In this document: positions 1 through 44,065 of the stretch, piece by piece
Position numbering within the stretch: position 1 is the first letter of the stretch
How the letters are laid out: every line of letters begins with the position of its first letter
Origin: Ignavibacteria bacterium RIFCSPLOWO2_12_FULL_56_21
Lineage (GTDB): Bacteria; Bacteroidota; Ignavibacteria; UBA10030
NCBI GenBank assembly: GCA_001802945.1
Contig: MHAK01000117.1
Span: 1-44,065 of the forward strand
DNA length: 44,065 nucleotides
Direction of reading: 5' to 3'
The notes under the pieces: model-generated
The model's database searches: none
The model's input: only the letters and a program-made list of their open reading frames with translations
What the model was told of the DNA's origin: nothing
Translations under genes and position numbers: made by a program

Positions 1-26
1 CGGACTTCGCTAACCGTTCAATTTGT

Positions 27-98
27 GGCGCCGTACCCAAGTGGTAAGGGAGAGGTCTGCAAAACCTTTATGCGGCGGTTCGAATCCGCCCGGCGCCT
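27..98 (+). tRNA. tRNA-Cys (GCA)
   Basis: A complete cloverleaf can be drawn. The 7-bp acceptor stem is 27-33 with 91-97. There is a short D arm, a 5-bp anticodon stem (52-56 with 64-68) and loop CTGCAAA with anticodon GCA at 59-61, and a T arm with TTCGAAT. The discriminator base at 98 is T, the U73 identity element of tRNA-Cys. The CCA end is not encoded, so it must be added after transcription; a CCA-adding-type enzyme lies at 41324-42817. Confidence 0.95.
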
Positions 99-100
99 CA

Positions 101-136
101 AAATTGTAGATCGAAAATTGTAAATTGTAAATTGTA
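101..136. repeat. AAATTGT short tandem repeat
   Basis: Four copies of AAATTGTA start at 101, 115, 122 and 129; the last three have a 7-bp period. It is low-complexity AT-rich sequence directly after tRNA-Cys. Similar AT-rich wording occurs before tRNA-Leu (about 389-420) and after it (about 533-553). No function is evident. The rest of 99-425 holds only the terminator-like hairpin at 202-229 and no convincing gene. Confidence 0.6.
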
Positions 137-201
137 CGTATGGCTGCGTCTGCGGCGGCTCGCCCGCTGTTCAGGTCCCACGTCGTAAATCATCAAGAAA
201 G

Positions 202-229
202 AGGCCGGCCAGTGGTCGGCCTTTGCTTT
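202..229 (+). terminator. Terminator-like hairpin downstream of tRNA-Cys
   Basis: AGGCCG (202-207) pairs with CGGCCT (217-222). The stem extends inward by one G-T wobble and two GC pairs to a 3-nt loop. It is followed by TTGCTTT, a moderately T-rich tail. It could end the tRNA-Cys transcript. The tail is interrupted, so efficiency is uncertain. Confidence 0.5.
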
Positions 230-425
230 GTACTGTGCTCGAAATGCCCGTCCGTTGCTCCTTTTCTCAACTCCGAAAAAGTCGGACTTTCGCTCGTCCT
301 CTGGAAATCGTATCTTTGACCGGTCGGATGTGGCGTTCGTTAGGGCTTATTGACCGACCTTCTGCCGCTTGCGGGACGTGCAGTTTTTCATTTTACAATA
401 TTCATTTTTCAATGTGCATTTGTAT

Positions 426-511
426 GCCGCGGTGGCGGAACTGGCAGACGCACAGGACTTAAAATCCTGTGTCCCGCAAGGGACGTGCGGGTTCGATCCC
501 CGCCTGCGGCA
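426..511 (+). tRNA. tRNA-Leu (UAA)
   Basis: This is a class II tRNA with a long variable arm. The acceptor stem is 426-432 with 504-510 (one G-T wobble). The anticodon stem CAGGA/TCCTG is 453-457 with 465-469, and the loop CTTAAAA carries anticodon TAA at 460-462. The variable arm is about 470-484 and the T arm has GTTCGATCC. The discriminator is A511, as expected for leucine. CCA is not encoded. Confidence 0.95.
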
Positions 512-592
512 CGAAGCAAGGAAAAGCGAAGAATGTAAAATGTAGAAGGTAGAAGTCGAATTCAATGATTTCTGTAGGAGGGCGAAAAAGTC

Positions 593-835
593 ATGACAAG
601 GGCTGAACAGACACGGCTGTTCGAAGATCTGGCACCGCTTCAAGTCAGGATGTCGCCAAAAGACGGCGAGACGTTCGCCGCTTTGCTCCAACGTCACAAA
701 GACGAGGAAGAGCTCGACGCTCACTCCTCGGAACGGTTACGACAGCTGCATTCGGCATATAAGCCTGCAAAGAACAGGCAGGAACTCGAACTCCTCTGGC
801 AAAAAATTGCTTCGGGACGGAAAGATGTCTCATGA
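593..835 (+). CDS. Small hypothetical protein coupled to aldo/keto reductase
   Basis: An 80-residue, charged, probably alpha-helical soluble protein with no signal peptide or membrane segment. I do not recognise the family. The case that it is real is contextual. A strong Shine-Dalgarno AGGAGGG lies at about 575-581, and its TGA stop overlaps the ATG of the following reductase (ATGA), which is typical translational coupling. Residues 20-50 contain a run of Glu/Asp/Lys/His. There are no cysteines and no visible catalytic motif. It could be a regulator or partner of the reductase, but that is inference only. Confidence 0.7.
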   Translation: MTRAEQTRLFEDLAPLQVRMSPKDGETFAALLQRHKDEEELDAHSSERLRQLHSAYKPAKNRQELELLWQKIASGRKDVS

Positions 836-1803
836 AGTACCGAACATTGGGGCGAACCGGCTTCAAGGTTTCGGAGGTCGGGTTTGGCGCCTGGGGTATC
901 GGAGGAGGCCTGTGGCACGGGTCTGAGGACGCGGCATCGATGCGGGCCCTCGAAAAAGCCATCGACCTCGGGCTCACATTCATCGACACCGCGTTAGCCT
1001 ACAACTCCGGGCACAGCGAACAGCTGATATCCCGGGCGCTCCATGGTCGAAAAGAGCGCGTCGTTGTCGCAACGAAGATCCCGCCCAAGAACGGCGTGTG
1101 GCCGGCCCAGCCTGGGACTCCGATCGTCGAGGCATTTCCTGCGCACTATATTCGCGAGTGTACCGAAAAAAGCCTTCGCAACCTTGACGTCGATGCAATT
1201 GACCTCCTCCAATTCCATGTCTGGAACGATGCGTGGGCGCATGAGACCGAATGGCAGGAGACCGTTCGCACGCTGAAGAAAGAGGGGTACGTTCGCTCTT
1301 GGGGTATTTCCATCAATGACCACCAGCCCCGGAATGTCCTGAAGACTCTCGACACCGGCCTGATCGACACGGTCCAGGTCATCTACAACGTCTTCGATCA
1401 ATCACCTGAAGAAGAGTTGTTCCCCATCTGCCAAGAGAAGCGAATCGGCGTCATAGTGCGCGTTCCGCTGGACGAAGGTGGATTAACCGGCGCGATCACT
1501 GAAGGGACCGTTTTTTCCGCGTCCGACTTCCGGGCAAGATATTTCCGGGGCGACCGAAAACAACAAGTTCGCGAAAGGACTGAGCGGCTCAAAAAGCTTC
1601 TCGGGCTGGAAGCCGCCACGCTTGCCGAGCTCGCCCTTCGCTTTTGCCTCAGCCATCCGGCAGTCTCCACTGTTATCCCTGGCATGCGCACTATCGTCAA
1701 TGTCGAACGCAATTGCGCTGTCTCAGACGGACGCGCACTCACTCCGCTCATGCTCTCAGAGCTGAAGAAACATCGTTGGGAACGTAACTTCTACGGCGCG
1801 TGA
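832..1803 (+). CDS. Aldo/keto reductase
   Basis: A 323-residue (alpha/beta)8-barrel NADPH-dependent oxidoreductase of the aldo/keto reductase superfamily, cytoplasmic. The N-terminus MKYRTLGRTG is typical of the family. The catalytic tetrad can be placed at Asp52 and Tyr57 (in IDTALAY), Lys82 (in VVATK) and His129 (in LLQFH). The C-terminal part has the usual cofactor-binding context (residues about 275-300, CLSHPAVSTVIPGMRT). The start ATG overlaps the stop of the upstream 80-aa gene. The family reduces aldehydes and ketones, but the natural substrate cannot be read from sequence. It most resembles the large YajO/Tas-like subgroup. Confidence 0.92.
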   Translation: MKYRTLGRTGFKVSEVGFGAWGIGGGLWHGSEDAASMRALEKAIDLGLTFIDTALAYNSGHSEQLISRALHGRKERVVVATKIPPKNGVWPAQPGTPIVEAFPAHYIRECTEKSLRNLDVDAIDLLQFHVWNDAWAHETEWQETVRTLKKEGYVRSWGISINDHQPRNVLKTLDTGLIDTVQVIYNVFDQSPEEELFPICQEKRIGVIVRVPLDEGGLTGAITEGTVFSASDFRARYFRGDRKQQVRERTERLKKLLGLEAATLAELALRFCLSHPAVSTVIPGMRTIVNVERNCAVSDGRALTPLMLSELKKHRWERNFYGA

Positions 1804-1830
1804 CATCTGTGGTGCTGTTGATTGGTTCCC

Positions 1831-1860
1831 TTGTTTTTCGCTCAATTATTGAGTATTTTG
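1831..1860 (+). promoter_or_regulatory. Possible promoter for tRNA-Val
   Basis: TTG at 1831-1833 and TATTTTG at 1854-1860 are separated by 20 bp, about 12 bp before the tRNA. This resembles the Bacteroidota -33/-7 promoter layout. The spacer contains the small palindrome CTCAATTATTGAG (1841-1853), so a protein or hairpin role is an alternative. Confidence 0.3.
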
Positions 1861-1872
1861 ATTCGCAACATG

Positions 1873-1946
1873 GGTTCTTAGCTCAGTTGGCTAGAGCGCT
1901 ACCTTGACATGGTAGAGGTCATAGGTTCGAGTCCTATAGAACCCAC
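1873..1946 (+). tRNA. tRNA-Val (GAC)
   Basis: A full cloverleaf: acceptor stem GGGTTCT (1873-1879) with AGAACCC (1939-1945), D arm AGCTCAGTTGGCTAGAGC, anticodon stem CTACC/GGTAG (1900-1904 with 1912-1916), loop TTGACAT with anticodon GAC at 1907-1909, and T loop TTCGAGT. The discriminator is A1946. CCA is not encoded. It lies 107 bp upstream of thrS and may be co-transcribed with it up to the terminator at 2027. Confidence 0.95.
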
Positions 1947-2026
1947 TTCTGATCAATGTTCATTCCAAAGAGGAGTCTTGCCTCAAGTCCTGACGTGTAA
2001 TAGCCATTACCAGGAACATGGACGGC

Positions 2027-2053
2027 AATCGGAGCTTGCTCCGATTTTTTTTT
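2027..2053 (+). terminator. Intrinsic terminator or attenuator abutting thrS start
   Basis: AATCGGAG (2027-2034) pairs perfectly with CTCCGATT (2039-2046) around the tetraloop CTTG. It is followed by an unbroken T tract that runs to 2053, the base before the thrS ATG. This is a textbook rho-independent terminator shape. A second small hairpin, GTAAT/ATTAC, sits just upstream (1997-2010). It may end the tRNA-Val transcript or act as a leader attenuator controlling thrS. Confidence 0.75.
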
Positions 2054-3994
2054 ATGGAACAGATCTCAATAACATTTCCGGACGGCAGCAAGCGTCAATT
2101 CGCCCGCGGTTCGACCGGACTGCAGATCGCCGAGAGCATTAGCAAGGGTCTCGCACGCGAAGCATTGGCGGTCGAAGTGGACGGCGAAGTATGGGACCTC
2201 TCACGGTCGATCAACGCGGATGCCGCGATACGACTGCTGAAATGGGCCGACGACGGAGGTAAATACGCCTTCTGGCATTCGTCTGCCCATCTCATGGCCG
2301 AAGCAGTGGAATCGCTCTACCCGGGGACAAAATTCGGTATCGGTCCGCCGATCGAGAACGGATTCTACTACGATATCGATATGGGCGATCATTCCCTGAC
2401 AGCGGAAGACCTCGTCCGCATCGAAGAGAGAATGAGGACCCTGGCGGCGCGGGACGTACCCTATGTCCGCGCGGTGAAGACTTGGGATGAAGCTGTCGGA
2501 TATTTCCGGAAGAAGGACGACCCGTACAAACTTGAGCTTTTGGATGGACTGAAAGGGGAGACGATCACGTTCTATCAGCAGGGTGAATTCACCGACCTCT
2601 GTTACGGTCCGCATATTCCTTCGACGGGCCGGATCAAGGCGATCAAGCTGCTGAATGTGGCGGGTGCGTACTGGCGGGGCAGCGAGAAGAACAAGATGTT
2701 GCAACGCATCTATGGTGTGACCTTCCCAAACCAGAAAGAGCTCGACGAACACCTCTTCCGGCTGGAAGAGGCACGGCGACGGGATCACCGTAAGCTCGGA
2801 CAAGAGCTGGAGATCTTTCTCATCACACCCGCGGTCGGGGGTGGCCTTCCGCTCTGGATGCCGAAAGGGACGGTCGTCCGCGAATCGCTCATTGATTTTC
2901 TTCGTGATGAACAGAAGAAGCGCGGCTATGAGTTTGTCACCACGCCGCACATCGCGAACCTCAATCTTTACCGGACGTCCGGGCATTATCCGTACTACAA
3001 GGATTCGCAGTTCCCGCCCATCGAGATGCCGGAGGGCGAGAAGTTCTTGCTGAAGCCGATGAACTGCCCGCACCATCATCAGATCTACTTGGCCAAGCCG
3101 CGGTCGTACCGCGACCTGCCCGTCCGGCTCGCGGAATTCGGCACGGTGTATCGCTACGAGCAGTCGGGGGAAATGAACGGACTGATCAGGGTGCGGGGTT
3201 TCACCCAGGACGACGCTCACATTTACTGCACTCATGAGCAGCTCAAGCGCGAGATCACGTCCACGGTCGAATTGACCCAGTTGGTTTTCCTCACATTCGG
3301 CATGGACGTGCGTATCCGGCTTTCCTACCGAGACGACAAGAATGTCGAGAAATACGGCGGCGACGTCGCATTCTGGGTGCAGGCACAGCGGGAGATCAAA
3401 GAAGTTGCCGATGAGATGAAACTCGACTACTTTGTCGGTATCGGGGAGGCTTCCTTCTATGGTCCCAAAATCGACTTCATGGTAAGGGACGCCCTTGGCC
3501 GCACCTGGCAGCTTGGAACCGTGCAAGTGGACTATGTCATGCCCGAGCGCTTCCAACTGGAGTACACTGCCAGCGACGGCAAGAAGCACCGTCCCGTCAT
3601 CATCCATCGTGCGCCGTTTGGCTCGCTCGAGCGCTTCATCGGAATCCTTATCGAGCACTTTGCAGGCGAGTTTCCGCTCTGGCTGGCTCCCGTGCACGCG
3701 GTGATCCTGCCAGTGACGGACGCTGCAAAGGACTACGCGTCCGCTGTGGCAAGAGACTACCGTGCCGCAGGGCTCCGCGTCGAGGTGGACGATCGGAACG
3801 AGAAGATCGGCTACAAGATCCGTGAATGGGAGACCAAGAAGGTTCCCTTCATGCTCGTCGTCGGTGAAAAGGAATTGGCGTCCGGCACGGTCGCCGTACG
3901 TCAGCACAAGAAAGGCGACCTCGGCGCGGTCACGAAAGAGGCGTTCCGCGACCGGTTGCTTGACCTCATCCGTACCAAAGCACTCACTGCGTAG
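2054..3994 (+). CDS. thrS: Threonyl-tRNA synthetase
   Basis: A 646-residue class II aminoacyl-tRNA synthetase that charges tRNA-Thr. Domains in order: TGS domain (about 1-60, beginning EQISITFPDGS), the TGS/editing second additional domain with HSSAHL and CYGPHI zinc-site-like motifs (about 70-230), catalytic core with MNCPHHH (motif 2 region) and ERFIGILIEH (motif 3), and C-terminal anticodon-binding domain (about 545-646). Length matches the family. An in-frame ATG at 2018 would add 12 residues encoded by the terminator hairpin. I prefer 2054 because family members begin with the TGS strand. It lacks a normal Shine-Dalgarno, since the T tract precedes the start codon. infC follows after 11 bp. 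Confidence 0.96.
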   Translation: MEQISITFPDGSKRQFARGSTGLQIAESISKGLAREALAVEVDGEVWDLSRSINADAAIRLLKWADDGGKYAFWHSSAHLMAEAVESLYPGTKFGIGPPIENGFYYDIDMGDHSLTAEDLVRIEERMRTLAARDVPYVRAVKTWDEAVGYFRKKDDPYKLELLDGLKGETITFYQQGEFTDLCYGPHIPSTGRIKAIKLLNVAGAYWRGSEKNKMLQRIYGVTFPNQKELDEHLFRLEEARRRDHRKLGQELEIFLITPAVGGGLPLWMPKGTVVRESLIDFLRDEQKKRGYEFVTTPHIANLNLYRTSGHYPYYKDSQFPPIEMPEGEKFLLKPMNCPHHHQIYLAKPRSYRDLPVRLAEFGTVYRYEQSGEMNGLIRVRGFTQDDAHIYCTHEQLKREITSTVELTQLVFLTFGMDVRIRLSYRDDKNVEKYGGDVAFWVQAQREIKEVADEMKLDYFVGIGEASFYGPKIDFMVRDALGRTWQLGTVQVDYVMPERFQLEYTASDGKKHRPVIIHRAPFGSLERFIGILIEHFAGEFPLWLAPVHAVILPVTDAAKDYASAVARDYRAAGLRVEVDDRNEKIGYKIREWETKKVPFMLVVGEKELASGTVAVRQHKKGDLGAVTKEAFRDRLLDLIRTKALTA

Positions 3995-3997
3995 GAG
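3993..3997 (+). promoter_or_regulatory. Ribosome binding site deciding infC start
   Basis: AGGAG overlaps the thrS stop codon and lies 8 nt before the ATC codon at 4006. No ATG, GTG or TTG is positioned to use it in the infC frame, which is why the AUC start is favoured. Confidence 0.7.
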
Positions 3998-4005
3998 AAC
4001 ACACT

Positions 4006-4551
4006 ATCAAGCAGGAACGAGCACGTGTCAACAGCGAGATCCGGGTCCCCCAGGTTCGCGTGATCAGCGACGACGGTCAACAGCTTGGTATCTTTATCAC
4101 AAAAGAGGCCATCCGTCTTGCCCAGGACAAAGGTCTGGATCTCATCGAGATCGTCCCAACTGCTACGCCACCGGTCTGCAAGGTCATGGATTTCGGCAAG
4201 TACCGGTACGAGATCTCAAAAAAGGAAAAGATCCAAAAGAAGCATCAACACACGACGCAGGTGAAGGAGATCAGGTTCCATCCGAACACCGATACCCATG
4301 ACTTTGAGTTCAAGGTGAGGCATTCCCGGGAATTCCTTGAACAGGGACACAAGGTCAAGGCCACCGTGGTGTTCAAAGGCCGCGAGATCACGTATCAGGC
4401 GATCGGCCGTGAAGTGCTGGACCGCTTTACCGAACGGATTTCCGATATCGCGAAGCTCGAACAAGATGCGAAGCTCGAAGGCCGTCAGCTCGTGGCGATC
4501 TTCGTCGCCGACAAGACAAAGAAGAGAGCTCCCGAGACCTCCAAAAAATAA
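4006..4551 (+). CDS. infC: Translation initiation factor IF-3, AUC start codon
   Basis: IF-3 binds the 30S subunit, prevents premature 50S joining and proofreads the start codon. Reading from ATC at 4006 gives 181 residues, almost exactly the usual length. It begins with the conserved KQ.RVNSEIR.P.VRVI segment of the N-terminal domain, followed by the [10 protein letters not shown] and GLDLIEI motifs, the lysine-rich linker (about residues 75-90) and the C-terminal domain with KEIRFHP and DFEFKV. The first ordinary start codon in frame is GTG at 4060, which would delete 18 conserved residues. Rare AUU/AUC/AUA starts are established for infC and allow autoregulation, because IF-3 discriminates against them. 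It sits between thrS and rpmI as in many bacteria. Confidence 0.93.
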
Positions 4552-4574
4552 ACTTACGTCAAAGGATATCATCC

Positions 4575-4769
4575 ATGCCAAAAATGAAGAGTCACCGGTC
4601 GGCCATGAAGACCTACAAGGTGACGGCCAACGGAAAGATCAAGCGACACAAGGCGTTCCGCCGCCACATTCTGACGTCGAAATCGACGAAGCGGAAGCGG
4701 CACCTGCGAAGGCCGGGATTGGTCGACAAGACCGAAGTCCGGAAAGTCAAACGTTTATTGTTGGCGTAA
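4575..4769 (+). CDS. rpmI: 50S ribosomal protein bL35
   Basis: A 64-residue, very basic protein with the L35 signature [10 protein letters not shown] at the N-terminus, then [13 protein letters not shown] and the C-terminal KVKRLL. It is a small component of the large ribosomal subunit. AAGGA lies about 11 nt upstream. It is 23 bp after infC and 20 bp before rplT, in the conserved infC-rpmI-rplT order, and is almost certainly co-transcribed with them. Confidence 0.97.
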
Positions 4770-4789
4770 CGAAAAGGAAGGATTGAATT

Positions 4790-5137
4790 ATGCCCCGTTC
4801 ACAGAACAAGGTGGCGTCGCACCGGCGCCGCAAGAAGCTCCTTGCACAGGCCAAAGGCTATTGGGGAGGCCGCAGCAAGGTCCACACGATCGCCAAGCAT
4901 CACGTCGAAAAAGCGGGTACACATGCCTACAGGCATCGTCGTACGAAAAAGCGGGAGATCAGGGGATTGTGGATCACCCGCATCAATGCAGGCGCCCGCT
5001 TGCACGGCGTATCCTATTCGAAGCTCGTGGCAGGACTTGCTAAAAAGAAAGTGGAACTGAACAGGAAGGTCCTCGCGGACCTTGCCGTGAATCATCCGCA
5101 GGCCTTCGCAGAGGTTGTCAAGTTCGCAACGGCGTGA
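4790..5137 (+). CDS. rplT: 50S ribosomal protein bL20
   Basis: 115 residues, typical for L20, which binds 23S rRNA and is needed early in 50S assembly. The motifs MPRSQNKVASHRRRKK, AKGYWGGRS and RTKKREIRGLWI.RINAG are all present. In several bacteria L20 represses its own operon by binding the leader mRNA. I could not identify such an L20 site here. The GAAGGA ribosome binding site at about 4774-4781 fits the ATG. pheS begins 10 bp after its stop. Confidence 0.97.
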   Translation: MPRSQNKVASHRRRKKLLAQAKGYWGGRSKVHTIAKHHVEKAGTHAYRHRRTKKREIRGLWITRINAGARLHGVSYSKLVAGLAKKKVELNRKVLADLAVNHPQAFAEVVKFATA

Positions 5138-5147
5138 CCTCGTGCCG

Positions 5148-6155
5148 ATGCTCGATCGCATCGATCAGACCCGGGCTGAAGCCGGATCGGACGCCGCGGG
5201 ATTGCTTTCGGCTGAATCGCTCGAACAGTTCCGCGTCAAATATCTTGCCCGCAAAGGCGCGATTGCGGAGCTGTTTGAAGGGTTGAAGGCCGTCCCTGCC
5301 GGGGAGAGACCGCTTGTCGGAAAGGCTCTCAACGCGCTCCGCAACGATGTTCAGTCGTTGTACGACAACGCACGTGCAACCCTCGAAGCCGGACGGGGTG
5401 AAGCAGCGGCTGTCGATGTTACCCTGCCGGGACGCGGACGCTACATCGGATCGACGCACCTGGTGACCCGAACGCTCGAAGAATTCCAGCGCATCTTCGT
5501 CAGCATGGGATTCAACATCGTTACGGGACCGGAGATCGAGTCCGAGTATTATAACTTCGAAGCCCTCAACTTTCCCCCCGATCATCCCGCTCGGGATATG
5601 CAGGATACGTTTTTCATCACGAAAAACGTCCTGCTCCGCACTCACACGACGCCGGTTCAGGTACGCATCATGGAGCGTCAGCAGCCGCCGGTGCGCGCCA
5701 TTATGCCCGGAAGGGTCTACCGCAATGAGGCCGTCAGCCCACGCGCGCTTGTTCAGTTCCATCAGGTGGACGGCATTTACGTCGACAAAGGCGTGACCTT
5801 CGCGGAATTGAAGGGTACGCTCGTCTCGTTCGCCCGGCAATACTACGGCTCGTCGATCAAGTATCGGTTCCGGGCGTCCTACTTTCCGTTCACAGAACCG
5901 AGCGCCGAGATGGATATTACCTGTTACCTCTGCGGCGGCAAAGGCTGCCGGGTGTGCAAACACACCGGGTGGCTTGAGATCGTCGGTTCAGGAATGGTCC
6001 ATCCAAAGATCCTTCAGCGCGTTGGCTATGACACTGAAAAAGTGACCGGTTATGCATTCGGATTCGGCGTCGAACGGACAGTCCTGCTTCGACACGACAT
6101 CAACGACATTCGACTGCTGTACGAGAATGATGTAAGGTTCCTGAGACAGTTTTAG
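5148..6155 (+). CDS. pheS: Phenylalanyl-tRNA synthetase alpha subunit
   Basis: The alpha chain of the alpha2beta2 class II enzyme that charges tRNA-Phe; it carries the aminoacylation site. 335 residues from ATG 5148. Residues 1-90 are the N-terminal coiled coil with the conserved VKYLARKGAI. The core begins around TRTLEEFQRIFVSMGF, with FTEPSAEMDI and the C-terminal motif 3 GFGVERTVLLRHDI. A CxxC..CxxC cluster (CYLCGGKGCRVC) marks a zinc-ribbon-like loop seen in some bacterial PheS. The start is not certain: GTG 5142 or TTG 5115 are also in frame. I prefer ATG 5148 because it places the conserved region at the normal distance. Confidence 0.95.
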   Translation: MLDRIDQTRAEAGSDAAGLLSAESLEQFRVKYLARKGAIAELFEGLKAVPAGERPLVGKALNALRNDVQSLYDNARATLEAGRGEAAAVDVTLPGRGRYIGSTHLVTRTLEEFQRIFVSMGFNIVTGPEIESEYYNFEALNFPPDHPARDMQDTFFITKNVLLRTHTTPVQVRIMERQQPPVRAIMPGRVYRNEAVSPRALVQFHQVDGIYVDKGVTFAELKGTLVSFARQYYGSSIKYRFRASYFPFTEPSAEMDITCYLCGGKGCRVCKHTGWLEIVGSGMVHPKILQRVGYDTEKVTGYAFGFGVERTVLLRHDINDIRLLYENDVRFLRQF

Positions 6156-6186
6156 CGTCATCTTTGTGTGACTTCGTGGTCCTTCA

Positions 6187-8610
6187 ATGAAGATCTCTTA
6201 CGCCTGGCTCAAAGAACTCACCGCTGTAAACTGGTCTCCCGAGCGTTTTACGGAAGACCTAACCATGGTTGGGCTCGAGGTAGAATCCCACCAAGATCTG
6301 GCGCAGGCCTTCGACGGGTTCGTTGTTGGTGTGGTGCGGGAACGCGAGAAGCATCCGAACGCGGACCGCTTGTCCGTGTGCAAGGTCGACGTCGGTCGTG
6401 GAGATACACTCCAGATCGTTTGTGGAGCTCCAAATGTCGCCGAAGGCCAGAAAGTCGCGGTCGCCCTTGTCGGTGCTACTGTTCCCCACAATCAACACGA
6501 TCCGGAAGGCAAACCATTCGTGCTGACGCGCGCAAAGGTCCGCGGTGTGGAATCTCACGGCATGATCTGCTCTTCGTCGGAGCTCGGGTTGGGCAAGGAC
6601 GCTGAAGGAATACTCGTCCTCGATCGGTCGGCACGCGTCGGTCAGTCATTGGCAAAGCACCTGCGGAGAACCGATGTCGTATTCGACGTTGGCATCACTC
6701 CGAACCGACCTGACTGCCTCAGTCATGTCGGCGTCGCTCGCGAAGTGGCCATGCTCGCGGGAACGCGCATCAAGGTTCCGTCGGCAAAAGTCTGCGAAGT
6801 ATCGCCGCCTGCATCGACCCTTGCCAAAGTAATCGTCCGGGACTCCGACCTCTGTCCTCGATATTCGGGCCGCGTGATCACCGGAGTGACGGTCGGTCCC
6901 TCGCCGCAATGGCTCCAGGACAGGCTCAGTGTGGTTGGCGTCCGGCCGATCAATGTGATCGTCGACGTTACGAATTATGTGATGCTCGAGCTCGGCCATC
7001 CGCTGCACGCGTTCGACTTAGATACGCTGAATGACCGGAAGATCGTTGTTCGTCGGGCGGGCACGGACGCGGAGTTCACAACGCTCGACGGCAAAGTGCG
7101 CCGCCTTGACAAAGACATGCTGATGATTTGTGACGGCAGGGGACCCGTCGCTCTTGCAGGGATCATGGGCGGAGCGAACTCGGAGATCTCCGGTTCGACG
7201 ACGCGCATTCTCCTGGAAAGCGCGTACTTTCTTCCGTCAAGTGTCCGGCGAACCGCCCGGGCGCTCGGCATGTCGACGGAAGCATCCTACCGGTTCGAGC
7301 GTGGTATGGACCCTGAAGGCACTGTGAACGCTTTGAACCGGGCCGCTGGATTGATCGCAGAGTTGACGGGAGCCCGGGTTCAGGGCGGTGTCATCGATGT
7401 GTATCCGAAAAAACTGAGGCCGCCCGCGATTCCAGTGCGGGTGCTACACACCAACAAGGTCCTTGGTACGGACCTCGGTGCTGCGGACATGGCGAGGTTT
7501 CTTAGGAAGATCGGTGCGCAGGTCAAGAAACGTACCCAGAAACGATTGACTGTTGTACCGCCGACGTATCGTGTTGATTTGACGTCGGAGATCGACATGA
7601 TCGAAGAGGTTGCGCGCGTCTTCGGCTACAACAATATTGAAACGCGAACAAAAGCGGGCATTGACTTCTCAACAACGCAGGGAAAAGACTCGGTCGTCAA
7701 CGAACTTCGCGCCTCGTTGACAGGGGCGGGGTTTCAGGAAATTCTGTCGATATCGCTCCAACAAGAACAGCTGGGTGCTCTTGAAGGGAAGCCGGCAATC
7801 CGGGTGTTGAATCCGGTCAGCACTGAAATGCAGGTGCTCCGGACGGGAATGATTCCCGGAGCATTGGAAGCGGTGCGTTTCAACCACCGTCATGGCAACA
7901 CCGACCTTCGCCTTTTTGAGATCGGAACCGTATTCAATCTCAAGGCAGCAGGCGACATTGAGTCGCTTGATGGGTACATCGAGGAAGTTCGCCTTGTGCT
8001 TGCGTTTACGGGTAAGAGGCTCCCGGTTGCCTTTGACAGAAAACCGCAAGAAGGAGACCTGTTCGATGTCAAAGGTGAAATCGAAGCATTGCTGCGCGGC
8101 CTTTGCCTTGACAAATACCGGTTTATTTCTTATGATGCCCGCAACACTTTAACTGAACCGACTGTAGCCGTTGAAATCAACGGCACTTATGCAGGTCGGT
8201 TCGGTAAAGTGAAAAAAGAGGTCACAGACAAATTCGATATTGAGGGAGCGGTTTATGTCTGCGAACTCAGCGCGGGAGTATTGGAGTCAGCTTGGGTACG
8301 CGAGCGAAAGTATCGTGCTCTGCCGAGGTTCCCGTCTGTGAAAAGAGATCTTGCATTTACAGTTGACCGTTTCATTCGGCAGGAAGACGTGGCGTCAGCC
8401 GTACGAACCTCGGCCGGCCCGCTTCTCGAGTCATTAATGTTGTTTGACATGTATGAAGGATCACAGGCGGGAAGTGGAAGGAAGAGTCTCGCCTACGCCC
8501 TGACATTCAGGGCTGAGGATCATACGTTGACCGATCAGGAAGTCGATGCACTTATCCGGAACGTGGTGGACCACACGCGTTCAGCGTGTAATGCGGAGTT
8601 GCGTGCGTAG
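6187..8610 (+). CDS. pheT: Phenylalanyl-tRNA synthetase beta subunit
   Basis: 807 residues, the normal length for bacterial PheT, the partner of PheS that contributes tRNA recognition and editing. Visible domains: N-terminus MKISYAWLKEL (B1), OB-fold EMAP/tRNA-binding domain (about 40-150, with HPNADRLSVCKVDVG), B3/B4 editing region (about 210-400, with VTNYVMLELGHPLHAFD), B5 (about 405-475), class II-like core (to about 700), and C-terminal ferredoxin-fold anticodon-binding domain beginning near YRALPRFPSVKRDLAF. It lies 31 bp after pheS with the same orientation, so one transcript is likely. Confidence 0.97.
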   Translation: MKISYAWLKELTAVNWSPERFTEDLTMVGLEVESHQDLAQAFDGFVVGVVREREKHPNADRLSVCKVDVGRGDTLQIVCGAPNVAEGQKVAVALVGATVPHNQHDPEGKPFVLTRAKVRGVESHGMICSSSELGLGKDAEGILVLDRSARVGQSLAKHLRRTDVVFDVGITPNRPDCLSHVGVAREVAMLAGTRIKVPSAKVCEVSPPASTLAKVIVRDSDLCPRYSGRVITGVTVGPSPQWLQDRLSVVGVRPINVIVDVTNYVMLELGHPLHAFDLDTLNDRKIVVRRAGTDAEFTTLDGKVRRLDKDMLMICDGRGPVALAGIMGGANSEISGSTTRILLESAYFLPSSVRRTARALGMSTEASYRFERGMDPEGTVNALNRAAGLIAELTGARVQGGVIDVYPKKLRPPAIPVRVLHTNKVLGTDLGAADMARFLRKIGAQVKKRTQKRLTVVPPTYRVDLTSEIDMIEEVARVFGYNNIETRTKAGIDFSTTQGKDSVVNELRASLTGAGFQEILSISLQQEQLGALEGKPAIRVLNPVSTEMQVLRTGMIPGALEAVRFNHRHGNTDLRLFEIGTVFNLKAAGDIESLDGYIEEVRLVLAFTGKRLPVAFDRKPQEGDLFDVKGEIEALLRGLCLDKYRFISYDARNTLTEPTVAVEINGTYAGRFGKVKKEVTDKFDIEGAVYVCELSAGVLESAWVRERKYRALPRFPSVKRDLAFTVDRFIRQEDVASAVRTSAGPLLESLMLFDMYEGSQAGSGRKSLAYALTFRAEDHTLTDQEVDALIRNVVDHTRSACNAELRA

Positions 8611-8649
8611 GCCAATCCGACTGAACTCTCTGAGGATCGGAGCGTCACG

Positions 8650-9150
8650 TTGAACGATTCGGAACTAACGGGGACCTCAATTGTGTCAGAGACGAACCTG
8701 GATACGGTAGAAGAACGGACCGAGCGAGGCCGTCCGCTCGAGTTGGTCCTCCAGCAATTGTGGGAGAAAGCCCGCCGGGTGTCCGCGATCGTTGTGAAAT
8801 TGCGCGACGAAAATTCTTCGCTTCGGGAACGTGTAAAAGAACTTGAAGACGCCAGCCGGTCCCTGTATACGGAACGGGAGAATCTCGTCGTCCGGCTCGC
8901 ACAACAAGAGTCCGAGGGAAATACATCGCGCGATGAGGCACGTGATCTTCGGCAGCGCGTCCGGCAGCTTGAAGAGTCGGACACTCAGGCGCGACGAATG
9001 TTGGACGAGACTTCGCTCCACACTGAGCAAATGAAACGGGAACTGGCCCGGCTCCAGGCGAACGGTAGCGGATCGTTTACCAAGGAGGAGAAGGAAGCGC
9101 TCAAGGTGCGTGTCATGGAGTTGATCGGCAAGATCAACTCCCGACTGTAG
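8650..9150 (+). CDS. Coiled-coil protein between pheT and zapA
   Basis: A 166-residue soluble protein dominated by heptad-like coiled coil (about residues 45-145, rich in Glu, Arg, Leu and Gln). It has no signal peptide and no membrane span. The predicted start is TTG at 8650. The C-terminal 20 residues (KEEKEALKVRVMELIGKINS) look like a conserved helical cap. I do not recognise a named family. Coiled-coil proteins in this position, just upstream of zapA, occur in FCB genomes, and the context suggests a cell-division (ZapB-like) partner. That is inference from neighbourhood and shape, not from a motif. It ends 23 bp before zapA. Confidence 0.8.
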   Translation: MNDSELTGTSIVSETNLDTVEERTERGRPLELVLQQLWEKARRVSAIVVKLRDENSSLRERVKELEDASRSLYTERENLVVRLAQQESEGNTSRDEARDLRQRVRQLEESDTQARRMLDETSLHTEQMKRELARLQANGSGSFTKEEKEALKVRVMELIGKINSRL

Positions 9151-9173
9151 AGCGGTTCCAACTTCGAACACCC

Positions 9174-9476
9174 ATGACGACCAAGAGCATCAAGGTCAAG
9201 ATCTTCGGCGCAGAATACCCTCTGCGCGGTGATAACGAAGATTTTACCAGGCGCGTGGCGGAAAACGTGGATCGCATGCTAATGAAGATTCACGAAAAGA
9301 TCCCGGAACAACCGCCTCTCACTGTTGCTGTGCTCTCGGCGTTGAACATTACGGAAGACCTGCTCAAAGAACAGGCACGACATCACGATAATATGATGCT
9401 GGTCGAGTCTGAGGTCACAAAGCTTTCGAACTATCTGGATAATCTCCTTCTTCCTGGAGACGAGCAGCTCCTCTGA
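9174..9476 (+). CDS. zapA: Cell division protein ZapA
   Basis: A 100-residue ZapA-family protein. ZapA binds FtsZ and bundles protofilaments at the division ring. Residues 1-45 form the globular domain beginning KSIKVKIFGAEYPLRG, and residues 55-95 are the helical coiled-coil dimerisation part (LTVAVLSALNITEDLL...). Length and layout match the family. It lies 23 bp after the coiled-coil gene and is followed by the probable 6S RNA, an arrangement that echoes the zapA-ssrS neighbourhood known in gamma-proteobacteria. Confidence 0.9.
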   Translation: MTTKSIKVKIFGAEYPLRGDNEDFTRRVAENVDRMLMKIHEKIPEQPPLTVAVLSALNITEDLLKEQARHHDNMMLVESEVTKLSNYLDNLLLPGDEQLL

Positions 9477-9501
9477 GCGTTACGGGTGTTCTTTGCATAC
9501 T

Positions 9502-9529
9502 GGTGCAATGGTGTACACAACACCGCACC
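9502..9529. repeat. Nested palindrome after zapA
   Basis: GGTGC (9502-9506) pairs with GCACC (9525-9529), and inside it GGTGT (9510-9514) pairs with ACACC (9520-9524). The hairpin is stable with one asymmetric bulge. There is no T tract, so it is not an obvious intrinsic terminator. It could be the end of the zapA message, a processing site or a protein-binding palindrome upstream of the RNA gene. Confidence 0.6.
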
Positions 9530-9532
9530 GTT

Positions 9533-9770
9533 GTCCGTCACCAACCATATTAAAGAACCTGACAGTTTCTTAATATGGGAACCTGACTCATAAGTGTGGA
9601 GCGCAAGCCACCGTCCCGCGTTTAGCGGGAGTGCCTCGCGATGACCCCCGCCTTGGCGGGGCGAGCGGGTCGAGTGGAAGTGTAAAATACTTAGGCAGGT
9701 ACCCACTGTGTCTTGAAAAGAGGTTCTTTCAATACACTTGGCGACGGCAGCGCGCGCGGTGTTTTTTTTG
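9533..9770 (+). ncRNA. ssrS: Probable 6S RNA
   Basis: The 324-bp gap between zapA and rny has no credible ORF but strong long-range complementarity, as expected of the long 6S hairpin. CCGTC-A-CCAA (9535-9544) faces TTGG-C-GACGG (9738-9747). AAAGAACCT (9552-9560) pairs perfectly with AGGTTCTTT (9721-9729). A large internal loop follows, then GTGG (9596-9599) with CCAC (9702-9705). An eight-T run at 9762-9769 after a GC-rich segment may end it. 6S RNA mimics an open promoter and sequesters sigma-70 RNA polymerase. Structure and position support the call, but no sequence search was possible. Another structured RNA cannot be excluded. Confidence 0.6.
9612..9661. repeat. REP-like double palindrome within the RNA
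   Basis: Two adjacent hairpins: TCCCGC/GCGGGA around GTTTA (9614-9630), and CCCCGCC/GGCGGGG (about 9646-9661). They are joined by a spacer containing CTCGCGATGAC. This wording resembles dispersed bacterial REP-type palindromes. It sits in the apical part of the probable 6S RNA. No second copy was seen in this window. Confidence 0.45.
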
Positions 9771-9800
9771 TCCTGAGCGGCACGTGAAAACGAGGCGAGT

Positions 9801-11366
9801 ATGGATCCGAATATGATGACGATCGTAATCGGCGCGGCTATCGGCGGAGTGTCCTTCTTCCTGGGCTGGTTCCTGAACGCCCGGAGCGGACACAATAAGC
9901 TGTCGTCCGCCGAAGAACGCGCAAAGAAGATCCTCGAAGACGCTGAAAAGGAAGCCAATACTCTCAAGCGCGAAAAGCTGGTCGAGGCGAAGGACGAGTG
10001 GTTCAAGCGCAAAAAGGACATGGAGGCCGAGCTGCAATCAAGGCGCAACAAGCTCCAGGCATACGAAAAACAGATCCAAAATCGAGAAGAAAACGTCGAG
10101 CGCAAGTTGGAACTCCTGAACAAGAAGGAGTCGTCCGTGCAGCAGTCCGAGCGCGATATCATGGACCGCCAAAAACGGGTGGCGGATAAGGAACTAGACC
10201 TGGAGCGATTGATCGAGGAGGAGATCCACAAACTCGAACGGATCTCGGGCGTGTCGAGGGAAGAGGCTAAGAAATACCTGCAGGAGAATCTCCTGGAACA
10301 GGTGAAAACCGAATCCGCTGTGATGATGAAAGAAGTGCGGGATAATGCGAAGATCGACGCCCGTCGTGAAGCCCAGAAGATCGTTGTGCAGGCGATCCAG
10401 CGTACGGCGGCCGACCACACGGTCGAAACGACTGCGAGTGTGCTGACGCTCGAAAGCGATGAGATCAAAGGTCGTATCATTGGCCGAGAAGGTAGGAACA
10501 TCAAGGCGTTCGAAGCAGCGACGGGAGTCGACGTCATTGTCGACGACACGCCCGAAGCTGTCATCCTCACCGGGTTCGACCCGTTCCGGCGCGAGATCGC
10601 CCGACAAGCGCTCGAGCGGCTGATCGCGGACGGTCGTATTCACCCCGCACGCATCGAGGAAGTTGTCGACAAAGTCAGGAAAGAGCTCGAAGAGGAGATC
10701 GTGCGGATCGGCGAGAACACGCTCCTCGAGGTCGGTCTTCACACAGCCCATGTGGAGATCGTGAAACATATCGGCAAGATGAAATACCGCTCGTCGTACG
10801 GACAGAACCTCCTGCAGCATAGCATCGAAGTTGCCTACCTTACGGGCATCATGGCGTCGGAACTTCGGCTCGATTCGATGATCGCAAAGCGCGCCGGGCT
10901 TCTGCACGACATTGGCAAGACCATCGATCGTAGTGTTGAAGGACCCCACGCGCTGCTCGGTATGGAATTGTGCAAGAAGTACAACGAACAGGCCATCGTG
11001 TGCAACGCCGTCGGATCGCACCATGAGGACATCCCGATGGAGCACCCGATTGCCTCCCTCGTACAGGCAGCGGACGCCATCAGCGGCGCCCGGCCGGGAG
11101 CGCGCAGAGAGTCGGTTGAGGAATACATCAAGCGTCTGGAACGACTGGAAGGGATTGCAAAGTCCTTCAACGGAGTCACGAATACGTACGCCATTCAGGC
11201 CGGGCGCGAAGTGCGTGTCATTGTCAATCATGAAAAGATCGACGACGCGCTGGCTGAACAGCTTTCGCATGACATTGCGAACAAGATTCAGCAGGAAATG
11301 GAATATCCCGGTCAGATCAAAGTTGTGGTGATCCGAGAGGTCCGCTCCGTCGCCATCGCAAAATAG
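9801..11366 (+). CDS. rny: Ribonuclease Y
   Basis: A 521-residue membrane-anchored endoribonuclease that starts mRNA decay. An N-terminal transmembrane segment lies at about residues 7-27. A long coiled coil runs from about 30 to 195. The KH RNA-binding domain includes GRIIGREGRN (about 222-233). The HD metal-dependent catalytic domain has LLHDIGK with His369-Asp370. Length matches the RNase Y family (about 520). The ribosome binding site GAGG precedes ATG 9801 by 6 nt. The likely promoter region is the upstream RNA gene, so rny may be read through from it or have its own start. coaE follows after 8 bp. Confidence 0.97.
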   Translation: MDPNMMTIVIGAAIGGVSFFLGWFLNARSGHNKLSSAEERAKKILEDAEKEANTLKREKLVEAKDEWFKRKKDMEAELQSRRNKLQAYEKQIQNREENVERKLELLNKKESSVQQSERDIMDRQKRVADKELDLERLIEEEIHKLERISGVSREEAKKYLQENLLEQVKTESAVMMKEVRDNAKIDARREAQKIVVQAIQRTAADHTVETTASVLTLESDEIKGRIIGREGRNIKAFEAATGVDVIVDDTPEAVILTGFDPFRREIARQALERLIADGRIHPARIEEVVDKVRKELEEEIVRIGENTLLEVGLHTAHVEIVKHIGKMKYRSSYGQNLLQHSIEVAYLTGIMASELRLDSMIAKRAGLLHDIGKTIDRSVEGPHALLGMELCKKYNEQAIVCNAVGSHHEDIPMEHPIASLVQAADAISGARPGARRESVEEYIKRLERLEGIAKSFNGVTNTYAIQAGREVRVIVNHEKIDDALAEQLSHDIANKIQQEMEYPGQIKVVVIREVRSVAIAK

Positions 11367-11374
11367 AAGGTCCG

Positions 11375-12004
11375 TTGGCCGTTCAATCCCCTCTCCCAAA
11401 GACAGTCGGTGTCACAGGCGGCATCGGCAGCGGCAAGACCGCAGTCTGTGCCGTGTTTGCCGAACTTGGCCTTCCCATTCTCTCCGCCGATGCAATCGCA
11501 CGCGAACTGAGCGAGTCCGACCCCGGACTTCGCAAGCGCATCGTGAAACTTCTCGGCGGTGCGGCCTACCTCTCCAACGGAACGTACAACCGTTCGTATG
11601 TAGCCGAACGCATCTTCAGCGACCGTACCCTGCAGCGTCGTCTTGAGTCGGTCGTCCATCCCGCGGTAGAGAGGGAACTGCGCACCCGGTTGCGCCAGGC
11701 GCACTCCAACGGGCACAACGTAGCGGTTGTCGAAGCTGCTCTCGTCTTCGAAGCGGGTATGGACCGCTGGCTGGATGTGATCGTCGTGGTCGACGCGCCG
11801 GAGGAACTGCGGCTGCGCCGGGTGACAGAACGTGACGGCTCAACAGATGCGGACGTCCGCCGCCGCATGCGGGCGCAGCTTTCGACCGAGGCGAAGCGGA
11901 AACGGGCGGATTTCGTCATCGTCAACGACGGCACGCGGGAAGAACTGGAGCGCAATGTGAAGTTTGTGTATGTTCTAGCGCAGGAATTGCTTGGGAATGA
12001 ATAG
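11375..12004 (+). CDS. coaE: Dephospho-CoA kinase
   Basis: Catalyses the last step of coenzyme A synthesis, ATP-dependent 3'-phosphorylation of dephospho-CoA. 209 residues. The P-loop GGIGSGKT is at residues 15-22, the LSADAIARELSE segment holds the conserved Asp, and the VVEAALVFEAGMD and VVVVDAPEELRLRRV motifs are typical of CoaE. The start is TTG at 11375, with AGAAGG a few bases upstream overlapping the rny stop region; no ATG or GTG fits. argD begins 3 bp after its stop, so rny-coaE-argD is probably one transcription unit. Confidence 0.92.
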   Translation: MAVQSPLPKTVGVTGGIGSGKTAVCAVFAELGLPILSADAIARELSESDPGLRKRIVKLLGGAAYLSNGTYNRSYVAERIFSDRTLQRRLESVVHPAVERELRTRLRQAHSNGHNVAVVEAALVFEAGMDRWLDVIVVVDAPEELRLRRVTERDGSTDADVRRRMRAQLSTEAKRKRADFVIVNDGTREELERNVKFVYVLAQELLGNE

Positions 12005-12007
12005 AAA

Positions 12008-13189
12008 ATGCCGACGCTCTTCGAAAAAGAAAACGAACTCTTCTTCCACACCTACAAACGTCTTCCGCTGGACATCGTCCGCGGAGAAGGTGTCTATCTC
12101 TTCGACAGATCTGGAAAACGCTATCTTGACTTTTTCGGCGGCCTGGCAGTTAATGCCCTCGGGTACGGTCATCCGGCGGTGCTACGGGCAATCGAAGAGC
12201 AGTCGCGCAAATATATCCATCTTTCGAATTTCTTCGTGCAGGAACCGCAAGTCGAGCTCGTTGAGCGACTGTTGAGTGCGACGGGATTCCGCAGGGCCTT
12301 CCTCTGCAACAGCGGCACAGAAGCCCTCGAAGGTGCGGTAAAGCTGGTACGGAAGTGGGGAGGGGGAACGGGGAAAACCAGGATCTTTGGAATGTCCAAT
12401 GCGTTCCACGGACGCACTTTCGCAGCGCTTTCGCTGATGGACAAAGCCAAGTATCGGGACGGCTATGAGCCGATGCTGCCCGGTCTCGGCACGTTGAAAT
12501 TCAACGACGTCAATTCGCTGCGGGCCGGGGTCAATGCAGAGACACTCGCGGTCGTGCTGGAAAGCATCCAGGGAGAAGGAGGCGTCTTCCCGGTGACGTC
12601 GGAATTCGCCTCGGCGCTGCATGAACTTCGAGACACGTTCGGCTTTCTCATCATTGCAGACGAGATTCAGGCCGGGATAGGCAGAACGGGCACTTTTTTC
12701 GGGTTTGAGCAGACGGGTCTTCGCCCGGACATCGTGCTGGTCGCCAAAGCAATCGGCGGAGGACTCCCCCTGGGGGGGATCCTCGGTAATGACCGCGTTG
12801 CCGAAGCATTTACCTACGGCGTTCACGGTACGACGTTCGGAGGAAATCCTGTAGCCTGCGCCGCCGGAGTCGCTGTCCTGAAGGAAATCGTCGACGGTGG
12901 ACTCATGAAGAATGCAGCCACAATCGGAAAAGAGCTGCATGAAGTCGGCCGCAGGCTTCACCAGGAATTTCCCCTCCTCGTACGTGAGACACGGGGATAC
13001 GGTTGTATGATCGGCATCGATCTCAAAGTGGAAAGTCAGCCTGTCGCTGACGCGCTGCAGCAACGCGGGATCCTCGTGAACAGCACGAACACAACGGTAC
13101 TGCGACTGCTTCCGCCGCTGACCATCACAGTCGAACATTGTCGAACGCTGGAAGCAGAACTAAGGAATATCCTGAAGGAACGAACATGA
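12008..13189 (+). CDS. argD: Class III aminotransferase, acetylornithine type
   Basis: A PLP-dependent fold-type I aminotransferase of 393 residues, closest in pattern to acetylornithine/ornithine aminotransferases of arginine metabolism. Seen: YLDFFGGLAVNALGYGHP near the N-terminus, LCNSGTEALEGAVKLVRK (phosphate-cup region), FHGRTFAALS, IIADEIQAGIGRTG with the PLP-ring Asp, and the Schiff-base lysine K247 in VAKAIGGGLPLG, followed by TTFGGNPVACAAG. Ornithine-delta-aminotransferase or another omega-aminotransferase activity cannot be excluded by sequence alone. No other arg genes are nearby. The stop overlaps the next start (ATGA). Confidence 0.85.
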   Translation: MPTLFEKENELFFHTYKRLPLDIVRGEGVYLFDRSGKRYLDFFGGLAVNALGYGHPAVLRAIEEQSRKYIHLSNFFVQEPQVELVERLLSATGFRRAFLCNSGTEALEGAVKLVRKWGGGTGKTRIFGMSNAFHGRTFAALSLMDKAKYRDGYEPMLPGLGTLKFNDVNSLRAGVNAETLAVVLESIQGEGGVFPVTSEFASALHELRDTFGFLIIADEIQAGIGRTGTFFGFEQTGLRPDIVLVAKAIGGGLPLGGILGNDRVAEAFTYGVHGTTFGGNPVACAAGVAVLKEIVDGGLMKNAATIGKELHEVGRRLHQEFPLLVRETRGYGCMIGIDLKVESQPVADALQQRGILVNSTNTTVLRLLPPLTITVEHCRTLEAELRNILKERT

Positions 13190-14211
13190 CAATGACGGAA
13201 CTTGAGCCGCGACTGGTCCATGCAGCCGACATCCTTGGGTCGGCATGGCTCAATTCCCCTCCGGTATCGATCCGTGAACATGCCGGAAGCGTGATTCTCC
13301 TTGACTTCTGGGACTACTCGAGTGCGAGCTGTCTTCGTGCCCTTCCATACGTCCAGTCGTGGGACCGCATCTATCGCGAATCAGGATTGGTGACCGTGGG
13401 CGTCCACACGCCTGAATTTCGGTTCGGTTCGGACGAGACAAGCGTTCGCGCCGCGCTCCATCGGTTGGGAGTGGAGTATCCCGTCGTTCTGGACAACGAT
13501 GCCGTGATCTGGAACGTCTACGCCGCGCGTACGTGGCCTACGCGCGTCCTCATCGATCGGAACGGATTCGTACGATTCACGCAGAATGGCGAAGGAGGGT
13601 ATCAACAATTCGAAAGGGGCATCCAGATCCTCCTCCGCGATTCAGGGTACCATGGCGAGCTTCCGTCGCTCATGGAACCCCTCAGAGAGGAGGATGCTCC
13701 CGGTGTCGTATGTTACCGTTCGACAGGCGATCTGAAGGGAGGCTATTTGCGGGGAGCGCTCGGGAACATCGAGGGATATTCGCCGGAGTCGACCGTCGAC
13801 TACAAGGACCCCGGTTTCTATATTCAAGGCCGCATGTATCTCGACGGTCCCTGGCTGAATTCCCGGGAGTATGTCCAATTCACGGGATCGAAGACGGAGG
13901 GATCAGTTCTCGTTCCGTACGAAGCGCGCGAAGTCAACGCGGTCCTGGGAACTCCCGATAAGACCCCGGTCGAAGTCGTGGTTGAGCAGGATGGACGACC
14001 CCTTGATACAGGAAGTTCGGGGGGTGATATCTTCCGCACGACAGAAGGCAGGACGATAGTTCGCGTTGGTTCGCCTCGTATGTATCAGTTGATCGCCAAC
14101 GCCGATTTCAGTTCACACTTGCTTAAGCTTTCCGTTCATGCGCAGCAGCTTGACGTCTACGCGCTCTCGTTTGTAACGGGTGTCATGATCCATCCGTATT
14201 CGGCAAATTGA
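13186..14211 (+). CDS. Thioredoxin-fold DipZ-like protein with SxxC active site
   Basis: 341 residues from ATG 13186, which overlaps the argD stop and is preceded by AAGGAA. Residues about 25-150 form a thioredoxin/redoxin fold of the kind found in the extracytoplasmic part of DipZ: the HTPEF motif, NDAVIWNVY and the cis-proline segment TWPTRV (Pro118) are present. The usual CxxC is altered: Ser46 replaces the first cysteine and Cys49 remains. Residues about 170-341 resemble the beta-rich DipZ C-terminal domain. No signal peptide or membrane segment is visible, so the protein looks cytoplasmic. It probably cannot do classical disulfide exchange. A one-cysteine reductase or a binding role is possible. 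Confidence 0.8.
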   Translation: MTMTELEPRLVHAADILGSAWLNSPPVSIREHAGSVILLDFWDYSSASCLRALPYVQSWDRIYRESGLVTVGVHTPEFRFGSDETSVRAALHRLGVEYPVVLDNDAVIWNVYAARTWPTRVLIDRNGFVRFTQNGEGGYQQFERGIQILLRDSGYHGELPSLMEPLREEDAPGVVCYRSTGDLKGGYLRGALGNIEGYSPESTVDYKDPGFYIQGRMYLDGPWLNSREYVQFTGSKTEGSVLVPYEAREVNAVLGTPDKTPVEVVVEQDGRPLDTGSSGGDIFRTTEGRTIVRVGSPRMYQLIANADFSSHLLKLSVHAQQLDVYALSFVTGVMIHPYSAN

Positions 14212-14297
14212 CCATACAACGTGTTGCCTGACATTCGCGTTCATACGCGGTTTGTGAACTCTTCCTCTTTCCATAGCCTCACACATCACACTGCTGC

Positions 14298-15326
14298 ATG
14301 AAGTGCATCCGGATCCACGCGCACGGCGGGCTTGACCAACTGAAATTCGAGGAGCTTCCCGACCCTGTACCCCGGGCGGGTGAAGTGAAAGTCAGGGTGC
14401 ATGCGACCTCCATCAATCGCATGGATCTGTGGGTCCGCAAAGGATTGCCCGGCGTACACATACCGCTGCCGATGATCCCCGGCGTTGAAGCGGCAGGCGT
14501 TGTGGCGGAAACGGGTCCGGGAGTCGTTCATGTTCGATCGGGAGACCGCGTGATCGTCGCGCAAGGGATCTCATGCGGCCACTGTCTTCACTGCCTTAAC
14601 GGCAACGACAATCTTTGCAGGAACTACGTTCTCCTGGGCGAACACCGGGACGGGGCCGATGCTGAATATGTGATCGTTCCCTCGCGCAATGTTATAGGGC
14701 TCTCGTCGAAGATCTCGTTCGAACAGGCTGCTGCCGCCGGACTGGTATTCCTCACAGCGTGGCAAATGCTGGTCGACAAGGCACGGGTTCGCCCCACCGA
14801 AGATGTCCTTGTGCACGGGGCCACAAGCGGTGTCGGCTCGGCCGCCGTTCAGGTCGCAAAATTGTTTGGTGCGCGCGTTATCGCGACCACAAGCACGGAC
14901 GCGAAGGCTGCGGAACTAAGGAAGATCGGCGCAGACGAGGTGATTATCTACGCCAAACAATCTGTGCAGGAGGAAGTGCGCCGCCTGACGGGCAAGCGGG
15001 GGGTCGATGTTGTCATCGATCACGTCGGCGCTGCCGTATGGACCGACAGCATTCGCAGCCTGACGAAAGGCGGCCGTCTCGTCACCTGCGGCGCAACATC
15101 GGGGTATGAAGCGACAACCGATCTCCGGTATGTTTTCTACAAACAGATCCAGATCCTGGGGTCGACCATGGGGCGCAAAGGAGACTTGATGACAATACTC
15201 AAGCTCATGGAACAGGGCTCTCTCAGGCCCGTCATTCATGCGGTCTTGCCGATGTCGGAAGTTCGTGAAGGACATCGGATCGTTGAAGCGGGGGAACACA
15301 TTGGGAAAATCGTCCTCACCGTGTGA
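14298..15326 (+). CDS. Zinc-type MDR oxidoreductase (quinone oxidoreductase-like)
   Basis: 342 residues, medium-chain dehydrogenase/reductase superfamily, NAD(P)H-dependent and cytoplasmic. The structural zinc lobe has four cysteines (C93, C96, C99, C107). The Rossmann domain has GATSGVG at 174-180. The catalytic-zinc cysteine of alcohol dehydrogenases is replaced by Asn40 (SINRMD), and the usual GHE histidine is missing (GVE, 62-64). This favours a quinone- or enone-reductase-type member with structural zinc only. No clear ribosome binding site was seen before ATG 14298. The substrate is unknown. Confidence 0.88.
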   Translation: MKCIRIHAHGGLDQLKFEELPDPVPRAGEVKVRVHATSINRMDLWVRKGLPGVHIPLPMIPGVEAAGVVAETGPGVVHVRSGDRVIVAQGISCGHCLHCLNGNDNLCRNYVLLGEHRDGADAEYVIVPSRNVIGLSSKISFEQAAAAGLVFLTAWQMLVDKARVRPTEDVLVHGATSGVGSAAVQVAKLFGARVIATTSTDAKAAELRKIGADEVIIYAKQSVQEEVRRLTGKRGVDVVIDHVGAAVWTDSIRSLTKGGRLVTCGATSGYEATTDLRYVFYKQIQILGSTMGRKGDLMTILKLMEQGSLRPVIHAVLPMSEVREGHRIVEAGEHIGKIVLTV

Positions 15327-15444
15327 TGTCCGCGTTTGCGGTTCGAAGGACTCTTTTGTATGTTGAGGTGTGGCGATTTGACGACTGCTTGCCGCCACTG
15401 CTGTTGAAGAGCTAAAGCGTCAACGGGCATGGTCCGTACATCCG

Positions 15445-15470
15445 CCCCGGCACGCTCAGCCGGGGTTTTT
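15445..15470 (+). terminator. Intrinsic terminator upstream of metH
   Basis: CCCCGGC (15445-15451) pairs perfectly with GCCGGGG (15459-15465) around a 7-nt loop, followed by five T. It ends the MDR transcript 30 bp before metH, or could act as a metH leader attenuator. The 173-bp gap shows no recognisable cobalamin or SAM riboswitch. Confidence 0.8.
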
Positions 15471-15499
15471 CATTTTATGCAGCAAGGTACACAGGGAAC

Positions 15500-18400
15500 A
15501 TGACGAGTACATTCCTCGATCGGGTTCGTGAGAAGGTCGTCGTTTTCGACGGCGCTACCGGAACACATTTCCAGAATCAGGGGCTTACCGCCGATGACTT
15601 CGGAGGGGAACATCTCGCCGGCTGTAACGAGTACCTCGTCGTATCCAAACCGTCCGCCGTGGAACGGGTGCACTCCGACTACTTGGACGCTGGATGCGAC
15701 GTTGTTGAGACCGATACGTTTGGGGCAACGAGCGTCGTTCTTGCAGAATACGGATTGCAGGATCGCACGTATGAGATTAACTTCGCCGCGGCACAAATTG
15801 CCCGTCGGGTTGCTTCCGATTTCTCCCTGTCCGGACACCCCCGCTTCGTCGCCGGATCGATGGGACCCACGACAAAACTGCCGTCACTCGGACACATTTC
15901 CTTTGTCGACCTTTCCGCAGCATACTATGAACAGGCGCGGGGCCTTCTTGAAGGAGGCGTTGACCTGTTGTCAGTGGAGACTTGTCAGGATATTCTGCAA
16001 ACTAAAGCGGCGCTTTACGGCATCTTCCGGCTGTTTGGTGAGGTTCGGCGAAAAGTCCCGGTGATCGCTTCCGTGACCGTGGAAGCGACAGGTACAATGT
16101 TGCTGGGAACGGAGATCGGGGCCGCGTTGACGAGCCTTGAGCCGTACGATATTGACGTGATCGGAATGAACTGCGCTACCGGACCGAAGGAAATGTCGGA
16201 ACATGTCCGTGTACTCGCCGACGCAAGCCCGTTGCCGCTCTTCGTCATGCCGAATGCTGGGTTGCCGGAGAACGTGGGCGGTCATGCCCATTACTCATTG
16301 AGTCCCGAGGATCTTGTCCGGTATCTTGCACATTTCGTCAAAGATCTCGGCGTGAACGTGGTCGGCGGCTGCTGCGGAACGACCAAAGAGCATATTCGGC
16401 AGCTCGTGCAGGCAGTGGGCGGGCTTTCACCCGTTCCCCGAAAACCCGAATTCGTTGCAGGAGCATCCAGCCTGTATCAGTCAGCCCCGTTCCGCATCGA
16501 TAACCCGCCTGTGCTGATCGGCGAACGGACGAACGCCAACGGTAGCAAGCTCTTCCGTGACTTGCTGGCGAAGGACGATTGGGAAGGCATTGTTGCGATG
16601 GGCAAAGACCAGGTGCGCGAGCAGGCGCACTTGCTCGATGTCTGCGCGGCGTATGTCGGACGGGAAGAGCGGGCGGACATGAAGGAGATCATTTCCCGGT
16701 TCAATCGGCAGATCACCATTCCGCTCGTCATCGATTCCACGGAACCTCCCGTCATCGAAGAAGCTCTGCAACACATCGCGGGCAAAGCTGTGGTGAATTC
16801 CATCAATCTGGAGGATGGGGAGGAGCGGCTCGCCCGTGTCACACGACTGTGTCGACAGTATGGTGCCGCGGTCATCGCCCTGACCATTGATGAACAGGGC
16901 ATGGCAAAGACCGTCGACGCGAAAGTGGCCGTTGCAAAGCGTATCTACGACTTGGCTGTCCGAACACACGGCATGAAGCCGCACGACCTCGTTTTTGACG
17001 CTCTCACATTCACGCTCGGGTCGGGCGAGGAAGAGTTCCGGCGAGCGGGTGCTAATACCATTGAGGCGATTCGCCGCATCAAGAGCGAGCTTCCCGGCGT
17101 CCATACCATCCTGGGCGTCAGCAATATTTCCTTCGGGCTTGCGCCGAACATCCGCGCCGCCCTGAACTCCGTGTTTTTGCACTACGCTGTTGAGGCCGGC
17201 CTGGATATGGCCATCGTCCACGCATCGAAGATCATCCCGCTCTTCAAGCTTGACGAACGCACTCGCGAGATCTGTCGGCAGTTGGTGTTCGATGAACGTC
17301 GCTTTGAAGGGGAAGGGGACGATCGAGCGGTGACGTATGACCCGCTGACCGAGCTGCTCGCGTATGCCTCCGGGAAGACCAGAGAGACCGCTGCCATCCC
17401 TGCGGTTGCTGCTCCGGTGGAGGAGCGGCTCAAAACTCGCATCATCGACGGCAACAAAGTCGGATTGCAGAAAGACCTTGACGAAGCTCGGACAACTCAT
17501 CCTCCGCTCGAGATCATCAACACGTTCCTCCTTGATGGAATGAAAGTCGTCGGCGAGTTATTCGGCTCGGGCCAGATGCAGCTCCCCTTTGTGCTCCAGT
17601 CGGCGGAAGTGATGAAGGCGGCAGTCGCATACCTCGAGCCGTTCATGGAAAAGAAGGAAGGCTCGACGAAGGGCACGCTGGTTATCGCCACCGTCAAAGG
17701 CGATGTGCACGACATCGGTAAGAACCTGGTGGACATCATCCTGAGCAACAACGGCTACAAGGTGTTCAACCTTGGGATCAAGTGTCCTCTCGAGAACATG
17801 CTCCACGCACACGAAACGAACTCGGCGAATGCCATCGGCATGAGCGGTCTTCTTGTAAAATCGACGCTGGTCATGAAGGAGAACCTTGCGGTCATGAGTG
17901 AGCGTGGACTGCGCGTTCCCGTCATTCTGGGCGGGGCTGCATTGACACGTCGGTATGTCGAACAGGACCTTCGATCGGTGTACGATGGCCCGGTCTACTA
18001 CGCGCGCGATGCGTTCGATGGACTGCGATTGATGGAGACGATCATGTCGGGTGGTTCGCCGACGCAGGTTCAGGATGAGGTGGATGCCACGCAGCTGACC
18101 GGGACGGAGGCAAAAATCGCGATGTCGCTTGAGGAACACGCCGGCGCGGGAACCGACGTGCGATCCGATGTCTCAAGAGACGTTCACATACCGACACCGC
18201 CGTTCTGGGGCTCTCGCGTTGCAAATGACATTCCTCTGGACGATGTTTTCACGTACGTGAACGACGTGGCGCTCATACGGGGACAATGGAGGGTGGTCAA
18301 AGGCAAGCTCTCAGCCGAGAAATACCAGACCGTTCTCCGGGACAAGGTGCTCCCCGAGTATGAAAGTCTCAAGAACAAGATCCGTGCTGAGGGATTGCTC

Positions 18401-19000
18401 CAACCAAAGGCGGTGTACGGCTACTTCCCCTGTCAATCGCAGGGAGACGATCTGATCCTGTATGATGTGCCGAAGGATGGAAGTCCCCCGGATGACGGTA
18501 CCGAAGCTCTCCGCTTGTCGTTCCCTCGACAGCCGAAGGGGCGCCGACTCTGCATCGCGGATTTCTTCGCACCCGTCAGTTCGGGAAAGATAGATGTCAT
18601 CGGAATGCATCTCGTAACAGTCGGACGACGGGCATCAGAATACGCGCACCAGTTGTTCACATCCGACAACTACAAGGACTACCTGTATTTTCACGGCCTC
18701 AGCGTCGAAAGTGCGGAGGCTCTCGCGGAGCTCTGGCACAAGAAGATCCGTGAAGAATTGGGAATTGCGGGAAAGGATGCGCCCGAGATAAAACGCCTGT
18801 TCAGTCAAGGATATCAGGGCGCCCGGTATTCGTTTGGATATCCTGCGTGTCCGAACCTCGAGGATCAGAAGAAGATCTTCACACTCCTGCGCCCTGAGCG
18901 CATTGGTGTCGCGCTGTCCGAGGAATTTCAGCTAGAACCGGAGCAATCGACCAGCGCCATCATTGTGCACCACCCGGAGGCGCGGTACTTTAACATCTGA
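15500..19000 (+). CDS. metH: Cobalamin-dependent methionine synthase
   Basis: Transfers a methyl group from methyltetrahydrofolate to homocysteine through methylcobalamin. 1166 residues with all four modules. The homocysteine domain (about 1-320) has zinc ligands Cys225, Cys291 and Cys292. The pterin-binding domain (about 325-610) begins near PPVLIGERTNANGSKLF. The cobalamin module (about 640-860) has D735-x-His737-x-x-Gly740 as the lower axial ligand motif. The C-terminal reactivation domain (about 890-1166) has RxxxGYPACP from Arg1109, which binds S-adenosylmethionine. AGGGAA precedes the ATG. E. coli MetH is 1227 residues, so this copy is slightly compact but complete. Confidence 0.97.
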   Translation: MTSTFLDRVREKVVVFDGATGTHFQNQGLTADDFGGEHLAGCNEYLVVSKPSAVERVHSDYLDAGCDVVETDTFGATSVVLAEYGLQDRTYEINFAAAQIARRVASDFSLSGHPRFVAGSMGPTTKLPSLGHISFVDLSAAYYEQARGLLEGGVDLLSVETCQDILQTKAALYGIFRLFGEVRRKVPVIASVTVEATGTMLLGTEIGAALTSLEPYDIDVIGMNCATGPKEMSEHVRVLADASPLPLFVMPNAGLPENVGGHAHYSLSPEDLVRYLAHFVKDLGVNVVGGCCGTTKEHIRQLVQAVGGLSPVPRKPEFVAGASSLYQSAPFRIDNPPVLIGERTNANGSKLFRDLLAKDDWEGIVAMGKDQVREQAHLLDVCAAYVGREERADMKEIISRFNRQITIPLVIDSTEPPVIEEALQHIAGKAVVNSINLEDGEERLARVTRLCRQYGAAVIALTIDEQGMAKTVDAKVAVAKRIYDLAVRTHGMKPHDLVFDALTFTLGSGEEEFRRAGANTIEAIRRIKSELPGVHTILGVSNISFGLAPNIRAALNSVFLHYAVEAGLDMAIVHASKIIPLFKLDERTREICRQLVFDERRFEGEGDDRAVTYDPLTELLAYASGKTRETAAIPAVAAPVEERLKTRIIDGNKVGLQKDLDEARTTHPPLEIINTFLLDGMKVVGELFGSGQMQLPFVLQSAEVMKAAVAYLEPFMEKKEGSTKGTLVIATVKGDVHDIGKNLVDIILSNNGYKVFNLGIKCPLENMLHAHETNSANAIGMSGLLVKSTLVMKENLAVMSERGLRVPVILGGAALTRRYVEQDLRSVYDGPVYYARDAFDGLRLMETIMSGGSPTQVQDEVDATQLTGTEAKIAMSLEEHAGAGTDVRSDVSRDVHIPTPPFWGSRVANDIPLDDVFTYVNDVALIRGQWRVVKGKLSAEKYQTVLRDKVLPEYESLKNKIRAEGLLQPKAVYGYFPCQSQGDDLILYDVPKDGSPPDDGTEALRLSFPRQPKGRRLCIADFFAPVSSGKIDVIGMHLVTVGRRASEYAHQLFTSDNYKDYLYFHGLSVESAEALAELWHKKIREELGIAGKDAPEIKRLFSQGYQGARYSFGYPACPNLEDQKKIFTLLRPERIGVALSEEFQLEPEQSTSAIIVHHPEARYFNI

Positions 19001-19015
19001 AAGCGAGCACATCAC

Positions 19016-19648
19016 ATGACACATCTCGTCTTACTTCGGCACGGGGAATCCCAATGGAATCTGGAAAATCGATTTACAGGATGGGTGGATATACCTTTGT
19101 CCCCAAAAGGTGAGCTGGAAGCCCGTACGGCAGGAGAGAAATTGAGGAAGTACAAGTTCACAAAAGGCTATACATCCGTTTTGCAGCGGGCGATCAAAAC
19201 GCTCGATATCGTCCTGGGGATCACCGGACAATCCGATCTTGCAGTCGAGCGAGATCAGGCGCTGAATGAGCGGCATTACGGGGCCCTGCAAGGCAAGAAC
19301 AAGGCGGAGATCGGGTCCCAGTACGGCGAGGCCCAGTTGAAATTATGGCGACGAAGCTACGATGTCCCGCCGCCGAAGGACAGGACTGAACTCAACCCGG
19401 AGGGGATCAGTGAAAGTCTCAAAGATACGGCCGCCAGGACACTACCCTATTTTCAATCCAAGATCTTGCCCGACGTCATGGCTGGAAAGCACGTCATCGT
19501 GGCTGCGCACGGCAATAGTCTTCGTTCCATCGTGATGCACCTGGATGGGTTGACGAAAGAACAAGTGATCGAACTCAACATCCCGACAGGTGCCCCGCTT
19601 CTCTACACATACAACGACGGCAAGATCGTTGAACACCGCTATTTGTAA
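19016..19648 (+). CDS. gpmA: 2,3-bisphosphoglycerate-dependent phosphoglycerate mutase
   Basis: Glycolytic interconversion of 3- and 2-phosphoglycerate through a phosphohistidine. 210 residues. The phosphate-accepting motif LRHGES puts the catalytic histidine at 9 and the partner arginine at 8. NERHYGALQG includes acid/base Glu85, and the second catalytic His165 lies in AAHGNSLRS. The sequence is shorter than the E. coli enzyme (250), as in the compact dPGM forms of many bacteria, with a shortened C-terminal tail. It starts 15 bp after metH and may be co-transcribed with it. Confidence 0.95.
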   Translation: MTHLVLLRHGESQWNLENRFTGWVDIPLSPKGELEARTAGEKLRKYKFTKGYTSVLQRAIKTLDIVLGITGQSDLAVERDQALNERHYGALQGKNKAEIGSQYGEAQLKLWRRSYDVPPPKDRTELNPEGISESLKDTAARTLPYFQSKILPDVMAGKHVIVAAHGNSLRSIVMHLDGLTKEQVIELNIPTGAPLLYTYNDGKIVEHRYL

Positions 19649-19669
19649 GGGGTTTTGGCGGATTTGTCG

Positions 19670-19698
19670 TTGCATTTTCAGCCGAAACTCAGTATACT
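19670..19698 (+). promoter_or_regulatory. Sigma-70-like promoter for DUF309 gene
   Basis: TTGCAT (19670-19675) and TATACT (19693-19698) are separated by exactly 17 bp. The predicted transcription start is about 19705, only a few bases before ATG 19709, so the message would be nearly leaderless. It lies just after gpmA. Confidence 0.4.
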
Positions 19699-19708
19699 CG
19701 TTCCGACA

Positions 19709-20074
19709 ATGGACAGACGATTTGAGGAGGGGGTAAAGCTTTTCAATCGTGAAGAGTTCTTTGACGCGCACGAGGTCTGGGAAGACCTGTGGCATGAGTA
19801 CCGTGAAACCGACAGAACGTTCCTTCAAGGGCTCATACAAGCGGCTGCAGGTCTCTATCACGCCCAATGCGGAAACGAACGGGGAGCGATCAGTCAGATA
19901 TCCAAGGCGATCGCAAAACTGACACAGTATGTCCCCAAACACTGGTCGGTCGATACGGACGGGCTCATCCGCAGTCTCCACGAGTGGCTGGAGGATCCGG
20001 GCACAAAGAATGAATACAGGCCTCAGCGTCCGTTCCCGACAGTGAAAACAGACGACGAACCATCCACACCGTAG
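19709..20074 (+). CDS. DUF309 domain protein
   Basis: 121 residues from ATG 19709. The DUF309 hallmark is clear: a helical protein with FEEGVKLFNREEFFDAHEVWEDLW near the start, followed by FLQGLIQAAAGLYHA. The His-Glu pair in AHEVWEDLW is the family's most conserved feature and may bind a metal. The family's function is not established. An in-frame TTG at 19655 with AGGGG before it would add 18 residues, but family members start close to the conserved FxxGxxLFN motif and a promoter lies between the two. The C-terminal tail (about 95-121) is Pro/Thr-rich and probably disordered. Confidence 0.82.
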   Translation: MDRRFEEGVKLFNREEFFDAHEVWEDLWHEYRETDRTFLQGLIQAAAGLYHAQCGNERGAISQISKAIAKLTQYVPKHWSVDTDGLIRSLHEWLEDPGTKNEYRPQRPFPTVKTDDEPSTP

Positions 20075-20434
<360 letters not shown>

Positions 20435-20457
20435 TCCGCCTCTGCGGACGTTCAACT

Positions 20458-20495
20458 GAGTCGGTCTATCTCCGGATAGGCCGACTCTTTTTTTT
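20458..20495 (+). terminator. Intrinsic terminator after ferredoxin
   Basis: GAGTCGG (20458-20464) pairs with CCGACTC (20481-20487). After one mismatch, CTATC (20466-20470) pairs with GATAG (20475-20479) around TCCG. Eight T follow (20488-20495). This is a strong rho-independent terminator. It ends only 11 bp before the next start codon at 20507. Confidence 0.88.
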
Positions 20496-20506
20496 CTCCG
20501 GCCGCC

Positions 20507-21352
20507 ATGACCATCGGACCCTACACTATCACTGCACTCGAAACCGGCCGCTTTGCCCTCGACGGCGGAGCGATGTTCGGCATCGTTCCTTGGGTGTTCT
20601 GGAGCGCTTCGAACCCGCCGGATAACCGTCAACGCATCACGCTTGCAGCACGCTGCCTCCTGGTCCGGGGAAACGGACGCACAATTCTCGTCGACAACGG
20701 GAACGGCGACAAATGGGGGGCCAAACTTAGGGACATCTACCGGCTCGACATGTCACGCTTTTCCTTGTCGACCTCTCTGGCGGCCGCGGGCGTCACTCCG
20801 AACGACATCACTGACGTCATCCTCACACACCTCCATTTCGACCATGCGGGCGGATCGACGATCCTCGTGGACGGGAAACCTGTTCCCGCATTCCCGCGCG
20901 CGAAATATTATGTCCAAAAGGACCATTGGGATTGGTCCCGTCAACCGACAGACCGCGACCGCGCGTCATTCATGAAGGACGACTATCTCCCGCTCCACGA
21001 ACAGGGTATGCTCGAATATATCGACGGCGAAGGAGAACTGTTCCCCGGAATCCGGTTGGTGGTGACCAACGGCCATACGACTGCCCAACAATTGCCGCTT
21101 ATCACAGACGGTGTGCAGTCGCTCCTCTTCTGCTGTGATCTCATTCCGACTGCATCACATGTCCCGTATCCCTACATTATGGGCTACGATCTGCGTCCGC
21201 TCGTAACGCTGGACGAAAAAAAGCGGATCCTGCCGCGCGCGTATGAAGAGAGATGGACGCTCTTCCTGGAGCACGACCCCGACGTCCACGGCGTGACGCT
21301 GAAGAGCACCGACAAGGGGTTCGCCGTCGATCGTCGACTGACAACGGTGTGA
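20507..21352 (+). CDS. Metallo-beta-lactamase fold hydrolase
   Basis: 281 residues. The metal-binding motif THLHFDHAGG gives His108, His110, Asp112 and His113, and later ligands are likely His in NGHTTAQQ and Asp in FCCDLIPT. These are the usual five or six dinuclear zinc/iron ligands of the MBL superfamily. The closest general pattern is the lactonase/AttM-YtnP-like group, with conserved LVDNGNGDKW and DITDVILTHLH. The natural substrate is unknown. There is no signal peptide. The following Rieske gene begins 4 bp after the stop. The upstream terminator implies that its promoter overlaps the hairpin or that read-through occurs. Confidence 0.88.
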   Translation: MTIGPYTITALETGRFALDGGAMFGIVPWVFWSASNPPDNRQRITLAARCLLVRGNGRTILVDNGNGDKWGAKLRDIYRLDMSRFSLSTSLAAAGVTPNDITDVILTHLHFDHAGGSTILVDGKPVPAFPRAKYYVQKDHWDWSRQPTDRDRASFMKDDYLPLHEQGMLEYIDGEGELFPGIRLVVTNGHTTAQQLPLITDGVQSLLFCCDLIPTASHVPYPYIMGYDLRPLVTLDEKKRILPRAYEERWTLFLEHDPDVHGVTLKSTDKGFAVDRRLTTV

Positions 21353-21356
21353 ATAC

Positions 21357-21692
21357 GTGATCGATCTTGTGGACCTGGGTCCGATGACTGCGTATCTTGC
21401 CGACGGAAAATGTCGGCGAGAAGTGGCCGGCCTCCCCGTGGTGGTGATCTCGACGGGAAACGGAGTGGTCGTGATTGAGAACAGATGTCCGCACCAACAA
21501 GCCCAGCTGTTTCATGAGGGAGTCGTGGAAGAGGGCATGATCACATGTCCGCTTCACGGACGCACATTCCGGCTACATGATGGCGCTTGCATGAACGGTG
21601 CGGGTCGCCTGACGATCCTGGAATCCAACATTGTCGACGGTGAATTGATGGTTAAACCAGTCCCCGGACCAGAGTACGGACTCTTCCGTTGA
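21357..21692 (+). CDS. Rieske [2Fe-2S] domain protein
   Basis: 111 residues, a stand-alone Rieske ferredoxin as found with dioxygenases and nitrite reductases (NirD-like). Cluster ligands are Cys44 and His46 in NRCPH, and Cys64 and His67 in CPLHG. There is no membrane anchor. The start is GTG 21357, 4 bp after the MBL gene, and the next gene queG follows 3 bp after its stop, so the three are surely one operon. No oxygenase partner is present in the window. It may be an electron donor for the neighbouring enzymes. Confidence 0.9.
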   Translation: MIDLVDLGPMTAYLADGKCRREVAGLPVVVISTGNGVVVIENRCPHQQAQLFHEGVVEEGMITCPLHGRTFRLHDGACMNGAGRLTILESNIVDGELMVKPVPGPEYGLFR

Positions 21693-21695
21693 GCT

Positions 21696-22622
21696 ATGGC
21701 CAGCTTGTCGCAACAGATCAAGGATGAAGCACTGCGACTCGGATGTTGTGGTGTCGGGATAGCACGGGCGGAGGCGCTTACGCCTGAAGGAGAGAAGCTG
21801 CGTGCGTGGCTCGCTCGCGGTTACCATGCGACAATGTCGTGGATGTCCGATCGTGCAGATGAGCGAACTGATCCGCGGGCGGTGATGCCGTCGGTCCGTT
21901 CGGTGATCAGCATCGCGATGAACTACTATTCCCCCGAACGCCATTCGCCCGACGCCTCTGATGGAAAGATCTCCCGTTACGCTTGGGGAGATGACTACCA
22001 CTTCGTGGTGCTCGATCGGCTGAAAGAGTTGGAGAACTTCATTCGTCGGAAAGCCCCCGAAGCCGAGACACGCGCCTATGTCGATACCGGACCAGTGATG
22101 GATAAGGTCTGGGCTTCTCGTGCAGGTGTTGGCTGGATCGGAAAGCATACGAACGTCATTACTCGCGGATACGGGTCCTGGGTGTTTCTCGGCACCCTGA
22201 TGGTGTCTCTTGACCTCGAGGTTGACGAGCCGGAAACCGATATGTGCGGATCATGCACGGCATGCATCGAAGCATGTCCCACCGGCGCCATCGCCGAACC
22301 TTATGTCCTGGATGCCGGTAGGTGCATATCATACCTCACGATCGAGCATCGCGGACCATTGGAGAAAGACTTGACATCCAAGTTCGACGGTTGGGTCTTC
22401 GGGTGTGACATTTGTCAGGATGTTTGTCCCTGGAATCGGTTTCAACAGCCGACGGAAGAATCGTTATTCCATGCGAGGCCGGAAAATATTGCCCCTCCGT
22501 TGAAAGAGCTGGCGGAGATGTCTCAAGAGGATTTCTCGCGGAGGTTTCGACGATCACCCGTCAAGCGGACAAAACATGCGGGCCTCGTTCGCAATGCCCG
22601 CGCCGTCCTTGAATCGTTCTGA
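21696..22622 (+). CDS. queG: Epoxyqueuosine reductase
   Basis: The last step of queuosine tRNA-modification synthesis: cobalamin-dependent reduction of epoxyqueuosine in tRNA. 308 residues. The cobalamin-binding N-terminal region includes DTGPVMDKVWASRAGVGWIGK with the catalytic Asp candidate. Two [4Fe-4S] clusters are formed by CGSCTACIEACP (Cys184, 187, 190, 194) and by Cys210 plus CDICQDVCPW (Cys237, 240, 244). The sequence is at the short end for QueG (about 310-380), lacking the C-terminal HEAT-like extension of some members. The partner ferredoxin could be the 20096 gene. No other que genes are seen here. Confidence 0.95.
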   Translation: MASLSQQIKDEALRLGCCGVGIARAEALTPEGEKLRAWLARGYHATMSWMSDRADERTDPRAVMPSVRSVISIAMNYYSPERHSPDASDGKISRYAWGDDYHFVVLDRLKELENFIRRKAPEAETRAYVDTGPVMDKVWASRAGVGWIGKHTNVITRGYGSWVFLGTLMVSLDLEVDEPETDMCGSCTACIEACPTGAIAEPYVLDAGRCISYLTIEHRGPLEKDLTSKFDGWVFGCDICQDVCPWNRFQQPTEESLFHARPENIAPPLKELAEMSQEDFSRRFRRSPVKRTKHAGLVRNARAVLESF

Positions 22623-22661
22623 ATTTTGATTCATCTTATGTACAAGCCAAGAAGATGAACC

Positions 22662-22680
22662 GCGAATGAACGCGAATACG
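22662..22680 (+). repeat. CGCGAAT direct repeat in queG-trxB gap
   Basis: Two CGCGAAT units lie 3 bp apart within GAACCGCGAATGAACGCGAATACG. A weak inverted repeat (TTCATCTT with AAGATGAA, about 22630-22659) sits just before. This wording resembles short dispersed repeats common between genes in diverse bacteria. No function is known. The 99-bp gap shows no clear promoter. Confidence 0.4.
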
Positions 22681-22721
22681 AGTTTTCGAAATTCAATATC
22701 GACATCACACTGACTTCTACA

Positions 22722-23666
22722 ATGTCTGACACCGTACATAATGTTATCATCGTAGGGTCCGGACCCGCCGGATTTACTGCAGCCCTCTATGCGGCGCGTG
22801 CAAATCTGAGCCCGCTGGTCTTCGAGGGACATCAGCCCGGTGGGCAGCTTACAATCACGACCGAGGTAGAGAACTACCCTGGTTTTCCCGACGGGCTCAT
22901 GGGTCCGGACATGATGGACCTTTTTCGGAAGCAGGCGGTCAAATTCGGGGCGACTGCGCTTTACAAGTCCGTCGATGAGGTCGACCTTTCCAAGCGTCCG
23001 TTCAGCGTCGTCGCAGACGGTGAACGGTATTCCGCGCGCACGCTGATTGTGGCAACGGGAGCCTCGGCAAAGCTCCTTGGAATTCCAACTGAGCAGGAAT
23101 ACATGGGCTACGGCGTCTCCGCCTGCGCGACCTGCGATGGGTTCTTCTTTAAGAACCAACGTGTGCTTGTCGTCGGCGGCGGGGATACCGCGATGGAAGA
23201 AGCGACGTATCTTACGAAGCACGCGGCCCGTGTGACTGTCGTTCACCGACGGGGTGAGCTTCGCGCATCGAAAGTGATGCAGGAACGAGCCCGCAAGAAT
23301 CCCAAGATAGATTTTATATGGAATGCGGTGATCACGAAGATCATTGGGAAAGAGGAAAACGGACACAAGAAGCTCACCGGCGTCGAGCTCAAGGACACTG
23401 CCAATGGAACGACATCTGAGCTCGCATGCGACGGCGTTTTTGTGGCCATCGGGCATCAACCGAACACGTCACTCTTCCAAGGCAAACTGAAAATGGATGA
23501 CGTGGGTTACCTGATCACACAAGGGCGATCGACTGCCACGAATGTCCCGGGAGTTTTTGCAGCCGGTGATGTTGCAGATCCAACGTATCGCCAGGCTGTT
23601 TCGGCTGCCGGGTCGGGATGCATGGCGGCTATAGACGCAGAAAGGTTCATTTCCCACCACGATTAA
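22722..23666 (+). CDS. trxB: Thioredoxin reductase
   Basis: An NADPH-dependent flavoenzyme that reduces thioredoxin. 314 residues. FAD-binding GxGxxG in VGSGPAGFTAALYAAR (about residues 10-27), redox-active CATC at Cys135 and Cys138, NADPH-binding GGGDTAMEEA (about 152-161), and the C-terminal FAD motif VFAAGDVADPTYRQ. This is the low-molecular-weight bacterial type. No thioredoxin gene is adjacent. A terminator follows at 23701. Confidence 0.96.
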   Translation: MSDTVHNVIIVGSGPAGFTAALYAARANLSPLVFEGHQPGGQLTITTEVENYPGFPDGLMGPDMMDLFRKQAVKFGATALYKSVDEVDLSKRPFSVVADGERYSARTLIVATGASAKLLGIPTEQEYMGYGVSACATCDGFFFKNQRVLVVGGGDTAMEEATYLTKHAARVTVVHRRGELRASKVMQERARKNPKIDFIWNAVITKIIGKEENGHKKLTGVELKDTANGTTSELACDGVFVAIGHQPNTSLFQGKLKMDDVGYLITQGRSTATNVPGVFAAGDVADPTYRQAVSAAGSGCMAAIDAERFISHHD

Positions 23667-23700
23667 GGTGGCGCAATCAAGGCGATTTCTGCTTTCCAAG

Positions 23701-23731
23701 GCCCCCGGCAATCAACTGCCCGGGGCTTTTT
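23701..23731 (+). terminator. Intrinsic terminator after trxB
   Basis: GCCCCCGGC (23701-23709) pairs with GCCCGGGGC (23718-23726) with a single C-C mismatch and an 8-nt loop, followed by five T and then ATT. It is a strong terminator immediately upstream of the sppA promoter. Confidence 0.88.
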
Positions 23732-23732
23732 A

Positions 23733-23761
23733 TTGACTCTCAGGGGGTTGTTTCTTATAAT
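23733..23761 (+). promoter_or_regulatory. Sigma-70-like promoter for sppA
   Basis: TTGACT (23733-23738) and a perfect TATAAT (23756-23761) are separated by 17 bp. The predicted start is about 23768, leaving a short leader of about 28 nt before ATG 23796. This is the best promoter match in the window. Confidence 0.7.
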
Positions 23762-23795
23762 TCCTGACAAATCAACGACTTAGGCGGCCCGGCAA

Positions 23796-24701
23796 ATGTC
23801 CCGAACTGCGAAGTGGATACTTGGCATTGGAGTAGCACTGTGCGGATTCATCGCCTTGTTCGTGATCTCCGTGCTGTCTATTATGGGCACTTCGGATGAC
23901 TCGGATGACGTTCCGTCATTTTCCGGGGACCGGGTTGCGCTCGTAGAACTCAACGAGCCGATCTTTTCATCGGGAGAGATTGTCCGGCAATTGAAGAAAT
24001 ACCGGCACAATCGTGGAGTGAAGGCTATTGTTTTCCGCATCGAATCCCCGGGCGGCGGCGTGTCGGCAAGCCAGGAAATCTACGAGGAAGTAAAGAAGAC
24101 CCGCGATTCGGGGACACCTGTGGTAGTGTCCATGGGCTCTGTCGCCGCAAGCGGTGGTTACTATGTGGCGTGCGGCGCGGACAAGATCGTCGCGAACCCG
24201 GGAACGTTGACGGGCAGTATTGGCGTCATCTTCCAGTTTCTGCAGTTCGAGGATCTTATGAAGAAGCTTGGCGTAGAAGCATCGACGTTCAAATCGGGAG
24301 AGCTCAAGGACATCGGATCACCATTCCGCAAGACAACGCCTCAGGAACGCGCCTACTTCCAGCAACTTGTCGAGGATGTCTACCAGCAATTTGTGGACGT
24401 TGTGGCGAAGGAACGAAAATTGAAAGAGAGTTTCGTCCGTAAGTACGCCGATGGGCGCGTATTTTCCGGACGTCAGGCTGTGGCCTGGGGTTTTGTCGAC
24501 ACACTGGGAACGTATGAGGATGCGATCGCCATCGCAGGCACCATGGGCGGCATCCGCGGTACACCGAAGACGATTCGTGAATACAAACGACGAACTTTCT
24601 TGCAGGACCTGATGGGAGAGACGGTCACCGACCTCGAGCGGATGAAGGATGAGTTCCTGCATCAATCTGCGCTGCAATACCGTATGCGAACCCCGTACTA
24701 A
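23796..24701 (+). CDS. sppA: Signal peptide peptidase SppA
   Basis: A membrane-anchored serine protease with a Ser-Lys dyad that degrades cleaved signal peptides. 301 residues, the short SppA form (B. subtilis type) rather than the double-domain 67K form. The N-terminal transmembrane segment is about residues 7-29. The SDH/ClpP-like core has FRIESPGGGVSASQEI, and GSVAASGGYYVA with the nucleophile Ser119 and TGSIGV. The catalytic lysine is K166 in TFKSGELKD. The start is ATG 23796, downstream of a near-consensus promoter. The HU gene follows after 17 bp. Confidence 0.94.
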   Translation: MSRTAKWILGIGVALCGFIALFVISVLSIMGTSDDSDDVPSFSGDRVALVELNEPIFSSGEIVRQLKKYRHNRGVKAIVFRIESPGGGVSASQEIYEEVKKTRDSGTPVVVSMGSVAASGGYYVACGADKIVANPGTLTGSIGVIFQFLQFEDLMKKLGVEASTFKSGELKDIGSPFRKTTPQERAYFQQLVEDVYQQFVDVVAKERKLKESFVRKYADGRVFSGRQAVAWGFVDTLGTYEDAIAIAGTMGGIRGTPKTIREYKRRTFLQDLMGETVTDLERMKDEFLHQSALQYRMRTPY

Positions 24702-24718
24702 TTCGCCCAGGAGGTCCT

Positions 24719-25015
24719 GTGACAAAAGCCGATATCGTGGATGTCATTGCATCCGCCACCGGACTCACGAAAGTGGAGACCGAGGCCGTGGTGGACGGCT
24801 TCATCCAGACGGTCATCAATGCGATGAAAGAGGGGAAGAATATTGAAATCCGTGGTTTTGGCAGTTTCAAGGTCAAGAAGCGAAAAGGGCGCATTGCCCG
24901 CAATCCCCGGACGGGAGATCAGGTGATGGTAGACGAGCACTATGTGCCTATCTTCAAAGTGTCGAAAGAATTGAAACACGTTGTCGATGAGAACCTGAAG
25001 AAGGCGGGAGTGTAA
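24719..25015 (+). CDS. HU/IHF family DNA-binding protein
   Basis: 98 residues, a small basic nucleoid-associated protein of the HU/IHF fold that bends DNA as a dimer. The N-terminal helices begin TKADIVDVIASATGLTK. The DNA-binding signature GFGSFKVKKRKGRIARNPRTG is present, with the proline of ARNPRTG that intercalates in DNA. It starts at GTG 24719 with a strong AGGAGG about 5 nt upstream. HU versus IHF cannot be decided from sequence. It sits between sppA and a zinc-ribbon/TPR gene, in one likely transcription unit. Confidence 0.94.
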   Translation: MTKADIVDVIASATGLTKVETEAVVDGFIQTVINAMKEGKNIEIRGFGSFKVKKRKGRIARNPRTGDQVMVDEHYVPIFKVSKELKHVVDENLKKAGV

Positions 25016-25020
25016 CAGGT

Positions 25021-25752
25021 ATGAAACCAAAATTGCTCTGCGCGAAATGTGGAGCCGATGTGCAGATCAATATGGCGTATTGCCCATCATGCGGGACTGC
25101 TTTGGAATGGTCCGGCGGCCGGCAACGCAAAACGCAGCAAGGCAAGGACAAACCGTCAGGTCCTGCCACTTTTCCTGTCCGCAACGTCGTCATGCTTGTG
25201 CTGGCAATTGCTGCTGTCGCGGCGGTGCTCGAGTACGCCACTAGCCCAAAGACCGTTCCTCAAGCGGCGCAAACCTCGTCTGCCCAGAGTACAAGCACGA
25301 ATCAGGCCGGCCAATCGGCTGCGAACATGGCGGCATTACCTCATATCCAGGAGCTCGAAACTCAGCTGAATGCTTCGCCCGAGAATCAGGAGTTACGCAA
25401 GGATCTTGGGAATCATCTTATGGACAACAAGTTCTACGACCGTGCCATTGCGGTCTACAGGGACTATCTTCGACGGGACCCGAAGAACCCTGACATACGT
25501 GTCGACATGGGTATTTGCATGAAGGAAACGGGTGACCTTGAAGGTGCGCAGCGAGAAATGTCTACGGCGTTGACGTATCAACCGAAACATCTGTACGCGC
25601 ACTTCAACTTGGGCATCGTATATTTGTCGCAGGGAAAGATCGAGGAGGCGAATGCTTGGCTCCAGAAGACCGTTGCCCTTGATGCGAACAGTGAAGTAGG
25701 GAAACGAGCGCAACAGCTGTTGCAACAGCACAATTCACTTCCAACACCATAA
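25021..25752 (+). CDS. Zinc-ribbon, membrane-anchored TPR protein
   Basis: 243 residues with three recognisable parts. A zinc ribbon at the N-terminus has CAKC at residues 8-11 and CPSC at about 21-24. A single membrane helix lies at about 57-75 (VVMLVLAIAAVAAVLEY). After a Ser/Thr/Gln/Ala-rich linker, two or three TPR units occur (about 125-235), including DNKFYDRAIAVYRDYLRRDPKNPDIRVDMG and HLYAHFNLGIVYLSQGKIEEA. The layout suggests a cytoplasmic zinc ribbon and a periplasmic TPR scaffold, or a topology in which the ribbon faces a partner. The function is unknown. It starts 5 bp after the HU gene. Confidence 0.85.
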   Translation: MKPKLLCAKCGADVQINMAYCPSCGTALEWSGGRQRKTQQGKDKPSGPATFPVRNVVMLVLAIAAVAAVLEYATSPKTVPQAAQTSSAQSTSTNQAGQSAANMAALPHIQELETQLNASPENQELRKDLGNHLMDNKFYDRAIAVYRDYLRRDPKNPDIRVDMGICMKETGDLEGAQREMSTALTYQPKHLYAHFNLGIVYLSQGKIEEANAWLQKTVALDANSEVGKRAQQLLQQHNSLPTP

Positions 25753-25773
25753 CCGTTCTTCGGAGGACGCTCC

Positions 25774-25869
25774 ATGCCCAGCGGAAAGAAGCGTAAACGC
25801 CACAAGATGGCGACGCACAAGCGCAAAAAGCGCCTGCGTAAGCTTCGTCATAAGAAGAAAAACCGTTAG
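25774..25869 (+). CDS. 31-residue basic protein, bS22/AURKAIP1-COX24-like
   Basis: The ORF begins MPSGKKRKRHKMATHKRKKR and reads to TAG at 25867-25869, giving 31 residues of which about 60% are Lys, Arg or His. GGAGG lies 7 nt before ATG 25774 (25762-25766). The pattern matches the short basic proteins of FCB genomes annotated as AURKAIP1/COX24-domain proteins, related to mycobacterial bS22 and mitochondrial mS38, which bind the small ribosomal subunit. Ribosome association is therefore likely but is inference. Standard ORF length cut-offs would miss it. A terminator follows at once, and it trails the zinc-ribbon/TPR gene by 21 bp. Confidence 0.8.
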   Translation: MPSGKKRKRHKMATHKRKKRLRKLRHKKKNR

Positions 25870-25879
25870 CCCATCGACT

Positions 25880-25913
25880 TCCGCCCTGCGTTCATCGCGG
25901 GGCGGAGTTTTCT
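25880..25913 (+). terminator. Terminator-like hairpin after small basic gene
   Basis: TCCGCCC (25880-25886) pairs with GGGCGGA or a near equivalent (25899-25906), with an inner CG pairing and TTCAT in the loop, followed by GTTTTC. It is a moderately strong hairpin with a short T run. It ends about 12 bp before the next start. Confidence 0.6.
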
Positions 25914-25924
25914 CAAGGATGTGT

Positions 25925-26830
25925 ATGCGCCGGTCCGCGGCAGTTCTGCTCAGTCTCGTCAGTGCCTTTGCCACGATTTTCATCGCTCCGTCTGTCGGAC
26001 TGTCCTGGGGGTTCTTTGCCCATCGCGAGATCCATCGTCAGGCGATCAAAAACCTTCCCCCGGAAATGGGCGACTTCTTTGCAGCATGGTCGGATACGTT
26101 GATCGCATTGTCGATCGCTCCCGACGTGCGACGGTCAAAGGATACCCTTGAAGCGTTGAAACACTACATAGATATCGATCGGTACGGCGGACTTCCGTTT
26201 CGAGAACTTCCCCGGGCGTATGCAGACGCTGTGCGAAAATACGGAAGAGCTCATGTCGATTCGAACGGGACCGTCCCCTGGACGATTATTGCCACTCTCG
26301 AAGGTCTGACGGATGCCATGCGTCGCAAAGACCGGGATGCGATCCTCGCACGTGCAGGGGACCTCGGGCACTACGTGGCGGACGCACATGTGCCCCTTCA
26401 CGCCACAGAGAACTACGACGGTCAAATCACTGGACAGAAGGGATTGCACAGTCGGTGGGAATCCCGAATTCCGGAACGGTTTGGGCAATCGTATCGTATT
26501 GGAGGGGGAACGGCTGTTTATATCGCCCAGCCGCTTGATAATGCTTTCAGTATCGTTCTCGAGAGCTTTTCTCAAGTGGATTCCGTGCTCGAAGCTGACC
26601 GGAAGGCTTGCGCCGGAATCCCAAAAGAAGAATTGATAACGACCCGTGAGGTAAAGGGACGGATGGTGTCCGAGTATTCCACCGCTTACTATGACGCCAT
26701 GCACCGCGAGCTGAACGGCATGGTCGAGCGTCGCATGCAGAAAGCCTCCGTCTCTGTCGCCAGTCATTGGTACACCGCATGGGTGAACGCGGGACGTCCC
26801 GACTTTTCAACCTTGTTGCCGCAAAAGTGA
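25925..26830 (+). CDS. Secreted zinc-dependent nuclease/phospholipase C-like protein
   Basis: 301 residues from ATG 25925, chosen over ATG 25919 because AAGG lies 6 nt upstream of it. An N-terminal signal peptide (about 1-27) ends just before SWGFFAHREIHR. In the S1/P1 nuclease and PC-PLC superfamily a mature N-terminal tryptophan and following histidines bind zinc, and here Trp28, His33 and His37 fit that layout. Further candidate ligands are in HYIDIDRYG (about 79-87), LGHYVADAHVPLH (about 148-160) and KGLHSRWE. It is probably a periplasmic or secreted trinuclear-zinc hydrolase. Nucleic acid versus phospholipid as substrate cannot be told from sequence. Confidence 0.75.
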   Translation: MRRSAAVLLSLVSAFATIFIAPSVGLSWGFFAHREIHRQAIKNLPPEMGDFFAAWSDTLIALSIAPDVRRSKDTLEALKHYIDIDRYGGLPFRELPRAYADAVRKYGRAHVDSNGTVPWTIIATLEGLTDAMRRKDRDAILARAGDLGHYVADAHVPLHATENYDGQITGQKGLHSRWESRIPERFGQSYRIGGGTAVYIAQPLDNAFSIVLESFSQVDSVLEADRKACAGIPKEELITTREVKGRMVSEYSTAYYDAMHRELNGMVERRMQKASVSVASHWYTAWVNAGRPDFSTLLPQK

Positions 26831-26860
26831 GAACTTGAACCTTCTCTGCTTCTGTCGTTG

Positions 26861-26868
26861 TATCTTTG
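26861..26868 (+). promoter_or_regulatory. Possible Bacteroidota-type -7 box upstream of YtxH gene
   Basis: TATCTTTG matches the TAnnTTTG element exactly, about 57 bp before ATG 26925. The upstream TTG (26835-26837) is 23 bp away, longer than the usual 19-21. Other promoters in the window look sigma-70-like, so support is limited. Confidence 0.3.
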
Positions 26869-26924
26869 AACCCGATTCTGTAAGTTGACCGTTATTCCGC
26901 TCAGTACGATTTGGAGAAATTATC

Positions 26925-27263
26925 ATGGCACAGGAAAATGATGGAATGGCAAAGGGGTTGATCGTCGGTTTTTTTTCGGGTGCAATCGTTGGGGCTGTGG
27001 TTGGCTTGTTGATGGCTCCGAAATCCGGCAGGGAATTGCGCTCAGAGCTGAAGACTCGCGCGAACGACCTGATGGACGAAGCACAAGACTACGTGCAGCG
27101 CGCCCGCTCGAAAGCGGTCGACGTGGTCAATGAAGGGAAGAAAAGGTCAGACGACCTCGTCAGCGACGCCCGCAAGAAGGCGGATACACTGCTCGGCGAC
27201 GCAGAACGGATTCTGACCGACGCCCGTACCAAGAATGCCGGGGACCCCGGACGCGGAGTCTGA
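26925..27263 (+). CDS. YtxH domain protein
   Basis: 112 residues. An N-terminal glycine-rich membrane helix (about 9-30, GLIVGFFSGAIVGAVVGLLMAP) is followed by the conserved KSGRELRSELK motif of YtxH proteins. The rest is a long amphipathic, Ala/Lys/Asp-rich helix (about 40-105) with repeated heptads. YtxH proteins are small membrane proteins linked to envelope stress in several bacteria; their biochemical role is unclear. GGAG precedes the ATG. The next gene, a DUF948 protein, often accompanies YtxH, which supports the call. Confidence 0.88.
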   Translation: MAQENDGMAKGLIVGFFSGAIVGAVVGLLMAPKSGRELRSELKTRANDLMDEAQDYVQRARSKAVDVVNEGKKRSDDLVSDARKKADTLLGDAERILTDARTKNAGDPGRGV

Positions 27264-27312
27264 CCGACCCGCCGGCTGATCCGCTCACTTTCACGTTTCA
27301 GAATACCTCGGA

Positions 27313-27720
27313 GTGGCAGTGGAATCGTTCGTACAGTTTGCCCAAGTGCTGGCACTCCTGAGTGCGTCGGCACTTTGCATCTATCTCATCGTGTCGTTGG
27401 TGAAACTCAACGACGTGCTTGCCTCGCTGCAACGCGATGTCGCCGAGATCACGCGGAATCTTAAGCCGGTGCTGGAAAACCTCGCGGCCGTGGCGGAAAA
27501 ACTGCGGTCGATCACGACAAAGGTCGACGAACAAGCCAACCTGTTCAAGGGTTCGCTTGAAACGGTACGCCGAGTTGCCGACAACATCGAACAGTTCGAA
27601 GTCCGCATCCAGGAACGCCTCGAAGAACCTGTTACACGCGTATTGGCGATCGTGGGAGGCGTCATTCAAAAACTCGCCTCTTTCGTTGGAATCCGCTCCA
27701 CTACCGGCCAAGCCGGGTAG
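27313..27720 (+). CDS. DUF948-like membrane protein
   Basis: 135 residues with one N-terminal membrane helix (about 8-28) followed by a long coiled coil (about 30-110) and a short hydrophobic C-terminal stretch (VLAIVGGVIQKLASF). Size and layout match DUF948 proteins, which commonly neighbour YtxH genes. The start is GTG 27313, with another GTG at 27319; the ribosome binding site is weak. It is likely envelope-associated, but no activity can be inferred. A strong hairpin follows the stop. Confidence 0.75.
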   Translation: MAVESFVQFAQVLALLSASALCIYLIVSLVKLNDVLASLQRDVAEITRNLKPVLENLAAVAEKLRSITTKVDEQANLFKGSLETVRRVADNIEQFEVRIQERLEEPVTRVLAIVGGVIQKLASFVGIRSTTGQAG

Positions 27721-27728
27721 ACCCTCCT

Positions 27729-27757
27729 GCGCGGCGGTTCCTTCGGGACCGCCGCGC
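27729..27757 (+). terminator. Strong T-less hairpin between DUF948 gene and EF-G-like gene
   Basis: GCGCGGCGGT (27729-27738) pairs perfectly with ACCGCCGCGC (27748-27757), and the stem can extend into a loop containing TTCG. No T tract follows. It may slow RNA decay or polymerase, or be a terminator of unusual type. Confidence 0.5.
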
Positions 27758-27785
27758 TGTGTCTTGATGCGAAAGGAACAACACC

Positions 27786-29891
27786 GTGGCTCACGGATCG
27801 ACAACCATCTATACTGCCGACCGTATCCGGAACATTACGCTCGTCGGACACGGCGGCTGCGGCAAGACCACCCTTTCTGAATCCCTCCTGTTTGTTTCCG
27901 GCGCCGTCAACAGACACGGCCGCGTCGAAGAAGGCAATACCGTCTCCGACTACCACCCGGACGAGATCGAACGGAAAATATCCATCAACGCATCGCTCCT
28001 CCACTGCAGTTGGAAGGACACAAAGGTCAACATCCTCGATACTCCAGGATATTCCGATTTCACCGGCGATGTCATCAGTTCGCTTCGCGTTTCCGATACG
28101 GCCGTTGTCCTTCTGAAAGCCGTCGAAGGCGTCGAAGTTGGGTCTGAGATCGTCTGGAACTCTGTCGCGGGGATGAAATCGTCCGCCATCCTGTTGATCA
28201 ACAAGCTCGATAACGAGAACGCAGACTTTGAGCACGCCGTCTCCACAGCACGGGAGCGCTTTGGGCACGACGTCGCTGTAGTGCAGTTCCCCGTGAACGA
28301 AGGGCTTGGGTTCGACAGCGTCATAGATGTTCTGCAAATGAAAATGATACAGTTTTCCAAGGACGGCACTGCGGCTGCTGTTGCTGACATCCACGGCGAA
28401 TGGAAGGACCGGGCCGAACAGCTGCATGAAGAATTGATCGAGAAGATCGCCGAGACCGATGAGGCGCTTATGAATAAGTTCTTCGACGACGGGACTCTCG
28501 GCGGAAAAGAACTTGAGAAAGGGCTGCGCACGGCTTTGGCTGAACGAAAGATCTTTCCCGTTCTGTGTTCATCGGGGTCAACCGGCGCGGGAACTTCCAC
28601 ATTACTCGACTTCGTCACGGCGTATTGCCCTTCGCCCCTCGACCGGCCGCCGGTCCCGGGAACAAATGTGCAGGCCAAGGCGGAAGTAACGGTCGCTCCG
28701 GACGTGAATGGTCCGCCATCACTGTTTGTCTTCCGCACGGTATCCGAAGAACATGTCGGGGAATTGTCGTACTTCCGCGTGTATTCCGGTTTCGTGGTCC
28801 CGGGGCTGGACCTCATGAACGAGTCCAACGCCAAGGTTGAACGCCTTGGACAGATCTTCGTGATGAATGGACGGGACCGAAAAGAAACATCACGGCTTAA
28901 CGCCGGAGACCTCGGCGCGGTCGTCAAGCTCAAAGACACCCACACCAACAATACTCTGAGCGCCAAAGTCTTCCCGATTGTGTATCCACCCATCGTCTTC
29001 CCCGACCCGGTGATCCGAATGGCGATCAACTCGAAGGCAAAAGGGGACGAAGACCGAATGGCCACCGGACTCCACGCCTTGCATGAAGAAGACCCTACCT
29101 TTGTCATAAGCGTCGACGGACAACTGAATCAGACCGTGATCGCGGGCCAGGGGGAGCTGCATCTTCTGATTGTCACAAAGAGATTGAAGCAGAAATATGG
29201 GGTTGAGGTTGAACTGACTGAACCGAAGATCCCGTACAAGGAAACAATCCGCGGCGCGGTCATGGATGCAGAGTACAAACACAAGAAACAAACGGGGGGA
29301 AGGGGTCAGTTCGGCCATGTCCATTTGAAGGTCGAGCCGCTTCCGCGCGGGGGAGGTTTTGAGTTCGTCGATGCCGTCGTCGGCGGCGTTGTTCCTGGGA
29401 GGTTTATTCCCGCCGTGGAAAAAGGGGTGATCGACTCCATGCACCGCGGCGTCCTCGCAGGCTATGAAGTGGTTGATGTCCGGGTTACGCTGTTCGACGG
29501 CTCGTATCACTCGGTCGATTCCGACGAACACTCCTTCAGAATGGCCGGCACTATGGCCTTTAAGAAAGGATTCCTGGAAGCGCGTCCCGTGCTGCTTGAA
29601 CCGATCCATGTGATCACGGTTACCGTTCCCGATGAATATATGGGCGACGTCATGGGAGACATTTCCGGCCGTCGCGGCAAAATATTGGGTATGGAAGCCG
29701 ACGGTCATTTCCAGGTGATCAAAGCCCAGGTTCCGCTCGCCGAAATTCATAAGTACTCCACCATCTTGCGGTCGATGACCCAGGGACGCGGCGTATACAG
29801 AACAACGTTCTCGCACTACGAAGAAATGCCGCGCGAACAAGCCGATAAGATCATTGTACTGCACGACAAGACCAAGGTCGAAGGCGAATAA
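27786..29891 (+). CDS. Elongation factor G-like GTPase (EF-G2 type)
   Basis: A 701-residue translational GTPase with EF-G domain order: G domain (1-290), domain II (about 310-395), III and V-type ferredoxin folds and domain IV (about 475-610). G1 is GHGGCGKTT (residues 21-29), G3 is DTPGYSDF (85-92), and G4 is NKLD (139-142). In canonical EF-G, G3 reads DTPGHVDF, and its histidine positions the catalytic water; here it is Tyr89. The same change occurs in EF-G2/FusA2-type paralogues, which have weak ribosome-stimulated GTPase activity. It is therefore probably not the main translocase. It starts at GTG 27786 with AAAGGAA upstream. T-less hairpins flank it on both sides. Confidence 0.9.
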   Translation: MAHGSTTIYTADRIRNITLVGHGGCGKTTLSESLLFVSGAVNRHGRVEEGNTVSDYHPDEIERKISINASLLHCSWKDTKVNILDTPGYSDFTGDVISSLRVSDTAVVLLKAVEGVEVGSEIVWNSVAGMKSSAILLINKLDNENADFEHAVSTARERFGHDVAVVQFPVNEGLGFDSVIDVLQMKMIQFSKDGTAAAVADIHGEWKDRAEQLHEELIEKIAETDEALMNKFFDDGTLGGKELEKGLRTALAERKIFPVLCSSGSTGAGTSTLLDFVTAYCPSPLDRPPVPGTNVQAKAEVTVAPDVNGPPSLFVFRTVSEEHVGELSYFRVYSGFVVPGLDLMNESNAKVERLGQIFVMNGRDRKETSRLNAGDLGAVVKLKDTHTNNTLSAKVFPIVYPPIVFPDPVIRMAINSKAKGDEDRMATGLHALHEEDPTFVISVDGQLNQTVIAGQGELHLLIVTKRLKQKYGVEVELTEPKIPYKETIRGAVMDAEYKHKKQTGGRGQFGHVHLKVEPLPRGGGFEFVDAVVGGVVPGRFIPAVEKGVIDSMHRGVLAGYEVVDVRVTLFDGSYHSVDSDEHSFRMAGTMAFKKGFLEARPVLLEPIHVITVTVPDEYMGDVMGDISGRRGKILGMEADGHFQVIKAQVPLAEIHKYSTILRSMTQGRGVYRTTFSHYEEMPREQADKIIVLHDKTKVEGE

Positions 29892-29913
29892 GGGAATGCG
29901 ACAGCTCTCCGGA

Positions 29914-29944
29914 CGGGCCCTGATGAGCGATCCATCAGGGCCCG
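29914..29944 (+). terminator. Perfect T-less hairpin after EF-G-like gene
   Basis: GGGCCCTGATG (29915-29925) and CATCAGGGCCC (29933-29943) are perfect inverted repeats. A further CG pair (29914 with 29944) gives 12 bp around a 7-nt loop. There is no T run. It lies between the EF-G-like gene and uvrA. Confidence 0.55.
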
Positions 29945-29971
29945 CCGCATTGTAGAACGGGTCCCCCGCGC

Positions 29972-32836
29972 ATGGCAACGTCATCTTCCACGAACATCAG
30001 AAATCAGCACGCCCGGCATTCCGATCGACGGAATGACAGGGACGGGTCTGCGCGTCTTGAAACGATCATCATCCGTGGCGCCAGGGTTAACAACCTCAAG
30101 AACATCTCGCTCGAATTGTCCCGCAACAAACTGATCGTCGTGACCGGAGTCAGCGGATCGGGGAAATCGAGCCTTGCGTTCGACACCATCTATGCCGAAG
30201 GCCAGCGGCGCTACGTGGAAAGCCTTTCGTCATACGCACGGCAGTTCCTGGAGAGAATGGAAAAGCCGGATGTCGACCTCATCCAGGGGATAAGCCCGGC
30301 GATCGCCATCGAGCAGAAGACCACGTCCCGCAATCCGCGCTCAACGGTTGCGACCGCGACGGAGCTCTACGACTACTTGCGCCTCCTCTTCGGACGCGTC
30401 GGCAGAACGTATTGCCGGATATGCGATGCGGAGGTGAAACGGGACACGGTGTCAACGGTTGTCGACCGGCTGCTCAAAGAGAACGTCGGCACCAGGGTCA
30501 TAGTCGGATTCCCGCTCCATGAACACGCCGGAAGAAGCATGAAAGAGGAGTTCGTGGCAGTCCGGCAAAGGGGCTTCCACCGGATTCTCAAAGAAGGGGC
30601 TGTCGTCGATCTCGATACAGTATCGTCTTTCGGGAGGTCGAAAAAAGGGATCACCGTTGTCGTCGACAGACTGTCGCTGGCGTCGTCCGATCCCGACCTG
30701 CGAACGCGCCTTGCCGACTCTATTCAGACCTCCTTCGTCGAAGGCGACGGATACGTTCTGACGCATCTGCCGGACCGAGCGGCACCTCTGAGGTTTACCC
30801 AACATTACGAATGCGCCAATGACGGCACCCGCTACGAAGACCCTGATCCAAGGATGTTTTCGTTCAACAATCCGGTCGGTGCATGTCCGGTGTGTCAGGG
30901 GTTCGGTCGTTCTGTCGGCATTGACATGGACCTCGTCGTGCCAGACCCGCGAAAGACCCTGCGCCAAGGTGCGGTTCTGCCATGGACATTCCCCCGGTGG
31001 AGGAAATACTACCAGGACTTGGTCCGCAATGGTGTGAAGTCGGGAATTTCGCTGGACACGCCTTGGTTGAACTTGTCTGACCGGGAGCGCTCGCTTATCG
31101 TGGATGGTGCGGAGGGTTTCGACGGCATTACGAAGTACTTCAAATTCATCGAATCAAAATCATACAAGCTCCATTATCGTGTCTTCCTGAGCAGGTTCAG
31201 AGGATATACGACGTGCCCCGAATGTCGCGGATCACGGCTCCGTAAGGATGCGCTCTACATACGTGTTGCCGGCAAGACAATTCAGGATGTGGTTCGCATG
31301 ACCATTGACGACGCCGCAGAATTCTTTGAACGCGTCGACCTTTCCGCATACGAAACAGAGGTTGCTCGCCGCATCCTGGAGGAGATCCGCAGACGTCTTC
31401 GCTTTCTGGTGCAGGTTGGTATCGGATATCTGACGCTCGACAGATTAAGCATGACCCTCTCCGGCGGCGAGAGTCAGCGCATCAACTTGGCGACCTCCCT
31501 CGGCTCGTCGCTGATGGGTTCGCTGTACGTTCTGGACGAGCCGAGCATCGGCCTTCATCCTCGCGATGGACGACGGCTAATCTCAATCCTGAAATCTCTC
31601 CGCGATCTCGGCAATACTGTCATCGTCGTTGAGCATGACGAGGATATGATCCGTGAAGCGGACATTGTTGTGGATATGGGACCTCGGGCAGGGGAACACG
31701 GCGGAGAGGTTGTGTTTGCGGGGACAACGGAACGACTTCTGGCGGACGGAAAGGGGCTGACGTCCGAATACCTGCTCGGCAAGAAGGGAATTCCCGTCCC
31801 CAGACACCGGAAAACCGATGCGGAAGCCTCGATCTACATCAGGGGGGCCGCAGAAAACAACCTCAAGAACATCGATGTGCGGATTCCCTTGGGAATGCTG
31901 GTCTGTGTGACCGGCGTCAGCGGCTCGGGAAAGAGCACGCTCGTTCACGACATCCTGTATGCAGGACTGCAGAAACAAAAGGGCGGGTTCGAAGGGTCGG
32001 TGGGAAAGGTCATCGCCGTAGAAGGAGGGGAGCATATTCAACGTGTCGAGCTCGTTGACCAGTCGCCGATCGGAAGGAGTCCGAGGTCGAATCCCGCGAC
32101 GTATCTGAAAGCGTTCGACCTCATACGCGATGCCATGGCATCGACGCCGGCGGCAAAAGTCCATGGCTTCAAACCCGGGCATTTTTCGTTCAACGTCCCC
32201 GGCGGCAGGTGCGAAACGTGCGAAGGAGACGGCATTCAACGTATCGAGATGCAGTTCCTGGCGGATATCATGCTGACGTGTGAATCGTGCAAGGGGAAAC
32301 GGTTCAAACAGGAGGTGCTCGACGTTCGGTTCCACGGAAAGAACATCGACGACATCCTACGGATGACTGTCACCGAGGCGGTCGAATTCTTTGGAGGGAC
32401 TCCTGACGGTCGTGCGGTCGCGAAAAAACTGAGGATCTTGATGGAAGTGGGATTGGGCTATGTGCGGCTGGGACAACCTGCAACGACTCTGTCGGGTGGG
32501 GAGGCACAGCGCATCAAACTGGCCAATCATCTGTCGGCGTCCGGAGCGTTGGGACGGGGATTGTTCATATTCGATGAACCGACAACCGGACTACATCTTG
32601 ACGACATCGCCCGGCTTTTGTCATGCTTTCAAGCACTCCTCGACGCCGGTCATTCAGTTGTGGTCATTGAACACAACCTTCATGTCATCAAAGCGGCCGA
32701 TTTTGTGATCGATCTGGGACCCGAGGCGGGAGACAAAGGAGGAGAAGTGGTCGCAACGGGAACGCCCGAAGAAATTGCAAAAGTTGAGCGCTCCTACACG
32801 GGGAAATTTCTGAGAAACGTCTTACGGCATCGCTGA
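29972..32836 (+). CDS. uvrA: Excinuclease ABC subunit A
   Basis: A DNA damage-sensing ATPase of nucleotide excision repair. 954 residues with two ABC modules: Walker A at 59-66 and 648-655, LSGGESQR and LSGGEAQR signatures, and Walker B segments [12 protein letters not shown] and [12 protein letters not shown]. The second zinc finger (CETCEGDG ... CESC, about 746-777) is intact. The first has lost two of its four ligands, with Cys281 followed by AND and only Cys305/Cys308 as a full pair. Residues 1-29 are an unusual basic tail (Ser/Asn/Arg/His/Asp-rich) partly encoded by a palindrome. Family members normally start near [10 protein letters not shown]. No other start codon fits between them. 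Confidence 0.96.
30017..30035. repeat. REP-like palindrome inside uvrA 5' end
   Basis: CATTCCG (30017-30023) and CGGAATG (30029-30035) are perfect inverted repeats around ATCGA, followed by ACAGGGACGGG. It lies within codons for the non-conserved UvrA N-terminal tail. The sequence is reminiscent of dispersed intergenic palindromes. Confidence 0.55.
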
Positions 32837-32862
32837 TGTGATAATCGCAGCTGTGTCGCTGT

Positions 32863-33606
32863 TCAGTATGACGAGCCGAAGTTCAGTGTGATGTACAGTC
32901 CCCCGAATTCTTTCATGTACCCCCCCTGCAGTACTTCGATCCCCGAGGGAAAGCGTACAAAGTAGTACCGGATGCTCAATCCCATGACATTCGATTTATC
33001 TTTCCCAAAGTAAGCCCCACCGCCGATATATCCGCCCACGGTGTACTGGGCCTTTCCGTATTTGAGACTCTCGAAGAATTCGATCTTTTCCGATTGGCGT
33101 ATGGTGGTGCCATCCCCCATCGGAATATCCGTGAATCTGGCATACGGTGCGACAAACATCATCGTGGGCCCGGCTCCGCCGGAGAGATACGGGCGGAAAT
33201 TGTCGACGATGTCGTCCCTGAACAATCTGTATTGAATTGAAGCGATGAGGGGAAGCATGAGAAGTCGGTTCTTCTTCCCCGGAACGTATGACGTACCCGA
33301 ATACGTAAAATACTCATTTTCACCATCCACCTTGACATCTGAAATGGCAAAGGTCAGTAGGCCCGCGAGATCATCGGTGAACTGACGGCGATAGAAAGCT
33401 CCCAACCCGAAACCGTTGTTGGAGAGCATGATATCGATTCCCCACGAGTGAACCAGAGGACGATAGGCGACCGTGCTGACAAACCCAGGCGTGGAAGGTC
33501 GAAAAATTACCGACGTGTCGGGACGGGCCGGTTCTTGCCCCCATGCACCAACCGAAAGGCAGCTGGCGGTGGCAGCGACAGCCAGGAGTGTTCGTGGAAT
33601 GTTCAT
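32863..33606 (-). CDS. Outer-membrane beta-barrel protein (hypothetical)
   Basis: 247 residues from the ATG complementary to 33604-33606, chosen because a signal peptide follows immediately (MNIPRTLLAVAATASCLSVGAWG). GGAGAG lies about 6 nt upstream on this strand; an upstream in-frame start adds 18 residues without sense. The mature part has alternating hydrophobic/aromatic strands (YRPLVHSWGIDIMLSNNGFGLGAFYRRQF; SIQYRLFRDD; YITLNFGSSY at the extreme C-terminus), the typical end of an 8-10 strand barrel. I do not recognise a specific family. It is convergent with uvrA (26 bp apart) and 60 bp downstream of the methyltransferase gene. Confidence 0.8.
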   Translation of the reverse strand: MNIPRTLLAVAATASCLSVGAWGQEPARPDTSVIFRPSTPGFVSTVAYRPLVHSWGIDIMLSNNGFGLGAFYRRQFTDDLAGLLTFAISDVKVDGENEYFTYSGTSYVPGKKNRLLMLPLIASIQYRLFRDDIVDNFRPYLSGGAGPTMMFVAPYARFTDIPMGDGTTIRQSEKIEFFESLKYGKAQYTVGGYIGGGAYFGKDKSNVMGLSIRYYFVRFPSGIEVLQGGYMKEFGGLYITLNFGSSY

Positions 33607-33666
33607 GTCTGCTCTCCAGGACAACATCCGCAATATACTCTCCCCCACGCTAAGGCGCAATGACGC

Positions 33667-34836
33667 CTATCGCACTGAGATGATTGCGAATTTAAGGTAT
33701 GAAGTCTCGGGCATGGCTGGTAGAACTGGATGGTCCGGAGATGCTCCGTGGAGTTCCAGCATTTGTATGGAACGCCCGGCTTTGCGCGCGCTCATATGGA
33801 GCATGTCGAGGAATGCCTCGCGGCCGATGTGATGCGAGCAAGACGCAGTGACCAGGATCCCTCCCGACGTCAGCATCCGCATGGCCAATGTGTTGATGGA
33901 CACGTATCCGTGAAGAGCTGTCGCCACGGTTTTCTTGCTTTTTGTGAACGACGGCGGATCAAGAATGATCGCGTCGCATCGCTCCCCGGCATCCGCTTTT
34001 TCGCGCAGGAGGTCGAAGACATCGGCGGCCTGGAAAGTCACATTCTCCGCCTGATTTGTGGATGCGTTATGTGTCGCACGAGCGACCGCATCCGCGGAGA
34101 CTTCGATTCCCAGGATCGTTGTGGCTCCGGCGGCTGACGCGTTGAGCGCAAACCCGCCGTCATTGCAAAAGCAGTCGATGACCGCGCGGCCCGAAAGGTA
34201 TGGCCGTACGATGCGGCGGTTGACCCGCTGGTCGAGAAACAAGCCGGTCTTCTGGCCCGTCAGGAGATGAACATCATAGTTCACACCGTGCTCGTTGATG
34301 CGCACGACGTCGCCCGACCCGCGAAGGATGCGCACATCGTGCGGAAGCTGTTCCAATATCCGGAGTGCGGAATCGTTCCTCACAACAATGGCGGCAGGAT
34401 GGAAGAGTTCCTCTACGACATCGCAAATGGTCTCCATGCGCATGTCCATGCCGGCTGATTGGACCTGCAGTACGAAACAGTCCTTGTAGCGGTCGATGAC
34501 GAGTCCGGGAAGATAATCCGATTCGCCATGCACCAGCCTGTAAGCTTCGGCGTCCTTCACGATCGACTGACGAAGCCGGTATGCCTGCTCAATCCGGGCG
34601 CGGAAAAATACCTTGTCCGGTTCTACGTGCTCCGTGCCAAGGATTCGCACTGCTATGAGCGAATGGGGATGAAAAAGGCCTGAACCGACAAATCGGCGAT
34701 CATGGCGCACAATATCGACTACATCCCCGGTGCCCGGAGAACCCTCGATCGAACTGATCTCGTTGCTGAAGACCCACTGATGACCGCCGAGAATCCTGCG
34801 CTCTTCGTGTTTTTTTAGTACAATCGTGCTGGCCAT
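33667..34836 (-). CDS. Class I SAM-dependent rRNA methyltransferase, RlmI type
   Basis: 389 residues from the ATG complementary to 34834-34836. It has a PUA-like N-terminal domain (about 1-75, with RILGGHQWVFSNEI), an EEHEE-like middle segment (about 75-170), and a Rossmann methyltransferase domain with motif I VIDCFCNDGGFALNAS, motif IV DPPSFTKSK, and LVTASCSHHI with the conserved Cys. This is the COG1092/RlmI family, which makes m5C in 23S rRNA (C1962 in E. coli); target identity is inferred. A longer reading frame exists upstream but starts in non-conserved sequence. The gene is divergent from the lipoprotein gene with 49 bp between. Confidence 0.88.
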   Translation of the reverse strand: MASTIVLKKHEERRILGGHQWVFSNEISSIEGSPGTGDVVDIVRHDRRFVGSGLFHPHSLIAVRILGTEHVEPDKVFFRARIEQAYRLRQSIVKDAEAYRLVHGESDYLPGLVIDRYKDCFVLQVQSAGMDMRMETICDVVEELFHPAAIVVRNDSALRILEQLPHDVRILRGSGDVVRINEHGVNYDVHLLTGQKTGLFLDQRVNRRIVRPYLSGRAVIDCFCNDGGFALNASAAGATTILGIEVSADAVARATHNASTNQAENVTFQAADVFDLLREKADAGERCDAIILDPPSFTKSKKTVATALHGYVSINTLAMRMLTSGGILVTASCSHHIGREAFLDMLHMSARKAGRSIQMLELHGASPDHPVLPAMPETSYLKFAIISVR

Positions 34837-34885
34837 TATCATCAACCTAGACAGAATTGACGCGAGAATCAATTTGCGGGGCTGT

Positions 34886-35671
34886 ATGATCCTCCTTCGT
34901 ACGGTGTTCACGATTGCTCTCATCGGATTGCTCGGCGGATGTGAGTCTCCGGACTCCGACTTCAAAGGAGAATTTCGCATCAAGCTCATCGACGCTCCCG
35001 CCGCCTACCAGGAAGTCAACATTGTATTTCGACGCGTGCTTGTTCATCGTCAGGGTGCATCCTCCGAACTCGGATGGCATGTAGTCAGCGAAGATGTTCA
35101 GTCACACGACCTCCTGCAGCTGAGGAACGGCGTCAGTCGCAATCTGGTGAGTGCAGTTTTGTCCACAGGTGACTATGACAAGATTCAGATCCTTTTCGGG
35201 CTGTCTCGGGTGGTCGAGAACGGAAACGATATCACGGTGAAGATACCTGCGAATCTGGAAAGCGGCCTGATCATACAAACTCCGTTTACGGTGAAGGAAG
35301 ATCAAGTCTATGGGCTGACATTCGACTTTGATGCGTCCCGGTCGATTCTCGTGACTCCGCAGTCCGAGTATATCTTGCGTCCCATCATACGCGTTCAGGC
35401 CGCCGACCTTGCCGGGTCCATCATCGGATCGGTTCTCCCCGATTCTGTGGAGGCAGTGATCACGACATCAACTGCAACGGATTCCGTGACGACGCTCAGC
35501 CTTGCACAGTCGGGCAACAATTCCTTCGAACTGGTCGATCTGCCGGAGGGGACATACACCGTATCTATCATCTCCGGGAGTCCGGCGTTCCGTGACACTA
35601 CGATCACTGGCGCCGCCGTGGTGCGCAAGCAGAAAACAAACCTCGGGGCAATACCCCTTCATCCGAAGTAA
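34886..35671 (+). CDS. DUF4382 domain lipoprotein
   Basis: 261 residues from ATG 34886, where MILLRTVFTIALIGLLGGC gives a lipoprotein signal peptide with the lipobox LGGC (Cys19). The mature protein starts with acidic ESPDSD. Residues about 28-165 match the DUF4382 pattern (IKLIDAPAAYQEVNIVFRRVLVHR; LLQLRNGVSRNLVSAVLSTGDYDKIQILFG), a beta-rich domain, and the C-terminal part (about 180-261) is an Ig/CarboxypepD_reg-like beta sandwich (FELVDLPEGTYTVSIISGSPAF). It is probably anchored to the outer membrane. The function is unknown. Confidence 0.82.
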   Translation: MILLRTVFTIALIGLLGGCESPDSDFKGEFRIKLIDAPAAYQEVNIVFRRVLVHRQGASSELGWHVVSEDVQSHDLLQLRNGVSRNLVSAVLSTGDYDKIQILFGLSRVVENGNDITVKIPANLESGLIIQTPFTVKEDQVYGLTFDFDASRSILVTPQSEYILRPIIRVQAADLAGSIIGSVLPDSVEAVITTSTATDSVTTLSLAQSGNNSFELVDLPEGTYTVSIISGSPAFRDTTITGAAVVRKQKTNLGAIPLHPK

Positions 35672-35727
35672 GGGCCGCTCGCCGGATTCTCATAGTTGCG
35701 CATCAAAACCCGGATGGCATGCGGCGG

Positions 35728-35756
35728 TTGCAGTCCCACCTTCTCTTTGGTATATT
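35728..35756 (+). promoter_or_regulatory. Sigma-70-like promoter for aldolase gene
   Basis: TTGCAG (35728-35733) and TATATT (35751-35756) are 17 bp apart, about 60 bp before ATG 35817. It is the third 17-bp-spaced sigma-70-like site found in this window. Confidence 0.45.
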
Positions 35757-35816
35757 ACTCAGCCTCCTTGAACAAAGGACATCCGACCCTCGAATTCTCC
35801 CTGGAGTGACCCTGAC

Positions 35817-36863
35817 ATGAACATACCAGAAATGCTTGGGGCAGATGCAAAATTTCTGCTCGAACACAAATGCACGACGATCCCGAAGGAATCGTTGATT
35901 CTTCCCGGACCCGATTATGTAGACCGCGTCTATGCGCTGTCCGACAGGTCCCCGCGAGTACTGCGCAACCTGCAGGAAATCATTAAGACCGGTCGACTCG
36001 CCGGCACCGGTTATGTTTCCATTCTCCCCGTCGACCAGGGCATCGAACATTCGGCCGGTGCGTCGTTCGCTCCAAACCCGGAGTACTTCGACCCGGAGAA
36101 CATCGTTCGGCTCGCCATCGAAGGCGGATGCAATGCAGTAGCGTCGACGTTGGGCGTCCTGGGCGCGGTTGCACGGAAATACGCGCATAAAATCCCGTTC
36201 ATCATGAAATTCAATCACAACGAATTTCTGTCGTACCCGAATACGTATGACCAGACCATGTTTGGCAGCGTCAAACAGGCATACGACATGGGTGCCGCTG
36301 CAGTCGGTGCAACAGTATACTTCGGTTCTCCAGAATCCCGGCGTCAGATCTGGGAGGTGAGCCAGGCGTTTCAGCAGGCGCATGAGTTTGGCATGGCCAC
36401 GATCCTCTGGTGCTATACGCGGAATCCCGCGTTCAAAACGGCCGACAAGGATTATCATGTGTCCGCAGACTTGACCGGCCAGGCCAATCATCTTGGTGTA
36501 ACCATCGAAGCGGACATCGTCAAACAAAAACTGCCGGAGAACAACGGCGGCTACACCGCGGTGAATTTTGGCAAAACCCACAAGAAGGTCTACGAACAAT
36601 TGTCGTCCGACCATCCGATCGACCTCACCAGATACCAGGTTGCCAACGGGTACATGGGCAGGGCCGGATTGATCAATTCCGGAGGTCCCTCGGGCAAGAA
36701 CGATGTCGCCGAAGCTGTCCGTACTGCGGTTATTAACAAACGGGCAGGAGGTATGGGGCTCATTTCCGGACGGAAGGCGTTCCAGCGACCGATGAAAGAG
36801 GGTGTACAGCTCCTCAACGCAATTCAAGATGTTTACGCTTCAAAGGATGTTACTGTCGCCTGA
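35817..36863 (+). CDS. fbaB: Class I fructose-bisphosphate aldolase (DhnA/FbaB type)
   Basis: Glycolytic and gluconeogenic cleavage of fructose 1,6-bisphosphate through a Schiff base. 348 residues of the archaeal-type DhnA family. Motifs [44 protein letters not shown] (lysine K253 is the likely Schiff-base residue), [27 protein letters not shown] and [23 protein letters not shown] are nearly identical to those of E. coli FbaB. The ribosome binding site is weak (TGGAG about 14 nt upstream). It probably has its own promoter at 35728. The hairpin at 36893 follows. Confidence 0.95.
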
Positions 36864-36892
36864 GGGTCTTCTCCCTTGCGCAGTACTCTTCG

Positions 36893-36924
36893 GAAGGCGT
36901 CGGGGAATCCTGACGCCTTCAATA
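36893..36924 (+). terminator. Hairpin after aldolase gene
   Basis: GAAGGCGTC (36893-36901) and GACGCCTTC (36912-36920) are perfect inverted repeats with a 10-nt loop, then AATATTT. The tail is poor in T but AT-rich. It is a plausible terminator or a mark between the aldolase and the HAD gene. Confidence 0.5.
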
Positions 36925-36944
36925 TTTCCAAACCTGTGTGTGCA

Positions 36945-37616
36945 ATGCCGAGACAAAGCCTTGAGTGCGTTATCTTTGATATGGATGGGACGATTACGAG
37001 AACCAATCGTCTCATCTTTGATGCCTTTAATCACATTGTTGAGATCTACAAAGGTGAACGCTGGACCGATGCGCAGATCTCCGCATTGTTCGGTCCTCCG
37101 GAAGAGGGGGCACTCGCGACCGTTGTGGGACAAGACCGTGTCGACGAAGCGATGAGGTCCTATCTGGCCTTCTACCGGGAGCACCATGCGGAGCTCGCAT
37201 CGGTGTACAAAGGTATGCCCGAGATCCTTCACGAATTGAAGTCGTCAGGAGTGAAATTGGCCCTCTTTACCGGAAAGGGACGCCATACGACAGCGATCAC
37301 CCTCGAAGTATGCGGGCTCGGCAAGTATTTTGACAAAGTTGTCACGGGTAATGACGTTATGCTCCATAAGCCGTCCGGTGAAGGGATCCGATCTATCATG
37401 CACGACCTCGGTGTGACGCAGGAAGGGACGTTCATGGTGGGCGATGCTGTGGCTGATATACTTGCAGCACGCGAAGCCGGTATTCGCATTGCGTCGGTGC
37501 TCTGGGATTCGTACGGCCGGGAACGCGTTCTCCGGGAACAACGAGATCTCACATTCGAATCAGTCGAAGAATTCGGTGCGTGGGCAATCGCTGCGGCCAG
37601 GAAGAAAGGATCGTAA
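36945..37616 (+). CDS. HAD-family phosphatase (phosphoglycolate phosphatase-like)
   Basis: 223 residues from ATG 36945. HAD motif I DMDGT has Asp12 (nucleophile) and Asp14. Motif II is in LALFTGKGRH (Thr). The lysine of motif III is in LHKPSGEGI. Motif IV is MVGDAVADILAAREAG. A helical cap domain (about 25-85) marks subfamily IA, the Gph/PpaX/beta-phosphoglucomutase-like group. The substrate is not identifiable. An in-frame ATG upstream would extend it 23 residues across the hairpin at 36893, which is unlikely. The next gene starts at the base after the following T (TAA TGTG), so the two are coupled. Confidence 0.88.
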   Translation: MPRQSLECVIFDMDGTITRTNRLIFDAFNHIVEIYKGERWTDAQISALFGPPEEGALATVVGQDRVDEAMRSYLAFYREHHAELASVYKGMPEILHELKSSGVKLALFTGKGRHTTAITLEVCGLGKYFDKVVTGNDVMLHKPSGEGIRSIMHDLGVTQEGTFMVGDAVADILAAREAGIRIASVLWDSYGRERVLREQRDLTFESVEEFGAWAIAAARKKGS

Positions 37617-37617
37617 T

Positions 37618-39087
37618 GTGGAGATCGACCTGGAGCGCCTTCCTCGACTGCGAATAACGCTGCAATTTGCCGTCCCCGTTGCGCTTGGGTTGTTTTACAT
37701 GCGCGCGGCCGGTCATTTTGACTTCACTCCGGACGCCACGTATGTCTGTCTTCGAAGTGCCCAAAATGTTGCCCAAGGATCGGGGTTCGCGTTCAATGCG
37801 GGCGAATCAGTGCTGTCGGTTGCCGGTCCCCTATGGCCGCTTTTGATCGCGGCAGGCACGGCGCTCGGTCTTGATCCGTTCGTCGTGGCGAAGGTCCTCG
37901 ACCTGGTCTTTGCTTCGTTTGCTATTCTTGCATTCCAGGCACTCGTGCTGACGATGACGGAGAATCGAGCCATTGCCGTGGTGGCTGCTGTAGCTCTGAC
38001 CTTCGACGCATGGTTGCTCCAGAGAGCGGGTACCGGGATGGAAACTTCCCTGGCACTTCTTCTGACGTTGGTGGCTGTGCGACACGCATACATGCTCGAT
38101 AGATTGTCGTTTGCCGCGGCAGCTGCCCTCCTGACGTTGACTCGGCCCGAGGGAGCCCTCTTATTCTTTTGGGTCCTTTTGCTCCATCTGCACAGGAATG
38201 TGAAGGTCTTCTTTCGGGAATGGAAAGGACCTGTCGCACTCTATGCTGGAATTGTTGGTCTGTGGGTGTTGTATGCCGTGAACGCTTTCGGTTTGAGTGA
38301 GTTGGTTCTGGGGGAAACACCTCAAGCAGCAGTGTCCATGGGTGAAGCCGTGCTTTCCGCAGCCTTCGTTGTCTTTGGGGCCCAGGGTGCCCCGTTTCTC
38401 GTGATGATTGCAGCCGTCATACTTCTCCGCCGGTGGCTGCTAGGAGAGGATTGGCGCACGCTCGGCCTTGTCATAGGCTGGCCGCTGATCCTGGTCCTCA
38501 TCTACATTGTCCAGGGGGGACAGTCCGGCCCGAAATACCTTGTTCCGATGCTTCCTCTTATTCTAGCCGGCTTGTGTTGGATATTGTCGCTCGTGGAGCC
38601 GTCACGACTGGTTTCAGTGCGGGTCGCCGCCGTCACTGGACTGGCAGCCGTCGTCATTTCGGTCGGAACGAGTCAGGCGATATACGCCTTCTCTTCCATA
38701 CCGCGTATGAAGTCATTCACCTCGGTCATGCAAACCGGACTGAAACCGATGGCCTACTGGATCAGGAACAACAGCCCCCGCGATGCACAAGTTGTCGCCC
38801 CGGAAGTAGGAATGATCGGCTACATTTCTGAACGCCGCGTATGGGAGCCTATAAGTCTGGTCTCACGACTGACGAGCCGGCCGACGACTGGAGTATCGTA
38901 TGATCACGTCATGACCACCGGATATTATCGTTCCATCGTTCAGCCGCAATTCGTGATCGACCAGTCAACGACGAAAGAACGTCTTGCATCCGACAGTTTG
39001 CGGCCGGTCATGACGGCGGAATTGACGAACCCGGAACAACTGACTTCTGGATATGTCTTTTTGACTCTCTACCGGGTTGATCAATGA
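37618..39087 (+). CDS. Multi-spanning membrane protein, GT-C/GT39-like
   Basis: 489 residues from GTG 37618, with AAAGGA about 8 nt upstream and essentially no gap from the HAD gene. About ten hydrophobic helices are visible between residues 10 and 380. The early luminal/periplasmic loop contains FDFTPDATYVCLRSAQNVAQGSGFAFNAGE, the type of acidic first loop seen in GT-C glycosyltransferases (ArnT, GT39, YfhO-like). A soluble C-terminal region (about 390-489) follows. This points to a lipid-linked sugar transferase in cell-envelope synthesis, but the enzyme class is inferred from topology. The downstream T9SS plug gene overlaps by 4 bp (ATGA). Confidence 0.75.
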   Translation: MEIDLERLPRLRITLQFAVPVALGLFYMRAAGHFDFTPDATYVCLRSAQNVAQGSGFAFNAGESVLSVAGPLWPLLIAAGTALGLDPFVVAKVLDLVFASFAILAFQALVLTMTENRAIAVVAAVALTFDAWLLQRAGTGMETSLALLLTLVAVRHAYMLDRLSFAAAAALLTLTRPEGALLFFWVLLLHLHRNVKVFFREWKGPVALYAGIVGLWVLYAVNAFGLSELVLGETPQAAVSMGEAVLSAAFVVFGAQGAPFLVMIAAVILLRRWLLGEDWRTLGLVIGWPLILVLIYIVQGGQSGPKYLVPMLPLILAGLCWILSLVEPSRLVSVRVAAVTGLAAVVISVGTSQAIYAFSSIPRMKSFTSVMQTGLKPMAYWIRNNSPRDAQVVAPEVGMIGYISERRVWEPISLVSRLTSRPTTGVSYDHVMTTGYYRSIVQPQFVIDQSTTKERLASDSLRPVMTAELTNPEQLTSGYVFLTLYRVDQ

Positions 39088-40331
39088 GATCATACACGGC
39101 GATCTTCCTGCTGACTGTAAGTTCACTCTACAGTCAGAAGATCCTGGACCCCGATGTCGTAGGTTTGCGCGTGAACGGACGTCTTTTAGCTCGGTTCCCG
39201 GTAGTTGTGGAGGGTGGACCGGTGATCGTGGAATTCGATGTCAAAGGAGGGCAGCCGATCGACGCGCGCGTGCGCATCACGCATTGCAGCCGGGAGTGGC
39301 GTGCAACGGAATCCGAATTCGTCAACGATCCGGCAAGAATGACCTTGCGACAACCGATATCCCATCGACGGGCGCCGCAGGGCACCCGGGCATACGCATG
39401 GACGTATCGGTTCGGACTTCCCGGGATCAAGGGACTGGAGGAGTTCACCTATTCCGGCAATTACACGGCAACGATCCTGGAAGCAGGTACCGAGCGCCCG
39501 CTCGCGGAAGTCCGCTTCATCGTCGCAGAACGCCGGATCGATTCAGCAATGACGGTCCGGAACCGTCGGATCCCGTCGGCTGTGGCGCCGTGGAATCGAG
39601 CCCACGCCGTTCGCGTAAAAGTCGTCGAACAATCGTTGAATGAGCCCACCCGCCAATTCAACATAGCTTTGGTGAAGTCGGTCGATGTCTTCAAGAATCG
39701 TGAGTTCGATCGTCCGGTGACCATTGAGGTGAATGGCAAGGACGAACAGACTTGGGTGGAAAATCTTGGGACAGGTGCCGTGACCTTTGTGGCCGGAGGA
39801 ATACTTCCGGGGAATGAATATCGCGTCCTCGACGTACGAGACCCCGACGTGTATCCGCCCGGTGATACGATTCGTCCACGCGAAGGAGCGGATCTCAGCA
39901 GATTCTTCTTTCCGGCAAAACGTGATCACAACGGCGTGTCGGAAGTACTTGAAGGACCGACGCTCGGGGACATCGAACCGGTTGAATTCCAATTTCTCTG
40001 GGCCGGCGATGGGCTGCCGCCGCGTATCAATATCGTCGGTGACTTTAGCGGTTGGAGCGTCCGTTCCGAATGGTCCATGACGTACGACGATTCCCGCCAA
40101 AGGTTTGTGCTCGTCGCACCGTTACGTCGCGGGGCGTATGATTATCAGTACGTAATGAACGACACGGATTGGGTGCGGCTTGAGGGAAATGAATGGTCGA
40201 CGAACAACATCTATACAGCCGTCGTGTACTACAAGGAATTCAGCCTCGGCGGATATGACCGAGTCGTTGCTGTGGGCCAAGCGATGAGCAATGGAAGCAC
40301 AGTCTTGATGGAGGACAGGCATCGTGAATAG
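39084..40331 (+). CDS. Type IX secretion system plug protein (DUF5103)
   Basis: 415 residues. The N-terminal signal peptide is about 1-17 (MRSYTAIFLLTVSSLYS|Q). The beta-rich N-terminal half contains PVVVEGGPVIVEFDVKGGQPIDARVRITHCSREWRATE and EFTYSGNYTATI, matching the DUF5103 'plug' proteins associated with the SprA translocon of the type IX secretion system. Residues about 300-375 look like a starch-binding or AMPK-glycogen-binding-like beta sandwich (PRINIVGDFSGWSV ... YDYQYVMNDTDW). T9SS is restricted to the FCB group, which supports the phylogenetic call. No other T9SS gene is visible here. It is overlapped on both sides. Confidence 0.82.
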   Translation: MRSYTAIFLLTVSSLYSQKILDPDVVGLRVNGRLLARFPVVVEGGPVIVEFDVKGGQPIDARVRITHCSREWRATESEFVNDPARMTLRQPISHRRAPQGTRAYAWTYRFGLPGIKGLEEFTYSGNYTATILEAGTERPLAEVRFIVAERRIDSAMTVRNRRIPSAVAPWNRAHAVRVKVVEQSLNEPTRQFNIALVKSVDVFKNREFDRPVTIEVNGKDEQTWVENLGTGAVTFVAGGILPGNEYRVLDVRDPDVYPPGDTIRPREGADLSRFFFPAKRDHNGVSEVLEGPTLGDIEPVEFQFLWAGDGLPPRINIVGDFSGWSVRSEWSMTYDDSRQRFVLVAPLRRGAYDYQYVMNDTDWVRLEGNEWSTNNIYTAVVYYKEFSLGGYDRVVAVGQAMSNGSTVLMEDRHRE

Positions 40332-41334
40332 CGGCGCAACTTCGGTCGGCGTTGTCGGCCTCGGCCACCTCGGCAGTCTTCACGCGCAAATGCTCGCTCA
40401 GCTTCCAGAGGTAGCTCTTGCCGGACTATTCGATATCGACGCGGCTCATGCGCAACGTGCGGCAGAGCCGCTCGGAGCAAAAGTGTTTGCACGATTGGAG
40501 GACCTCTTGGGATCGGTTGATGCAGTGACTATCGCCACTGTGACTCCCGCACACTACATGGTCGCGCGAGAAGCGCTCAATCGCGGACTCCATGTGTTTG
40601 TCGAAAAACCGTTGACACAGACGATCCCCGAAGGGAAGGAGCTTGTCGAATTGGCGGAACGCAAGAATCTGCGGCTCCAGGTTGGCCATATCGAGCGGTT
40701 CAATCCTGCAATCCTCGCGCTCGAGCCGTACCGGATCAAGCCGTTGTTCATAGAATCGCACCGGCTTGCGCAGTTTAACCCACGCGGGACAGACGTCGCA
40801 GTCGTCCTCGATCTCATGATCCACGACATCGACTTGATTCTCAGTCTCGTGGGGTCGAATGTCGAACGGATCGATGCCAACGGCGTTGCCGTCGTTTCCG
40901 ATAGTCCGGACATTGCCAACGCGCGACTACAGTTCACAAACGGATGCGTGGCCAATGTCACCGCAAGCAGGATATCGCAGAACAAGATGCGGAAGATGCG
41001 GCTCTTTCAGCACGATGCGTATATCTCCATCGACTTTGCCCAACCTGTGGCCGAAGTGTTCCGACTTGTGGACGAAGGAGACGTATCGGCAAAGTCGACC
41101 ATGCTCCTGGGAAAGATCGATCAGGGGAAAAGAAAGCGGCAGATTGTCTATGAGCAACCCGAAGTACCCGAAGCAAATGCGCTGCTCGAAGAGTTGAGAT
41201 CTTTTGTCGCATGTGTACGGAATGGAAGTCGGCCGGTGGTTTCCGGTCGGGACGGGTTGCAGGCACTCGAGGTCGCCACCGAGATCCTGGCAAAGATCGA
41301 ATCTCATACTCAGCGAATGTCCAATGGCGGTTGA
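40324..41334 (+). CDS. Gfo/Idh/MocA family oxidoreductase
   Basis: 336 residues, NAD(P)-dependent. The Rossmann motif GLGHLG is at 12-17, and the family signature EKPLTQT is at 94-100 with the catalytic Lys95. The C-terminal domain has DLMIHDIDLILSLVGS, which includes the His/Asp pair of the active site. In FCB genomes relatives near envelope genes act on sugar nucleotides or inositol-like sugars; the exact substrate is not visible. It starts at GTG 40324, inside the end of the plug gene, and overlaps the next gene by 11 bp. Confidence 0.9.
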   Translation: MNSGATSVGVVGLGHLGSLHAQMLAQLPEVALAGLFDIDAAHAQRAAEPLGAKVFARLEDLLGSVDAVTIATVTPAHYMVAREALNRGLHVFVEKPLTQTIPEGKELVELAERKNLRLQVGHIERFNPAILALEPYRIKPLFIESHRLAQFNPRGTDVAVVLDLMIHDIDLILSLVGSNVERIDANGVAVVSDSPDIANARLQFTNGCVANVTASRISQNKMRKMRLFQHDAYISIDFAQPVAEVFRLVDEGDVSAKSTMLLGKIDQGKRKRQIVYEQPEVPEANALLEELRSFVACVRNGSRPVVSGRDGLQALEVATEILAKIESHTQRMSNGG

Positions 41335-42817
41335 ACGATTCGACGTGAGGGAGCCATTGCTTGTGGAGCTCGGTGCGCTGGCGGATCGAACGGGTGCACG
41401 CATTGCAGCCGTTGGCGGATACGTGCGCGACGTCCTGCTCGGTCGTGATGGGAAGGACATCGATATCGTCGTCCTGGGTGATGGCGTGGCGTTTGCCCGG
41501 GAGGCTGCTCGGCGCTTGCGCGCCGGTGATCCCGTGGTCTTCGAGAAATTCGGAACAGCCATGGTCCATCTGGGCGACCGAAAAGTGGAATTCGTCGGTG
41601 CGAGAAAAGAAAGCTATGCCCGCGATTCGCGAAAACCGGTCGTCGACCCGGGAACGATTGAAGAGGACCTTGCCCGCCGCGACTTTACCGTGAACGCAAT
41701 AGCCGTGTGGTTGAACAAAGCGGACAAGGGTACGATTGTCGATCCCTTTCAGGGACGGGACGACCTCGGACGACGCATCCTGAAGACCCCGCGGGACCCG
41801 AAGGCCACGTTTGACGACGATCCCCTGAGAATCATGCGGGCAATGAGGTTTGCAGCTCAGCTGGATTTTGACGTGGACCCACAGGTACTTGCAGCCGCCA
41901 AGAGCATGCGCGAAAGACTTGGCATTGTGTCTCAGGAACGGATCGCCGAGGAATTTCTGAAGCTCATGCAAGCTCCCCGTCCGTCTGTGGGACTTTCCAT
42001 GATGTTCGAAACCGGCGTGATGGATGTGGTGTTTCCGGAAGGGTCGCGACTTGCAGGAGTGGAACAGCGACAAGAATATCACCATAAAGATGTGTTGCGT
42101 CATACGTTGAAGGTCGTCGATAATATTTGTGAAATGAGCGATAACGTTTGGCTGCGGATGGCGGCGTTGCTCCACGACATAGCAAAGCCGAAGACGAAGG
42201 CTTTTAAGGAAGGGATTGGTTGGACGTTTCACGGCCACGAGGAGCTCGGCGCGCGAATGGTGCCGCAGATCTTCCGACGGATGAAATTCCCACTAACGTA
42301 CGCGCCCTACGTGGAGAAGCTCGTCCGGTTGCACCTCCGCCCTATGGCTCTTGTGGATAGCGAAGTCACTGATTCGGCGGTACGGCGGCTGATGTTTGAC
42401 GCCGGAGATGAGGTTGACGATCTGATGCTGCTCTGCCGCGCGGATATCACTTCAAAGAATCCCCAGCTCGTTGAGCGCGTCCGTACGAACTACGATCTCG
42501 TGATCAAGAAAATGGCGGAAGTCGAAACTCGGGACCGGATCCGCTCATGGCAGCCGCCGTTGCGCGGCGAGGAAATCATGGAGATTTGTAAATTTCCGGC
42601 AGGCCCGATCATCGGAGTCCTCAAAGACGCAATAACAGACGCAATACTCGACGGCAAAATACCGAATGAGCATGATGCAGCTGTCGCATTTCTGATGTCA
42701 CAAAAAGATGCCATCGTTGCAGGGGCTACGCAGGATGGAACCGTCAAGAAAACTCCGAGAGAAGACCTTTTTCGAGGTAAAACCATTCCACCGCCGGGGA
42801 ACGCCAAATTGTCGTAG
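41324..42817 (+). CDS. CCA tRNA nucleotidyltransferase/poly(A) polymerase with HD domain
   Basis: 497 residues from ATG 41324. Class II nucleotidyltransferase head: GGYVRDVLL (31-39) followed by the metal-binding DID (Asp45, Asp47), then ARRDFTVNAIA, and DPLRIMRAMRFAAQLDF in the neck. The HD phosphohydrolase domain has LLHDIAKP with His284-Asp285. This is the CCA-adding/poly(A) polymerase family. Because none of the three tRNA genes here encodes CCA, CCA-adding activity is the likely role. A long in-frame upstream region lies inside the Gfo/Idh gene and is not used. Confidence 0.92.
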   Translation: MAVERFDVREPLLVELGALADRTGARIAAVGGYVRDVLLGRDGKDIDIVVLGDGVAFAREAARRLRAGDPVVFEKFGTAMVHLGDRKVEFVGARKESYARDSRKPVVDPGTIEEDLARRDFTVNAIAVWLNKADKGTIVDPFQGRDDLGRRILKTPRDPKATFDDDPLRIMRAMRFAAQLDFDVDPQVLAAAKSMRERLGIVSQERIAEEFLKLMQAPRPSVGLSMMFETGVMDVVFPEGSRLAGVEQRQEYHHKDVLRHTLKVVDNICEMSDNVWLRMAALLHDIAKPKTKAFKEGIGWTFHGHEELGARMVPQIFRRMKFPLTYAPYVEKLVRLHLRPMALVDSEVTDSAVRRLMFDAGDEVDDLMLLCRADITSKNPQLVERVRTNYDLVIKKMAEVETRDRIRSWQPPLRGEEIMEICKFPAGPIIGVLKDAITDAILDGKIPNEHDAAVAFLMSQKDAIVAGATQDGTVKKTPREDLFRGKTIPPPGNAKLS

Positions 42818-42832
42818 GTTTTTCAGCACAAG

Positions 42833-42862
42833 TTGAAACTTTGGCTTCAAGAAAACGTTATT
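42833..42862 (+). promoter_or_regulatory. Possible promoter for TolC-family gene
   Basis: TTGAAA (42833-42838) and GTTATT (42857-42862) are 18 bp apart; TTGAA also forms an inverted repeat with TTCAA (42846-42850). The predicted start lies about 50 bp before ATG 42919. The -10 match is weak. Confidence 0.3.
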
Positions 42863-42918
42863 AGAGAGGTCTTTTTCAACACTTCCACCGATTCCAGCGT
42901 ATTTTGGAGCCCACCATC

Positions 42919-44065
42919 ATGAAGACGACTGTACTGATCGGCCTTTGTGCCACACTTCTCGGAGCGCCGCTCATAGCACGCCAACAGTATGCACAGACGA
43001 TCACGCTCGGCAAGGCAATCGAGGTCGCCTTGGAACGCAATTATATTGTCAAACAGGCTGAGAACAATGTCGAACGTGACCAGGCAAGCGTCTTGGCCGC
43101 ATATGGAAACTTTGCTCCCAGCTTATCTTTGTCTTCAGGATGGCAGGGAGGGCAACAATTCATCAACGGAGTTGCGATCGGAAATTCTGATGATCGTTCC
43201 GTCTCCGCAAGTGTTCGTGCCGACGTCACCATCTTCGACGGTTTTTCGAATACCTCATCGTTGTCATCCGCTCGTTCTACGGCGTCGGGGACCGAATTCA
43301 CCTTGTCTCGAACGCGGCAATCAGTGGTTTCAGAGACACAGCGTCGATATTACGAGGTCCTCCGGACCCGCCGCCTTCTCGAAGTAGCCCGACTCAACCT
43401 TCGCTATAGCTCGCAACAGCTCGATCGCGTTCGAGAGACTGCGCGTCTAGGGTCTGCTTCGCTTGTCAATGTGTACCAGCAGCAAGCACAGGTCGGCCAG
43501 GACGAATTGAGCGTTGTGCAAAGAGAAAGCGAATTTGCAGTTGCAAAAGCAAATCTCTCGGCGTATCTCGCGCTCGATGTCACACAAGACGCCGATTTCA
43601 ATGATCTATCCATACCGTCGGAGATCGACAGCACTGAATTCCTGCGTCAAAAACAGCAGACCGCCGATCTCAGGGCGCTGGTAAGCAGGGCAATGGAACA
43701 ACGTCTCGATTACCTCAGTTCTCGGCAAAGCCTCGAAGCTACGACGGCGAACGTAACGGCCGCGCGCGCCAACTACTTTCCGCGACTTTCAGCAGGCGCG
43801 TCGTATTCACTGAATGGGAGAACCCAGCGTGACCTGACTGGTCTTAAAACTGCAAGCGAATTCGAGAACCTTGGCAATTCCAAATCGTTTGGATGGTCCG
43901 TTTCGCTTTCGCTGCCTCTTTTCTCCGGCTTCCAAACGAACGCTTCGGTTGAACGCGCTTTGGTTTCCCGGAGCAATGCGGAGGAAGGATTACGCCAGAC
44001 CGAACGAACCATTCAAGTGGAGATCAAGACTGCGGTACTGCAACTGGACGCAGCAGAAAAGACAT
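42919..44065 (+). CDS. TolC-family outer-membrane efflux protein (partial, cut by window end)
   Basis: The reading frame is open from ATG 42919 to the last base, 382 codons, with no stop. GGAG precedes it by 9 nt. The signal peptide is about 1-26, with Ala/Gln at the cleavage region. Mature features are typical of TolC-type trimers: LGKAIEVALERNY near residue 30, repeated coiled-coil helices with long Gln/Arg/Glu/Leu stretches (about 145-205), and beta-strand segments such as SASVRADVTIFDGF and WSVSLSLPLFSGF. It is the outer-membrane channel of a tripartite efflux or type I secretion system. The pump and adaptor genes probably lie beyond the window. Confidence 0.93.
   Translation, partial: MKTTVLIGLCATLLGAPLIARQQYAQTITLGKAIEVALERNYIVKQAENNVERDQASVLAAYGNFAPSLSLSSGWQGGQQFINGVAIGNSDDRSVSASVRADVTIFDGFSNTSSLSSARSTASGTEFTLSRTRQSVVSETQRRYYEVLRTRRLLEVARLNLRYSSQQLDRVRETARLGSASLVNVYQQQAQVGQDELSVVQRESEFAVAKANLSAYLALDVTQDADFNDLSIPSEIDSTEFLRQKQQTADLRALVSRAMEQRLDYLSSRQSLEATTANVTAARANYFPRLSAGASYSLNGRTQRDLTGLKTASEFENLGNSKSFGWSVSLSLPLFSGFQTNASVERALVSRSNAEEGLRQTERTIQVEIKTAVLQLDAAEKT

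Follow-up and report, generated by a model that had tools for sequence, protein, structure and literature searches.

A divergent 6S RNA gene in the zapA-rny gap of an Ignavibacteria genome

6S RNA, which is thought to keep RNA polymerase inactive in resting cells, is a global transcription brake. Its apical stem usually bears one simple loop on top, a feature which is not strictly defining, and zapA is a common, if not universal, neighbour of its gene. For beta- and gamma-proteobacteria the arrangement ZapB-ZapA-SsrS is given in a passage of PMC7641849, and PMC4227106 lists pheT in its table entry for 6S RNA of Aquifex. As described in one part of PMC8876501, the 3' bubble strand of E. coli 6S RNA can fold into a 9-bp hairpin once pRNA has unwound the bubble-closing helix, which aids release, whereas a collapse helix is assumed for 6S-1 of B. 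subtilis and the 6S RNA of A. aeolicus. Within the Bacteroidota a family named 6S-Flavo, which is Rfam RF01685, is described in a section of PMC2864571.

The locus considered here was found within a window of 44,065 nt (the whole stretch of DNA that was analysed) from an Ignavibacteria genome, where the Rfam covariance model for 6S RNA, RF00013, matches positions 9520-9763 of the plus strand over model positions 1-187, with 55.7 bits against a gathering score of 46.4. The Infernal search that had been proposed for this gap hence yielded a match above the curated cut-off, which is the only RF00013 match in the genome (3.36 Mb, 138 contigs). Both ends of the gene are approximate, the 5' end lying near 9520, i.e., upstream of the position 9533 which the earlier note had named. 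Positions 9520-9763 are identified as the 6S RNA gene of the host with a probability of about 0.96. The finding is of a known kind, and the zapA-6S-rny setting in Bacteroidota is without a paper in the open-licence literature searched, where no paper was found for '6S RNA' with 'Ignavibacteria' or for '6S RNA' with 'zapA' and 'rny'. The gene and its surroundings are composed as follows, R1 denoting a covariance model built from 25 aligned RNAs of zapA-rny gaps, the window's own included.

9174 to 9476, plus strand: zapA (Pfam PF05164, 51.8 bits, cut-off 23.8)
9477 to 9519, plus strand: leader from the zapA stop to the 6S RNA, with a GTTCTTT box at 9488-9494; may form a hairpin with the 6S 5' strand
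9520 to 9763, plus strand: 6S RNA (ssrS-type) gene (RF00013, 55.7 bits; R1 match 9521-9769, the window itself being a training sequence of R1)
9762 to 9769, plus strand: eight T in a row immediately behind the closing stem, where the transcript probably ends
9801 to 11366, plus strand: rny, encoding RNase Y (Pfam PF12072, PF01966, PF00013)

Folded as a single strand, the RNA reaches -112.6 kcal/mol, whereas shuffles average -78.9 (z -7.16), and none of 200 shuffles was as stable. For the comparative analysis, 99 zapA-rny gaps were cut from fetched loci, of which 72 are distinct (71 of 224-379 nt, one of 695 nt), and 25 gap RNAs including that of the window were aligned, 24 of them from the window's family and one unplaced. 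RNAalifold derived 62 consensus pairs from this alignment. Their cells are paired to 96.8%, versus 90.7% in shuffled and 37.8-43.1% in slid versions, the slid controls being at a disadvantage, since the consensus fold comes from this very alignment. Two-sided changes were found in 32 of the 62 pairs (13.0 shuffled, 10-14 slid) and in 108 cells (30.0 shuffled, 17-41 slid), and none of 500 shuffles, which ignore kinship while the slid controls keep it, reached any of these three pairing measures. Closing stem, central bubble and apical stem are therefore conserved by covariation, and it is these elements, together with the passed family cut-off, which the RNA has in common with E. coli ssrS and RF00013; helical arms around a central bubble are likewise described for B. 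subtilis 6S-1 and A. aeolicus 6S RNA in the part of PMC8876501 mentioned above. The assignment of the gap to a 6S RNA, as made by the earlier note, is borne out by both the model score and these compensatory changes, the latter also answering its demand for pairing that is conserved in relatives. Mapped to the window, the elements of the fold are:

9523 to 9544, plus strand: closing stem, 5' strand, pairing with 9738-9759 (RNAalifold)
9553 to 9559, plus strand: P2-like helix closing the bubble, 5' strand, by analogy the expected pRNA template side
9560 to 9576, plus strand: central bubble, 5' strand (RNAalifold)
9577 to 9611, plus strand: apical stem, 5' strand, pairing with 9674-9704
9674 to 9704, plus strand: apical stem, 3' strand (consensus)
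9705 to 9721, plus strand: central bubble, 3' strand (RNAalifold)
9722 to 9728, plus strand: helix closing the bubble, 3' strand (inverted repeat and RNAalifold)
9738 to 9759, plus strand: closing stem, 3' strand (RNAalifold)

Within the 25 RNAs, the two helices of the closing stem comprise 18 pairs, nine of which show two-sided changes, and the apical stem helices 5-7 are paired in 97.0-99.8% of cells; the bubble-closing helix hardly varies (five of seven pairs invariant), which was counted against the 6S reading. A CCCAC block at 9702-9706, at the edge of the 3' bubble strand, is invariant. The gap ends had been described as complementary over three blocks, a description which holds for the first two and fails for the third. 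Block 1 (9535-9544 with 9738-9747; CCGTCACCAA versus TTGGCGACGG) forms nine Watson-Crick pairs out of ten, all of which are used by the minimum-energy fold, and in the family consensus it is partly shifted by one base (9534-9537 with 9744-9747), resulting in mismatches in the window. Block 2 (9552-9560 with 9721-9729) is a perfect 9-nt inverted repeat, and its region provides the bubble-closing helix of the family consensus, 9553-9559 with 9722-9728. Block 3, 9596-9599 (GTGG) with 9702-9705 (CCCA), is not complementary and is absent from both the minimum-energy fold and the consensus, in which 9702-9704 pair instead with 9577-9579, and 9596-9597 with 9687-9688. The large internal loop is present, with strands of approximately 9560-9576 and 9705-9721.

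The RNA is a divergent form of 6S RNA which is mostly missed by standard models. Of the 79 loci presented to it, R1 recognizes 78, in zapA-to-rny direction, and of the 54 that lie outside its training set it recognizes 53; the one miss is a rny locus of a Chitinophagales MAG (L075) in which no zapA was found, and one match, in the locus with the 695-nt gap (L068, 1305-2000), is divergent and partial (28 bits). Since the rod almost equals its own complement, 25 of the 79 loci also yield weaker matches on the opposite strand (13.6-45.4 bits), and the strand call therefore rests on score. Although R1 was built from gap RNAs only, its best match in the E. coli locus is the annotated ssrS (1385-1573 versus 1384-1566; 14.8 bits, E 0.00055), which is the top one of 18 matches in this locus and L075 together. 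When 118 genomes sampled from the phylum were scanned, R1 gave a single match in each of 52 genomes. RF00013 was detected in 14, of which two exceed its cut-off, and RF01685 in 13, of which four do; the 13 genomes with RF01685 and the 52 with R1 do not overlap. Either R1 or RF01685 was found in 65 genomes and neither in 53 at these stricter filters. Taken together, the two Rfam families exceed their cut-offs in six of the 118 genomes (2 + 4) versus 52 recognized by R1 alone, so that annotation based on cut-offs would miss most such RNAs. Closer to the host the picture is similar, as RF00013 matches 12 of 61 near genomes (own included) with three over the cut-off; that relatives mostly score below the Rfam cut-off sets the RNA apart from RF00013 and was counted against the 6S reading. 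In a genome of the same genus no RF00013 match was found at the locus, and its fit to R1 (198.9 bits) is given by construction, its locus being a training sequence. A scan of 16 chosen loci with all of Rfam returned RF00013 within E 0.1 in three, of which one exceeds the cut-off; no other Rfam family matched in these loci.

Directly upstream of the RNA lies zapA, as it does for ssrS of E. coli K-12; there the order is zapA-ssrS-fau, whereas here rny takes the place of fau downstream. The wider order is pheT, a 166-aa coiled-coil ORF, zapA, 6S RNA, rny and coaE. The 166-aa ORF (8650-9150) occupies the position of zapB; its best Pfam match, Leu_zip, is below the cut-off, and the ZapB profile gives only E 0.26. 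By use of a ZapA profile built from the window's class, zapA was found directly upstream (2-116 nt) in all of the best-scoring 30 of the 52 R1 loci, and rny was found downstream in 26 of these 30; one further locus (L115) is cut by the contig end, and three (L129, L132, L133) show zapA and 6S RNA without rny in the fetched flank. All 12 RF00013 matches among the 61 near genomes (own included) likewise lie just behind zapA. The neighbour argument of the earlier note, put forward for gamma-proteobacteria, also holds in a host that belongs to the Bacteroidota (Ignavibacteria), and the fact that zapA is the common neighbour in Bacteroidota and E. coli suggests that the zapA-6S linkage is old. The published ZapB-ZapA-SsrS arrangement and the pheT entry for Aquifex are in line with this. 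As regards 6S-Flavo, phylum and position are shared, since 12 of the 13 RF01685 loci (L143-L154) are flanked by zapA and rny, neither gene being present at the thirteenth, L155. However, RF01685 has no match in the window at its gathering score and none in the host genome at E 0.001, and its 13 genomes all fall outside the window's class. Judged by position, the Rfam families RF00013 and 6S-Flavo look like a single locus.

The T run that was reported to follow the gap corresponds to the eight T at 9762-9769, and the host 6S RNA would probably end there, followed by rny. Within its final 12 nt, the R1 match contains 7-10 T in the 39 best R1 loci (window included) and 3-7 T, mostly interrupted by A, in 38 other loci (L068 left out); these counts refer to the R1 match, as a count of T runs in 36 of 36 RNAs is circular, the RNAs having been trimmed at the T run, and as T counts taken over entire gaps are uninformative. 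In 33 further members of the class, the closing stem starts 4-12 nt past the zapA stop (by motif, one without a value), the whole zapA-rny gap being 224-255 nt, and in these the RNA is presumably cut from a zapA-6S-rny transcript. In L036-L078, which include records of Melioribacter and Ignavibacteriaceae, the 6S RNA follows the zapA stop by 4-12 nt without a clear T run and looks embedded in an operon.

Such proximity to rny, together with the T run after the RNA in the window and the 39 best R1 loci, would also suit a cis-acting leader or attenuator of rny, by which a structured RNA and its T run control read-through instead of acting on polymerase in trans. That the RNA precedes rny in 26 of 30 phylum loci and that only 224-255 nt separate zapA and rny in the 33 class members is in line with this idea. 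Yet the RNA matches 6S RNA (RF00013) in sequence and structure, it stands behind zapA without rny in the fetched flank of the three loci named above, and the neighbour which it has in common with E. coli is zapA, wherefore an exclusive leader function is considered very improbable; a dual role as 6S RNA and in rny control may exist. Still less probable is an RNA that binds RNA polymerase core and is 6S-like in shape only, as would be the case for a relative of the actinobacterial Ms1, which is called structurally related to 6S RNA in a passage of PMC9130861, since RF00013 scores above its cut-off, the zapA neighbourhood is that of E. coli and the CCCAC block is invariant. The chance that the gap holds no RNA gene at all and merely a fortuitous inverted repeat or coding sequence, for which a 379-aa antisense ORF over the gap and the minus frame open in five of the 25 RNAs could be cited, is next to nil in view of the fold z of -7.16, the covariation and the lack of any open frame in 20 of 25. 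The 6S RNA gene is hence retained as the preferred reading. The antisense ORF (9431-10570, minus strand) covers the gap and part of rny, so that the absence of a spanning ORF, as stated in the earlier note, does not hold to the letter; this ORF is probably spurious, however, no frame being open across the RNA in 20 of the 25 RNAs (a minus frame is open in the other five, window included). A 61-aa ORF (9631-9816, plus strand) overlaps the gap as well.

The fold departs from the textbook rod in two features, a tip that is forked into two hairpins and a central bubble of which each strand can fold on itself; relative to E. coli ssrS and RF00013, the forked tip and the covarying hairpin of the 5' bubble strand are different. 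The features concerned are:

9614 to 9630, plus strand: first tip hairpin (helix 8, two-sided changes in 3/3 pairs, 88.9% of cells paired)
9638 to 9666, plus strand: second tip hairpin (helix 10, two-sided changes in 6/6 pairs; helix 9, 0/2)
9545 to 9578, plus strand: alternative 5' bubble hairpin (inverted repeat of 14 nt, 86%; covariation)
9708 to 9737, plus strand: alternative 3' bubble hairpin (inverted repeat of 11 nt, 91%; covariation), by position an E. coli-type release hairpin

The two tip hairpins replace a single simple loop, and helices 8 and 10 together show two-sided changes in all nine pairs within the 25 RNAs. At the tip, the Rfam alignment omits eight model positions versus 62 window bases, a further point counted against the 6S reading. 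Among 68 distinct class segments, a rough script based on motif anchors counted two tip hairpins in 44, one in 16, three in five and none in three; this count depends on the anchors, several one-hairpin segments being cut short. In the segments of L119-L141 the same script found two in 15 of 21 (three with one, two with three, one with none), whereby L120, L121 and L128 were counted as two-hairpin though the wrong stretch was measured.

The hairpins of the central bubble were assessed by exchanging arms between RNAs, in permutations which for both strands ignore kinship. For the 5' hairpin, with 28 distinct arm pairs of 36 RNAs, swapped arms paired as well as own arms in none of 5000 permutations (z -5.8), and the same was found for the 3' hairpin with 33 distinct arm pairs (0/5000, z -6.3). 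Either hairpin shares bases with one strand of the helix 9553-9559 / 9722-9728 or surrounds it, and an ordinary nested fold can therefore not hold hairpin and helix at once. The collapse helix of the Bacillus/Aquifex type, in which the distal 5' bubble strand pairs with the 3' P2 strand, found no support, as swapped arms were as good in 4821 of 5000 permutations; in this the RNA departs from B. subtilis 6S-1 and A. aeolicus 6S RNA. Like the E. coli hairpin described in the cited part of PMC8876501, the 3' bubble hairpin competes with the bubble-closing helix. As the hairpins are supported by their own arms and the collapse helix is not, the most likely mechanism of release, by analogy, is an E. 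coli-type switch with an extra 5' hairpin. According to this model, the transcript of approximately 245 nt would form a long helix with a central bubble, mimicking a melted promoter, to which, as judged from the family, the housekeeping RNA polymerase holoenzyme would bind and be held inactive at growth stop. When nucleotides are back, the polymerase would copy a short product RNA from the 5' bubble side back through AAAGAACC, a process expected to unzip 9553-9559 / 9722-9728. The freed strands would then adopt their local hairpins, and polymerase release is proposed to follow, the alternative pairing being conserved.

A wider proposal, according to which the Bacteroidota 6S RNA is a distinct structural class at an ancient zapA-6S locus and is matured by RNase Y from a zapA-6S-rny transcript, is as a joint claim regarded as rather unlikely. 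If its first part were true, a class with a Y-shaped tip and with competing hairpins in both bubble strands, the 5' one framing the pRNA template, would be largely invisible to Rfam cut-offs. Maturation by RNase Y, if true, would link the decay of mRNA and cell division with the control of polymerase, and families without a clear T run would hold 6S RNA only as a processed piece of operon mRNA. In practice, the zapA-rny gap is a simple place to seek 6S RNA where models fail.

Upstream of the RNA, a scan for sigma-70-type sites returned one weak site (9414-9443, inside zapA; 0.4 expected), and no terminator-like site was found in the same sequence scan. The GTTCTTT box of the leader is exact in 23 of 25 close gaps, with one change in the other two, and absent in seven of 11 more distant gaps. 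Its pairing with AAAGAAC was set aside, changes in L020, L029 and L017 being uncompensated as judged by eye. A hairpin of the leader with the 6S 5' strand is suggestive only: against shuffled leaders the predicted duplex has a mean z of -2.13 over the 25 gaps (z < -1 in 20), versus -0.71 over 11 other gaps; the fold z of the hairpin is only -0.98, and leaders swapped between species paired as well in 253 of 5000 permutations.
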